This document shows positions 1-64,000 of a stretch of 64,000 bases of DNA, piece after piece (the stretch's first letter is position 1; each line of letters starts with the position of its first letter). Location: NCBI GenBank assembly GCA_031265955.1, contig JAISBY010000006.1, positions 1-64,000 of the forward strand. Direction: 5' to 3'. The notes below the pieces were generated by a model. It did no database searches and had not been told where the DNA came from. It saw only the letters and a list, made by a program, of their open reading frames with translations. The position numbers and the translations under genes are program-made. The stretch is from Mycoplasmataceae bacterium (GTDB taxonomy: Bacteria; Bacillota_I; Bacilli_A; Mycoplasmatales; Mycoplasmoidaceae).

Positions 1-12
1 TATTGTTTTCAT
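1..12 (-). CDS. 5' end of an unidentified gene leaving the window
   Basis: Reading leftward, an ATG at 12 is followed by AAA ACA ATA (Met-Lys-Thr-Ile) and runs off the window. An AGGAG Shine-Dalgarno lies at 17-21, four bases before the start, which is the main reason to call a gene. Function cannot be judged from four codons. The start and ribosome-binding site are buried in a long hairpin, described separately. Confidence 0.5.
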
Positions 13-49
13 GTTTCTCCTAATAGTGTATTAGAGAAATGAAACAATA
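1..49 (-). promoter_or_regulatory. Hairpin covering the RBS and start codon of the leftward gene
   Basis: An imperfect inverted repeat pairs 1-8 with 42-49, 10-11 with 40-41, 14-19 with 34-39 and 21-25 with 29-33 around a three-base loop, about 21 pairs with single-base bulges. In the leftward transcript both AGGAG and AUG fall inside the stem, so translation could be limited by structure. The pairing is visible; the regulatory role is inference. Confidence 0.5.
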
Positions 50-67
50 GCAATTTACTGTTTTGAC

Positions 68-94
68 ATACATTCCTACGGAATGTATATTTTT
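68..94 (+). terminator. Terminator-like hairpin
   Basis: ATACATTCC (68-76) pairs perfectly with GGAATGTAT (80-88) across a three-base loop and is followed by TATTTTT in the rightward sense. It may end antisense transcription between the divergent genes; no rightward gene visible here feeds into it. Confidence 0.45.
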
Positions 95-154
95 CCACGA
101 TGTCTATTTAATCAACAAATTAAAAATAAAATATCACTATTTTTTGAAATAACC

Positions 155-232
<78 letters not shown>

Positions 233-249
233 TTTTTCATTCACTCATA

Positions 250-285
250 AACAAGACAGTAGTGCGAGCTAGGTCTTGTTTTTTT
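250..285 (+). terminator. Leader terminator (attenuator candidate) before the first surface protein
   Basis: AACAAGAC (250-257) pairs with GTCTTGTT (273-280), followed by TTTTTG. It sits between the promoters and the gene at 336 with no gene ending upstream in this direction, so it would stop the gene's own transcript unless bypassed. Compare the hairpins at 16003, 37941 and 50201. Confidence 0.6.
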
Positions 286-335
286 GTTACTTATGTATCT
301 AAGGTTAAGAATTTAACAAAAAGGAAAAGAGAAAA

Positions 336-1781
336 ATGAGAATAAGCATTAAAAAATTTTCAAAGATGATTCCATCAATTGTTTTTGGCACATCAATGAT
401 TGGAACGATACCATTGGCATTACAAGCCAATGCGTGGGATATTAGTACGATGGGTGCACCAATCGTGCAAGAAAACTTAAGTACGTATATTACAATTACT
501 TCGTTAGGTCAATTTGAGACTGACCCTACGGGTGCAAATGCTCTACAAAGAGTTTATTTATTAAATCAAATTCGATTAATTACATCCGAAGTTAACGTTA
601 CTGTTGCTGCGCCAAGTAAAACAGTGACTTTTGACGCTAAAGCAAATTCACGTTTTTATACTGGCTCAAAAACATTGCCATATACACTACCTGTTAATTA
701 TTCGTTAGAAGAATCTTATGGAGAAATTGCAACTACCACATTTGATTATCCCGGTTTCCCATCAAACGATACCATATTTGCTTACTTAAGAGAAAATGCT
801 GCACATCCTGATCAAATTGATGAAGGTCAACTTGCGATGTCAATTACAGGTGAAGGAGATGTATACACTGCTAGTATAACTCCTCAACCATGGGCAACAT
901 GATATGATTCTGGTGATAAATATTCATGAGATTTCACAGTAAAAGATTCTCGTGTAGATATAGAAACAGTATTGACACCCGGTTCTGACATTACAAGTGA
1001 CACGAATCCTTTTATAGGTACACCTACACCTGTTCAAATTATTAATATGATTTTCGACCCAGCTTATTCATGGGCAAGTGATTTATATTCAAAAGATTTC
1101 TTAGCCGTATCTAACATTCAAGTAACAAGCAAAAGTGGTACTGCAACTATTTCAGGGCAAGGATTCTTATACGGTACAACAAACGTCACTTTTGATGTGC
1201 AAAGTGCTCCAACATTGGCGGAATTAGTTACCACTACAAATGTAACGCCTACCCCTAATAATTGATATAACCCTTCCGAAGCGGCAGTACTAGGAAGCAT
1301 GTTCAATTTAAACCCTATTAATCAAACTAGTTACCCAGGTTTACAATGGGATAGTTCACAATTATCATTTGCTTCTTTCAGCATTGACCGAGCCCAAGGC
1401 ACCGCTACTGTCGTAGCTAATGCTGATTCTACAAGTTACGTACCAGGTTCTTCTGTCAGCATTACTTTCACAGTTAATCAGTCAATTGATATTAACGATT
1501 TATTCGTAGCACAAGATCAACGTCTTGTTACATTTGAAAGCGACCCAACAACATTAGACGCTGAACAACAAATTTATTTAATTCAAATAGTGTTACAAAA
1601 TTTCAATGTTGTCACTCCTGCTCAACAAGTCAACTACGAGAAGTTTGTAACCGATGAATTTAACTCATCTTGTGTATCAGTTACCTGACAAACAGCTTAC
1701 CCATTCTCATTCACTATTACCTTAAACCAAACTGCAGTGGAATTTAACGGTAGTGCTACATTCTATTACGGCCTTTACTAA
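336..1781 (+). CDS. Secreted or surface protein with repeated mollicute surface-protein modules
   Basis: A 481-residue protein once TGA is read as Trp (for example codon 900-902). The N-terminus is a signal peptide: basic residues, hydrophobic core, then ALQANA, a signal-peptidase-I-like site; no lipobox cysteine is visible. The body is Thr/Ser/Asn-rich and beta-like. A segment near residue 50 (TDPT...LQRVYLLNQI) resembles one near residue 410 (SDPTTL...QQIYLIQIVLQ), suggesting tandem modules; related segments occur in the genes at 1801, 50268 and 51618. A good Shine-Dalgarno (AAAAGG) precedes the start, unlike many leaderless neighbours. Likely phase- or level-variable surface antigen; exact function unknown. 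Confidence 0.85.
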
Positions 1782-1800
1782 AAATATTATCAATTCTTAA

Positions 1801-2457
1801 ATGAATAATAATGTAAAAGACACTAAAGATTCAAGAAAAAAACGGGGAATAGCACTAATATGATTTATATTTATCTCCGTTTTTTTGACGTTAGCTTTAG
1901 GCTTAGGATTAGGTCTTGGCCTTGGCTTGGGTTTAAAAAGCTGCAATGGTAATGGAGGAGGCGATAATAGTGTCTATATTTATGAAGACGTATCGCAAAG
2001 TAATTTAGGTAATCAGCCAAGTTATCCTGATGAAACCACATTAACCAATTTAATTCGTTACACAAATCCCAATTTGCAATTAGATCAACTAAATTTATCG
2101 CGAGTGTGAGATTATGGAGTGGATCTAAGCACAAAACCGACTTCAAAGCGATATATTTTAGGTGATAGCTATACACTACAATGAAGTTATCAATTGGTAA
2201 ACATCATTGACCCTACACTTGGTGGTTATGAGTTTCCCGACAATGTTACTATAAATGAAGCAACATTAAAAGCGGTAATAGTTAATTTGTATAAAAATCC
2301 TTATCGATCGCTTCCAAATGATTTAGTAGTACAAAGTATTTCGGCGCCAACAACCTTTCCTACGTATCTACAATATAATGCTGTTTTGAGCGAAGTGACT
2401 GGATCCTACGCTTTTATAGGACAAGCCAATATTTCTTTTAAACAGAATCTAACATAA
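1801..2457 (+). CDS. Membrane-anchored surface protein with a Gly-Leu transmembrane segment
   Basis: A 218-residue protein beginning 19 bases after the previous gene, probably cotranscribed. About 20 charged residues are followed by one hydrophobic segment dominated by alternating Gly-Leu, then KSCNGNGGGD and an extracellular domain. The external part (DETTLTNLIRYTNPNLQLDQL) resembles the module in the upstream protein. The cysteine after the membrane segment could be a poor lipobox or just an anchor flank. The Gly-Leu stretch is coded by short imperfect DNA repeats. Function unknown; likely an exposed antigen. Confidence 0.8.
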
Positions 2458-2495
2458 AATATTTAGAAAGCAAATAAATACTATATTATTGAAAT

Positions 2496-2545
2496 AGCAA
2501 AGTTGTGATGTCGGTCAACGACCAAGGCCACTCTTTGCTTTTTTA
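2496..2545 (+). terminator. Terminator after the two surface-protein genes
   Basis: AGCAAAG (2496-2502) pairs with CTTTGCT (2533-2539), extended by TGTG/CAC pairing inside, followed by six T residues. It ends the operon starting at 336 and lies just beyond the convergent GH20-like gene. Confidence 0.7.
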
Positions 2546-2554
2546 TTTATGTCT

Positions 2555-4555
2555 TTAATTCCATCCAATTAATGGAGCTCTCCCTAATGTGGCAGAATTA
2601 CGACTAAACTGATCAAAAGATGTAGTTTTATTAGTACCATTTCAACATTTTTGAGAAAAAGCCTTGAGTGCTCCGTCAATAAGAGTAGCTACATGTGGAG
2701 ACCAATCTCATCAAACTGATAACATGGAACCTTTTAATCAAATGGGGTATTCATTGTGATCTACCCCGACATTGTCTTGATACATCCCAGCATTTCCTGC
2801 AAATATTCCGGGATGAAAATTATTAAATATATCTTTAGATGATGGAGCAGTGCTTGTATTAGATTCATCATCTGAAAAATAAAGCATATCCGAATTGTAA
2901 TTAACAATTCTTTTCACCCCCCCACCTATGTTTCCAGTTTCATATGGTTTAACAAAGTCATTAATAGAAGCGTTACCATATTTAGCTCACCAATGTTTTA
3001 TAGTAACTTCGTCTTGATAAGATTCAATTTTTTGTCAATCACTAGCATCTGCCCCGGGTCAATCGTTGTAAGGATAATGTTGTTTAAGCAATGAATCTGA
3101 TCATTGTGATGTTTCAGTCATGCCATTAGTTTTTAAAATGTCATACATTTGTGCACTGAATGTATAAATAGATTTAACGATAACTGCTTTGTTCTCTTCA
3201 GTTCATGTATTTGGCGAATCTGTTCATTGATTGTCTAAAGTTTCGATATATTCATCCCCACCAATACCAAACTGTAAAATAGCATGTTTGTTGTAATTAC
3301 CGATGGATTTGAAACGGTTTGCCATGTATGTTAGAAATTTTTTGCACAAATCTACTGCAGCTTTAGAACCTGGCTTTATTTCTCTCAAATCTAAAGAATC
3401 GGGAATACGTTTACCTAATGGGTAATCATCGGTAACCCGATCATCTCAAATGGCAAAATCTTTTTCCTTCATCATTCTATTATCGTCGTTATCTTCCATG
3501 CCCTTTCCATCATCAGGATAATAGACACCTTCAGAGTTTTTCGGTTTAGTCAAATCCGTTAAAAACCAGGCATGAGTAAAAATATTAACTTCGGGAATAA
3601 TATTTATTCCCTCTTTGAAAGCTAGATTTAATAAATCACCGAAATCATCAAAATCATTATGTCAGCTTCATGTTGGACTATCATCACGATAATTTTGATT
3701 TAGATTAAAGTATTCTGTTTTGCTAGGAAGATTCGGGTCATAATCATGATAATCTAATTGAAATCATGTGCCATTACCATTTCAGTCGGTTGGAGCTTCA
3801 TCTATTTTATTACAGTCCAATCGCATCCCACCACTTGCAAATCGCAGGGCCAAGGTATTAAGTTTACTCCAAGACATAGTTTTAATTAAGTCAGAAACAA
3901 AAGATAAGGGATAACCTCGCCCAGAAAAGTCTATTTCAATGCCACGTTGTTTAGTTTTGGGTCAATCACTAATATGACCGTATGGAATACGAAGGTTATT
4001 AACCTGTAGTTGCAATAATGTTCTAGCGGCATTCATTCAACCTTGCTCATTGAAAGCTAAAACCGTTATTTTGTCATTAATAAAAATTTCATACGCTTCA
4101 GGATATTTGTCTGCAGTTACATAATTAAAATTACTTAGGTGACCATCTATAAACTTAAAAGCAATTTCGTGTGATTCATTTCTAATGGAAGTATGAAACT
4201 CTGGACTGCTGGCTAATGGAAATGGGGTTTCTAATGATTTAGCATAATATTCACCAGCCATATTTTGAAATAGTTCACGAATCATTTGTTTTCTTGAACC
4301 ATCTCTTGGATATTCTGGTGTAAGTTCATTAGGAATATCATTAATATTAAAAGCTAGTGAAGTTTGGTTGTTGATAATGTAATATTCATTCTTGATATCC
4401 GTATACGATTCAATCGTTGGCAACGCCATTGCTCTAATTGTGTCAGCATTCGGTGCACAACTGGTAAGTGTAGAACTCATACTAACAAGAGCAGCTGAAG
4501 TTAACATGGTAGCACTACCCAACATAATTTTTTTGGAGATTTTCATTTTTTTCAT
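2555..4555 (-). CDS. GH20-family beta-N-acetylhexosaminidase-like lipoprotein
   Basis: A 666-residue lipoprotein (signal peptide ending STLTSC). The central region follows a GH20 catalytic barrel in order: RGIEIDFSGRGYP and TMSWSKLNTLALRF (family pattern RGxMLDxxRxFxP and KMNxxHWHL), GINIIPEVNIFTHA (family VIPExxxPGH), and FGIGGDEY near residue 435, matching the family HIGGDE with the Asp-Glu catalytic pair kept but Gly where His is usual. Enzymes of this family release terminal GlcNAc or GalNAc, here presumably from host glycans outside the cell. Residues 1-180 are lipoprotein-specific. A G7 tract in the coding strand (2917-2923) is a possible slippage site. Substrate uncertain; activity likely but not certain. 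Confidence 0.8.
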
Positions 4556-4564
4556 AATATTAAA

Positions 4565-4570
4565 ATTATA
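4565..4570 (-). promoter_or_regulatory. -10 box of the GH20-like gene, probably leaderless
   Basis: On the minus strand TATAAT is followed by TTTAATATT and then the ATG, so transcription would start at or next to the start codon. No Shine-Dalgarno is present. Confidence 0.6.
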
Positions 4571-4602
4571 GGAAACAGATTGTCTGATGTGTATAACATT
4601 AA

Positions 4603-4631
4603 AAAGATCATAGTGTCAAACTATGATCTTT
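4603..4631 (-). terminator. Terminator of the rpsF-ssb-rpsR operon
   Basis: A perfect 12-bp stem (AAAGATCATAGT with its complement) around a five-base loop, followed by T residues in the leftward direction, directly after rpsR and before the GH20-like gene's promoter. Confidence 0.85.
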
Positions 4632-4649
4632 AAATTGTTGAATAAATGA

Positions 4650-4901
4650 TTAGTCTTTAACGAAAGGTAATAACGCTACGACTCGTGCTCGTTTAATAGC
4701 GTTCGCCACCATTCTTTGATGCTTGGTGCAAGCCCCAGTCACACGTCTTGGTAGTATCTTACCACTATGCGAAATGTATTTAGTTAATAACTCCACATCC
4801 TTATAGTCAATGTGGTTTACACCCATTTGACATAAGAAACATACTTTTTTTCTTATGAAGGGACGGTATTTACGATTGGTACTTTTTTTAAATTCAGCCA
4901 T
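4650..4901 (-). CDS. rpsR: 30S ribosomal protein S18
   Basis: 83 residues, normal S18 length. Hallmarks are the central [13 protein letters not shown] stretch, [12 protein letters not shown], and the C-terminal [13 protein letters not shown] helix that contacts 16S rRNA and S6. A CxxC pair near residue 21 and a later Cys suggest a zinc-type S18. Last gene of the rpsF-ssb-rpsR operon; the ATG follows the ssb stop by five bases. Confidence 0.98.
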
Positions 4902-4906
4902 GATAT

Positions 4907-5419
4907 TTATTCCTCCTTTAATTCATCTAATCAATCAATGTCTGCATCTTTATCATGCTTGGGTTTTTCTTGCTGATGTATATCATGCCCTTCAGTTTGT
5001 TTTACAACTTGTTCTGGGAATGAACTATCAATTGATTGTGTTGCTTCAGTTTTTTTAACTGGTTGATTATTTTTTGGTGCGTAGTTTGGTACACTTAAGC
5101 CACTATTAGCATCTTTTTTACTACCAATGGAATTAATAGCATCTACCACTACTTCAGTAACGTAGATTGTTTTGCCTTCACGACTTGTAAAACTACGACG
5201 AGTTAATTTGCCATCCACCGCAACTAAATCACCTTTCTTTAAATAAGTATTAATAAAGTTTGCTTGGTTTCTTCATGCGATGCAAGGAAAGAAATAAGCT
5301 TCCTGTCTGTTAGTGTTGTCTTGTGTAGCGATGGTAATCCTCGCTTGGTTAATACCAGACTTAGTTGTAAAAGGTTCAGGATCAGCAGCTAATCTGCCAA
5401 CTAAAAAAACTTTATTCAT
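4907..5419 (-). CDS. ssb: Single-stranded DNA-binding protein
   Basis: 170 residues. The N-terminal OB fold ([15 protein letters not shown], then [25 protein letters not shown] read across a TGA-free stretch) is typical. A Gln/Lys-rich disordered linker leads to an acidic tail ending WLDELKEE, replacing the usual DDIPF tip, a divergence seen in mollicutes. Its ATG overlaps the rpsF stop, so translation is probably coupled. It coats single-stranded DNA in replication and repair. Confidence 0.95.
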
Positions 5420-5858
5420 GAGTAATATCCTTATTCATGCTAGCTAGCTCGGCTTGTGCTTTATCACGTGCTTCACGTTCTGCTTTGATTCTAACTTGTC
5501 TTTCCTTAAACTTTTTAAGTTTAACTTCAGAGTATTTCACTTTCTTAGGGTTATTAATAGCACGGTGTCCGTAATCTTTCTCAAGATTAATGACTAAATG
5601 TCTTAACACCGCTTTATTAATTAGTGCTAAACGTCGAAATTCAGCGATATCGCTTGGGATAGTGCTTTCGAAGTTATATTGTAAGTATCATGCTTTAGCT
5701 TGTTTGTTGATGGTATAAGCCATATCTTTTAAACCAAGCTCAGTTAGTTTTACTTTGTCGCCTTTATTGATGATGTCAGTTAGATCTTTAATCGCAGCCT
5801 TTGCTGTTTTTTCGTCTAGAGCACCATCAACTAGCAACATAATTTCATATTTTGCCAT
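5412..5858 (-). CDS. rpsF: 30S ribosomal protein S6
   Basis: 148 residues. MAKYEIMLLVDGALDE opens the S6 ferredoxin-like fold; KLTELGLKDMAYTINK and the conserved aromatic AWYLQYNFES follow. The C-terminal third is a long charged helix beyond the minimal S6 domain, common in mollicutes. First gene of the operon; the GGAG at the 5' side is unusually far (16 bases) from the ATG. Confidence 0.97.
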
Positions 5859-5913
5859 ATTTTATTTTAATGCTCTCCTTATGGGTATTGTCTTACTAAT
5901 TCAGACAAAGAAT

Positions 5914-5940
5914 GCATTTAATCATAATTAAATGCTCGGT
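5914..5940 (-). promoter_or_regulatory. Candidate S6:S18 autoregulatory leader hairpin
   Basis: Right after the promoter the leftward transcript carries ACCGAGCATTTAAT, a four-base loop, then ATTAAATGC: a perfect 9-bp stem flanked 5' by a CCG trinucleotide. The known S6:S18 leader element is a hairpin with a conserved CCG bulge bound by the S6:S18 dimer. The match in position and CCG is suggestive only; the lower stem is not clear. Confidence 0.4.
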
Positions 5941-5941
5941 A

Positions 5942-5971
5942 ATTATACACATAACCTGAAAACATTATCAA
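5942..5971 (-). promoter_or_regulatory. Promoter of the rpsF operon
   Basis: On the minus strand TTGATA, an 18-base spacer, then TATAAT: one of the few near-consensus two-box promoters in the window. The predicted start lies at the base of the CCG hairpin. Confidence 0.75.
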
Positions 5972-6028
5972 GAAATGCAATTTTACTTAATGAATTTTTA
6001 ATCCAAATAATTATTAGGATGTTGATAA

Positions 6029-6853
6029 TTAAATTTGGCTGTTTAGAGTTGAACCATCAATTGCTGGTAACTTCACATCATCAAAACCTTTTATCGGTAA
6101 ATCCGATCAAGAATTTTTCACGGAAACCCAAGCAAGATAATCTGGGTATGTTTCCTCGCCAATTTTTGTTTCAATAAAGAAAGTACCCGCCTTGTCTGGA
6201 TCTTGGCCGCTTGCAACTAACTTGCAATTATTCCCGGCATATTCTTGCTTGGTTGGGTCGTCGTTATTACGATAGTATGCATCTCCAATCGAAACTTTAT
6301 AATCATCATTGTTGTATGTTTGAAGTTCTACTACCGCATCTTGCGGAACAGGAATTTCAATCGGCTCGTGGTGTGAACTAATTGTAATGGTAATGGCTTG
6401 GTTTAATTCACATAAAAGTGATACAGAAAAATGGAATTGGCCCGAGTTAACTTCTTTAATATAGGCGACGAGTAATTTTGTATCTTCTGATAAACAATCC
6501 ATTAATGGTACAGTATTCCCAGTAGTATCTTTAACCATATCATTTTCAGTTAATAAATCGTAATAATTGACAATCACATTAAGTAAATCATATTTATGAA
6601 AATTTTTAGAGAAATAGTTTAGGATTGACTTGTCATTAGGTTGTAGACTTGAAAAATTTTCTGATTGGTGTTTAGAAACATATTTATCATAATTCCAATG
6701 TTTCAATTCACTTAATTTATATTCCTGGTCAACTATACTATCAGAGGAAGAACATCCTGTGAGCATTATCGCAATGGGGGGGGCGATGATGGTAAACGGA
6801 CAACTACAAGCCAAGAATTTTAATGTTTTATTTAATTTCATTTTATTTTTCAC
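6029..6853 (-). CDS. Phase-variable lipoprotein of unknown function
   Basis: 274 residues. The signal peptide ends IAIMLTGC, a clear lipobox; the rest is a soluble, acidic, beta-rich domain without a recognised family. A C8 tract lies inside the signal-peptide codons (6776-6783), presently in frame; gain or loss of one base would truncate the protein within the signal peptide. Two starts are possible (residues 1 and 5). A UUCG-type hairpin stands directly upstream where a Shine-Dalgarno would be expected. Likely an on/off surface antigen. Confidence 0.85.
6776..6783 (-). repeat. C8 homopolymer in a signal-peptide coding region
   Basis: Eight G on the plus strand, read as GCC CCC CCC ATT in the gene. 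In an AT-rich genome an 8-base G/C run in a signal-peptide code is a classic slippage switch; the present length leaves the gene ON. Confidence 0.9.
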
Positions 6854-6882
6854 AAACTGTTTTCCCGAAGGGAAGGCAGTTT
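6854..6882 (-). promoter_or_regulatory. UUCG-capped leader hairpin before the phase-variable lipoprotein
   Basis: On the minus strand AAACTG CC TTCCC TTC GGGAA AA CAGTTT forms two helices of 6 and 5 bp separated by a 2x2 mismatch, capped by a C(UUCG)G type loop, ending next to the start region. No Shine-Dalgarno lies between hairpin and ATG. Confidence 0.5.
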
Positions 6883-6929
6883 ATAAACCCTTTCAAAATA
6901 ATAGTTAATTATATTACAACAACTGATGG

Positions 6930-6958
6930 TAATCTGAACAACTAAGGTCATTCAGATT
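6930..6958. repeat. Inverted repeat between divergent genes
   Basis: AATCTGAA and TTCAGATT flank a 13-base spacer between the lipoprotein promoter region and the gene at 7034. It has no T run and could be an operator or a weak hairpin. Confidence 0.4.
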
Positions 6959-7033
6959 TCACTCATTTATAATAACATATGGTAAAATAAAACATTCCAT
7001 TAAATTGAAGTGGATTATCAACAGGGAGAAAAT

Positions 7034-7264
7034 ATGACTGGTGTAGAGATAGCAATAATAGTAGTTGTGTTAGTTTTAGGAATAGGATTAGGTATCGTTT
7101 CATTGGTATGCGGTATTCTAGGTTTAGTTAAAAGAAACAAAACCAACTGTATTCTTGGTATTGTTTTCGGAGCAATTTCTTTAGGTGGAATTGGTCTTGC
7201 TGGATTGATTTGTGGTATCGTTGGATTGGCTAGAGGCAAAGAATCGAATAGAACCAAAAAATAA
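7034..7264 (+). CDS. Small two-helix membrane protein (DUF4190-like)
   Basis: 76 residues from the ATG preceded by AGGGAG; an ATG eight codons upstream lacks this site. Two hydrophobic helices rich in Gly, Ile and Val are joined by a basic loop (KRNKTN), with repeated GLxCGIxGL motifs, the pattern of DUF4190-type membrane proteins. The two helices look like an internal duplication. A TATAAT lies at 6968-6973. Function unknown. Confidence 0.7.
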   Translation: MTGVEIAIIVVVLVLGIGLGIVSLVCGILGLVKRNKTNCILGIVFGAISLGGIGLAGLICGIVGLARGKESNRTKK

Positions 7265-7285
7265 CCTCAATATAAATTTATTAAT

Positions 7286-8836
7286 TTAAAGCAAAGGTTT
7301 ATAGAGGTTGTAAAGCATTAATCTAAATTTTGTCGTGAAGGTCATAAATTCACAAGATTTAGTTAACGTAATATGTTTAGAATTAACTAAATCATCACGG
7401 AAAACTGCTTTCATTTGTTTATTAAAAGATGATGATTCAATTAATACGCCGCTTTCAAAATTATTTCAAAATGAACGGTAATCAAAATTAGCGGTTGTAA
7501 TAAAAACATGTTGGTCATCAATAATTAAATACTTGGAATGAATAAACCCATCGTATTCATAAATTTTGCAATTATTTTTAATGAAATCCATGTATTGGCC
7601 ACGGTTCATAATGACAATAAAATTTTTATTATCAGGTTTGCCAGGAACGATGATTTCCACGTTGACACCACTTCTAGCAGCAATGTGAATGGCAGAAGTA
7701 CATAATTCAGTCGGAACAAAATATGGTGTCACTAACTTAATAGATTTCTTAGCACGGAACATTAAGGAAGCCATTGCATTCATTATTCCCTTTTCCGAAT
7801 AGTTTGGTGTACTGCTACAAAATTGCATATCGTTTGTGTCTTTCACTTTATGGATTGTTAAATATTTTTTCAAGCTATCTAATACTGTTTGTCGTTGGGT
7901 ATGAGAAATGGTGTAGTCTGTAAAGTTAATTCAATCACCAATGAATGTAATATTAAAACTATTGACGATTTCACCTTCAATTACAAAGTTTTGATCTCTT
8001 CAATAATTTTTGCTTGGATCCATTGATAGATATTCATCGCCAATATTGCTTCCACCATATAGAGCATATTTGTTGTCTACAATTAAAGCTTTACGGTGTA
8101 AGCGATAATTAGTAGCACCTTTAAAAACATTAAATCCAGGCGGATTAAAAATACCGACTTCAACACCATTTTGTTTTAATTCTTTAATCTGTCGCTTTTT
8201 CAAACGACGGAAAGTGCCTAGTCAATCATATAACAAGCGCACTTCCACTCCTTCTCGCGCTTTTTTTATTAACTCAGCTAAAACTGCACGTAGAAAGAAA
8301 CCGTCATGCAATATGTATGTTTCAAAATGAATAAAATGTTTAGCTGATTTGATTAACCTAATAGTCTCGCTAAACATTTGGGTATTGCTATTTAATGCTC
8401 GAATTGAATTATTTCTATAAACTGGTTTTAATTCGTTTCGGTAAGCATAACGAAACATATTAGTATTGCTTGGATTCTGCTTAAAATATTGCTTAGCATA
8501 ATCAAATTTTTCAAATTTATTGAATTTGGCATGGTTTAAGTTTTCCTCAGCTCAATCATGTCGATTCATCGGAAGTGTGCCAAACACGGTAAAGAAAAAG
8601 CAGCCTAACAAAGGCAGCATCGTAATGCAAAATAATCAACTTGCTTTAGTATAAGTGTGTCGTTTAGAATTAATAATGTAAATACCGTAACAAGTATCAA
8701 TGAGGACAATGACAATTGCTACCAAAGCAATAATTCATGATTCATGAACATAATAAACTAATAAGGCAAGAACAACGATTAAAGCAGCTACAATTGAAGC
8801 AATGAGCGCCGTTGCTGCCATTTTGAATTTATTCAT
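7286..8836 (-). CDS. cls: Cardiolipin synthase (phospholipase D family)
   Basis: 516 residues, usual for bacterial Cls. Three N-terminal membrane helices precede two PLD domains. Both HKD motifs are visible: HRKALIVDNKYALYGGSN and HSKYLIIDDQHVFITTANFD. The enzyme condenses two phosphatidylglycerols to cardiolipin and glycerol at the membrane. In-frame TGA codons split the gene only under the standard code. It stands alone, convergent with the small membrane protein gene. Confidence 0.95.
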
Positions 8837-8902
8837 AAACCAATTATAGAAAAAATCACAAATGATAAATGCTTATTATTAAACCTATAATAATCGCATA
8901 TT

Positions 8903-10726
8903 ATGAATGCTTCGTATTTTGGTAATTTATTTATGTGTGCTAGCATTACTTTGCTATTTAGTTTGCTAGTCTTTGCCTTCATACTTTCAATTAAAAACAC
9001 TAATATTTACCGTAATCATATTGAAACTAAAAAATGGTTTTGACCAGCCTGCGATACTATTATCGGGACTGTGGTAGGTTTATTGGCTTTCTTCACTTTT
9101 TATTTATCATCTTTGTCTACTTCTAATATGATTAATTCAATTAGTGTAATTTTGATTTTGTTACCAGGTTGCTTATACACTAGTCCATATTTTGCGTTGG
9201 GTGGAATTTTACCAGTAGTTATAGGGATGACAACATTATTTGTTCCCACTAACGTCATGATTATCTATGTAGTCATTAGTTATTTGATCTATTTGATAGT
9301 TTCCTTTGTTTTTCATTATGTGTTACCGAAATTAACCATATTTATTAAAACAATATTAAGTCAAATTGCTTTTATATTGCTTCAGATTATCCTAATGGTA
9401 ATATTGAATTATGTCATCAACATTCAACCCATAGAATTACATAATCAACTTTGAGCCACATCCACTATTTTGCAAGTTTTTATTGCAATCAATTGAATAA
9501 CATGCATTTATATTAGTAAGATCTATAAAAAAACACAAACAATGAATCACCAAGTGATTCATGATTACAAATATTTTATTACCGCCAATTATATTTATGA
9601 TGAAATAAATGAGTTTATCAAAGATCATAATGTCCAATATGCTTACATAATTGGGTTTTCCATTAAAAACATTCGAAAAGGTCCGTACACGGTAAGCGAA
9701 AGAATTATTAATGGTTTCAAGCAAAGCACCGCTGATGACATTCATCATTTCTTTCGCGAAAAAAATGAAAAATTATTTTTTACGAGCGACGAAGGCTATT
9801 TCTTTGTGTTAGTTAAGACAAATGTATTGTGCACTAAAAATCTCAAATTATCATATTTCAATAATTATCAAACGGAACGTCCTAAAAAGGATTTGATAAG
9901 TAAATTTCAAGATTTAATTTTTTCACCATTTTTATATCAAGGGATACAAATTAAAGCTGAAACTAATTTAATGGTTGGTATTTACGGCGTACACAGTAAT
10001 GATATTTTTTATTTAATTCAAAGTCTACAGACGATGATCGAATGATTTGAGCCTAGAGAAGATTACAATAAAGTTCAATTATTCGATTCAAAGTTAGAGT
10101 TCGTTTCTAACTCTGATATGGAACAATTTCAGCAATTAAAACAAGTGATAAATATTAATGACATTAGATTGAAAACGACACACATTCAATATAACGAAAC
10201 AGAAATTATTGTTCCAGTTTTTTCATTGATGAAACTTGCTGCATTTAACGCTGGTTCCATTGTGAAAACGACTCCGAATTATTTAAGACCAATAATGTTG
10301 AAGCACCTATCGGCTAAAGCATTGCAATGATTTTCAATTAACAATAATAATCCCAGCGTCAAATTAATGATTTCTTACCCGCTTGAATCATTAGCAAATT
10401 TTAGTTTTTCCGCTCAAATGTTTTATAGCAAACTATCAAAACTTGATATTCCTGCGAAACAAATCATTTTGCGATTGAATTTAAAATATTTACCAATCAA
10501 TTATTCTGATACTAACTTATCAAAAAATATTCAGGACTTAAAGAAAATTGGAATCAATATTGTTTGTTCGTATGTTAATGCCCATAACATTGATTTTGTT
10601 TCGTTAATTAGTCCATATTTTGTATTTTATCGCAAAGTAAATCAAGAAAATGACAAGCAAAAAGAATACAACATTCTTTTAAAAAAATTATTAGCCAAGT
10701 CAAAAGTTAAATACTACAGTCGTTAA
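8903..10726 (+). CDS. Membrane protein with degenerate EAL-like cytoplasmic domain
   Basis: 607 residues. About seven hydrophobic segments fill residues 1-205, followed by a soluble region. Residues 400-590 follow the order of an EAL phosphodiesterase fold (IIVPVFSLMKLAAFNAG, LRPIMLKHLSAKALQWF, VKLMISYPLESL, LPINYSDTN..., LKKIGINIVCSYVNAHNIDF), but the EAL motif and metal ligands are absent, so c-di-GMP hydrolysis is unlikely. The middle part may be a decayed GGDEF or PAS domain. It lies 23 bases before the diadenylate cyclase gene, suggesting a role in nucleotide signalling. TATAAT at 8886-8891 makes it leaderless. Fold assignment is by eye. Confidence 0.6.
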
Positions 10727-10749
10727 TTACTAATATAATATTTGCTTAT

Positions 10750-11451
10750 ATGTGAGTTGATTTAGCCGTTACACTTGATGTCGTTATTGTTGTCTTATTG
10801 ATTGCTTTAATTGCTGTTCAAATTTTAACCGCTATTTATGGCGTTGAAATTAAGAACTTTTTTTACCGCTTACGTTTTACTAAAAAAAGACAACGTGATG
10901 ACATTAAATTTCTATTAGATTTTTTCAATAATTTAGCAAGTACATTGGTAAAATTATCTGCTGATCGTGTTGGAGCATTGATTGTAATTGAAAATAAAGA
11001 CAGTTTAACCCCGTACATCAATATTGGAAATAAGATTGATGCTGCCTTTTTTCCAGAATTCATTACTACTGTTTTTTACAACCATAAATCAGCGCTTCAT
11101 GATGGAGCAATAATTATTCGCAATTGAAGAATTGCCTCGTTATCTAGTTATTTGCCAATGACTAAAAAAATTGTCAATGTCGAATACGGAGCCCGACACC
11201 GTGCGGCTTTTGGTATTTGTGAAAAATATGATTGCTTCGCCTTTGTTGTTAGTGAAACTAATGGTAATATTACTGCGATGCATTTAGATGAATTTAAGCG
11301 TTTAAGTCAATCTCCGGAAAAATTGGTTATTGAAATAATTAAATTATTTTCTAGTGCTGGAACGTTTAAAGAACATAAAACAACAAGTAAAACAAATATC
11401 GTTGACGAAGCTGAGAAATTTAACAAACGCAATCAAATTAAACAGAAATAG
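10750..11451 (+). CDS. cdaM: Diadenylate cyclase, single-helix CdaM type
   Basis: 233 residues: one N-terminal membrane helix, a short coiled linker, then a DAC domain. The signature DGA (ALHDGAIII) and RHR (YGARHRAAFG) motifs of the active site are present. It joins two ATP into c-di-AMP, which in mollicutes controls potassium and osmotic homeostasis. CdaM of M. pneumoniae has the same layout. The start ATG reads MWVDLAV with TGA as Trp; TATAAT at 10734-10739 makes the message leaderless and separate from the upstream gene. Confidence 0.92.
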
Positions 11452-11479
11452 TTTGATGTGTTAAAATCTTTACACTATT

Positions 11480-11568
11480 GGAGACGTACTCAAGTGGTTA
11501 AGAGGACACCCTGCTAAGGTGTTAGATCGTTCTGCGATGCATGAGTTCGAATCTCATCGTCTCCGCCA
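11480..11568 (+). tRNA. tRNA-Ser(GCT)
   Basis: 89 bases with a GGAGACG/CGTCTCC acceptor stem, a long variable arm, TTCGAATC in the T loop and encoded CCA. The anticodon loop CTGCTAA gives GCU, reading AGU/AGC serine codons. Confidence 0.97.
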
Positions 11569-11649
11569 GATACCCTTTTTAAGTTAACTACTTAAAGGAC
11601 GAGATTAATAATTATTTAGAAAAATATAAGCAATTTAGCTTTGCTATAT

Positions 11650-11898
11650 TTATTTTTTTATTACAGTAGGTGTTTGAATACCTAGATGATCAAATAAAAC
11701 ATTAAATTTAATGTTGATGTTATCTTGAAACTTTTCAAAATCATTCTTATTAACAAAAATATGATTAATTTCTTTTTTGAATTCATTAAATTCATCACGA
11801 GTTACATACTTAGGTAGACGTGTGCCAACTTTGTTAGCATTAACCACAAATTCGTCTGCACTAATTCTTTTTTCGATATGAACATTATATTTTGTCAC
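11650..11898 (-). CDS. DUF16-like small coiled-coil protein
   Basis: 82 residues from a GTG start. The stretch KYVTRDEFNEFKKEINHIF resembles the YVTRKEFNEFK core of DUF16 proteins that are multicopy in M. pneumoniae, and the rest is amphipathic helix. GGGAGG lies 12 bases before the GTG and TATAAT lies between, so the message may be nearly leaderless. Function of the family is unknown. No ATG alternative is in frame. Confidence 0.6.
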   Translation of the reverse strand: MTKYNVHIEKRISADEFVVNANKVGTRLPKYVTRDEFNEFKKEINHIFVNKNDFEKFQDNINIKFNVLFDHLGIQTPTVIKK

Positions 11899-11947
11899 GT
11901 TTATATTATACCTCCCTTCATAATTTACCTAAATAGCGGCATGTTTT

Positions 11948-12319
11948 CTACATTACCTCACAGCAAATGTATTTTAAAATAGAAAGTTCGCCAAAATCTA
12001 CGTTTATAGGAATGGTTTGATTATTAAAAGAGAACGATGTTTCTACTGACAATCAATAAACGTATTTATCACTTTCTTGATCTTTGAATGTCAACCACGC
12101 TTTATATTTCGCTTCATTTATTTCAATATGACAAGTTTTAACTGCAACTGTATCTATCATGTTGTGTGTTTTTTTAGAAACAGAAATAGAGGTAGTTGAA
12201 CTATCGCTTGTAAACAAACAATTTTCAATTACATGTAATTTAACATAGCAAAACACTAAGACTAAGAAAACTGTAGCCAGAATTGAAAATGTAATTAGGT
12301 ATTTAATTGTCTTAGTCAT
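11948..12319 (-). CDS. Small membrane-anchored protein, unknown
   Basis: 123 residues with one N-terminal membrane helix (ITFSILATVFLVLVFCYV) and a beta-rich external part of about 90 residues carrying several cysteines. No family recognised. A TGA codon is read as Trp near residue 89. It lies between the DUF16-like gene and engB on the same strand. Confidence 0.65.
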
Positions 12320-12340
12320 CCCTATATATGTAATATGGGT

Positions 12341-12368
12341 AAAAAAATAAATTTGCTAAATTATTTTT
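12341..12368 (+). repeat. 28-bp inverted repeat, left copy
   Basis: Perfect reverse complement of 13011-13038. It overlaps the engB stop codon and is itself nearly palindromic (AAAAATAA...TTATTTTT), so it can also act as a bidirectional hairpin. Confidence 0.8.
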
Positions 12369-12933
12369 GGATTTGTTTTAAAGTATCATGGATTATCTTG
12401 TTCAATTGATTGATATTTATTTTGTTTTTAGCACTAATAAAAATTAATTTTTCAGGTTGAATTTTTAGGTACTTACAAATTTGATGTTTTTTGTTTGAAT
12501 AGGTAGACATTGATTGTTTATCAATCTTATTTAAGATAACAAAATGGTTTTTAAACTTGCCTTGAAAATATTTGCTCATTTCCACATCAAGGTTAGTAAT
12601 AACGTTGGCATCGCAAACTTGAAAAATAGCATACAAATTAATTCTCTTTGATAAGTATTCGTCAATGATACTAGCAACTTTTTGTTTGGTTTGGCGACTA
12701 CCAAGCATAAAACCATATCCTGGTAGATCTACTAATCGATAAGTACCAAAGTCGTAAAAGTTAACTAATTGAGTTCTACCAGGTGTTTTTGATGATTTGG
12801 CAATTTGTTGATTTGCAAGAGCATTAATAATGGTAGACTTACCGACATTACTTCGTCCGATGAAACAAAGTTCAGTTGTTTGATCATTGATTCAACTTTG
12901 AAAACTACTAGCGGATTTAATAAAATGAGGCAT
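12361..12933 (-). CDS. engB: Ribosome biogenesis GTP-binding protein EngB/YsxC
   Basis: 190 residues. G1 is GRSNVGKST, G3 is DLPGYGF, G4 is NKID and G5 is SAK, with the EngB-specific TPGRTQ in switch I. It is an essential GTPase for large-subunit assembly. The start is the ATG giving MPHFIKSASSFQSW; one TGA encodes that Trp. It is flanked by 28-bp inverted repeats. Confidence 0.95.
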
Positions 12934-13010
12934 GTGTTAATTATGTATTAGTAATAATAAAAAGTGATAAGTTTATGACTACTTGACGTCATTACTTTTT
13001 GATCAAATTT

Positions 13011-13038
13011 AAAAATAATTTAGCAAATTTATTTTTTT
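13011..13038 (+). repeat. 28-bp inverted repeat, right copy
   Basis: Perfect reverse complement of 12341-12368, about 640 bp apart, bracketing engB and its upstream region. Weaker similarity (CAAAT) continues outside the identical core. Confidence 0.8.
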
Positions 13039-13056
13039 GCCTGTATTAAATAACAT

Positions 13057-13065
13057 GGGGGGGGG
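13057..13065 (+). repeat. G9 tract forming the ribosome-binding site
   Basis: Nine G, starting in an upstream ATG and ending in GGAG four bases before the ATG of the next gene. Slippage would change Shine-Dalgarno strength or spacing; with one more G the upstream ATG would come into frame with the gene. Confidence 0.9.
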
Positions 13066-13071
13066 AGTGAA

Positions 13072-13596
13072 ATGAAAAATAATAAGGTGCCAATCATTGT
13101 GATGATGTCTACAAATATGTTCGTAGATAAACTTGAAGACATTAGAGGTATTTGCAAACAGTGCAAAGCAAAAGAAGTTTTAGACGATGCTGTCGACATT
13201 ATTTTGTTTTATTTTAATGATAACGAATTATGAATACGAGCAAAACAAAAAATACAACTACTAGTAGTTGGACGGATAAATTTTAAGCTATCGCCTAAAC
13301 GTGTTATCATAATGGAGGAAATGAAAAACATAATTGTTGAACCGCCACAGCCACCAGCCTGGTTTTTAGAATTTGAAAAAAGATTCTTGAAATTTCAAAC
13401 AGAAATGTTGAAATTTCAAGAAATGGTAATGGCCCGTTTTGATAAACAAGATGAATTTAATAAATATGTCATTGCAAGACTTGACTATATGGATACCCAT
13501 CAACCAACTTGGTTTAAACAATGAGTTAAAACTGATTTTAATCCATTAAAACATCGAATAGATAATATCGTTAAACTGAATAATTTAAAAGAATAG
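13072..13596 (+). CDS. Hypothetical protein with poly-G translation switch
   Basis: 174 residues. The N-terminal 80 residues are a compact basic domain with two close cysteines; the C-terminal half is a proline motif (EPPQPPAWFLEFEK) followed by a coiled coil with repeats of FxKFQxxM and the motif QPTWFKQ. A similar C-terminal motif (RPTWFAKQ) occurs in the partial gene at the right end of the window, so this is a small paralogous family. Start chosen at 13072 because the poly-G/GGAG element is correctly spaced; 13055 is an out-of-frame alternative. Function unknown. Confidence 0.7.
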
Positions 13597-13608
13597 CTAC
13601 CAACAGAT

Positions 13609-13839
13609 TTATTTATTACCCTTACTTTTCATCATATTCATAATTTGATGAATTTGTTGTTCTGAAGGTTTGCGCCCCATTTGCGTATACATCGCCCTTA
13701 TTTGGTCTTCAGTAATGGGTGGATTCTCGCGCATTTGTTTCTTAAATACTTTAGTCGCAATATAAAAACCTAATAAACCACCGATTACTAACGCTCCGAT
13801 TACCCCTAATACTATTCCAACTATTGTTCCTGTTCCCAT
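13609..13839 (-). CDS. yneF: UPF0154 (YneF-like) small membrane protein
   Basis: 76 residues: one Gly-rich N-terminal membrane helix, then the family signature NPPITEDQIRAMYTQMGRKPSEQQI and NMMK. Start chosen at MGTGTIV, preceded by AGAAGG; an upstream in-frame Met would overlap tkt. It follows tkt, a neighbourhood also known from Bacillus subtilis. Function unknown. Confidence 0.88.
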   Translation of the reverse strand: MGTGTIVGIVLGVIGALVIGGLLGFYIATKVFKKQMRENPPITEDQIRAMYTQMGRKPSEQQIHQIMNMMKSKGNK

Positions 13840-13865
13840 TTTATGCCTTCTTACTTCGTTTGATA

Positions 13866-15842
13866 TCAATTAATAATTTTATCGGTTATTTTTGTAGGTG
13901 TCAAATCAAAATAATCTAAAACATCGGCTGGTTTACCAGATTTACCAAATTGGTTAATTCCAATGGTAAAGTCAGCGTATTTATACCAAGGTGCGGTTGA
14001 GGCAAATTCAATACTAACAATTGGTTTACCATCAAGAATAGTTTCTTTATAGTTTGTCCCTTGCGATTCAAACAGCTCAACTGATGGCATGGAAATAACC
14101 CGAGCTTTAATCCCTTTATTTTTTAGCAACTCACTTACTTCAATGGCGATAGGCACTTCGCTACCAGTTGCGATTATGTTAATTTGGTGTTTTGGAATAG
14201 GGTAAATAACATAACCACCAAATTTAGCATCATCAAGCGATGAAGGATATTGCTTGACATTTCCTCTAGAAGTAATGATTGTGGTCGGATGATCAACTGA
14301 TCTGATTGCGTGTGAAAGTGCTAATTCACATTCCGTTAAATTGGCTGGTCTGAATAAGAAGTGATTAGGAATCAAGCGTAGTGTCGGAATTTGTTCAATT
14401 GGTTGATGCGTTGGTCCGTCTTCACCAACGGTAAGACTATCGTGACTATAGACATTAATGGAAGGAATATGACTAATTGCCGCTAAACGAATCGCATTTT
14501 TGTTGTAATCACTAAAGGATAGGAAAGTAGAAGTAATCGCTCTACACCCACCATGGATAGTAATGCCATTATTAATTGCAGCCATTGCAAACTCACGAAC
14601 ACCATAATAAATGTTTTGGCCATCTTTATTATGATCGTTGAAGGCAATAGACTTTCGAGCGGTAATTAAAGTGGACGCTGTTAAATCTGCTGCACCCGCA
14701 AAAAAAGTAGAATTATTTTCTAAAGCTGGTTGTAATACATCGCTCATCAAATTACGTGTCGCTATTTCTGGTTTCACTTGATAATTTTTATACCAATCTC
14801 AAGTGAAATTAAATTGATTTTGATTTAATTTCATGTATTGGTTATATAGATTGATGTCTTTGCTTTCCAATTTTTGTAAAGCTAAGTTAAATTGACGTTG
14901 TGCTTCAATCCCGCGTTTACGAAGGATTGACATGTCTTCGCGAACGCTTGGATGAATTTCAAAAGAATCAACCTTGTAATTTAAATTGCTTCTTAATTCT
15001 TGAATTTGTTCACTATTGAGTGGCGAACCATGAACGGCATTTGTATTTTGTAAACGGCTGCCAAAACCAATGATGGTATTACATTCAATAACAGTTGGGT
15101 ATTGACTAAGTTTAGCACGAGCAATGGCATTAGCCACTTGGTTAGTGTTGTTAGCATTCTTAACTTTAATGTAATTTCACTTATATGTTTCAAACATTTT
15201 TTTAACATTGTAGTTAGTAGAATCGTGCACCTTACCATCTAATTGAATTTTGTTGGAATCATATAACATGATTAGTTTGTTAAGTTTCAATCGACCTGCT
15301 AGAGCAATCGCTTCTTGACCTACACCCTCTTCTAAACAACCATCACCAAATAACACGTATGTGTGGTGGTCAATAAATTTACCATATTTGTTAAATTTAT
15401 TAGCTAGTTTGCTTTCAGCAATTGCCATTCCCACGCCCATAGCAATACCTTGTCCTAAAGGCCCAGTCCCGACTTCGATTCCAGGAAGAATATGATTTTC
15501 AGGGTGACCAGGACATTTAGAATTTAGTTGACGGAAGTTTTTTAAATCATCCATTTTAATTGACTCTAATCCTGATATTAGCATTGTGGCATATAGCATC
15601 GCACTACCATGACCGGCTGATAAAACAAAACGGTCACGGTTAAAGTAAAAAGGATCTTGCGGGTTAATTTTTAAATGGTTACGAAACAAAGCATACATAA
15701 TTGGTGCCGCTCCTAAAGCAATACCAGGATGACCTGATTTAGCTTTAGCAATGGCTTCAACGGCAAGCAAACGGATGGTATTAGTACTTAATTTTGAAAA
15801 TTCAGTTATTTGCTTATTAAATATTTTTTTAGGGAATGTCAT
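13866..15842 (-). CDS. tkt: Transketolase
   Basis: 658 residues, standard length. Thiamine-diphosphate motif GDGCLEEGVGQEAI with the DSNKIQLDG loop is present, as are SGHPGIALGAAPI at the N-terminus and VGEDGPTHQPIEQ in the pyrimidine domain. It moves two-carbon units between sugar phosphates, giving pentoses for nucleotides. Several TGA codons encode Trp. It is the first gene of a tkt-yneF pair. Confidence 0.97.
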
Positions 15843-15929
15843 AATGGGAATTATAAATTAATACGCATACATATTTATCTAAATATTTACAAAAATAAGT
15901 AATTAGTAACAACAAAGAGCAACCGATGT

Positions 15930-16040
15930 TATAATGACAACATGATTTTCTTTTTTGTTTAATGCATAAACAAGTGTAAACAAACGCCGTTATCGAAATA
16001 TCAAGCAAAGGGTTATTAAAAAGCCTTTTGCTTTTTTGTT
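15930..16040 (+). promoter_or_regulatory. Promoter, leader and terminator-like hairpin before a repeat lipoprotein
   Basis: TATAAT at 15930-15935 is followed by a 60-base leader and a hairpin: AAGCAAAGGG (16003-16012) with CCTTTTGCTT (16024-16033), then TTTTGTTTT. The gene starts at 16097 behind TAGGAG. Same order as the leaders at 250, 37941 and 50201, but without a simple repeat. Confidence 0.6.
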
Positions 16041-16096
16041 TTATTACTAGAACTAAAAAAAGAGAATCATTAAAAATCAATTAGGAGATTTAAGAA

Positions 16097-16795
16097 ATGA
16101 AAAAAATAAAATCAATACTTGCTATAAGTTCGTTAGGAGTATTATCAATCGGAACCGCTGCTGCTATAGTCGGTTGTAATAAAACAAGCAACACTGATGT
16201 AGAATTAGTTAGTTTAGCAGCTAACGGAACACCAGGAATAGAAACTACTACCAAGTTAACTTTAACAACGAATATAAACATCAAGAATTTAAAAAAAGAT
16301 GATATTACTATTACTGATACTAACACATCTACTAAATTAACTGTTGGTACAATTAAATTAATTAGTGATACAACTTACGATATTAATATCACTGGAACAT
16401 GAGGCAACGGTGATGTTGTTTCTATCACAATAAACAAAAAAGGTTATACATTTGTTGGTAGTCCTAATGTTAAAATAAATAAAGATGATAATATCCATGT
16501 ACAATTAAAATCATTAACAGCCGATGGAGCGTCAGGTGATCAAACTACAACTGAACTATTCTTAGACACAGATAAAACTATTGCAAATTTAGTGATAGCT
16601 GATATTACTGTTAAAAATGATACTTCATCCAAAACATTAACTGTTGATAAAGTTACTTTTACTACTTCTCCTACATATACTATCGCCATAGATGGCGAAT
16701 GAAATGATAGTGATATTGCCTCTATTACAATCAAAAAAACTGGTTATACATTTACTGGTAGCCCAACTACTAAATTAAATAAAACTAGTGTTTAA
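16097..16795 (+). CDS. Lipoprotein with two tandem Ig-like repeats
   Basis: 232 residues. Lipobox AAAIVGC. The mature protein is two homologous modules of about 95 residues, both opening V[EQ]L[VK]SL[AT]A[ND]G and closing SITI.K.GYTF.GSP..K[IL]NK, a beta-sandwich Ig-like pattern. Three TGA-coded Trp fall at equivalent places (TW/GEW). Likely an exposed adhesin or antigen. A Shine-Dalgarno is present, in contrast to leaderless neighbours. Confidence 0.88.
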
Positions 16796-16876
16796 TCGCA
16801 AATTATCATTTCATTATCAATCTAATGTATTAGTAATATATAATGAACGAATTATAAAAATTAGGTAGGACAATAT

Positions 16877-17446
16877 ATGGGTTTTTTCAGTAAAATATTC
16901 GGTAAAAAAAATAAAGAAGGTGCAAATAGCGTATTAGAAATTTGTGCGCCAGTTGATGGTGAGGTAGTCTCAACAGCTAAAGTAAAAGACGAAACTTTTA
17001 GTCAAGATATGATTGGACATGGCTTTGCAATGATTCCAACTAACGGAGATTTTGTAGCTCCAATTGATGGTGAGCTTACTTTAGTCGCTGAAACTGGACA
17101 TGCTTTTTCCATTAAAGCTAATAATGGTGTAGAAATTTTAATCCATATTGGTATTGATACAGTCAATATTAATTCAGCTGATGCAAGCGGTAAATCCAAA
17201 ACTAAAGCACAACGTAAACCTGGTGATCCACTTGAAGGGTTTAAGATTTTAGCTAAGACTGGTGACAACGTTAAAAGAGGCACACCAATCATTACAGCTG
17301 ATATTGATTTTATTAAGTCTAAAAAATTGGATACCATTACACCTATTGTTATCATCAATAATGAATTTAGTGCTAATAAAACATTATCAAGTATTTTAGT
17401 TAGTGGGCAAGTAACTAAAGGTACAAAAGTTATTGAAATTAAGTAA
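16877..17446 (+). CDS. crr: PTS glucose-type EIIA component
   Basis: 189 residues. EIIA-Glc fold with APVDGEVV, MIGHGFAMIP and the phosphoacceptor His in EILIHIGIDTVN; a second active-site His is in ETGHAFSIK. It receives phosphate from HPr and passes it to EIIB. The N-terminal 15 residues (MGFFSKIFGKKNK) are the usual membrane-affine amphipathic helix. Nine bases separate it from ptsI, one operon. Confidence 0.95.
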   Translation: MGFFSKIFGKKNKEGANSVLEICAPVDGEVVSTAKVKDETFSQDMIGHGFAMIPTNGDFVAPIDGELTLVAETGHAFSIKANNGVEILIHIGIDTVNINSADASGKSKTKAQRKPGDPLEGFKILAKTGDNVKRGTPIITADIDFIKSKKLDTITPIVIINNEFSANKTLSSILVSGQVTKGTKVIEIK

Positions 17447-17454
17447 TTAATTCC

Positions 17455-19179
17455 ATGAGTAAGCTTTTAAAGGGTATCGGTGCTAGTGCAGGAATTGCCA
17501 TTAGTAAAGCTTATTTATTAACTCAACCCCATTTTCAAATTGATGATAAAACAGTTACAGATACTAATGTTGAAATTAAAAGATATGACAAAGCGATTCA
17601 ACTTACTGTCGAGCAATTAACTAAAATTAAAGATATTGCCATTAGTAAGATTGGTAAGGAAAAAGCCGATGTCTTTGAAGCACATATTCAAATTGCGCAA
17701 GATCCTGAAATTAAACAAGAAGTTGAAAACACAATTAATGGCACCAAAGTGAATGTTGCTTTTGCAATTGATCATGTTTTTAACAAATATCATGAAATGT
17801 TTAAGGTGATGGAAGACACTTATTTCAAAGAGAGAGCTGCTGATGTAGTTGATGTCAAGAAACGAGTTTTAAGTAATATTTTAAATATTCCATTGCCTGA
17901 TATTGCTAGCATTAATCAAGAAGTAGTTGTAGTGGCGCATGATCTAACGCCATCCGAGACGGCACTTTTAGATAAAAAATATGTTAAAGCCTTCATTACT
18001 GAAATTGGAGGCAGAACTAGTCATGCCGCTATCATGGCGCGTACTATGGAGATTCCTGCTGTTCTTGGGGTAACTGATATTCTAAAAAACATAAACGCTG
18101 GTGAGCTCATTGGTTTAAATGGTATTACTGGTGAAATTGAAATTAGTCCTAACGATAGCAAAGAATGAGAAAATAAAATTCAAACTTTCCTAAAAGAAAA
18201 AGAAGAATTAAAAAAATATATCAATGTGCCAACCGTTACCACAGATGGACATAAAGTGGAAATTAGTGCTAACATTGGTAAACCAGCTGATGCAGCAACT
18301 GCTTTAGCTCAAGGTGCAGAAGGCATTGGTTTATATCGTAGTGAATTTTTATATATGGATAATGAACATTGACCAACGGAAGAAGAACAGTTTGAAGGTT
18401 ATAAATCTGTTTTAGAACAAATGAGTGGCAAACTAATTGTCATTCGTACACTAGATATTGGTGGTGACAAAAAATTATCATATTACCAATTTCCACAAGA
18501 AATGAATCCGTTTCTAGGATATCGAGCGATTCGTTTTTGTTTAGATAATAAGGAAATTTTTAAAACACAATTAAGAGCGTTAGGTCGCGCTTCTGCTTTT
18601 GGTAAGTTAGGAATTATGTTCCCCATGGTAGCGACAATTGATGAATTCAAAGAAGCTAAAGTATTAGTTGATGCCACTTTTGCTGAACTACGTAAAGAAG
18701 GTCATAAAGTTAGTGATAGCGTTCAAATCGGGATGATGACAGAAATTCCTTCGTCAGCAGTTTTGGCAAAACAATTCGCTAAATATGCAGATTTCTTTTC
18801 TATCGGCACTAACGATTTAAACCAATATGCTTTTGCTTGTGATCGTATGTCACAAAAAGTATCGTATTTATACCAACCGAATAACCCATCTTTATTAAGA
18901 TTAGTAAAGATGACAATTGATGGTGGGCACAGCAATAAACACTGAGTGGGTATGTGCGGTGAAATGGCTGGCGACATTAATTCAGTTCCTATTTTATTAG
19001 GGTTAGGATTAGACGAATTTTCTATGAGTGCCACGTCCATCCCTAAAGCTAGAAAAATTATCAATAATCTTTCATTTGCAGAATGTCAAAAATTAGCTGA
19101 AAAAGCAATTGATTTAGAGACTATTGAACAAGTGAATAATTTAGTTTCTAATTTCTTAAAACAGAAAAATTTGTCTTAA
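17455..19179 (+). CDS. ptsI: PTS enzyme I (phosphoenolpyruvate-protein phosphotransferase)
   Basis: 574 residues. The phosphorylated His is in [12 protein letters not shown]; the PEP-binding barrel shows [21 protein letters not shown] and the C-terminal catalytic Cys in [10 protein letters not shown]. It starts the PTS phosphorelay from phosphoenolpyruvate in the cytoplasm. Three TGA codons are Trp. Cotranscribed with crr. Confidence 0.97.
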
Positions 19180-19244
19180 AGCTTCTGTTCATTTAACACT
19201 TTGCATTAAGAATATTTATCAGCAAAGTATAATTGTGAGTAATT

Positions 19245-20033
19245 ATGTCCAATAATTTCATTTTTAATTATTCAATTGCAACAAATAAAGGTATCCGCGA
19301 GATTAACGAAGACGCTAGTTGGATTGGTTTTAATAAAAGTGAACAAGTATTAATTATTGTTTGTGATGGTATCGGTTCTCAAGATGATAGTCAAATTGCC
19401 TCATTAATTACGGTTGAAACTTTTAAAAGCCACTTTGAGAAGAAAACTAGAATTAGGAATATTGATTTATTTTTTAATAAGTGTTTAAAAGCCTCATATA
19501 ACAAAGTTAGCAGTATTGCCAATAAAAAACTTAATGGTAAAAAAATTGGCACAACTCTAGTTGCAACTTTTATTGACAATGGGAAAGTTACTACTTTTAA
19601 TTTGGGGGACTCTAGACTTTATCATTATTCATATGCCGATGATGCTTGAGCACAAATTACAAGAGACCATAATTTGTACAATTATTTTAACGATCTTGCC
19701 GAAAAAGACAAGACAATTGATGTCAATGAATTATGTATGCGTCACAAAAATCAACTACTAGCTTTAACAAAATGCTTGGAAAGTAATAGTGATGCTCATG
19801 TTAATTATGATAAGTATGTATTTAATGTTGATGTAGGCGATGTCTTATTTCAAGCAACCGATGGTGTTTATCATTACCTAAAATTGAATAACGTAACTGA
19901 AACTCTAAAGAATAATTCAATGAATTTTGACGCAATTAGTCGTAATTTAATTCAAATTGCATTAGAAAATAAAAGTAATGACAACTTAACTTGTGTTGTT
20001 GTGGAGTGTATTAATGCCAACTCAAAAGGTTAA
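19245..20033 (+). CDS. prpC: PP2C-type protein phosphatase
   Basis: 262 residues. Metal-binding motifs of PPM phosphatases appear in order: REINEDA, VCDGIG, GTTLVA, NLGDSRLY, TDGVY and NDNLTCVVV. It opposes the Ser/Thr kinase encoded next, whose start lies 20 bases inside this gene's end, so the pair is translationally coupled. TATAAT at 19228-19233 leaves only about 11 bases before the ATG. Confidence 0.93.
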
Positions 20034-21192
20034 AGAAGAACCAAAATTTCCTAAGGTAGAATTTCACCCTAACGACATTGTTTTAAATAAATACCGTATT
20101 CTTAATCGACTAGGTTCTGGCGGAATGTCATCCATTGTTTACAAAGCTGAAGATGTTAATATTAAGAATGATGAATTTTTTGCCAATAAAGAAAAAAATG
20201 TAGCAATCAAAGTTGTTAATCGTGACGAAACATGAAAAGAGGGAGAATGAACTAAAATTCATGATGAATGTGTTACTAGTCAGCGAGTTGCTAATAAGAA
20301 AAATATTGTTAATACCTATGAGGTGGCCAAAATAAATAACGGTAATTCTATTATTATTGTTATGGAATACATAGATGGTATTTCATTACACGATCATTTA
20401 GCAAAGGTAGATTATTTCAGCGTTCGTGAGGCTACTTATTACTTTGCCCGTATTTTGGACGGCATTAAAGAATTACATAGTTTTAATGAAAAAATCATTC
20501 ATCGCGATTTAAAACCAGAAAATATTATGTTGACTAAAGATTTAATGCAAGTGAAAATTATAGATTTTGGTATTTCTTCAGTAATGATTGATTCTACTCT
20601 TAGTGGCGAAAAGAAAATTGTAACAAATGAAGAAACTATTTTTGGTACTTATCCATATATTTCACCAGACCTAAAAAAAATGTTTAAAAAAACACCGGTG
20701 GAACGTGAAAAATTGATTAGTGTACAATTTGATTTCTTTCCACTAGGGGTAATTTTTTACGAAATGTTAATGGGCGAAAAGCCTTTTAAAACTGCTGATG
20801 AAAATGACATATCAGTAATTGGCTTGCCGTTAAAATACGACATGATGTGTATTAGCGACATTAATCCAAATATTCCTACCACTCTTGAAAACATTATTTT
20901 TCGATGCTTAGCTTCGAAAGATAGCGACCTTAAATACCGTTACCAATCAGTTAACGAAATTATTAATGATCTTAATAATTACAACAAGGATCCTCAAAAA
21001 GGTGCATTTGCTAAATTGTTAAAGCCTAAAAATGAAAGAACTTTGCAATTATACAACGCTTTTAATGTAATACAACAAAAGCAACATGAAAAATTTTATG
21101 AACAACATTGATTTTATTGAATTATGTTCACAATTGCGAGTGTGACACTTTCTTTAATTGTTATATTAGCATGCCTTCACGAATTGAAATAA
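20014..21192 (+). CDS. prkC: Membrane-bound Ser/Thr protein kinase without ectodomain
   Basis: 392 residues. Kinase domain with LGSGGMSSIVYKA, VAIKVV lysine, HRDLKPENIM catalytic loop, IIDFGIS and GTYPYISPD activation end. A single C-terminal membrane helix is followed by only about five residues, so the PASTA sensor domains of wall-bearing Firmicutes are missing, as expected in a cell without peptidoglycan. The start MPTQKVK is chosen for the GGAG upstream. Paired with PrpC. Confidence 0.95.
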
Positions 21193-21207
21193 CTATAATT
21201 AATATAT

Positions 21208-22494
21208 ATGTTTAAATTCAAAATAGAAAATGTTAATAACCGAATTAATAGCAAATTAATGAAACGTTATCAAGTCACTGTTGATAGTTTAATCGAAAAA
21301 ATTAATTTAAAAGTGTTAGATGGTACTGATATGATGGGATGATTGGAATTAGTAGAAACCTACGATAATCAAGAAATCATTCAAATGCGTGCCAAAGCAC
21401 AAGAATGAAAAAAAATGAATATCAAGAATGTCTTGGTGATTGGTATTGGTGGTTCATACGTTGGGGTGCGAGCAGCCATTGATATGTGTTGTGGTAATTT
21501 CGATGAAATAACACCTAAGTTAATCTGAGTTCATAATATGGCGGCCTCTTATATTACCAACTTAGTAAAAAAAATACAAAATGAAAAATTTGGAATTATT
21601 ATCATTTCCAAGTCCGGCACAACATTAGAGCCAGCTGTTGCTTTTAGAATTTTCCGTGGGATATTACAAAAGAATGTTGGTATTAGTAAACTGCACAAAT
21701 ATATTGTGGCTATCACCGACAAACAAAAAGGTACGCTTCATGATTTTGCTAAGAATCATCATATCACTACCTTTAGTATCCCAAACGATATTGGTGGACG
21801 TTTTTCTGTTTTAACACCGGTTGGTATGTTCACAATGATTCTTAAAGGTTTGGATCCTTTGATGATCCTTAAAGGAGCAAAACACGCAATTAAAGATACA
21901 CGAGATAATGATATTAGTGAAAATAGTGCTTTTCTATATGCGTGTTATCGCCATTACCTCTTCAGAATAAAACATTACCAAATTGAAAACTTTATTGTTT
22001 ATGATCCAGCCTTACAATTTGTTAGTGAAATGTGAAGACAAATTTTCGGTGAGTCTGAAGGTAAAGATGGTAAAGCATTATTTCCAACTGTTTCTTTATT
22101 TACTACTGATTTACATTCAATGGGACAATACTTACAACAGGGAACACGAAATTTCTTTGAAACAACTTTGATATCTGTCAAACCAAAATCTGATTTAACT
22201 TTAAAAATTTCAGACAATAGTGATAAGTTGAAATATTTAAATAATAAATCTTTGGATTTTGTTAATAAAAAAGCTTTTGAAGGGACACTTGCTGCTCACA
22301 GTAGAATTGGTAAAGTTGATAATTTTGTAATTGAAATTGGTGCGTATGATGAATACCATTTTGGTTATTTATTTATTTGATTGGCAATGGCTGTCACCAT
22401 GAGTGGTTACCTATTAAAAATTAATCCATTTAACCAACCAGGTGTTGAACAATACAAAAGTAATATGTTTAAACTACTTGGGCGAAAGGATTAA
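21208..22494 (+). CDS. pgi: Glucose-6-phosphate isomerase
   Basis: 428 residues, short Firmicute-type Pgi. Motifs: [50 protein letters not shown]. It interconverts glucose-6-P and fructose-6-P, feeding PTS-derived sugar into glycolysis. TATAAT at 21194-21199 puts the ATG at a leaderless position. Confidence 0.97.
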
Positions 22495-22499
22495 GATTT

Positions 22500-22552
22500 C
22501 TTATTAATTGACAAATATAAAACTTGTAAATCCTTTTGTCTATTTCACTTGA
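22500..22552 (+). repeat. Diverged duplicate of the aspS 3' end
   Basis: TTATTAATTGACAAATATAA is identical to bases near 22910, and similarity of roughly 80 percent continues for another 30 bases. In 22910-22961 this is aspS coding sequence; here it is noncoding, so it is a remnant of a duplication or of an earlier aspS end. The copies are direct repeats about 410 bp apart. Confidence 0.75.
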
Positions 22553-22663
22553 AATAAGCTCCGCTTAATTGGAGAAAAAGTACAAGTGTTCTAAACATCT
22601 ATATAATCATTAGTGTGAAAAATAAAAGTAATTCAACAAATTATCAAGTAACTAAATCTGATC

Positions 22664-22837
22664 ATGACCCCAGTAAAACGTGGCGACAATATTACATTAA
22701 CTCGTAAAGTGAAATCTCGTGGTCCTGGTTCAGACATTATTATTGATAAACCTCCGCGTATGACTCTAAACAGACTTGCTGAAATGTTCATTGATTTTAA
22801 AAAAGTTGTAGAAGATTATATTAAATCTCATCCTTAG
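22664..22837 (+). CDS. Possible small basic protein, maybe frameshifted at its 5' end
   Basis: 57 residues ending in an amphipathic helix (LAEMFIDFKKVVEDYIKSHP). No family recognised. The only promoter seen, TATAAT at 22601-22606, would give a leaderless GTG at 22615 in another frame that reads 30 codons before stopping at 22707. The two frames could be halves of one gene broken by a single indel. It lies between the direct repeats derived from aspS. Confidence 0.4.
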   Translation: MTPVKRGDNITLTRKVKSRGPGSDIIIDKPPRMTLNRLAEMFIDFKKVVEDYIKSHP

Positions 22838-22882
22838 GCTACAATTCAAAAACAAATTATTGAAGAATCAGAATACAGTTCG

Positions 22883-22908
22883 ACTATCAATTTTAATTTT
22901 TTGATAGT
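22883..22908. terminator. Hairpin at the aspS stop
   Basis: CTATCAA and TTGATAG pair around a T-rich loop and are followed by TTTATT rightward. It would serve the small rightward ORF best; it overlaps the aspS stop codon on the other strand. Confidence 0.5.
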
Positions 22909-24638
22909 TTATTAATTGACAAATATAAATCTTGCAAATCTTTTTCGTCTACGGCACTTGGAGTTTCCATCATCAAATCAACCCCATGACTATTTTTTGG
23001 AAAGGCAATTACGTCACGGATACTTTCTGAGTTAGTTAAAATCATTGCCAACCGGTCTAGCCCTAAAGCAATACCACCGTGTGGTGGCACGCCATAAGTG
23101 AAGGCTTTTAGTAGAAAACCAAACTTGTTTTGAATTTCGTTTTCTTTTAAACCAATCGCTTTGAACATTCGATTTTGTATATCGCTATCAGTAATTCGAA
23201 TTGAACCGCCACCAATTTCATAACCATTTAAGACAATATCATATGCTCTGGCCTTAGCGTTAGCCATATTGGTATCAAAATTATTAATTGTTTCAATAGT
23301 TGGTGAAGTGAAAGGATGATGAGCTGCTTGATATTTCTTTTCTTTCTCATCATATTCAAACAATGGTCAATCAGTGATTCAAACAAATTTATATTCATTT
23401 TGTTTTTTTAATTTTAACAAGTTACCTAATTCATTTCTAACCGCACCCAATGATTGATTTACTACTTCTAGACTATCAATTACCATCAATAATGTACCTT
23501 TGCTAAGATTGTTATCTTTAAAAATATGATTAATGATGGTTGGTTCAATTTTTTTAACTGAACCTGTTATAACACCATTATCAACCGTTAAATACATCAA
23601 GTCATAAGCCTTGTTGTCTTTAGCATATTTACGTAATGATTCAATTTGTTTCTTATCTAAAACAATATTGGGAACAATAATATATTTAATAGATTTATTA
23701 TTTTTTAATGCGTCTTTGATTACGGTAAATTCAGTGTTTTGAAAATAAGATGAGGCATCATGTAATTTTAAATCATAACGTAAATCAGGCTTATCAGATC
23801 CATATTCATTCATTGCTATGCTATATTTCATTATTGGAAATGGAACAGTCAATTGAACATTTAATGTTTCGGTAAATACTTTGACAAACATTTTTTCAAT
23901 AATATCCATAATTGTTTGTTCGGTAGGAAAAGACATTTCTAAATCCAACTGCGTAAATTCTGGTTGACGATCTGCTCTTAAATCTTCGTCTCGAAAGCAA
24001 CGTGCAATTTGAAAATAACGATTCATGCCTGAAAGCATAAGAAGTTGTTTATAGATTTGTGGTGATTGTGGTAAAGCATAAAAATTATTCATCTTTACTC
24101 TAGTAGGAACAAGATAATCTCTCGCTCCTTCTGGTGTGGCTTTGGACAAGATTGGAGTTTCAATTTCGATGAATTCACGACTAAGTAAATAATTACGAAT
24201 TGCATTATTTAATTTAGAACGAAAGATGATTTTATTTCGATTAATAGGACGTCTTAAGTCTAAATAACGATATTTTAAACGGACTTCTTCAAGTGCATCT
24301 GTTTCATTTTCAACAATTAAAGGAGTTTGAGCCGACTTCGACAATAATTTAAAATCGTTTAGTTTAATTTCAATGTCTCCGTTTGGAATATTTTTATTAA
24401 TGCTTTTGCGAACACTTACTACGCCTGAAATTTCGACAACTGATTCTTTTGTAGTACTAAAAACTTCGTTAAAATATTTGTTGTGTTCATCAACAACAAT
24501 TTGTACTAAACCGTATCGATCAGCAACATCTAAAAACAATAAAGATCCCAACTTACGGTTCTTTTTCACTCACCCGCGAATGACTACATTTTTACCGTTT
24601 TCACGATTACTAATTTTTCCACAATAACTTCATTCCAT
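22893..24638 (-). CDS. aspS: Aspartyl-tRNA synthetase
   Basis: 581 residues. N-terminal OB anticodon-binding domain begins [11 protein letters not shown]; class II motif 2 is [18 protein letters not shown] and motif 3 is [12 protein letters not shown]. The bacterial GAD insertion lies between, but is short. Charges tRNA-Asp. Three TGA-coded Trp. Start follows the hisS stop by nine bases, so the two synthetases form an operon. Confidence 0.97.
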
Positions 24639-24647
24639 AATAGGTAT

Positions 24648-25916
24648 TTATTTATTTTTCTTAATAAAATCAACGATTTTAGTGATTTCAATGGTTTCTT
24701 GTTTTAATGTTTTTTGATCTTTGATAACGATTTTCTTATCGGACAATTCTTTTTCGCCAAGTATCATTACAAAACGAGCTTTTAAAGCTTCGGCATAACT
24801 GAAATTCTTTTGTAATTTATAGGTTTCAAATTTGCAAACTGCCCCAATTCCTGCCGAGCGGAGAATTGCTAAAATTAAAATAGCAGTTGGTTGGGTCCGT
24901 TCATTTAAATTTGCGATAACAACATCAATGGGTTTTTGCAAAGGTAAAGAAATATTTTCATAGTCAAGTATTAATAATAATCTTTCAATTCCTAATGCAA
25001 AACCAGTACAAGAACATTCTTCGCCACCCAGTTCTTTAACAAGGTTGGCATAACGACCTCCACCAATAATTGCCGGCTGTCCAGCTAATCTATCGTCAGT
25101 TGAATTAATCTCAAAAATAAAGTTAGTGTAATAATCTAAACCGCGAACTAAGGTGTCATCAATTTTGAAATCAACTTCCATATTTTTCAATAATTGACCA
25201 ATTACTTTAAAATCATTTTTTTCTTTATCTGACAAGAATTTGTCAATTTTAGGAGCTTTTTTAACAAAATCTTTTTTGCCATCTTCCTTGTCGTCTAAAA
25301 TTCTTAATGGATTAGTTCCGATACGAGATTGCGAAAGTTCTGACAGTTGATTTTTATATTTCTCAAAATATTCTTTTAATTCAATAATTCATTTTTTGCG
25401 CGCTTCAAAACCACCAATATTATTAATGAAAACTTGGTATTTTTTAACTCCTAATGTCTGCAAAATAGAAATTGCCATCAACAATAAATCAACATCATCC
25501 ATCACTGAATTAGTATTAATACATTCAACACCAAATTGGTTGAATTGACGTAGCCGCCCGCTTTGTGGTCGCTCATAGCGAAACATTGGACCAATATAAA
25601 AAAGTTTAATTGGTGTTGGGAGTTTGTTTAACAACTTTTCTTCGACTACAGATCGTATCACTCCAGCCGTTCCTTCTGGACGTAAAACCATTTCTCGATC
25701 ACCTTTGTCTTTGAAACTATAGAATTCTTTTTTGACGATATCGCTAGTCTCGCCAACGGATCGAATGAACAATTCACTATTTTCAAAAATAGGTGTTTTA
25801 ATTTCACGATAACCATTTAAATTAGCAATCAAAGTCAACAGATCAGTTAAGGTACGATACCTTTCACTAGCATCTGGTAATCAATCTTCAGTTCCGCGCG
25901 GTTTAAGATAACTCAT
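24648..25916 (-). CDS. hisS: Histidyl-tRNA synthetase
   Basis: 422 residues, usual length. Class II motifs: LRPEGTAGVIRS (motif 2 region), YIGPMFRYERPQSGRLRQFNQ, and the HisRS-specific VRGLDYYTNFIFE and GGGRYANLV; motif 3 is GFALGIERL. C-terminal anticodon domain follows. Opens MSYLKPRGTEDW with a TGA-coded Trp. First gene of hisS-aspS. Confidence 0.97.
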
Positions 25917-25984
25917 ATATGGCAATAATTATAGTAATTACATAGTAAATACTTTATAATACTTTTCCATTTTTACCCCCTTCT

Positions 25985-28900
25985 ATGAAAATTTGGCCAT
26001 TTAACAGAAAGAAAAGACAATTAAAAGAGACTGACGACAGTCTTTCTTTTGCAAAGGCTGCTACTAAAAAAAGTAGTCGTATTAATATTATCGGTTCTTT
26101 TATTGCTGCTTTTTTAGTTTTAGGTGCTGGGGCAACAGGAATTGGCATCTCCGCTTCCAAACAAGTCCTTGGTAGCGAATTTAGCAAATCATACAATGTT
26201 CGTTTTGAATTGAGCCCATACGATGAACAATCCTATGGTGAAACAACAGACGAAATTAACCCACACGAAACTTTTGCTGAAAAAGCTAAAAGTTCGGCTG
26301 ATGCTTATTCTCGTTATTTGCATGAAAAGGGTATTGATGATGTAAACGTTTATCCTGAATGAATACCAAAAGAAGGTTCGTCACCAACTGATCCAACCTA
26401 CGAGCATTCAGGTAACATTTTTATTAATGCGGTTTTACCAAATGATTATTACTACAATAATCTAGATGAAAAACGTGAAGAGATTCCATCTCCAAGCATT
26501 TATATGAACGACATTAATTCATCTCGTCTTACCGCCATCATTCAAAGGGATGCGGATGATAATATTCACCAATTCTCCGTTATTCCGTTAAACCAATATA
26601 TTGACTCTAACACCGCAGCAAGAATTAATAGTAAAAATCCTCAAGAAGTTCAAATGAAATTAACAACTTCATTTTCAAATATTGTTGATAGCGTTTTGGA
26701 TAATGAAAATGATGATAAAAATCATTCACAAATTTACATAGTTCGTAATTACAACGAATTATTAAATTACATGTTGTATATCTTACAGGTTGAATATAAC
26801 TTTAATAATTCTGGTACATTAGATGAGAATACCAAGAAACTATTTAATTCAATTAATGATTATTTTGTTAATGGCAAAAGTGGTGAGCAAGATTTCTATA
26901 ATGCCTACAGAACTAATGGCGGAATAACAAACGCTCAGCCAACATTACAACCAATCAATGTTTCAGGCTATGGATATCATCGTGTTACAAACAATGGTAC
27001 AAATTTAGTAATTAACGATACCCCGGTATCTAATGATGATACAACAACTGATGCATTACTTTATTGAATGTCTAAATATGAAAATAGTAATTGGTCTGAC
27101 CCATCCACAACTGTTAATTACAGTTTTTTAAATCAATATATTTTAGCCTTTGGCCAAGCTGATAAAAAAACACCAGCATCTGATGCGGATATTCCAGCCA
27201 ATTCTTTTTTAAAAATTATTCCTAATAAAAATCCAACCAATACAAAAGAAGACAGTAATTTCCAATGGTTGACAATTAACACAAATAGTCGTTACGAAGC
27301 AAGACAGGTTCTCAATGGAGTAAAAAACTTTGCTTTTGAATTGCCACTTAAAGTTGTTAACGTGGCATACGTTCCTCCACCAAGTACTGGTTCAACTGGT
27401 TTGTTTAATACGATTACTAATAATATCTCTACGATTGAGCAACCATTTAGTTCCAATGTTTTTGGAATGAAACCAATTGTTGGATTAGTAGTTTCTTTAG
27501 GCTTAATTCTTTTAGGTATTGGCATTTTAATTTCCATTCTATATCGTGTTCCTGGAGCGTTTGGGATTGCTTCTATAATCGCTACCTTTGGTTTAACCTT
27601 AATGATTATGGTTTTATCTAATTATGTTTTAAGCATGGGTTTATTCATAGGATTATTAATCGGACTGTTTGGTGCTACTATCGCACTATTTAGTTGATGT
27701 GAGCGGATTAAAAAAATTCATCGGAGTGGTGTAATGTTTGATGTGGCTGTCCGTAAAGGTGTAAAACGAGGTTTTTTACCAGCTATTGACATTCACGCTA
27801 TTTTATTAGTGCTAGGTGTTTGTGTATCGTATTTTGGTACCAATCAAATCGCTGCTTTAGGTAACACCTTACTAATTTTTAGCATTATTTCATTAGTCAT
27901 GACAGTACTTGTTTGGGCATTGTTGACATTATTGCTATTTAACAATAAAATTGGTTTTTTAAAGTTACGATGATTTTTCAGGAACAAAAAAGAATCAATG
28001 GTTAATATTGTCGAGACGAAGAACTACGAAACTACATTTCAAGGGAAATTTGAAACGAAGAAATTTACGGTTTTTGGTTGAAAACAAATTTTGTGTGCTA
28101 GTGTTGTTCTAACAATTGCTATTCTAGGAGTTGTTTTAATTTTAGCCGTAGGTGTTCACAGTTCTTATTTATTTTATGGTGGTAGCAGAGTAATCACGAC
28201 GTTTGATGTCTACAACAGTAATGTCGGTATTTTTGCTGGTTATTCAAATATTGTACAAACAAACGGGCTAGTATATCTATATTACGATCATACTTTTGAC
28301 ACTGCAACACTTGGCACATCAATTACACTAGGTTACAATCTATCCACTCCTTGAGCATCGGTGCAAGCAATTAGTGCTGCTGGTGCAATTGATTATGTGC
28401 GTTCTTCTGTTTATGTCTTATTAATTGCGAGTGGTTTACTTGCGGCATACGCCTTAGTAAGGCTTAATTGAGTTAGTGTAATTGCTGTGTTTGCCGGTTT
28501 AATTTTCACACCATTACTTGTAATTGGAGTTGTTGCTATTTGTCAAATTTATTTTGACATTTATATTGTGATGGCAATTGTAATAATCTATGCCATTAAT
28601 GCGATGCTCGTTATTAATTTCGTTGGCACAATTAATAATCAGTGAGTTAGAAAACAAATATTTGTTAAGCAAGATTTAAGAAAAATTATTAATTGTGAGA
28701 TAAAGAATTCGTTATGATTCTATGCTAAAATTTATGCAATTTTAATTGCATCATTTATCATCACATTACTATTTGTTTCCAAAGATTTAATCTGGTTTAG
28801 TTCTATTATTCTTATTGGTGTTATATTGTCTACTGCTATTTTGTACGGAATTGTTCCGGTATTATTGTATTGATTCATCGGTTTACGTTACCGTTATTTA

Positions 28901-29008
28901 CTCTCTACTAATGTTGAGAATCCGTTACTCCGTAAGAATTTTGATGTAGTTGACGAACAGTTAATTGATGGTATTAATAAGTTTAAACGTAAACGACCAA
29001 CATTGTAA
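25985..29008 (+). CDS. secDF: SecDF protein-export membrane protein, divergent fused form
   Basis: 1007 residues. An N-terminal helix, a large external P1-like domain (residues 60-470), then six helices containing the SecD-type block SWCERIKKIHRSG...AVRKGVKRGFLPAIDIHAILLV (family ERIREE...A...G..RA....D.N.TT), a cytoplasmic loop, a second six-helix SecF-like half. Fused SecDF uses the proton gradient to pull secreted proteins through SecYEG; here it would serve the many lipoproteins. The usual Asp-Asn pairs are degenerate. Stands alone. Confidence 0.82.
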
Positions 29009-29051
29009 TCAATAGAATATTGGATTAAATTTAATTTTAGAAGGAATGGAA

Positions 29052-31898
29052 ATGGAAACACTAAATAAAGAATGATATCAATCAAGTGTTAATGATACGC
29101 TTAAAGATTTTCAAGTTAAAACTGACGGATTAAGTGATACTGAAATCTTAGATCGTCGCACTAAATTTGGTAGCAACGAATTGCAACAAAAAGAAAAAAA
29201 CGGTCTTTTTAAAGTCATTCTTGATCAATTTAAAGATATCATGATTGTTGTTTTGTTGATAGCTGCACTACTTGGTGTTATTTTTGGTATTGTTAAAAAA
29301 ACACAAGGTGAATCTGACTGGTATGTTGAATTAGTTGAAGGTTTGGTAATTTTTGCTATTGTGGTAATTAATGCCACGATTGGTAGTATTCAAGAAATTA
29401 AGGCTTCAAATGCACTTGAAGCCTTAAAAAAAATTGGCGCCCCTACTTCAAGGGTAGTTCGAAATGGCAAAACCATTATTATTCCCTCTAACGAAATTGT
29501 TTTAGGTGATATTGTCTATATTGAAGATGGTTCTATTGTTCCAGCTGATTTACGTTTAATTGAATCTAGCAATTTAAAAATTCAAGAAGCTTCTTTAACC
29601 GGCGAAAGTGTACCAGTTGATAAAGATGCTAATAAATCATACAATCAAACCTTACCACTAGGTGATCGCAAAAATATGTGTTATAGCTCATCAGTAGTTA
29701 CTTATGGTAATGGTGTTGGTATTGCCGTTGCGATTGGAATGGCTACTGAAGTTGGTAAGATCGCTAAAATGTTAAATGACCAAGAAGAGCAAGAAACACC
29801 AATTAAAAAGAAATTAAATAAAATTGGAAAAATATTAAGTATTATTGGTGCGATTACTGCTGTCGTTGTATTAGCTGTGGGTTTCGCAACTTATGATTGA
29901 CATGGTGCTAGTGATAAATTTGGTTGATTAGAACCATTAATGTTATCCATTACATTAGCAGTAGCGGTTATTCCAGAAGGATTACCAGCGACAGCAACAA
30001 TTGTGATGTCACTGGGTGTACAACGTATGGCCAAGAAAAACGCGATTGTCCGAAAGTTACCTGTTGTTGAGACTTTAGGTAATGCGACAGTTATTTGTAG
30101 TGACAAAACCGGCACATTAACTTTAAATCAAATGACAGTTATTAACGTTTTAAACGGTGATGATATTTTACAAAAGAAATTAAAATCAATTGTTGATGCT
30201 ACCAAAGAAGTGAATTCATATAAAGACATTGTTGTGGCTGGTGTTCTGTGTAACAATGCTCAATTAAATGAAAAAAATCCTGCGATCACAATTGGCGATC
30301 CAACTGAAGGTGCCTTGCTAAATTTAGCTTCTAGTTTTCAAATTAGTTACAAAGATTTACGAACTGAGAACCCACGTCTATACGAACAACCTTTTGATTC
30401 TGTGCGTAAATCGATGTCTAGTCTACATAAATATGAAGGTAAACAATACTTGTTCACTAAAGGTGCTGCTGAAGAATTGCTACTTAAATGTAAGAAAATC
30501 CAAACTAAGGATGGTGTTCGTGAAATTACTCATGATGATATTCATGCGGTTAATGAGATGATTCATACCATGTCTTCAAAAGCGTTACGTGTTTTAGGTT
30601 ATGCTAAAACACCTTGCGAAAAAATTGGCGACGATTTAGAGAAAGATTTAGTTTTTATTGGTTTAACCGGAATGATTGATCCACCGCGTAAAGAAGTTAT
30701 TGCAGCTATTAAAATGTGTCATGAAGCCGGAATTAAAACCATTATGATTACTGGCGATCACAAGATTACTGCCAAAGTCATTGCTACAGAGTTAGGAATG
30801 TTTGTTGAAGAAACAAATGATGATTTATCCCAATCAATTGAAACATTTAAAACCGAACGTGTGGTTGGTAAACAATTAGGCTTGCTCCAAAAAGGCAACA
30901 TCGTTATTAGCGGTGAAGAACTTGACAGTATGAGCGATGAAGAACTTGACAAGGTTATTAATAAGGCTACAGTTTTTGCACGAGTTTCTCCTAACGCTAA
31001 GTTGCGTATTGTTAAAGCGTTACAAGCTAATCATGAAATTGTTGCAATGACTGGTGATGGTGTTAATGATGCTCCCGCTCTTAAAAGTGCTGACATTGGT
31101 GTCGCAATGGGCGTAACTGGTACCGATGTTGCTAAAGATGCATCCGACATGATTTTACTAGATGATAATTTCACAACAATCGGTAGCGCTATCTTTGAAG
31201 GACGACGTATTTATCGAAATATCCAAAAGGTTATTCAGTATTTAATTGCTGGTAACGTTGCGGAAATTTTACTTGTATTGGTTGTTTTTATCGCCGAAGC
31301 TATTGCAGCAGCCTCAGGTCATAAAGGACTTTTCCCAGAAGTTTTAAATCCGATTCAATTGTTAATCATTAACTTATTAACCGAAACAATACCTTGTATT
31401 GCTTTAGGACTAGATCCTGCTGAGAAAGACATTATGAAGCGGCAAGCTCAAGCTGGCCAAAATTTATTTGAACGGAGATTGATTATTCGTATTATTTGAC
31501 ATGGTGCATATTTATTTCTCATTTCGTTAGTTGCATACATGTTAGGAACATTTGTTCTTGAAGATCAAATGAAGGGAAATCATACTGAACTGAACGGTAT
31601 GACTTTAGCATTTTTAACCGTAGCTATTTCCCAAACCTTTCATTCCATTAGTATGCGTTCTGATAAGATTTCCATCTTTTCAAAACAAAACGAAAGGAAC
31701 TTATTATTGCCAACATTGATAGCGATATCAATCCTTCTCATTATTATTTTAGCAATGATTAGTATGTATACTGGTGATGAAGTTAGCAAAATTTTAGGAA
31801 TGGTTAAAATGGGTTACGCCCCATGATTAGTGACAGTTTGTCTAGCAGTTTCCATTATTCCGGTAGTAGAAACTGCGAAGGTTTTAAAAATTAATTAA
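29052..31898 (+). CDS. P-type cation ATPase, Ca2+-type (P2)
   Basis: 948 residues. Actuator TGES (EASLTGESVPVDK), phosphorylation site CSDKTGTLT, TM4 motif VAVIPEGLPA, hinge MTGDGVNDAPALKSADIG and ten predicted helices with PIQLLIINLLTETIPCIALGLDP in TM6. The pattern fits SERCA/PMCA-like calcium pumps (or a P2 relative); extrusion of Ca2+ at the cost of ATP is the likely job. N-terminus chosen at METLNKEW after GGAA; a second ATG two codons upstream is possible. Confidence 0.93.
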
Positions 31899-31949
31899 GA
31901 CATATTAAAATAATGCATCATAATTTACAATATTAAAAGGAACAATCCT

Positions 31950-32426
31950 ATGGAACAACAAAAAAATTTATTAACTCAAGATGGTAAAGAGAAATTAGAA
32001 CATGAATTACGCGAACTAATTGATACAAAACGACCAGCCATTATTAAAGCAATTCAGGAAGCACGTGAACAAGGTGACTTAAGTGAGAACGCTGATTATG
32101 ATGCTGCGAAAAATCGTCAAGCTGAAATTGAAGGTCGTATTAAAGAAATACAAAGTATTTTAGATCGTGCTGAAATCATTGTTGAAACCACTAAAGATGA
32201 TCGTAAAGTAAAAGTTGGTAGCAAAGTTACCATTTTAGATTTAAGTGAAAATGAAGATTACACTTATGAAATCGTCGGTGAAGTGGAAGCTGATCCTGAT
32301 CAAAATAAAATATCCAATTTATCACCGCTGGCTAAATCAATTTTAAATAAAACCGTTGGAACTACCGTAGAAGTTCACGGTATTGAAGACTCTTACAAAA
32401 TCAAAATAAAGAAAATTGATAACTAG
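31950..32426 (+). CDS. greA: Transcription elongation factor GreA
   Basis: 158 residues. N-terminal coiled coil with the acidic tip GDLSENADYDAAK, which reaches into the RNA polymerase secondary channel, and a C-terminal FKBP-like domain containing VGSKVTILD and LSPLAKSILNK. It rescues backtracked polymerase by transcript cleavage. Starts 51 bases after the ATPase with AAAGGAA upstream. Confidence 0.97.
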   Translation: MEQQKNLLTQDGKEKLEHELRELIDTKRPAIIKAIQEAREQGDLSENADYDAAKNRQAEIEGRIKEIQSILDRAEIIVETTKDDRKVKVGSKVTILDLSENEDYTYEIVGEVEADPDQNKISNLSPLAKSILNKTVGTTVEVHGIEDSYKIKIKKIDN

Positions 32427-32471
32427 AAGAGTCTATAATTGGTTCATATAAATCTAAAGAGAGATAAAACT

Positions 32472-32969
32472 ATGAGAAAATTAGAAAGATTTGGTTGAAC
32501 ACTAGGTGCAAGTTTGTTACTAATCGGGGGGGGCGTTACCACTAGTTTAGCAACTACTTCATGTTCCGATACATTAGGTTTGAAATTCGATTTAACTGCA
32601 TCAAAATTACCACTGGCCGTTGTCGCAGATAATATCGATCTGTATTTGCTTCAAGGAACCGTTAGTGGGTTGAAAGATAATTGATCTTGTATTTTATGTA
32701 CTACAACCGATGGCAAAACACCAACTCCGTCTGATAATCCAACAAATGTATGAGAACCAACAGAATCTTACGAAGATCTTACTAAAGGTCTTATGTTCAC
32801 ATACACTATGAATACAGGCGTTGGTTTTATGGGAGCAGAAGACACTGAAGTTGGCGGTAAAATAACGATGAAAGATGTGTATGCAGCTAAAGTTGCTACA
32901 GATGGTAGTCATTCAAAATGATACAAATTATCATTTACATTGCAAGTTTATGAATTTTCAACGCTTTAA
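32472..32969 (+). CDS. Phase-variable lipoprotein, unknown
   Basis: 165 residues. Signal peptide LGASLLLIGGGVTTSLATTSC with the lipobox cysteine at residue 31. A G8 run encodes the three glycines and is in frame now. The mature part is Thr/Asp-rich, beta-like and has four TGA-coded Trp. TATAAT at 32436-32441 lies 30 bases upstream. Probably a switchable surface antigen, first of a run of three lipoprotein genes. Confidence 0.85.
32526..32533 (+). repeat. G8 homopolymer in a signal-peptide coding region
   Basis: Read ATC GGG GGG GGC GTT. One-base slippage would shift the frame before the lipobox. Mirrors the C8 tract in the leftward lipoprotein at 6776. Confidence 0.92.
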
Positions 32970-33055
32970 TTTAAACTTTATAGTAAATGGTTTTACTTTG
33001 TAATTTCTTTTATTAATTATCAAATTGATAATAACTTTGTTATTATTATGTTTAT

Positions 33056-33748
33056 ATGAAATTACGTTATTTATGCCCGTTGTGTTCTTTACCAGTTGTA
33101 GCAGTTACAACCATTCCTTTCGTTTCTAGTTGTAGTTCATTTTCAAGTAAGTTGTATTCGTGTGCTAGTGGTCAAACATTCAATAGTCAAAGATCTACTA
33201 ATGATTTTGATAAATATATTTCTGACAAAGGCAAACCGTTAAATTATTCTGCTGGTAGTAGCACCGATACAAAAATGTGCAGCAAAATTGCTTCATTATT
33301 AAAACCTAGTGACATGATTTTTTTAATGGCTTATGATGTTTCTAATATGTTTAATGATGATGATGAAAACATTGCGGCGAACTTATCTAATGTTGTACTT
33401 TATGTAGACAAACAAAAAGATAATACTTTTAATATTGCTGAATATTGAACAGATAAGAGTTATGAAGTTCCTGACAGTACAGCAAATGGTGCGAATGCTG
33501 TTGCTCATTGTATTAATGATACTCGTATTGCGGTTACATCAGTTTCAGTAAATACGCAAAAATTAGTATGAGAAATTGTTTTTTCACCTGTGATGGATAA
33601 TGCCAAATTAAGTATTGACAGGTTCTCCTTTGATGGTGAGCATTCAAGCAGTACAATGGGTGAACAACTGAATTTTACTTTTACATTAGGTTCATATGCA
33701 GCAGAAAAATTATTTCCTGGTTGAGAAATGCCTATTGTTATTTCTTAA
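33056..33748 (+). CDS. Lipoprotein, unknown
   Basis: 230 residues, signal peptide ending IPFVSSC. The mature part carries several cysteines and long Ser/Asp/Asn stretches without recognisable family. Two TATAAT-poor, AT-rich stretches precede it and there is no Shine-Dalgarno. Seven bases separate it from the SGNH-like gene, so the two are likely cotranscribed. Confidence 0.8.
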
Positions 33749-33755
33749 GTAAAAT

Positions 33756-35288
33756 ATGAGCGCAAAAATTAAAAATAAGATATTTTTGTCATCCTTCAGT
33801 GTTGCTGCAATAACAACCTCTTCAGTCACTACTTCTTGTGTATATCCTGGTAAATTTCAAACAATTGATATAACAGATAGTAATATTTTTTTTAGCAAAA
33901 ATAACTGATTATTAACGAAGAATACAAATGGTCATAATGTAATGACTACTTATCCTGGTGGTGCTTACATTAAAGTTGCATTTTACGGAAATACAATTGG
34001 TATTGATACTTATTGTGCTTCCTCGTTCCCAAAAAGAATAACTTTAAGCTGTTATATTGACGGAAGTACTAAACCCATCGTTAAATCACTCTCTGATGCT
34101 TTAGGAAATATTTTAATTTTTGCCGATAATTTAAAAGAACGAACGGATAATTTACCTCATACTGCTAAAATTTGTATACAAGTAATCAAAGATGAAAATA
34201 CTAGTCAAAACAGATTCTCTTGACCTGATCAAATAATTATTCAAAACATATTAATAGAAAAGGATAAAACTCTAGTAGACCCTAAAACTGTCATTGATCC
34301 GACTAATCCTAATTTAAAATTTGAACATACACATAATGTTTTAGTTTATGGCGATGATTATATTGCTGTTGAAAATGTTGGTTCTGATTTTGAAAGTAAT
34401 GCAAGACTATGAGAACAATACGACTACGAATATTCATTGGTTGGTTGAACCGGATCATATGTCACTAAACAAAACGGTAATATTTATGCACCTCAATTTT
34501 ATGATTCAAGCGAGCCATTAAGTACAAAAACTTTGTGGAATCAATTTAATGAGAGCAGCTCAAGATTAGGTAGTGATAATAAATTTTTACAAAAACCAGA
34601 TTTAATAATTTTAAATATTGGTGCTAACGACGCTCTAAATGGTACGAATGAAGAAGATATTAAAAATGTCTTATCAGAGTGAGCTACATACATTATGGAA
34701 ACAATGTATGCTGGAGATAGTCAACCACCGAAAATTTTAATTGAAATGCCGTATTTATTTGATTCTTCTAATTATGAAAGTTATCGTACAAGTTATAAAG
34801 AAATGTATCGTACTTTGTATGAAGAAAAGGGATGGGCAAAGACTAATTTATTTTTATTGGATTTGAGTAATGCTGCTAATCTTGTTATCTACTATCAATC
34901 GTCTGATAAAATTCATCCCAACATTTGAGGATATGATAGTTTGGTGAAAGGTATGGAAATTGCAATGGTTCCAACTAACCCTAAAAATGTAGCATTTACT
35001 TCTGATAGTAGTTCAATTACAGTTAATTGATCAAATCAAATGTCTTGATATGATATTGAATCAGTTATTACAAGTTATGAAATGGAATATAAACTTCATA
35101 TTGACGATAACTGAAATAATCCAATAGAAAAAATTCCATATAGTCCTATAGAACAACCAACTTACACTTTTTCTTCGCTTGCATCAGGCAATTACGATAT
35201 AAGAATAAGAGCAATTAACGAATTACCAATTAATCAACCAATTTATTCTGAATATAGCGTGGTTGAAAACATTGAGGTACCAGCTTAA
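33756..35288 (+). CDS. SGNH-hydrolase-like lipoprotein with FN3 domain, nucleophile replaced
   Basis: 510 residues, lipobox VTTSC. Residues 35-180 look like the jelly-roll of CE2-type esterases. Residues 195-395 are SGNH: block III GAND (289-292) and block V DKIHP (Asp384, His387) are intact, but block I, normally GDS, is VYGDDY, so Asp201 takes the place of the nucleophilic Ser. Residues 415-510 form a fibronectin type III domain (VPTNPKNVAFTSDSSSITVNWS). It is either a non-catalytic glycan-binding protein or uses altered chemistry. Eight or more TGA-coded Trp. Confidence 0.8.
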
Positions 35289-35291
35289 ATT

Positions 35292-36512
35292 ATGAATAGT
35301 TTATTTAACGGTTTAGGTTATGGCAATTACGCATTGTTTGCAATATTTGCCTTTATCATCGTATTTGCTTCATATTTAATTTCCCATATCGTTGATGCAA
35401 CTGAAAAAAGAACTAAATTTTCTGGAGTGTTAATTGCTGGTACTGTTGTCGCCTTTGTTTCGTCAATGCCAGAATTTACAAGTTCATTAGTAGGCATCTT
35501 CACTACTAATAATCCTGCGGTAGCTTCTGGTAATTTATTAGGCGGTAATTTATTTAGAACGGCAATGTTAGGTTTAACTTTAATTTTTTACATCATGGCT
35601 ATTAGTCGTGCCAAAACAACGATTGTTCAAGTTAGCTTAACTGTATCTCAAATAGTTATTTTTGCGATTTATTTCTTAGTTATGTGATTAGTTCGTAATC
35701 AATTTACTGAAAACATTATGACCATAATATTTTCATGCATTTCAGGTGGAGTCTTATTGGTTTATATTTTTAATTTATTTATCATGATTAAAAAAGGCAA
35801 AAAGGATGAAGAAATAGTGGAAGCAGAATTTGCTAATGATAAGCCTAAACAAAAAGGAATTCAAATTTATTTCAGAAAATATTTCGCCAAAATTAAATTG
35901 TGAAAAATGGGGTTAATCTTCGTTATTGCGGCTTTAGTAATCGTGCTTACATCAATGTGTATTGCTATTTCTACCAATTGAATTTTAGCGTATTCATGAG
36001 GTTGGGATGCCGATAGTCCTAAAACTGGATTTGGCTATTCATTACTATTAGGAATTGTGACCTCTATTCCTGAACTTATTACTGTAATTACACTATTAAA
36101 ACTTCAAAATGTTAATGCGGCAATTGGCGACATTCTTGGCAGCAATATGTTCTCTTGTTTAATATTGTCTATCGTGGATTTAGTTTATTGACATGGTAAT
36201 GACACCTTATTTGGCAAAGGAAGCCAAGAAGCGTTGATAATTTCTTTTTGATGTTTTGTGTCAATGGTTTTTGTTGGCGGGGTGTTATTAATTAATTATT
36301 TGTTTAGAAATAGCAAACACGGAAGGCTTTACTATTCATTGAGTGGAATTATGTTAGGATTAATCTTCTTGACTTATGTAGCTTATTTAATTTTATCAGC
36401 ACTAGGTATTTATATGTTTAAACCAATCAACCCTGATCCTGGTCCTACCTTAAATACATCAATCAATGATTTATACAATACTTTTGATATTTTGAAAATT
36501 CGTTTGCAATAA
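35292..36512 (+). CDS. Calcium/cation antiporter (CaCA family)
   Basis: 406 residues, about eleven helices in two halves. Alpha-repeat motifs are SSMPEFTSSLVGIF with GNLLGGNLFRTAM and TSIPELITVITLL with GDILGSNMFSCLI, each carrying the Glu and Asn ion ligands of Na+/Ca2+ exchangers (YrbG type). A charged loop near residues 170-205 joins the halves. Three bases after the SGNH-like stop, so part of that operon. Exchanged ions uncertain. Confidence 0.9.
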
Positions 36513-36727
36513 AACTCAATTATCTTCTAACAATAGGAGATTGGTAGGTAATACAAGTCACATTATTAATTAGGGCGATAGTAATATCGTTATAATTTAT
36601 CGCTATGTGAGAGATTCCTACACTAGTAGTTACGTTACCGATTCTAATAGTGATATTGGCAACATTTACTTTAAATTGTTTTTTTAGAATCAGAGTTAAA
36701 CTTTGACTCTCGAATTCCAAAATTAAA
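36513..36727. other. Spacer without a convincing gene
   Basis: 215 bases between the antiporter and the poly-G membrane-protein gene. TATAAT at about 36592 points rightward and would give a 130-base leader. A leftward 66-codon frame with a TTG start lies here but has no supporting signal. Confidence 0.4.
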
Positions 36728-37426
36728 ATGGCATTAAAGATTTTATTATTAATTTGAACAACTCTCTTAATTAGTTGCGAAGTTATTAAAATTATTTATT
36801 CTCAAGTTTATGATTTTCATCGGTTAGGTGCAATTCCATTAGAATTTTGTTCAGGTTTCTGATTGTTTTTTATTATTTTATGCATCTATGTATATATTTT
36901 TAACAATAATAAAAACTATCAGCAATTGGTAACACATGTCGCATTAGTGTTATTCATTGTTTTATTACTTGGTGTAATTTGTATTCCTCATTTGATTTAT
37001 GGTGATTGAACTTGATCGTTATATTATCAATTTAAGAATGGTGTTCCTGAAGGTTATCCCATTCCTAGTACATGGTTCTGAATATTTTATGCATGTCATA
37101 GCGTTATTTTTCACTTGGTTAATTTATTGATCGTTGGCTTGATTGTTATCAACAATCGAGCCATTATTAAATGAAAAACTTTATATTTCGGCATCATATA
37201 TTTTGCATTGTGAGATTTAATGGTTTGCGTTATGTCATTTACACTCCAATTCAATTACATGAATTTCAACATGCCATTCTTTTTACCACAAGTAATTTGA
37301 AACCAATGATATTGTGGTGTGATTATGTATTTTATTTGATTGGGGGGGGGTTCATGTGTCTTGTCGTTCGGAACGTTGATTAGCAATCGTTTAATTAATA
37401 AAAAGATTCATCTGATGAGTAAATAA
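36728..37426 (+). CDS. Multipass membrane protein with in-frame poly-G tract
   Basis: 232 residues and about seven hydrophobic helices, with conserved-looking aromatic and acidic residues (GDWTWSLYYQF, WDLMVCVMSF, WNQWYCG). Architecture recalls YwaF/TMEM164-like integral membrane proteins, but the match is weak. At residue 206 a G9 run encodes three glycines inside the last helix; present length keeps the frame, loss or gain would cut off the last 25 residues. Eight or more TGA-coded Trp. Function unknown. Confidence 0.75.
37342..37350 (+). repeat. G9 tract inside a membrane-protein gene
   Basis: Read TTG GGG GGG GGT TCA near the 3' end of the gene. Slippage would alter only the C-terminal helix, a subtler switch than the signal-peptide tracts. 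Confidence 0.92.
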
Positions 37427-37477
37427 TATTTTCTTGTTAAAATCTACTTTCTTTAATTATTAAATCTATTTTGTCAT

Positions 37478-37483
37478 TATAAT
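37478..37483 (+). promoter_or_regulatory. -10 box of the four-tRNA cluster
   Basis: TATAAT 13 bases before tRNA-Tyr. No clear -35 box is visible. Confidence 0.6.
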
Positions 37484-37495
37484 TACTACCACTTT

Positions 37496-37580
37496 GGACG
37501 GGTAGCGAAGAGGCCAAACGCAGCTGACTGTAAATCAGCCACCTCCGGTTTCAGTGGTTCGAATCCACTCCCGTCCACCA
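37496..37580 (+). tRNA. tRNA-Tyr(GTA)
   Basis: 85 bases, GGACGGG/CCCGTCC acceptor stem, long variable arm, encoded CCA. Anticodon loop CTGTAAA gives GUA. First of four tRNAs in a row. Confidence 0.97.
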
Positions 37581-37585
37581 GTGAT

Positions 37586-37660
37586 TGGATAGTAGCCAAG
37601 CGGTAAGGCACCAGATTTTGATTCTGGTATGCGATGGTTCGAATCCACCCTATCCAGCCA
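37586..37660 (+). tRNA. tRNA-Gln(TTG)
   Basis: 75 bases, TGGATAG/CTATCCA acceptor stem, encoded CCA. Anticodon stem CCAGA/TCTGG with loop TTTTGAT gives UUG. Confidence 0.96.
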
Positions 37661-37663
37661 TAC

Positions 37664-37738
37664 GTCCCACTAGCTCAGTGGTAGAGCATTTCACTTTTAA
37701 TGAAGGGGTCCGGAGTTCGAGTCTCCGGTGGGGCACCA
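37664..37738 (+). tRNA. tRNA-Lys(TTT)
   Basis: 75 bases, GTCCCAC/GTGGGGC acceptor stem, D arm GCTC...GAGC, encoded CCA. Anticodon loop CTTTTAA gives UUU. Confidence 0.96.
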
Positions 37739-37739
37739 G

Positions 37740-37825
37740 GCTGAAGTGGCGGAACGGTAGACGCACAGGACTTAAAATCCTGTGATGGAAACATCGTGAG
37801 GGTTCAAGTCCCTCTTTCAGCACCA
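37740..37825 (+). tRNA. tRNA-Leu(TAA)
   Basis: 86 bases with long variable arm, GCTGAAG/TTTCAGC acceptor stem (one G-U), encoded CCA. Anticodon loop CTTAAAA gives UAA. Confidence 0.96.
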
Positions 37826-37827
37826 GA

Positions 37828-37860
37828 AAACTTAGGTAAGCAATATACCTAAGTTTTTTA
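37828..37860 (+). terminator. Terminator of the four-tRNA cluster
   Basis: AAACTTAGGTA pairs with TACCTAAGTTT around a seven-base loop, followed by a T run, three bases after tRNA-Leu. Confidence 0.88.
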
Positions 37861-37977
37861 TATAATTCTCTTATGCAATTAAATAGGGGGGGGGATTAGG
37901 TGTTACAGTACTACTAGTACTGATTTAATCCTTTCTCTAAAAACCAGACTTTTACATTTGTAGAAGTCTGGTTTTTT
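37861..37977 (+). promoter_or_regulatory. Promoter, G9 leader tract and terminator-like hairpin
   Basis: TATAAT at 37861-37866 is followed by a leader holding G9 (37886-37894) and a strong hairpin, AAACCAGACTT (37941-37951) with AAGTCTGGTTT (37964-37974), then six T. The surface protein starts at 38012 behind AAGGGG. As no gene ends between promoter and hairpin, this is an attenuator candidate. Confidence 0.65.
37886..37894 (+). repeat. G9 tract in an untranslated leader
   Basis: Nine G about 20 bases after the -10 box and 46 bases before the terminator-like hairpin. It cannot shift a reading frame here, so any effect would be on transcription or RNA folding. Confidence 0.92.
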
Positions 37978-38011
37978 GCTATTTACATTATCACAATAAG
38001 GGGTTATATCA

Positions 38012-38665
38012 ATGGATAACAATAAAAAATTTAAAATACTATTAGGTACTTTGGTTCCTATTTCTTCTCTAGCGTTTGCCGGAGCTGGTATAGGAATCGG
38101 GTATGTTTTATTCAATAAAAGCAATAAAGGCGGTGGAGACGAATATTTTGAATATGGCAATAATTTAATTGCAGAGTTTAAAGGAAATGTAGAAAAAAAC
38201 GATTATTATAACGATGAACTAGTAAATGATTGTGCATGGTTCTCTCATATTATTATTTACGATTTTCACAATGAAATTATCCCGGCAAGCAGCTTACAAT
38301 TTACTTTAAACACTAGTGAATTTGATATATCAGAATTTAATAAACATCCAAGCCAAACACTTCCTGTTACAATAGATGCCACTTACAAATATGACTTTGT
38401 TAATCAAAAATCGTTATTTTACGAAGACAATAATTTAGGAGGTGTATATTTTCTGGGGTTAAATAAAATGTTTCTACAGAGCCATTGTCAAGAAAACGAT
38501 TCAAAATTGTTTGGTATGTTTTCTTTAACAAACCAGATGTACGTTGTTGATGTAAATATTTCATACTTGGGTGAAGATAATTATTTTCATTTGCCATTCT
38601 CTAATCCTTGGTTTGAAGATAAAGCCATTAATTACGATAATGCTAATAAGCCTTCTTCTAGCTAA
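38012..38665 (+). CDS. Membrane-anchored surface protein behind an attenuator
   Basis: 217 residues. A basic N-terminus (MDNNKKFK), one membrane helix ending GYVLFN, then a Gly-rich hinge (NKGGGDEYFEYG) and a beta-rich domain of about 160 residues with aromatic clusters. No lipobox. No TGA codon. No family recognised; layout matches other anchored surface proteins here (1801, 50268). Confidence 0.8.
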   Translation: MDNNKKFKILLGTLVPISSLAFAGAGIGIGYVLFNKSNKGGGDEYFEYGNNLIAEFKGNVEKNDYYNDELVNDCAWFSHIIIYDFHNEIIPASSLQFTLNTSEFDISEFNKHPSQTLPVTIDATYKYDFVNQKSLFYEDNNLGGVYFLGLNKMFLQSHCQENDSKLFGMFSLTNQMYVVDVNISYLGEDNYFHLPFSNPWFEDKAINYDNANKPSSS

Positions 38666-38696
38666 AGTCGAATAATAGTTAATTAGTTTTATATAA

Positions 38697-39593
38697 ATGT
38701 TTTTTAGTTTAAAGGCAAAACCATTAAACAAAATATGTGAATTTATTTTATGTTGCATCGTAGTAATTTTTTTGACAGAGTTATTGCACAGTGGTTTGTA
38801 TATTGCGGCATACCATATTAATTATTGACAGGTTAAACAATTACATTGACCACAATTTGTTATTTGAGTTTTTTTAGATCTAAAAATGCCAAACATTAAT
38901 GGTTTCTTACCATTTTATCAATCAGCTTTTCTTACTTGATTAATTTTCCCAATATTGTTATGAGTAATTTATGGAAGAAAGATATTTTATCTTTGGTTGA
39001 CTCTAGTGTTAATTGTTTATCCTTTCGTCTTTTTAATGTATTTATGCTTTCCTACCGTTGATTATTTAACTAATCCTAATTGGGATGGTGACCCATCCAA
39101 TAATTTTGGCATGAATGATTTATTATGTTTCCCATCGTTTCATTGCATTTGTTCCTTTTTAACACCGATTGCTGCAATTTATGGCTACACTAAATTAAAT
39201 GGCAATCAGCAAGTCAGTTTTAAAAGGCGAATGGTACAAGGATACTATTTAGGTATTACGGGAATTTTTAGCATTCTCATTTATTTTTCTACTTTATTTT
39301 TAAAACAACATTATATTTTTGATGGTATATTTTCTTTGATAATTATTGTAATTGCTTCTTTAACGGTTTATGGAGTATGCAAATATCGTAATTCCTATAA
39401 TTTAATCACTGATACATTATTTGCCAAATTGTATAGTAAAATACAATTTAATAAGAAACAAAAAACTAAACAAATAGTTGTTTGTGCCGCAAGTTTAATC
39501 TTGTTAGGTTTAGCACTATATTACCTCATTTATATTTGTATTTTCCTATGAACTGATATTTGATATGCTTGATATCATCAATTTCCTTTTTAA
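38697..39593 (+). CDS. PAP2-superfamily-like membrane protein
   Basis: 298 residues, about seven membrane helices. PAP2-type catalytic elements are the FPSFH motif (family PSGH) near residue 145 and FLKQHYIFDGIF (family SRxxxxxHxxxD, His and Asp kept) near residue 205. A phosphatidic acid or other lipid phosphate phosphatase is likely. Several TGA-coded Trp. No Shine-Dalgarno. Converges on msrC with three bases between stops. Confidence 0.75.
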
Positions 39594-39596
39594 AAA

Positions 39597-40082
39597 TTAC
39601 AAACAACCAATAAATTTATTAATTAACGCAGCGATTTTTATAAATGTATTGACTTCTGCCTTTTTAAAGCGATTTAGTTTTGGACTATCAATGTCTAACA
39701 CTCCGAAAATTTTACTATTTTTAAAAAGCGGAATAACTACTTCGGATTGAGAGTTGACATCACAAGCGATGTGACCAGGAAATTTATGAACATTCGGAAC
39801 GATTAAAGGTGTTTTTGTTTTTGCCGCTGTTCCGCAAACACCTTTGCCAATATCAATTCTTGTACATGCTGGTAATCCTTGAAATGGACCAAGAACTAAT
39901 TTATTATTTTTTATTAGATAAAAACCACATCAATTAATGTTGGTAATATATGCATTAATAACCGATGAAACATTAGCCAAGCCAGAAATTAAATCATCCT
40001 CATCATTCAATAGTGATTTAACAGTTTCAAATAGATGGTTTAGATTAATTTTTAAATTTTCATTTTTTCGTATTTTATGCAT
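39597..40082 (-). CDS. msrC: Free methionine-(R)-sulfoxide reductase (GAF-type fRMsr)
   Basis: 161 residues, family length. GAF domain signature LGPFQGLPACTRIDIGKGVC and GTAAKTKTPLIVPNVHKFPG, then HIACDVNSQSEVVIPLFKN and GVLDIDSP. All three cysteines used in the family (ACTRI, GVCGT, IACD) are present. It reduces free Met-R-sulfoxide in the cytoplasm. Start ATG giving MHKIRKNENL is the first reasonable one; one TGA-coded Trp. Confidence 0.95.
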
Positions 40083-40362
40083 AGGTTTCATTAATAAGGT
40101 TGCTTATTTATACGCGTTATAACAGACTAATGTTAAAAAAGTTGTTTTAAAACATTTCGAGGAGTATTTTGAAAACCAAAAACAGAATGTTGCTTTATCA
40201 GTCGTTTCTGTGTGTGAATCTCTGGTGGATAGTCATCTTAGACGAGTAATTTATCTAAGTTTTAATGCAAAGTTTATGTAATCAAAAATTGTATTAACAT
40301 GTGATAGTTTAAAGATTTTAGAATGTATTTTGAATGTTTAGTCGTGCTACAATAATTTTGTC
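40083..40362. other. Spacer with no recognisable gene
   Basis: 280 bases between msrC and the antitoxin. A rightward open frame of about 45 codons ending near 40280 lacks an ATG and resembles nothing known; it may be a decayed gene. TACAAT at 40349-40354 serves the antitoxin. Confidence 0.4.
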
Positions 40363-40509
40363 ATGAAAAAAATTATTTTTGAAAAAATTAATATTGCTAC
40401 AAAGAAAAAAGGAACTGCTGTATATTCCGAAAAGGAATGAAAGGCTATGAAAGATAAATTAGATCACGCTAAAAAATGTAAACAAAGTAATAATTTAATT
40501 TATGTCTAA
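40363..40509 (+). CDS. Small antitoxin-like protein, YefM-type context
   Basis: 48 residues, basic, with KKGTAVYSEKEWKAMKDKLD resembling the end of YefM/Phd antitoxins (VLLSLEDYxxLxET). No DNA-binding N-domain is visible, so it is a short form. TACAAT nine bases upstream makes it leaderless. Its stop overlaps the toxin start in TATGTCTAA, the usual coupling in toxin-antitoxin pairs. One TGA-coded Trp. Confidence 0.5.
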
Positions 40510-40796
40510 TAAGAAACATTATAAAGTTGTCTATACTCAACTTGCAAACTAAGGAAAGAGAATGATTCGTAAAACACGATAAAATTGTATTTGGTAAAAT
40601 TCTAGTATTTGAAGAAATGTTAAAAGATAATGGAAAAATTTCCATAGGCAGACCAGAAATGATAGTTTATAAAGAATATGGCAAATGTATTTCTGTTAGA
40701 TTAGATAAAAAGAACCGATATGTATATGAATTTAAACTGCTGAATGAAAATACTTTTTTGGTTGTCTCATGTAAAGGTCACCACGGCGATCATTAA
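40502..40796 (+). pseudogene. YoeB/Txe-like toxin gene with a frameshift
   Basis: The ATG frame reads MSNKKHYKVVYTQLAN and stops at 40550. In the +1 frame, starting in the overlap near 40545, translation continues for about 83 codons: TKEREWFVKHDKIVFGK..., RPEMIVYKEYG, VRLDKKNRYVYEF, and VVSCKGHH. N-terminal VVYT and the C-terminal R-L-VY...SC-H pattern are those of YoeB ribosome-dependent mRNA interferases. One indel therefore seems to disable the toxin; a sequencing error is an alternative. Confidence 0.65.
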
Positions 40797-40858
40797 ACAG
40801 TTGACTAATTAGAGTTTCGTAAAGATGAGTAAATAATAAAGTAGAATTAATAACCCAT

Positions 40859-40932
40859 GCGGGCATAGTTCAGTGGTAGAACTATAGCCTTCCAAGCTAT
40901 TAATGTCGGTTCGATTCCGATTGCCCGCTCCA
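40859..40932 (+). tRNA. tRNA-Gly(TCC)
   Basis: 74 bases, GCGGGCA/TGCCCGC acceptor stem, D arm GTTC...GAAC, T loop TTCGATTC, encoded CCA. Anticodon loop CTTCCAA gives UCC. Confidence 0.97.
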
Positions 40933-40938
40933 TAAATA

Positions 40939-40969
40939 AAAACTTCGATTGAATGTCGAAGTTTTTAAT
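40939..40969. terminator. Bidirectional terminator between tRNA-Gly and ald
   Basis: AAAACTTCGA and TCGAAGTTTT pair around a short loop with A and T runs on each side, serving both the tRNA (rightward) and ald (leftward). Confidence 0.85.
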
Positions 40970-40986
40970 TTGTGTTAAGTGATTAA

Positions 40987-42144
40987 TTATTTAAGAAGAG
41001 AATCAATAGGAGTGTAAGAAATGTGTAAAGCTTCTGCCACTGGTTTATTCGTTAGTTTACCGTTATAGGTATTAATACCAGAATTTATTACCGGACACTT
41101 AGATGCGCCCTTAATTCCTTTTTGAGCTAGTTCCACTGCAAAGATAGTCGTAGCATTAACTAACGCTACTGTAGCGGTACGGCTAGTAGCACCAGGCATA
41201 TTAGCGACAGCGTAATGGTTTACATTATGAACTTTATAAGTAGGTTTATCATGAGTGGTACTATGAGTAATAGTTTCTACAGAGCCACCTTGGTCAATCG
41301 CAATATCAATGATGATTGAACCAGGTTTCATTTTTTTCACCATTGCGGTAGTAATTACTTTAGGAGCTTTGGCGCCTGGAATTAAAACGGTAGAAACTAA
41401 AGCATCAGCTTGCGCAATTCATTTGTTGATGTTTGCTGGAGTGGAAATGTCAGCGACTAATTTATTTTTAAACACTTTGCTTAAAGTATTTAGTTTGGAA
41501 TCTTGTTTTAATTGTTTAACTCGTTCTGGATTTCTTTCAAGAATTACAACGTTAGCGCCTAAACCCATAGCAGTAGTTGCTGCATTGTATCCAGCGACGC
41601 CACCACCAACGACTAAAATCAAACCCTTTTCAGTACCAGGATTTTTAGGATTATTATCGTCAACACCACCAATTAGTAAACCAATCCCACCATGGTGTGA
41701 TTGCATAAAAGTAGCGGCAATAATTGCAGAACGGCGTCCTGCCACACGAGACATAGGTGCTAATAAAGGTAATGCACCATTTTCTCGCATCGTTTCATAA
41801 GCAACACCAGTAACTTTCTTGTTTAACAATGCTTTTGTTAATGGTAAATTATCAGCAAGGTGTAAATAAGTGAAAAGTAATAATCCTGGTTTAAAGAATT
41901 TATATTCAGAATCTAGTGGTTCTTTTACTTTTACGACCATTTCTTGATTTCAAGCTTCAGCAGCCGTATTAACAATTTTTGCTCCAGCCTTAATGTATTC
42001 TTTATCAGCAAATCCTGAACCTATGCCCGCTCCCTTTTGAACAAAAACTTTACTTCCTGTTTTCGTTAATGATTTAACGGCCTGTGGTGTTAGCCCTACA
42101 CGATTCTCATTATTTTTAATTTCTTTTGGTAACCCAATTTTCAT
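40987..42144 (-). CDS. ald: Alanine dehydrogenase
   Basis: 385 residues. MKIGLPKEIKNNENRVGLTP and VKVKEP at the N-terminus, SRVAGRRSAIIAA, the NAD Rossmann motif LVVGGGVAGYNAATTA and the closing NHYAVANMPGATSRTATVAL are all typical. It interconverts alanine and pyruvate plus ammonia with NAD. Two TGA-coded Trp. Single gene, ended by the bidirectional hairpin. Confidence 0.95.
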
Positions 42145-42204
42145 ATTTAATTTATTTTCTCCATAGTATCTATATGGAATATTGTAGCACTTTATTAATA
42201 AAAT

Positions 42205-44337
42205 TTAGTTTTTCCTATCATCCATAATAGATATTTTTTTATTCTTATCTAAGTATATTTTGTAAGTTTTATTTTTTTTAATTCGGTTTGCTAAAATTTC
42301 ATTAGCTAAATAGTTCTCAATATATTTTTGGATGTAACGTTTAATTGGTCTAGCACCATAAGTAGCGTCATAACCTTCTTGACGAATTTTGGTAATTAAT
42401 GAATCATCAAAAATAATGCGAATGTCTTCTAACTTTAAACGATTTGATAAATCATTTAATAATTTCTCGATGATTTCATTAATGACTTTTTCGTTAAGTG
42501 AATTAAAAATAATAATTTCATCAATGCGATTAATGAATTCAGGTCTCAAATATTTTTTTAATTCAATTAAGGCTTGTTCTTTTTTATTGTCAAGAATCTC
42601 CTGGTGCCCAATATTAGTTGTCATAATGACAATGGTATTTTTGAAATTCACTAAACGCCCTTGTGAATCTTTTAATTGACCATCGTCTAGAACTTGTAAT
42701 AAGATATTTAAAACATCACTATGTGCTTTTTCAATTTCATCAAATAAAACAACAGAATAGGGATGACGTCTTACTGCTTCGGTTAACCCGCCAGCTTCTT
42801 CGTATCCTACATATCCTGGCGGCGCACCAATTAATTTGGAAATGGAATGTTTCTCCATATATTCACTCATATCAAAACGAATCATGGCTTTCTCGTTATC
42901 AAATAATTCATAAGCTAGTGTTCTGGCTAATTCGGTTTTGCCAACACCAGTTGGTCCCATAAATAAGAATGAGCCAATTGGACGGTTAGGATCATTAATG
43001 CCAGCACGTCCTCTTAATACCGCTTGTGCCACTAGATCAATCGCTTCGTTTTGTCCTTTGACACGTTTATTTAAGTCAACATGTAAATTTAGTAATTTAG
43101 CGCGTTCTTCAGTTACAAGTTTGTTTAGCGGGATGCCAGTAGCTTTAGAAATAACTTCGGCTACTTCAGTTGTGGTTACCGAATCACGAATAATTTGATT
43201 GCCTTCATCTTGAATTTTCTTTTCATAGGATTTAATTTGTTTTTCAAGTTCTGGAATAGCAACATACAAAAGTTTGCTAGCTTTTTCAAATTCACCTTCT
43301 ATTTGTAAGCGTTCCACTTTTTGTTTAGATGATTCTAATTCTTTTTTGAAATCAATTAACTTTTGGTGTTCATTCTTTTGTTTGGTTCATTCGGTGTTCC
43401 GTTTAGATTGTTCTTCTTTTAAACTCTCTAATTCTTTCTCAATTATTTTTAAACGATTCTTAGATTTATCATCCGATTCGTTTAAAAGTGCCGCACGTTC
43501 GGTTTCCACATGAATAATTTCGCGATTGATTTGGTCCAATTCCACTGGTAAAGAATGCATTTCAGTTTTAACCCGAGCTGCGGCTTCGTCAATTAAATCA
43601 ATGGCTTTGTCTGGCAAAAAACGATCAGAGATATAACGATCAGACATATTAACGGCAGCAATTAAGGCAGAATCGTGAATTTTTACTTGATGAAATAATT
43701 CCCAACGACCTTTCAATCCCCGCATAATGGTTAACGCTTCTTGCTTGGATGGTTCTTTAACAAAGATTTTTTGCATACGTCTTTCTAATGCTGCATCTTT
43801 TTCGATATACTTGCGATATTCGTTTAAGGTAGTTGCACCGATAATTTTAACATCACCTCGAGCCATCATTGGTTTAAAAATATTGGCAGCATCCATTGAA
43901 CCACCACCGCTTCTACCAGTACCAACCAATTGGTGGACTTCATCAATGAAAAGAATGATGTTACCATTTGATTCTTTTACTTGTTTGATAATATTGTTTA
44001 AACGTTCTTCAAATTGGCCTTGGTAAGAGGCGCCACTAATTAATGCTGGTAAAGATAGTTCGTAAATAACTTTATTTTTTAAATTAGTTGGCACATCGTT
44101 GTTTACGATTCTTTGTGCTAACCCTTCAACAATTGCTGTTTTACCAACACCTGGTTCACCAATTAAAACAGGATTATTTTTATTCTTGCGTGAGATAATT
44201 TCAATTAAACGACGGATTTCTTCGTCACGACCAATGATTGGATCAATCTTATTGTCAATAACATCTTTGTTTAAATTACGTCCATATTTATTTAACGGAT
44301 TTTTATTATCTTCTGGTGGTGTGTAATTAAAGTCCAT
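42205..44337 (-). CDS. clpB: ClpB disaggregase lacking the N-terminal domain
   Basis: 710 residues against about 860 in full-length ClpB. Residues start almost at the first AAA+ module: Walker A GEPGVGKT, Walker B ILFIDEVH; a middle coiled-coil domain (residues 290-410), then second module [19 protein letters not shown] and the GYVG pore loop. Absence of the N-domain is common in mycoplasmas. It rescues aggregated proteins with DnaK. A CIRCE operator upstream shows HrcA heat-shock control. Confidence 0.97.
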
Positions 44338-44366
44338 AAATGTCTCCTATATGTAAATTTGGAAAC

Positions 44367-44372
44367 ATTATA
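44367..44372 (-). promoter_or_regulatory. -10 box of clpB
   Basis: On the minus strand TATAAT lies 30 bases before the ATG and directly downstream of the CIRCE operator; TAGGAG precedes the start. Confidence 0.75.
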
Positions 44373-44380
44373 GCATAAAA

Positions 44381-44407
44381 TTAGCACTTACAATACAAGA
44401 GTGCTAA
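44381..44407. promoter_or_regulatory. CIRCE operator (HrcA binding site)
   Basis: TTAGCACTT, nine bases, GAGTGCTAA: an 8/9 match of each arm to the CIRCE consensus, located just upstream of the clpB promoter -10. HrcA bound here represses clpB until heat shock. Confidence 0.95.
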
Positions 44408-44516
44408 ATAATTCATTTAACATAAATATCCCGTTGTTACAAAGTCAATATTTTATCTATAAATTGCATTGCAAAATACCATTAAATATTCTATTATTTA
44501 TGTTAAACTTTATCCT

Positions 44517-46487
44517 ATGAAAAAACAAAAAAGACAATTAGGGACGGATAAAAAGAAATTTAGTCTTAGAGAGTTTGTTTGGTTAGGGTTTAATTACACT
44601 GTTGGTATTAGCTTTATTGGAGCTTGTGCTGGTTTAAGCAATCCGCTGGGAGTTAATTCAGATGGTGTTCACGGAATTGGAATGAACATACTATGAGTTT
44701 ACATTCTAGAAGGATTATTTGCTGGTATTTGTGCTTGAGCTTTTGCAAGAATTGCAAGAGCTTATAAATCTAGTAACAATGGTGGTGCTTACATCTATGC
44801 TAGAGGAACCTTTAATAAATTTGTAGGGTTATTCGTTACTTTCATGCTTTATGTCGGCATGCCATTTATGATTACCTTCCAAATATTGATGTTGATTCGA
44901 GGTACTTTCTCACCTTCTTATGTGTGGGTTGGTAATTCTAACATCCCTTGGTATGGTTTTCAATGAGGACCATTCGGTGATTTATATCTTGATTTAATTG
45001 GTATCGGTATTTACATGGTAAGTGCCATTATCATTTTCTTCGGGATTCGTATGTACAAAAGATTCGCACACATTACTGCTGGAGTTAAATGAGGTGCTGC
45101 TTTATTCTTAATTATTGCCGCAATCGGTTTAGCTTGTAGTAAAGGTGCTCAGAATCTTTCAGATTGATCATCATATTCTAATAGTTCCGATGCTTTACAC
45201 GCTGATCAAATCGTGTCATCATTTAACTCATGTTTCTATTTCTTTGCGGGATTTGAAATTTTCTCAACCGCTGGTCAAAATGTCAAGAACCCACAAAAGA
45301 ACATTGGGTTGGGTGTGACTTTGATTATGATCATTTCCACAATTTTCTACGTTTTGATATTAGTTCTTTTCTTCGCAGCCTTACCAATCAATGAAGGTTT
45401 CCAACAAAATGAAACCATGAGTTTATGGGGTAAATTTAGTTCCAATAAAGTTATTTTATATGGTGGTCCAATTTTACTAATTATTAGTTCGGTTTCATTA
45501 AAAATTAATGCAGCAATGCAAAATTCGTTATATGGTGGAACGATGATTCAACCGATGGCGGTTGAAGGTTACTTCCCTGATAGTTGAGGTAAACTTGACA
45601 AAGATGGTTTACCATCTAAGGCGAGTAAGATAAACTTATTTATTGTGGCGATGTTTGTGGTTGTTTGATTAGCAATTCCCGATTTAGTTAAGGGTTTCCA
45701 AAATAAATCTGAATACAACAACATTCTAGCGGCGAGTGGTAGAGAAGCGGCTGAACAATGATTAGCTGGCGTCAAATCTGCTTTCACTGTAGCCAGTTTA
45801 ACCGCTGCATCTAGTGCGATTACCATTTTGGTATATATCGTTGTATTGCTCTCTGCTTTAAGAATGAGTCAAAAACGACAATTAACTTTAAGAAATTGAG
45901 AAAGAATTGCCTTTTCAATCACATTCTTATTTATGCTGTTCTTATTCATATACCACTACTACGAAGTAAGCTCGAACATTGCTGATGGTATCAAGAATAA
46001 TAATTCTTCACAACTAGTTGGTAGTGTAATTGAATTAGGGTTTGTGTTATTAGCTGTTGCTTTCTTCATTTGTTGATACTACACTTACTATTCAAGAAAA
46101 TACCAATCACGAATAGCGCTTCATCCAAACTTGCAAAAACAATTAGATGCTGAATTCATTCCAATTGATGATTGATCATTCACTGCTTTAATCGTAAGCA
46201 ACATCTTAAAAAATAAACCATATTCTGGTCGTGATAAGGCAGTGCGCTTATTAAATGAATACCTTGATCGTAACATTCACATCCACGGAAATTCTAATAA
46301 CCAAAATTATCGTGAAGCTAATCGTTTTCTAGCGGTATTAACTAAAGGTGTATACCCGTTAACAACTTCGCTTGATAAGATTGCGAAACGAAATGAGATC
46401 GTTGATAAAAGTCATCGTGTTCATAAAGAAGTAATTCTAAGCGAAATTACTCGCGATACTTTAAATGAAGGTATCATTCGTCGTTAA
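44517..46487 (+). CDS. APC-superfamily amino acid permease with C-terminal soluble extension
   Basis: 656 residues. About twelve helices; the first contains the APC signature FVWLGFNYTVGISFIGACAG, and helix 6 has FYFFAGFEIFSTAGQNVKNP. After the last helix about 130 residues remain cytosolic, ending RDTLNEGIIRR, longer than a minimal permease. Imports an amino acid, specificity not readable. Start at MKKQKRQ chosen over an upstream Met lacking any signal. Many TGA-coded Trp. Confidence 0.92.
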
Positions 46488-46513
46488 TTGTTCAAACACA
46501 TAAAATATTTGTA

Positions 46514-46545
46514 AAAAATCTTAGTTTTATAGCTAAGATTTTTTT
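46514..46545 (+). terminator. Terminator after the APC permease
   Basis: AAAAATCTTAG pairs with CTAAGATTTTT, followed by T residues, 26 bases after the stop codon. Confidence 0.85.
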
Positions 46546-46591
46546 ACAATGCATTACAAAAATATATTATTTTGCTATAATGCTTGGCATT

Positions 46592-48787
46592 ATGTCAAAA
46601 TCAAGATTTTTAACTAAAAAAAGAAAAGTAGCGATAGCTATTTCTGCTGGAACAGTGGTAGGTGCTAGTGGTATTTCCGTTGGGATAATTGCTAACAACA
46701 ATCATAAAGTAGATGTTCCAGCTCCAGTTGTTGCGAACCAACTATCGCTTAATTTCAGTACTGAAAATGGTAAAGTGCACCTTCATAAATTAGTATCTGA
46801 ACCGGTCGGTTATGCTAACGGAGACTTACAATTAGAAGTTCATGATGCAAATGGTAACCTTGTTAATGATGCGATATTCACTAATTCTGGGCTACCAGAA
46901 GGTATTCACATCAGTGAAACTGGTGTATTAAATGGCGTGGCTCAACATGATGGAATTTTCTTTGCTGATATTAAAGTTAACAGTGCTTCATTAAACGCTT
47001 CCGCTTCATTAGATTTAGAAGTTGATGTCCCAAAACCAATTGAAGTTAAAGCACAAGATGTTAACTTCATTGATATTGTTGGTTATAGAGGCGGACAATT
47101 CAGTATTGCTGAAGCTGATGAAAATGATAAATATGAAATAATTTCTGGCGTATTACCTGCAGGAATTATTTTTAATAATGATAGTGGCGTTTTTAGCGGC
47201 ACTCCTCAAGAATCTGGTTTGTTTAGTTTGACTGTACGAGTTACAAACGACAATTATGAATATTCATATTCTGACATTCATGTTAATTTAAATGTCGAGA
47301 CAGTAGCAGAAGCTTTAACAATTGGTGTCGAGAATCTTGCCCAAGATTTAGGAAATAATGTTAACCAATACAATGCATTAGTTGATTCTTTAACCAACAC
47401 ATTAAATGTTGGTAAAGATATTTACAGTAAAAACGTAGAAGTTGTTGATGATATCAACAGCATTATTGCTAATACCAAAAATACTTATAGTGAAATCGTT
47501 AATTTATTTGAAAAAGGTTCAGCCGTATTTACAACTGACTGATGAAAAAATGCTGGGAACGCAGCGTTAAGCAAAGCCGAATTAACTATTGAACAATATT
47601 CTGATGAATATTTTTTGCCAATTGCTTCAGTTGTTGATGGTGCGGTAGATACAATTGATTCACTTAAAAATTCATTAGGATCTATTTTAAGTTTAGTTGG
47701 TGTAAGCTTGCCTGAAATTAAAGAAACATACCAATCGCTAATTAACATGGGAGCAAGAATTTTAACTGGTGATAAGGTTTACTTAAGTGAATTCACTGTT
47801 CTATTAGATTTATTGGAAAGTCAATTAGCACAAACTCGTGACGCTTTTGAGGCTATTTCGGCTTATGTTCCTTCTGACGAACAAACTCAAGCATGACAAA
47901 AAGAAATTGATGAATTAAAAATACAACGTGATCAATATCCCGCGTTTGTAGATAGTGAAGGCACTATTCCAAACGGCAGTAAAACCGAAGGTTCAATCAT
48001 TAAAACAACTGCGGAATGAAGAGATGTAACTTATAAAATTGAAGATGACCAAGTTGTTATTACTGGCGGTGAAGCACGTCATAGTCTTATGACACTTAAC
48101 CAATGAATTTCATTAACTGGTTCTGATTATGTGAAAACATCATGTGATACTAATGGTCATATCGAAATTAAATTATTTGATTTTGTGACCATTGTATCAT
48201 TTGACGCACCAGCTAGTCCGGAAAGATTTGCCATTCAACAACAAATTGATGAGATTCAAGCAAAGATTGATGCGGCAGCGCTTACTAGTGGTTTATTAGA
48301 TAATGAAACCAAACAACAAATTGCTTCCATTGGTGAAATCATTAATACGGTAATCGGGGTAGTAACTCAAGCTAAAGAAATATTGCCGACTGCTTTAGAA
48401 TACATTGCCCAAATCGGCATTGATGGTTTACAACTTCCATGAGCTATTCTTGAAAACAAAAATGCTTCGGAGTTAGTTTCACTAACTGATATCGCTAATG
48501 CTTTACACGAAGACTATTTGTTCAATGTAAATAGATGAGATACATTTGCTAACGAAGTCACTGGTTTATATAATGATGGTCAAAAAGCGGTTAACGATGT
48601 TCAACAAATTGTGACTGATTTACAAAATTTAGTAGCCAAGATTCAAAACATAGTTATTGATGCTCAAGCCGATTTAACTAATGCCATTAATGATAACATT
48701 GATCAATTCAATAAATTCGTTGATTCAATCAACACCACTATTGAAACAATAAACATCTTAGTGGATGTTATTTCAAACGTTGCTTAA
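46592..48787 (+). CDS. Large surface protein with putative Ig domains and coiled coils
   Basis: 731 residues. An N-terminal membrane helix (IAISAGTVVGASGISVGIIA) without lipobox anchors it. Two putative Ig (He_PIG-like) domains follow: GLPEGIHISETGVLNGVAQ and VLPAGIIFNNDSGVFSGTP. The remaining 450 residues are largely alpha-helical, with long coiled-coil stretches at the end (QQIVTDLQNLVAKIQNIV). Probably a stalk-like adhesin. TATAAT 12 bases upstream of the chosen ATG makes it leaderless; an ATG four codons earlier overlaps that box. Confidence 0.85.
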
Positions 48788-48793
48788 TTAATT

Positions 48794-48833
48794 AAAAAAA
48801 TCTACAGCACCTCGTCGTCTGTAGATTTTTTTA
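48794..48833 (+). terminator. Terminator of the Ig-domain protein gene
   Basis: AAAAAAATCTACAG pairs with CTGTAGATTTTTTT across an 11-base loop, six bases after the stop codon. Confidence 0.9.
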
Positions 48834-48912
48834 TTTTTTTATCACGAACATAGTCTTTCACAGAACGATGATAACTATATTCTTTGTTTTTTCATTTCCG
48901 CGCCTTGCCCAT
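48802..48912 (-). CDS. Possible 36-residue basic protein
   Basis: MGKARKWKNKEYSYHRSVKD continuing to EVL; a TGA is read as Trp. On the minus strand TATAAT ends 7 bases before the ATG, the leaderless pattern seen elsewhere. Its last codons overlap the terminator of the convergent gene, which weakens the case. No family recognised. Confidence 0.35.
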
Positions 48913-49003
48913 AGTTAGATTATATGTGAGTTAATTAATTCATATATTAATGACAACTATCATACTTTTTGTAATTTTGTATTTGTGGTTATAGATAAAT
49001 AGA

Positions 49004-49090
49004 TTATTTTTCATCTGGTTTAAATCCAAGACCAGCTCAAGTAAATTCTTCAGCTCATTTATAAAGACCTTCAATGGAATTGAAACTACC
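49004..49090 (-). pseudogene. Start-less fragment of a small protein gene
   Basis: An open frame of 28 codons (FNSIEGLYKWAEEFTWAGLG then FKPDEK) begins right after an in-frame stop and has no ATG. It resembles the complete 32-residue protein at 49595 (TIQDLMDYAADLAYQAIGF). Two TGA-coded Trp fit that resemblance. Likely a decayed duplicate. Confidence 0.45.
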
Positions 49091-49096
49091 TTAATG

Positions 49097-49225
49097 ATGA
49101 CCACAATGACTATTACAAAACGTATCGAAGCTAAAACTTTACAAGAAGCAACAATTAACGTACTGGCTAATGCAAAATCAAATGAATGAACTAAAAAAAC
49201 TGAACTTAAATCTTCTTCAAAGTAG
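49097..49225 (+). CDS. Possible 42-residue protein, paralogue of the gene at 49434
   Basis: The stretch KRIEAKTLQEATINVLANAK matches KIVEAKDLKEATDIVIRTTK of the downstream protein at the same place, and both end in a Lys/Ser-rich tail. It is shorter at the N-terminus and lacks a clear Shine-Dalgarno, so it may be decayed. Converges with the minus-strand ORF at 49206, overlapping by 20 bases. Confidence 0.45.
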
Positions 49226-49322
49226 ATTTAATCTCTTTATCAGAGTAACCTAATTCTTTAAAAGTTTCAAATTCAATATAATATTTTCATTCTTCAATGG
49301 TTTTAGGATTTTTAATGCTCAC
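49206..49322 (-). CDS. Possible 38-residue helical protein with GTG start
   Basis: Reads VSIKNPKTIEEWKYYIEFET continuing to LKKI, highly charged and helical, with TGA as Trp in EEWKYY. On the minus strand TATAAT lies six bases before the GTG. No family recognised. Part of the tiny-ORF mosaic. Confidence 0.5.
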
Positions 49323-49328
49323 AGCATC

Positions 49329-49376
49329 ATTATAATGAAATCTTTTAACGCCTATTATTTGATAAATAAAAACTCT
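49329..49376 (+). repeat. Direct repeat unit V, copy 1
   Basis: Shares AACxCCTATTATTTG and flanks (AAATCTTTT, AAATAAAAA, ACTC) with 49697-49752. It carries the promoter of the minus-strand ORF at 49206. Confidence 0.7.
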
Positions 49377-49419
49377 TTTTGTAATTTTATGCTAATGGTT
49401 GTAGAATAGATGGATTATT
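49376..49419 (+). repeat. Direct repeat unit U, copy 2
   Basis: TTTTTGTAATTTT, then a diverged middle with TGGTT.TAGA, and GATTATT are shared with 48966-49009. Here it lies just before the gene at 49434; copy 1 lies before the fragment at 49004. Confidence 0.6.
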
Positions 49420-49433
49420 CGAAGAGGTCAAAT

Positions 49434-49592
49434 ATGAGAAAATATAAAGTGAATATTACAATATTATCAACTTTATCGGTAAGCAAAATTGTTGAAGCAA
49501 AAGATTTAAAAGAAGCTACCGACATAGTTATTCGCACAACAAAAGATAATGAATATGTAATAAAACAAGAACTAAAAGCTAATACAAAGTAA
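49434..49592 (+). CDS. Small hypothetical protein (52 residues)
   Basis: Starts MRKYKVNITILSTLSVSKIV behind GAAGAGG with good spacing; a longer in-frame ATG upstream has no such site. A beta strand, then EAKDLKEAT and a mixed C-terminus ending KANTK. The layout resembles small DpnD/PcfM-type domains but this is not sure. Paralogue at 49097. Confidence 0.6.
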   Translation: MRKYKVNITILSTLSVSKIVEAKDLKEATDIVIRTTKDNEYVIKQELKANTK

Positions 49593-49594
49593 GT

Positions 49595-49693
49595 CTATTT
49601 CTTAGGTTTTCCAGAAAATCCAATCGCTTGATATGCTAAATCTGCTGCATAATCCATCAGGTCTTGAATTGTACGTTCTTTTTTTTGTTTCAT
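49595..49693 (-). CDS. Possible 32-residue protein
   Basis: MKQKKERTIQDLMDYAADLA continuing to GKPKK. On the minus strand TATAAT lies nine bases before the ATG. Its stop abuts the convergent gene at 49592. The fragment at 49004 resembles it. Confidence 0.45.
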   Translation of the reverse strand: MKQKKERTIQDLMDYAADLAYQAIGFSGKPKK

Positions 49694-49696
49694 ATT

Positions 49697-49752
49697 AGCA
49701 TTATAGCAAAATCTTTTTAACACCTATTATTTGGCAAATAAAAAAAGAACTC
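49697..49752 (+). repeat. Direct repeat unit V, copy 2
   Basis: Second copy of the element at 49329-49376, carrying the promoter of the ORF at 49595 and running into the tRNA terminator. Confidence 0.7.
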
Positions 49753-49779
49753 TTAAATCTTTTTCAAGAGTTCTTTTTT
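49741..49779. terminator. Terminator of the three-tRNA cluster
   Basis: AAAAAAGAACTCTT pairs perfectly with AAGAGTTCTTTTTT. A and T runs on both sides make it bidirectional; it lies just beyond tRNA-Val in the leftward direction. Confidence 0.88.
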
Positions 49780-49801
49780 GGTAAAACATAATTGTTTTAA
49801 A

Positions 49802-49877
49802 TGGTGGAGTGTGAGGGGATTGAACCCCCGACCCTCTGCTTGTAAGGCAGACGCTCTCCCGGCTGAGCTAACACTCC
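49802..49877 (-). tRNA. tRNA-Val(TAC)
   Basis: 76 bases, GGAGTGT/ACACTCC acceptor stem, encoded CCA. Anticodon loop CTTACAA gives UAC. Last of a leftward Asn-Glu-Val cluster. Confidence 0.97.
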
Positions 49878-49880
49878 GTT

Positions 49881-49957
49881 TGGTGACCAGTATGGGATTC
49901 AAACCCATGAATGCCGCCGTGAAAGGGCGGTGTGTTAAGTCGCTTCACCAACTGGCC
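49881..49957 (-). tRNA. tRNA-Glu(TTC)
   Basis: 77 bases, GGCCAGT/ACTGGTC acceptor stem with one G-U, encoded CCA. Anticodon stem CCGCC/GGCGG with loop CTTTCAC gives UUC. Confidence 0.96.
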
Positions 49958-49960
49958 ATT

Positions 49961-50035
49961 TGGCGGCCACAGCAGGGATTGAACCTGCGACCAACCGGTT
50001 AACAGCCGGTTGCTCTACCGCTGAGCTATGTGGCC
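49961..50035 (-). tRNA. tRNA-Asn(GTT)
   Basis: 75 bases, GGCCACA/TGTGGCC acceptor stem, encoded CCA. Anticodon stem ACCGG/CCGGT with loop CTGTTAA gives GUU. Confidence 0.97.
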
Positions 50036-50083
50036 TTTAGTAGAACATTAATAATAACATATTAAGAAGACGAATAATTAAAA

Positions 50084-50113
50084 TTGTTATTTGCAGGGGG
50101 GGGATGTTATAAT
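50084..50113 (+). promoter_or_regulatory. Promoter with G8 tract in its spacer
   Basis: TTGTTA, an 18-base spacer that contains G8 (50096-50103), then TATAAT. One-base slippage would change the -35/-10 distance to 17 or 19, a known on/off mechanism in other bacteria. Confidence 0.7.
50096..50103 (+). repeat. G8 tract in a promoter spacer
   Basis: Eight G between the -35-like TTGTTA and the TATAAT box of the surface-protein operon. Confidence 0.92.
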
Positions 50114-50144
50114 ACATACTGTAAAATGAGAGGTAATATAGTGT

Positions 50145-50168
50145 CACACACACACACACACACACACA
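50145..50168 (+). repeat. (CA)12 dinucleotide repeat
   Basis: Twelve CA units starting 31 bases after the -10 box, inside the predicted leader and before the terminator-like hairpin. Confidence 0.96.
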
Positions 50169-50200
50169 GGTGCTAAACTAGTAGCCATTGTTTTGTGCTA

Positions 50201-50233
50201 AAGCAAAAGACTTTAATGTCTTTTGCTTTTTTT
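50201..50233 (+). terminator. Leader terminator (attenuator candidate) of the surface-protein operon
   Basis: AAGCAAAAGAC (50201-50211) pairs with GTCTTTTGCTT (50218-50228) around TTTAAT, followed by a T run. Eleven perfect pairs make it the strongest such leader hairpin; the gene starts 35 bases later behind AGGAG. Confidence 0.7.
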
Positions 50234-50267
50234 ATTGTGTTTTATCTAAACATCATTAGGAGAGAAT

Positions 50268-51611
50268 ATGAAAAATCGTAAACAAAGAAATCATAAAAAA
50301 TTATTTATTTGAATTCCATTATTAGCATTGGGATTAGGCGGAGCAACTGGCGGTGGCATAGCAATTGCTGGATATGTATTTGGTGTTGGTCCATTAGCAC
50401 CTGCTAAAACTGATATCAAAACTATTTTTCAAAATGATACAACACATTGAAAAACTGCGGATCCCGCTCCCACTAGTGGTGCTTATGTTTGAGATAGTGT
50501 TTTTAACACAGAACCTTCAGGGAATGATATTATTGCTTTTTTGAGTATCTATGCAAGCACTACAACTCATGCGAATGTTGTGAATCAAATAAATGTTAGT
50601 TCGATTGGTAGCACCGATAATGCATGGAATACTGCTAATATTGACGCTAACTCTAAATCTCGAGAATTTACTGGAGCATTCACATTTTATTTTAAACTTA
50701 ATACATCAGCACAAGGAAACTTAGCAAATGATTTAACAAATAAAAATTTAGATCTTTCAGATGCCGCTACTGGAAGCGAGAATTTAGATCATGATAGTTT
50801 GTTACAAAAATTGCAAGATGCTAATTCAAATTTAAATGTGAATGCAATTGAAATTGTAAATACTAATTCTTCTACTATATACAATGGTGGTTTTGGGATT
50901 AATTATGCTGATTCATTAACTAATTTCTGAAACATCTCCAATGACGATTACGAGCAAATCACCATTCGTGGCAGGACCGGCACTACATATTATGGTAACC
51001 AAAGTGTTGCCGGCATTACATTAAAATTGAAAAGAAATGAACTTTCAGCACAAACTAATTGAAAAAGTAACTGGAATAATTTCAATTCATTTAAAACTAC
51101 TCCTAATAATCTCGATATTCAAACTGCTTTTGACGAAGCATACGATGCTAATGCTTGGTACACCCATTTAGCACCAACTGATACATATGCCGATACTTGA
51201 GGCTTTACAATAGATTCAGCACTTGGAATATTTTATATTTATGGTAACCCTTACTGAAACTCTCAAAATAACCAAACAGCAAGTGGAGCACCAACCACAT
51301 ATCAATTTAATTATGTATTGGATACTAAAATCTTACTATCATCACAAATGATTAATAGTAGCAGTACTGCTATTACCACATTAAATTTTGAGAGTGATAC
51401 TAATTGAGCAACTCATCCTGATCAATTTAATGTAGATGTCTACGATGCCCTTCATAATTTAGTCAACGCAAGCGTATGACCAAATGTTGCTTGGTTACAA
51501 ATTCAATTAAGTTTTGATTCTAACGCTAAAACCATTACTCTATCTCCGCTTGCGACATCAACTATTTATACAAGTGATACTTGAACAGTTAATTACACTA
51601 CTATTTTTTAG
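50268..51611 (+). CDS. Anchored surface protein with repeated modules
   Basis: 447 residues. Basic N-terminus and one helix (IPLLALGLGGATGGGIAIAG), no lipobox. The external region is Asn/Thr/Ser-rich; IKTIF...GNDIIAFLSIY...VVNQINVSSI resembles a module in the next gene (INTIFGD...DDILSYLG...VMNQLMISN). About a dozen TGA-coded Trp. Expression appears under triple control: promoter-spacer G tract, CA repeat and attenuator. Function unknown. Confidence 0.85.
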
Positions 51612-51617
51612 AATATT

Positions 51618-53222
51618 ATGTACAGAAGAATTAAAAAATATTTTAAGCCCATATGTTTTATTTCTTTTGTACCATTTGCGACGCCATTAATTAATAGCGC
51701 AACTAACACCTCACTGAATATTGCTATCACTAGTAAGGTAGATATCAATACAATTTTTGGCGATACAGTTAATATGTCGTGTGTTCAAACACCAACTGCT
51801 GACGATATTTTAAGCTACTTAGGTAATATTGGTATTCAACAAGGTTATCCTAATGTGATGAATCAACTAATGATTAGTAATTGAACAGATAATAATGTGT
51901 CAATTATTGCAAATCCTTCATCCCGAGAATTCACAGGAAGCACAACATTAATCTACAATGTGATTGGAAAAACTGATTTAAGCACGTTAGTTACGCAAGA
52001 AAATATTAGTTGAACGATGCTTCCTGTAATTTCAAGTACTTTTTGAAGCGAAACAAATAGTCAACAGCAAATAGATATTTATAGGGCAATGTTAGCTGTG
52101 TTGCCTGATCTTGATGTGAATCAAGTTGACATTACAAATATTATTCAAGGTCAAACAATTGATGACGCAACCATTACATTAGAACCCACATCAGATTCAA
52201 GTTATTATTTTGGTAATAGTTTTACACGTGATTTTAGAATAGGAATAATCAATTGTCTTTCTCAAGATCAGTCTCAAAAAATTGTTGTTCCCGTTAATGG
52301 GAATTATCAGTTAGAGAGTTGAGGTGCTCAAGGTGGATGTAACGATTCTTCCACATCACGTACTCAAGGCGGGAATGGAGCCTATACCGTCGGGCAAATG
52401 AATTTTCTGAAAAGCCAATCCGTGTATGCATATGTAGGAGGGCGCAATAATCAAACTAGTTCACAAATCCCATCACGAGTTAACTGAACTGCATTAACTG
52501 GAGGGTGAAATGGTGGTGGGTCTGCTGGTAATAACACAAGTTCTACTACCGGCTTAGGATGACCAGGCGGTGGAGCGAGTGATTTTCGTTTGTTAGATGG
52601 CAATGATTGAGATGATAAGCTTTCACTTAATAGCAGAATTATGGTAGCAGCTGGTGGCGGCGGTGGCTCAAGTGATATTGTTGGAGGTGGAATAACTGGT
52701 GTAGATGGGATAAACAGTGATACTGGCACGAAAGCTACAGGTGCTACGCAAACAAATAGAGGGACTGGATTTATAGATGGAGGTTCATTATGAACTGGTC
52801 AAAATGGTTCGTTTGGAAATTCTGGAAGTAGCAAAACCACCGTAACTGGTGGATATGGCAATACTAAAGGATATGGTGGTGGTTCTGGTGGCGGCTATTA
52901 TGGTGGTGGAGCTGGTGGAACACGTTCTGGAGGAGGAAACTATTGCTCACCAGGAGGGAGCACATCTTTTATCTCGGGTTTAAGTAATTGCGTAGCGATT
53001 GCCAACCCGCTTTCTGATGTTGTTGATAATCGTACGCCGAAAACAACTGACAACACAACAGCTTTGACATTCAACAATATAATTGGAACCTCACAAGATT
53101 GAGTTTTTGCGAACGCAACAATGATTGATGGAGCAACTGAACAAATTCAGCCCAATGGTTCAACCACAGTTGGTCATAGTGGCAATGGATATGCACGAGT
53201 TACTTTCTTATCTGCTTCCTAA
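51618..53222 (+). CDS. Secreted protein with ALK/LTK-type glycine-rich domain
   Basis: 534 residues, six bases after the previous gene. Signal peptide without lipobox. After a module shared with the upstream protein, residues 225-534 follow the glycine-rich domain of PF12810: YQLESWGAQGG, GGNGAYTVGQMNFLKSQ, VYAYVGGR, GGWNGGGSAG, WPGGGASDFRL, SRIMVAAGGGGGS, GYGGGSGGGYYGGGAGG, PGGSTSFISG. In animals this domain lies in the ligand-binding part of ALK and LTK receptors. Extracellular binding role is plausible. Ends 15 bases inside the convergent DUF2779 gene. Confidence 0.85.
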
Positions 53223-55115
53223 AATACTTTGAATGTAATAATCAACTGCAATCATTGCTCTTACATCATTTTCACAGTAAGCTTTTAATTGATTAACAAT
53301 ATTTTTTCACTCATTGTCATCAATTAATCCAAAGAAACGACGACTAGTTTGGTTTAAAGCTTCACTACCTTGATGAATACCATTCAAAGAATGGTAATTA
53401 ATAGATTTGCTTTTTTCAAATAAATGCGGAGCTTCTCTCTCGATGATTGGTAATAGATTTTTAATGGAGTAATAACCCTTTAAATTTCTGATAGTAATTA
53501 AATCTTTTCGTGAATCAAAGAAATCAGCTAAATCAAAGATATTTTCATTAATAGTTTTTACTCGTTCATAATATTCTGGTTTATTTATCAATGCCGCCAT
53601 TTCTTTTAAACGCGAAACTTCAAAGCTCTTATTGTAAACAACATAACTTAAATCTTTACCGCTATAAATAGCGTCAACAATTTCTTCCATATTAGAAATA
53701 TTAATGTTTTTAGGATCATTGACAATATTGATGACTGGTTCGTTGTTTTTAATAATAGAAACTTGGGTAACAATTTGTTGATAGGGAACAGTATCATCTA
53801 TTACACAAGTAGCAGGGTTAATACTTTCAAAATCAAAATAAACTTTATTTGTTTTAAGTTTACCAAATAATTCTTTCGTCTCTTTAATACGATATGTACC
53901 ACTATTAAATGGAGCACATAGGGTGTTTTGAAAATCATTGAAGAATCGTGCATACAAAGGATTAATGCCTATCATATATGAGCGAAGTGAAGCGTCATTA
54001 TTAGCTTCCTGACTAAGATAAGCATTTACACCAGACTTGATTGGTAGAACGTGCCCTGATCATTGCAATGGCAAGAATTTATCATTATTAAAATAGTATT
54101 TCTTTATTAATGAAAGTAATGAATAATCATCAAATCAAGTTGTAAAGTGTTCAACATCAGGTAATAACGATGGTTCGTGCATGGGTGTTCACGCTTGCAG
54201 TTCATCTATGATTTTTTCAAAGTATTTCGTATCAAGTAATTTTGCGACATGAGTTTCATAAACACCCTTATTTCTGTTTTCTAGAGCAGAAACGTGTCCT
54301 TGCATTAAATTTTTAATTGTGACTTCGGAATCATTGTCTAAGCGAGCGAGACGGCGTGCTTCAATGGCTTCATCGCTGTATTTTAGTTGTTCAGGAAAAC
54401 GAGCGCTGTCCTTTTTTCCGAGCTCTTTGCCAGCTTTAACCAAAGGAATATGTTCGGTTAAATCAAAATTGACTTTACCTTTTTCGCCTTTAGCATATTT
54501 AATTACACATAGTAGGTAGTCGTCAATGAAATCATCACGCTCGCTTAGAACGTGACTAATAATATTATGTTGGTAAATCATATCAACTAAATGTTTGGAT
54601 TTTGGTTTAGATGTTGCCTTAACTTCAATTAATGTATATTTACCTTTTTCTTTAATGAATACATCTGGGCGAGTTATGGCCTTATCTTTAAAAATAAATA
54701 CTGGTTGAAATAAAATAAAGTTATCCTTTTCTAAATATTTCTTTGTTTCATTTGCCAAATATTTAAGATTATGGATGTCTTTATATAGTTCGTCAAAGTC
54801 GTACACATTAAGGCGAATGTATTTCATCTTGATATACTCACGCGATGTTTTGTCAATTAGTTTACCTTCATAGACTTTAGGGTCACGATCATCAATTTTT
54901 TCACCATTTAAAATTTTAAGTCGTAAAGCTTCTAGTGAATCATACTCATGCTTATCTGCATCATCATAATCATTGATATCAATATTATTAATCTGAGTTT
55001 TGCTTTTAATGTAGTCTTCCAAATCTTCTTCTTTGTAAAATCATTGATCTTGCGGGCGTGTGAAATAATTAATAAAATCAGATTTACGAATAAAGACAGG
55101 TTTTTTAAAATCCAT
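53208..55115 (-). CDS. DUF2779 protein with PD-(D/E)xK-like N-domain
   Basis: 635 residues. Residues 130-190 hold RPDVFIKEKGKYTLIEVKAT, a D...ExK nuclease-like pattern as in Cas4/RecB relatives. The C-terminal half carries VYFDFESI, an RNase-H/exonuclease-like acidic motif typical of DUF2779, and ends CENDVRAMI. A nucleic-acid-processing enzyme is likely; biological role unknown. ATG overlaps the AsnA-like stop in TAATG, so it closes a four-gene coupled operon. Many TGA-coded Trp. Confidence 0.82.
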
Positions 55116-56121
55116 TACATTACCTCAATGTGATTATCAATAAAGTATTTTTGTAAGTCTGATGAGTGTGGTGAAGCAACTACTTCACAGAGATGTAATT
55201 TATTAAGGTTAACCAACATTAGGTTTGAAAAAAAGATTTGAATTCCAATGGTGTAGGGAAATTTAATACTTTCATTCATGATAGTGTCTTTGTAGATATT
55301 TTCATCTAAGTCGCTTGGTGTGTCCATTATTAATTGTTGTTTTATGGTTTCGGTTGTTGGTCTGGTAGCAATTTTAATGATTGGTAAGACGGACTTAGTA
55401 TTAGCATCGTATGTGTATAAGAATGCAGTAGTATCGTAGTCATCAGCTGTAGGTAAGCCATCTTCTAATCGCCTTCCGTTCGCTAGTAACTTACATGCGC
55501 CAATCACAAGTGTTATGCCGTGTGTATTAATGTATTCGATTAAAGCAACTCGAAGTGGTAAGGTAGGGAATTGCTTTATGAGTTCCTCAATATGAATGAC
55601 ATTTAACTTTTGTTTGATAAAAGAAGGCTGTTTAATGTCTTTAAAAATAGTGGCTTTATTAATATCATTAATCATGAGAATAATGTTTTTTGCAAGCGTG
55701 ATAACTTGATCCTTTAATTGATTATTTTCTATTAAACGGTACTCAATAAAATAATTATTGGTGATCATTACTTCACCTTTACCTTCGTTTGCGTCTCTTT
55801 TGATAGAAGGCATATATGTGAACAATGAAATATCGTTGATTGTAAAAGTAGTCGAAACATATCGTAGATAATTGCTTGGGTTGTCAATGATTTCACTTAC
55901 TTCGCATGTGAATTTGTTATCAAACGTTATATTACGTACACCTTGTTTGTGAGCACTTCACGATGAATCGGTTGGTGTTAGTAACGGTGGGTCAACAAAA
56001 ATTGCACTTAAGTTTTTTCTAATTTCTTCGTTAAACAGTTTTATGTATTGTGATATGTATGTACGAGTTCGTACAAGTGAGTAAACAGGCTCGTAGTTAA
56101 TTGGGAAAAAATTGAACGCCA

Positions 56122-56122
<1 letters not shown>
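55115..56122 (-). CDS. AsnA-like (aspartate-ammonia ligase fold) protein, divergent
   Basis: 335 residues, near the 330 of AsnA. Segments align in order: VDPPLLTPTDSSW (AsnA V.APL.V....), FTYMPSIKRDANEG (YTDMNAIRRDE), RRLEDGLPTADDYD (HDGRAPDYDDW), and FPYTIGIQIFFSNLMLVNLNK with EVVASPH (LPLTIGGGIGQSRL...EVQ.S.WP). The GGGIGQSR ATP motif and several charges are lost, so asparagine synthesis is doubtful; a regulatory or altered ligase role is possible. Coupled on both sides by TAATG overlaps (lysS before, DUF2779 after). Confidence 0.6.
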
Positions 56123-57596
<1,474 letters not shown>

Positions 57597-57597
<1 letters not shown>

Positions 57598-58139
57598 TAT
57601 GAAAGCTCCTTAATAATTTTACCAATCGTAGTGATTTTTGCTCCATATGTTCGTTTCATGTAATTTAGAGTGTTTACATAGTCTTTTTTGTTAAAACTAG
57701 CAGTGGTTTCTTTAGGAACGACAATTTTATAATCTCATTGATAAGCATCAGCTATGGTGTGGAGTACACAAATATGAGTTTGTAAACCGACAATAATCAA
57801 TGTATCTATTTTAAGTTTACTTAATATTTGCTGTAATTTAGTTTGAAAGAAACCACTAAAATGATGCTTTTCAATAATGATGTCACTCTTAGTAGGTTTT
57901 AATTCGGGAATGATTTGTGCGCCTTCTGTTCCTTTAATAGCATGTTCGCCCCACAACTTTAGTTCCTTGTCTTTATTTTTTGAGTGAGCATCATTTGTAT
58001 AAATTATTGGAATATGTTTTTTACGAGCAATTAATAGCATTCTTTGAATAGGGCGTACAATAGCTTTAGCTTGCAAGCAAGCTAATTTTCCATTCACAAA
58101 ATCATTTAACATGTCTATTACAAGAATCGCAGGTTTCAT
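57597..58139 (-). CDS. Isochorismatase-family cysteine hydrolase (nicotinamidase-like)
   Basis: 180 residues from MKPAILVIDMLNDF, the family's usual start; an earlier Met exists. Catalytic triad candidates: Asp in IDMLNDF, Lys in IIEKHHFSGF, Cys in GLQTHICVLHTIADAY. The metal-site pattern NDAH...W..HAIKGTEGAQI is close to PncA-type amidases, so conversion of nicotinamide to nicotinate is one option. First gene of the four-gene operon; divergent from pheS. Confidence 0.85.
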
Positions 58140-58200
58140 ACTAAACTTGGATAATTTTAGCACATTAATTATGTATGCTTATAATTACACATTAATTAGT

Positions 58201-59223
58201 ATGAAACAAATTGATACAAAGAAAATTATTCAAGAGTTGAAAGACAAACTAAGTAAAAACTTAAATGAAACGCAAATTATTGAATTACGAAATGTTTATG
58301 TAAATAAATATGTTTCTCCCATTTATCAAGAATTGAAAACTGCTCCTAATGCTGAAAAAAAAGAAATCGGTAATTTCGTCAATATTTTTAAGAATGAAAT
58401 CAATGAATTAATTAATGATGTCCTAAAAAAACTTAAACAAGAAAAAGAAAATAGTCTTCATAAAGTTGACTACGATATTAATATTGACAATGTCAATCTA
58501 ACAAAAGGCGGATTGACACCATTAACATTAATTACCAATGAAATTTTAAGTTTTTTTAGAAAATTAGATTTTCAAGTAATTGACGGTAGCGAAGTTGTGC
58601 AAACCAAATACAATTTTGATAATTTAAATATTGATGTTAGTCATCCGGCACGCAGTTACCAAGATTCTTTCTTTATTAATTCTTCCACAATGCTGCGAAC
58701 GCATTGTACGGCAACAACTGCTGAAGCATTAGATAATAACAAATGTTCTGATATTCGTGTTGTTACTTACGGAAATGTCTACCGAAATGATGAAGATGAT
58801 GCCACTCATAGTCACCAATTCAACCAAGTGGACATACTTTGGGCTAAAGATGGATTAAATTTACAAAACCTAAAATGATTAATTAGTAGTTTTCTTAAGC
58901 ACTTATTTGGTGATAAGGTTCAAGCTAGGTTTCGTTTATCGTATTTTCCATTTACTGAACCATCTTTTGAAGTAGACATGACTTGTACTAATTGTCACGG
59001 CAAAGGTTGCCCAATGTGTAAACACACGGGTTGAATTGAAATTCTAGGAGCTGGAATGTTACATGAGAATGTAATGAAAGCAGCTAATGTTAACATTAAA
59101 ACTGTCTTGGCTGCTGGAATAGGAATTGATCGTTTGGCTATTTTAAAATATGGTTTTAGTGATATTCGTGATTTGTATAACAATGATTTTAGGGTGTTGA
59201 ACCAATTTAAGAAGGTATTTTAA
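58201..59223 (+). CDS. pheS: Phenylalanyl-tRNA synthetase alpha subunit
   Basis: 340 residues. N-terminal coiled coil for tRNA binding, class II motif 2 ([22 protein letters not shown]), motif 3 ([10 protein letters not shown]). Between them [17 protein letters not shown] is a four-Cys cluster that looks zinc-binding, a variant present in some Firmicutes and mollicutes. TATAAT about 15 bases upstream leaves almost no leader. Two bases before pheT. Confidence 0.96.
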
Positions 59224-59225
59224 CA

Positions 59226-61574
59226 ATGATTGTTAGTAAATATTTAATTGGTAAATTTCTTCCTAAAATTCATGAAGTTGATGATCAGCACTTTATTGAT
59301 GCCTGCAGTGCAATCGGTGTTGAAGTTGAATCCATTCACCATCACCCTAAAACAAATAATTTGGTAATTGGTCAAATTTTAAAAGTGTCACCACATCCTA
59401 ATGCCGACAAGCTTAATGTATGTGAAGTTAAAATTGACAACACTGACAAAGTCAACACAATTGTTTGTGGAGCTCCTAATGTTAAAGAAAAGAAGAAAGT
59501 CATTGTAGCTTTAAATGGAGCGAAATTGCATGATGGTCGTGTAATTGAATACAAGGAGCTTCGTGGTATTTTATCGCAAGGAATGATATGCTCTTATGGA
59601 GAATTGACACCGTATAGTAATTTTCAAACAGACGAAGATGCTAAAGGGATTGTTCTCCTAGATGATGCAATTGTTGGTGATAAGGAAATTGAAAAATATT
59701 TAAATTTAAATGACACTATCTATGATTTAAGTGTTCCATCCAATCGAAATGATTTAAATGGTGTATTACCATTATGTCAAGACTTGTCAGGCTTTTTTAA
59801 ATGAGATTACACTTTACCAACAATTAATGAATTTAAAGGAACTTTCAAAGATGAGTTCCAACTAAAATATGATCAGCAGATTTGCAACGGCATTGCAGTT
59901 ATCAAAATTAAGGACATTCCAAAAGGCGAATCATCGTGATTACTAAAAGGTTTATTAATGAACAATGGTGTCAAACCATTGAATAGTACATTAGATAAAC
60001 TTGCTTATGTAACACTATTAACTAACATTTCAACCGCAGTTTATGATGTCAATAAAATTGGCACTAACCTTAATGCAATTTTAGCAAATGAAAACGAAGA
60101 ATTTGTTGGTTTTGACAAACGAACTTATAGATTAAACACCAATGACATTGTGATAAAATCTGATAATAAAATTGTTGGCTTGGCTGGTATTTTAGGTTCA
60201 ATTGAACATGGCATGTCTAATACAACTAAAGATATTTGTATTGAAATAGCAAACTTTAATTATGTTAATATTCGCACCACTTCTATCAGATTGGACATTT
60301 TAACAGATGCCGCAAAACGTTTTTCAAAAGAAAATGCAATTTATTTAAATAACCTAACATTACAATTGATTAACGAACAATTTACCGGTTTTCAAGTTAG
60401 TTATCCAATTGTGAATTTCAAAACACAAGTGAAAAATAAGATAAACGTTGATTATGACTTCATTAACAAAATTATTGGTGTGAAATTGCAGCCAGATATT
60501 ATTCAACAGAATTTAAAATATTATGGTTTTCAATTTGAAAATAATACTTGTATTCTACCTTTAAACCGAATTGACATGACTTCAACCCAAGATATTGCTG
60601 AGGAAGTTGTAAAGTTTATAAATGTAAATGATTTACCAATTGTAGCAATCAACGGTGAAATCAATACAACTCAAGAAAATAAAGATTACGAATTATTATC
60701 GAAAGTTAAGCAATTGCTTAACAGTAATTATTTTAGCGAAGTAAAAACTTATAATTTGACAAGCGAAAACGATTTAAATAGTTTCAATGTTTTCAAGTAT
60801 GCAAAATATGTGAAAATTGAAAATGCTCATAACGTGGCGAGAACATATTTAAGAACTAATTTAATTCATGCTTTGCTTAAGGTTTATCAATATAACGACT
60901 CTTATAAAACCAAATTACAACCCATTTTTGAAATACAAAAAATTTATGCCAATAATGCGACACATTTAAATTTAACAATGATTAATAACAACACTATTCA
61001 TCTTGATCGTATTTCAGGTTCTAAAATTGTAATGAATATTAACGCCCTTAAAGGAATAGCGAACGATATTGCAAAATTATTGAATACTGAATTTGAATAT
61101 TTTGTGACGAGCGAGTCTAATGTGTTTTACAATAATGAATTATTGGCAATTCAATGTAATGGTCAATTAATTGGCTACATTGGTTCAATCAAAGCTTCCA
61201 AACTAAATGATTATGATTTGTTAAACGAGCAAATTTATTGTCTAACTATTAACTTAGAAACTTTATTGCAAATATACCATAAACCAATCATTCGTTTTAC
61301 ATCTGTTAACAATTTAATGCCAATCTATAAAGATATTTCATTCGCAATTCATCCTTTGGAGAAAATTACTAACTTACTAACAGAATTAAAAAACTTAGAT
61401 TTTGTAGAATCCTACGAATTTATTGACCGATATATCATAAATGATGAGTTAACTTCTTATACATTACGATTTAGATTTAACAATATTAAAGGTCTAAGTT
61501 CTAAAACAATTGATGGTTATTTGAATGAGATTGAAAAGAAAATTATTGAAAACCATGCGAACATTCGCAAATAA
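59226..61574 (+). CDS. pheT: Phenylalanyl-tRNA synthetase beta subunit
   Basis: 782 residues. N-terminal EMAP-like tRNA-binding domain (VIGQILKVSPHPNADKLNVC), B3/B4 editing region, B5 and the catalytic-like core, and a C-terminal anticodon-binding domain (VNNLMPIYKDISFAI). Partners with PheS as a heterotetramer that charges tRNA-Phe. Few TGA codons. Confidence 0.96.
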
Positions 61575-61601
61575 ATCAAATGTGTGTTAGAATTAGTGTT
61601 C

Positions 61602-61607
61602 TATAAT
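61602..61607 (+). promoter_or_regulatory. -10 box of the ferredoxin gene
   Basis: TATAAT 26 bases before the ATG; GGAG stands seven bases upstream of the start, so this gene has a normal leader. No clear -35. Confidence 0.6.
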
Positions 61608-61633
61608 TAAGAAAATCAAAAATGGAGTAAATT

Positions 61634-61807
61634 ATGTCAAAAGCAAGTGTAAATAAAGATGCATGTATTGGATGTGGAGTTTGCGAAGCAAGCTGCCCAA
61701 TGGGTGCGATTAAATTAGTGGACGGTAAAGCCGCTGTTGATGCTGATAAGTGTACTGGATGTGGTGCTTGCGTTGGCAGTTGCCCAGTTACCGCTATTAA
61801 AAATTAG
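61634..61807 (+). CDS. 2[4Fe-4S] ferredoxin, clostridial type
   Basis: 57 residues. Two CxxCxxCxxxCP motifs: CIGCGVCEASCP and CTGCGACVGSCP, separated by a DGKA hairpin, exactly the layout of clostridial ferredoxins. A low-potential electron carrier, usually between pyruvate:ferredoxin oxidoreductase and [FeFe] hydrogenase. Stop codons of this gene and the convergent ABC ATPase are one base apart. Its presence implies an iron-sulfur redox metabolism not usual in mycoplasmas. Confidence 0.97.
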   Translation: MSKASVNKDACIGCGVCEASCPMGAIKLVDGKAAVDADKCTGCGACVGSCPVTAIKN

Positions 61808-61808
61808 A

Positions 61809-62519
61809 CTATCATTTTTTAGTTAAATTAATTAATTGCTTCTTGAACGCTATGATTTGTTTATCATAAAGCGTTCTTTTTTTATGTTCCATTTTAATGT
61901 TAATTGTGTCCATCACTTGCATTGGTTTATGTGACATAACATAAATGTAATTAGCGACTGTTAATGATTCGTCCAAGTCATGACTTACAAAAACTACTGT
62001 CCGTTTATCTTTTTTTCATAGTCGAAGGAATAAATTAATAACGTTTCGTTTAATATTGATATCCAATCCAGTAAATGGTTCATCCATTAATAAAGTTTGT
62101 GATGGGTATAAAAATGCTCTTAATAGAGACAAACGTCGTTTCATGCTACCACTTAACTGATCTGGATATCAAGAACCAATGTTTTCTAATTCTACTTCTC
62201 TTAGTCCTTGTTGAATTAAAGACGTACGTTTGTTTTGATCTTGATAAACACCTTTAAGGATTAAATCTAAATTTTTAAAAACAGTAATTTCATTAATTAA
62301 TCTTTCTTCTTGAAATAGGTATGAAATTTTGTTAGATGTTTTATTAATGTAACCACTCTGTGGAGTGATGGTGCCACTAATTAAATTTAATAATGTAGAT
62401 TTACCAGCTGCACTCGGACCAATAATACAATTTATTTTATTGTCTTTAAATTGAATATTAAATTTATCTAAAATCTTATTAGTTCCGTAACTAAAGGTAA
62501 CGTTTTTAAAACTAAGCAT
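61809..62519 (-). CDS. ABC transporter ATPase, NitT/TauT type
   Basis: 236 residues. Walker A GPSAAGKST, Q-loop LFQEERL, signature LSGSMKRRLSLLRA, Walker B TLLMDEPFTGLD, H-loop VSHDLDES. Family pattern is that of nitrate/sulfonate/taurine or thiamine-precursor importers. ATG lies inside the permease end (8-base overlap), so translation is coupled. One TGA-coded Trp before the stop. Confidence 0.92.
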
Positions 62520-63369
62520 GGTATTTACCTCTTGTAAAAAAATTAATTAAAATCTTACGATCTTGATATTTAGAAGGCATGCTTAATCTACCAATTTCTT
62601 TAATTATTAGTTCCATTACTAAGCTTAATACAATGGCAATCATACCTCATCCCATCACAAGGTCGTATTGTTTATTTTTTAATGCATCACTTAAAATTAC
62701 ACCAATTGATGGATAGTCTGGGCTAATCGATGTTACTACAGTTTGCACAAACTGCGAAGCAATTGCAATTTTAAAAGTTAAACCAAATCCTGCAACTAAT
62801 GAAGAAAATAAATACGGAGTAGCAACCGGAACATAGATGTTTCAAAATTGATTTCATTTTGAAACATTGAAAACATTAGCCATTTCAATTTGCTTGTGAT
62901 CAATATTATCAATGGCATTATTAATTCCTTCATAAAGCATTGGAAAAATAACAAAGAAAGCTACTACGATTGGAACTAACGCTGGAACCGGCAATAAGAA
63001 TACAGCAATTAAAACTAATAATACCGCAGTCGGTAGCGCTCTTGCTAGAGTGACAAAAGGAATCATTATGTAATACACGATTTTAGAATACCGACTCAAA
63101 ATTGCAAAGCCTGTTGATAGTATAAACGCACCTAACAAGCAAGCTAATGATTGAGACCAAGCAATCGCCATCGCCTTTCAATTTTGATTACTACTTAGAA
63201 TTTTGCCGAACGCAACAAAACATTTGCCTACGTTAGGTAATACACCATTATTTTTATAAACAGTTGCCGATAAAATTGTTCAAATGATAAATACTAAAGC
63301 AAGCCCAACTATTCACGCTAAAGTTCCTCAAAGGATATGAGTTTTCGATAAATTATTTTTAGCTCGCAT
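62512..63369 (-). CDS. ABC transporter permease, NitT/TauT type
   Basis: 285 residues, six helices; the EAA-like coupling loop is EMANVFNVSKWNQFWNIYVP. Sequence RYSKIVYYIMIPFVTLARALP and LVAGFGLTFKIAIASQFV fit SsuC/TauC/ThiX-type permeases. Substrate not readable and no substrate-binding protein lies in the window, so it may be just outside or encoded elsewhere. Its ATG overlaps the regulator's stop. Confidence 0.88.
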
Positions 63370-63607
63370 ATAAAACCTTTGCTGAAATTCCTTTTAATGC
63401 TCCGAGTTTTCCGCTTAATGTTGCAATATCATCTTGTTTTGTTTCAATAGCAACACTAATAATGCATAAATCATGCTTTCGATGCGGAATACCCATTCGT
63501 CCAATAATGAATTGACGATACTCATGTAATAAATCATTAACATGTTTTACTTGTTCAGAGTCCTTAACAACTATTCCGATTAAAGCGATTCTTTCGTTTG
63601 TTTTCAT
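63359..63607 (-). CDS. TM1266-type iron-only hydrogenase system regulator
   Basis: 82 residues. The sequence RIALIGIVVKDSEQVKHVND, then LLHEYRQFIIGRMGIPHR and LSGKLGALKGISAKV follows the Thermotoga TM1266 family (ACT-like fold, IGRMGIP signature), found beside [FeFe]-hydrogenase maturation genes. Start chosen at MKTNER, behind AAGGAC; an upstream frame extends only through leader RNA. First gene of a three-gene coupled operon with an ABC importer. It probably senses a small ligand; target unknown. Confidence 0.9.
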   Translation of the reverse strand: MKTNERIALIGIVVKDSEQVKHVNDLLHEYRQFIIGRMGIPHRKHDLCIISVAIETKQDDIATLSGKLGALKGISAKVLYAS

Positions 63608-63629
63608 AACATTAGTCCTTAAATAAATT

Positions 63630-63665
63630 AAAAATTGTGTCATTACTGCAAAGTAAAGACACAAT
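63630..63665 (-). terminator. Leader terminator of the regulator-ABC operon
   Basis: On the minus strand ATTGTGTC t TTACT, four-base loop, AGTAA t GACACAAT, then TTTTT: 13 pairs with one 1x1 mismatch. It precedes the first gene by about 25 bases. Confidence 0.75.
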
Positions 63666-63722
63666 ATAAATGTTTTTGATGTCTCACTTTGTATGCAGAG
63701 CTTAATCTTTATACGCAGTAAC
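63630..63722 (-). promoter_or_regulatory. Riboswitch-like leader of the regulator-ABC operon
   Basis: The predicted transcript begins GTTACTGC (63722-63715), which is complementary to GCAGTAAT (63649-63642), the 3' inner strand of the terminator. Closing this outer stem would disrupt the terminator, the usual riboswitch platform. Between lie about 65 bases able to form small helices (for example GACA/TGTC). No known aptamer consensus (TPP, SAM, purine, preQ1, fluoride) was recognised. Confidence 0.5.
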
Positions 63723-63728
63723 GAACAC

Positions 63729-63734
63729 ATTATA
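63729..63734 (-). promoter_or_regulatory. -10 box of the regulator-ABC operon
   Basis: TATAAT on the minus strand, seven bases before the first base of the outer stem, giving a leader of about 115 bases, the longest in the window. Confidence 0.65.
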
Positions 63735-63793
63735 TAACTGTAAATAAATGCGAAAAAGTTATTCTTTTAAACAATTGGTTTTAGTAATATTAT

Positions 63794-64000
63794 TTATTCT
63801 GTTTTTAAACAGAAATCATTGTCTATTTGTTTAGCGAATCATGTCGGTCGGTTAGCAATTTGATTATTTTTTTTCTCAAGTTTACTATCAAGTTCTTCAA
63901 ATCTTTTCTCAAGTCTATAGGTTAACTGATTAATTTTTTTATCGAATTTAGTATCAAGTTGATCACATTTATTTGGCATGAATCTTTGAAATTTTGAAAG
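63794..64000 (-). CDS. Partial small coiled-coil protein, paralogue of the gene at 13072
   Basis: The frame is open to the window edge (68 codons); a Met at 63979 may be internal. LDTKFDKKINQLTYRLEKRF is coiled coil, and RPTWFAKQIDNDF matches QPTWFKQWVKTDF of the 13072 protein. Function unknown; the 5' end is outside the window. Confidence 0.6.

Follow-up and report, generated by a model that had tools for sequence, protein, structure and literature searches.

A symmetric hairpin RNA family in the predicted attenuator leaders of TM1266 operons from mollicutes and other Bacilli

The operon of a TM1266-family gene in a Mycoplasmataceae genome is preceded by a leader that, as judged from comparative and folding analyses, is probably a transcription attenuator belonging to a conserved family of RNAs controlling hydrogenase-related operons. 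Its key element, absent from the original prediction for this region, is a 34-nt core hairpin at the 5' end of the transcript. By sequence comparison, this core belongs to a conserved RNA family with strong covariation, located upstream of TM1266 operons and found in Erysipelotrichales-type Bacilli and three mollicutes. Hereafter, the window denotes the whole stretch of 64,000 nucleotides that was analysed, which is mollicute DNA with TGA encoding Trp.

Architecture of the leader and its operon

The leader and the operon are on the minus strand. A -10 box (TATAAT, 63734..63729) predicts a transcript start at ~63723-63721; the expected position, ~63722, lies seven bases past TATAAT and agrees with the start initially proposed. 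The leader (5' UTR, 63722..63608), delimited using sequence and RNAfold analyses, precedes the gene of an 82-residue TM1266-family protein, a putative hydrogenase-system regulator (63607..63359; PF21699, E = 3e-29; TIGR03959). This protein scores above the curated cut-offs of both signatures (101.2 bits versus 27 for PF21699 and 101.6 versus 60.8 for TIGR03959), in line with the hydrogenase-type regulator first assigned there. Sequence matches identify the other genes as coding for an ABC importer permease (BPD_transp_1, nearest to the SaoP/SsuC types; 63369..62512) and an ABC importer ATPase of the taurine/NitT type (62519..61809), which agrees with the NitT/TauT-type importer of the original prediction.

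The core hairpin (63719..63686) reads ACU GC GUAU AA AGA uuaagc UCU GC AUAC AA AGU. It harbours the P2a stem (63714-63711 paired with 63694-63691), assigned by covariation across the core family, and, within 63714..63691, an AA/GC internal loop, an AGA/UCU inner helix and the apical loop. Parts of the same region can be engaged in a predicted antiterminator, in which the 5' strand of an outer stem (GUUACUGC, 63722-63715) pairs with GCAGUAAU (63649-63642), and the 3' end of the core with its flank (AAAGUGAGACA, 63690..63680) pairs with positions 63661-63650 (duplex z = -3.1). An intrinsic terminator hairpin (63664-63630; UUGUGUC..GACACAA followed by UUUUU; -12.7 kcal/mol) uses the 3' strand of the outer stem, GCAGUAAU, so that the two pairings compete. 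The switching strands UGUCUUUACUUU and GCAGUAAU (63661..63642) are thus common to the antiterminator and the terminator in the RNAfold models. The outer stem and the terminator had both been proposed for this 3' strand, and we recovered the two pairings at the same positions.

For the full leader, RNAfold gave -25.8 kcal/mol for the antiterminator versus -22.8 kcal/mol for the core plus terminator, a gap of 3 kcal/mol. When growing transcripts were folded, the core alone was obtained at 40-60 nt and the antiterminator from 80 nt. The whole leader is more stable than its shuffled versions (z = -2.1) and is predicted to switch between mutually exclusive conformations that include an expression platform. 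It is mainly the comparative data that exclude chance: the mollicute relatives share the core, and R1, a covariance model built without any mollicute sequence, recovers all three mollicute copies.

The core RNA family

The element shared by the family is a direct repeat, NCUGA-NNNN-AAAGN. Its two copies base-pair to generate a hairpin with an NCU/AGN outer helix, mirrored GA/AA internal loops flanking P2a, and an AGN/NCU inner helix. The resulting core is pseudo-two-fold symmetric (NCUGA-stem-AAAGN-loop-NCUGA-stem'-AAAGN). By comparison, family members have cores of 32-35 nt near the transcript 5' end, with a terminator downstream. The window core conforms to the family pattern NCU-(GA/GC)-P2a-AA-AGN-loop-NCU-(GA/GC)-P2a'-AA-AGN, with 10 of its 10 pairs being standard. 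Members are further characterized by a terminator or an overlap with the Shine-Dalgarno sequence, and the window leader has the former.

A scan of leaders for this element yielded 42 leaders that exceed the best of 60 shuffled controls. As the scan itself rewards pairing, controls were performed on the alignment. In an alignment of 23 non-mollicute leaders, 88.7% of the cells are paired and the covariation score is 0.657, a value reached by none of 500 shuffles, while slid partners score at most 0.15. The 48 model matches, a few of which are weak, gave similar values (88.9% of cells paired, covariation of 0.651); across alignments, slid-partner covariation does not exceed 0.17 versus 0.65 for the real partners. 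R1 finds the window copy with 21.2 bits (E = 3.7e-4 in 10 kb), the runner-up scoring 7.7 bits; this search was performed with the Infernal filters off, since the copy is lost under default filtering. Blind matches were also obtained in two mollicute relatives, G041 (27.8 bits) and G055 (25.8 bits). No convincing second copy was found in the window genome (0.98 Mb). A weak match to the core model at 36662-36694 of the window (19.4 bits, E = 0.13 over ~1 Mb), with many pairs missing, is probably due to chance.

We considered that the conserved element might act as DNA, with a repressor binding the direct repeat CTGCRTAYAAAG just 3' of the promoter. Such an operator would be consistent with the 19-20-bp spacing of the repeat in mollicutes and with its near-constant distance from the -10 box. 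It is nevertheless most improbable, given the compensatory changes in P2a and the inner helix, an apical loop that varies from 3 to 8 nt in length, the presence of copies inside operons at the hydG start site and the terminators that lie downstream.

Besides the window genome, only G055 and G041, which are of the same genus, have TM1266 among the genomes of the family. Both have the same operon, and their leaders carry the same core. A search of 95 family genomes for the pattern TAYAAAGN{4,10}CTGCRTAYNAAG gave exactly three sites, each in one of these TM1266 leaders, and none with the pattern reversed. The outer stem reappears in G055 with a changed sequence (CAUGCU/AGCAUG) and is absent from the G041 leader, in which the core sits within the terminator stem. 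The full-length G055 leader folds best as the terminator, and at none of the lengths tried was the core the predicted optimum. Covariation among relatives, which had been put forward as support for the outer stem, is strong in the core, and the outer stem is not the conserved unit. We rejected it as the unit of homology in favour of the nested symmetric core, and regard it as part of the antiterminator.

In agreement with the lack of a known aptamer consensus noted at the outset, Rfam 15 returned no family at the gathering score for the window leader, with only chance matches up to E = 10, and no family for the related leaders. The HMP-PP riboswitch (thiS motif) was considered for the layout of the G041 leader, since both are short elements merged with an intrinsic terminator. 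That riboswitch is associated exclusively with genes for HET-P biosynthesis or use (PMC6478431). We ruled it out because the core has no such HET-P/thiamin gene association: the core-controlled genes are those of TM1266, hydE/G/F, importers and nitrogenase-like proteins. The core also differs from it in being a repeated CUGA/AAAG hairpin.

Operon contexts and predicted switching

TM1266 operons are present in other Bacilli, mainly in the order of G320, which we take to be Erysipelotrichales-type. Four gene settings were read, namely hydE-hydG-hydF (for H-cluster maturation), an SsuA/NMT1-like substrate-binding protein with a permease, FecCD importers with hydF, and nitrogenase-like genes. The core also heads operons whose first gene is not TM1266. 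That the same core precedes hydE-hydG-hydF, FecCD importers and nitrogenase-like genes leaves the ligand initially envisaged, whether the imported substrate or a precursor of thiamine, without support; among the core-controlled genes, none for thiamine was seen.

At the loci L150, L151, L153, L154, L058, L093 and L097, nitrogenase-like nifH/D/K homologues are found together with HydF, TM1266 and sometimes HydE or a FecCD importer; hydG was not found in the stretch read at these loci. A weaker core (26.5 bits) at L156 (G699 C1:80667) precedes nifH-like genes, then an apparent hypF-C-D-E series, presumptive names that we assigned by reading the sequences. This context suggests that the core might be linked to NiFe-hydrogenase maturation too. 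A second core is located between hydE and hydG in three genomes (L052:2780-2813, L059:2780-2813 and L086:1941-1973), and in all three its 3' AAAG enters the hydG Shine-Dalgarno sequence. At L102, the AAAGA of the core overlaps the Shine-Dalgarno sequence of TM1266.

The distance from the best -10 box to the core is ~9-13 nt in most related leaders (9 nt in the window), so that the core comes right at the start of the transcript. A terminator lies between the core and the start codon in 37 of 39 related leaders, compared with 45 of 156 shuffles (29%), and terminators of -9 kcal/mol or better are found in 35 of the 39 leaders versus 7% of the shuffles. The 3' half of the core and its flank pair with the 5' arm of the terminator beyond the shuffled level (mean z = -1.4), with p < 0.05 in 13 of 37 leaders where ~2 would be expected; several leaders show no significant pairing of the core to the terminator arm. 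The notion of a controlled leader gains support from the competing folds, the family-wide core and the frequency of terminators. An ordinary read-through terminator leader devoid of any regulated switch is hardly credible: AT-rich genomes do give many chance hairpins, as the shuffles illustrate, but the core is conserved with covariation throughout the family and keeps its position relative to the promoter and the terminator.

According to our model, the core would form first during transcription. If not stabilised, its 3' end (AAAGU and flank) and 5' strand would be drawn into the antiterminator and the operon would be read. If an effector held the core, the terminator would form and expression would stop. 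In some relatives, the stabilised core would alternatively mask the Shine-Dalgarno sequence. OFF is the likely direction of this modelled switch because the 3' half of the core pairs with the terminator 5' arm, such that core formation would free the terminator. The location of the G041 core within the terminator stem and the Shine-Dalgarno overlaps at L102 and hydG are consistent with an OFF response upon core stabilisation. The opposite logic had first been envisaged, with the imported substrate stabilising the outer stem (GUUACUGC/GCAGUAAU) and turning the operon ON. Although the outer stem is the most stable fold and returns in G055 with a changed sequence, we regard this scheme as improbable: the stem is missing in G041, conservation and covariation lie in the core, with which the stem competes, induction of an importer by its own substrate would be unusual, and the same core controls the biosynthetic hydEGF operons.

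Candidate effectors and the link with hydrogenases

Our tentative choice for the effector of the proposed OFF switch is the TM1266 protein of the operon itself, which might report on H-cluster or metal status; we consider it at least as likely as a metabolite. A search of 196 genomes of the order with R1 identified 20 genomes with matches below E = 5e-4, all 20 of which have TM1266, against a background of 72 of 295 genomes in the order. No strong match was found in any TM1266-less genome among the 196. Matches of E = 0.003-0.1 in such genomes are at chance level, and the contexts read correspond to coding sequence. For G410, in which HydG is present and TM1266 is absent, neither the search of the order nor the 9 kb surrounding hydG revealed a core, and six further permease-bearing mollicutes have neither TM1266 nor a leader core near the permease gene. 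In G743, the core is found on an importer operon 110 kb from the TM1266 gene. The near two-fold symmetry of the core suits a symmetric protein, which favours TM1266; 2nzc, the nearest structure solved, comprises four chains. No core was found upstream of TM1266 relatives in Brachyspira, Anaerostipes and Lentisphaeria, where TM1266 must therefore act otherwise.

In PyrR, TRAP and ribosomal-protein leaders, a small regulator gene is usually part of the controlled operon and the protein site is a short hairpin; both attenuation and Shine-Dalgarno masking occur in protein-controlled leaders. The core leaders resemble them in all these features, with a regulator gene in the controlled operon that co-occurs with the core, but the core sequence is new and TM1266 is NikR C-terminal-like by sequence match. 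We found no report of RNA binding by TM1266 in the literature.

The co-occurrence of TM1266 and the core may only reflect membership in one regulon. Since a shared regulon explains the same data, a metabolite or metal riboswitch is a strong rival, if not the reading that we favour. The two symmetric CUGA/AAAG internal loops would then bind one or two ligands directly, such as iron, an H-cluster intermediate or a related compound, with the OFF logic unchanged. The compactness of the core, the conservation of its internal loops, the terminator alternative and the control of both importer and biosynthesis genes by one element are consistent with a riboswitch, as is the presence of elements at the head of operons that start with genes other than TM1266. 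Conversely, the core is very small with no junction or pseudoknot identified, strong matches are confined to genomes with TM1266 among those searched, and both the symmetry and the Shine-Dalgarno overlap also suit a protein site.

The window TM1266 protein is a member of TM1266/TIGR03959, described as a putative iron-only hydrogenase regulator, a family whose mechanism we did not find described in the literature. Its relatives adjoin hydE, hydG and hydF. Here, the gene is preceded by a conserved leader RNA and is the first of an importer operon in HydG-less genomes. All nine permease-bearing mollicutes, the window genome among them, lack HydG, as do G331 and G694; these two possess the core, TM1266, the substrate-binding protein, the permease and the ATPase. 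The [FeFe]-hydrogenase catalytic domain is present in all nine mollicutes and in G331 and G694. With completeness of 78-91% for these metagenome-assembled genomes, single genes could be missed, but not HydG in all nine. In the full window genome, no match to HydE or HydG was obtained, and those to HydF were short and of the kind seen with other GTPases. That genome encodes two [FeFe]-hydrogenase catalytic domains (G000 C3:47565-48416 and C3:488898-489578; L184 and others).

Within the mollicute genus, HydA is found in 9 of 9 genomes with the permease versus 3 of 10 without it (Fisher p = 0.003), G066, with a weak permease match only, being placed among the latter. The association of the permease with HydA and the absence of maturases make an importer serving H-cluster assembly a reasonable hypothesis, and the importer may supply something for this process. 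Unlike the related TM1266-importer operons of other Bacilli, those of the mollicutes (61809-63607 in the window, L008 and L009) have no gene for a substrate-binding protein; none was detected in the window genome using PF09084, BLAST or a profile of the proteins from eight relatives. A more complete scenario, in which TM1266 would be an RNA-binding H-cluster or metal sensor that clamps the hairpin and the importer would also bring a precursor replacing H-cluster biosynthesis in HydG-less or HydE/F/G-less genomes, is rather unlikely as a whole.

Our literature search on TM1266, hydrogenase-linked riboswitches and HydA without maturases, with one large motif survey outside its scope, returned no prior description. 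The RNA family, its symmetric core and the link with hydrogenase genes appear to be new, while the attenuation mechanism is of a known kind. If our reading is correct, these leaders represent a new type of RNA regulator associated with hydrogen metabolism, and the uncharacterised TM1266 family would gain a testable role. It would also indicate that importers are co-regulated with H-cluster assembly in HydG-less genomes with [FeFe]-hydrogenases, making the acquisition of the hydrogenase cofactor without the usual maturases experimentally approachable.
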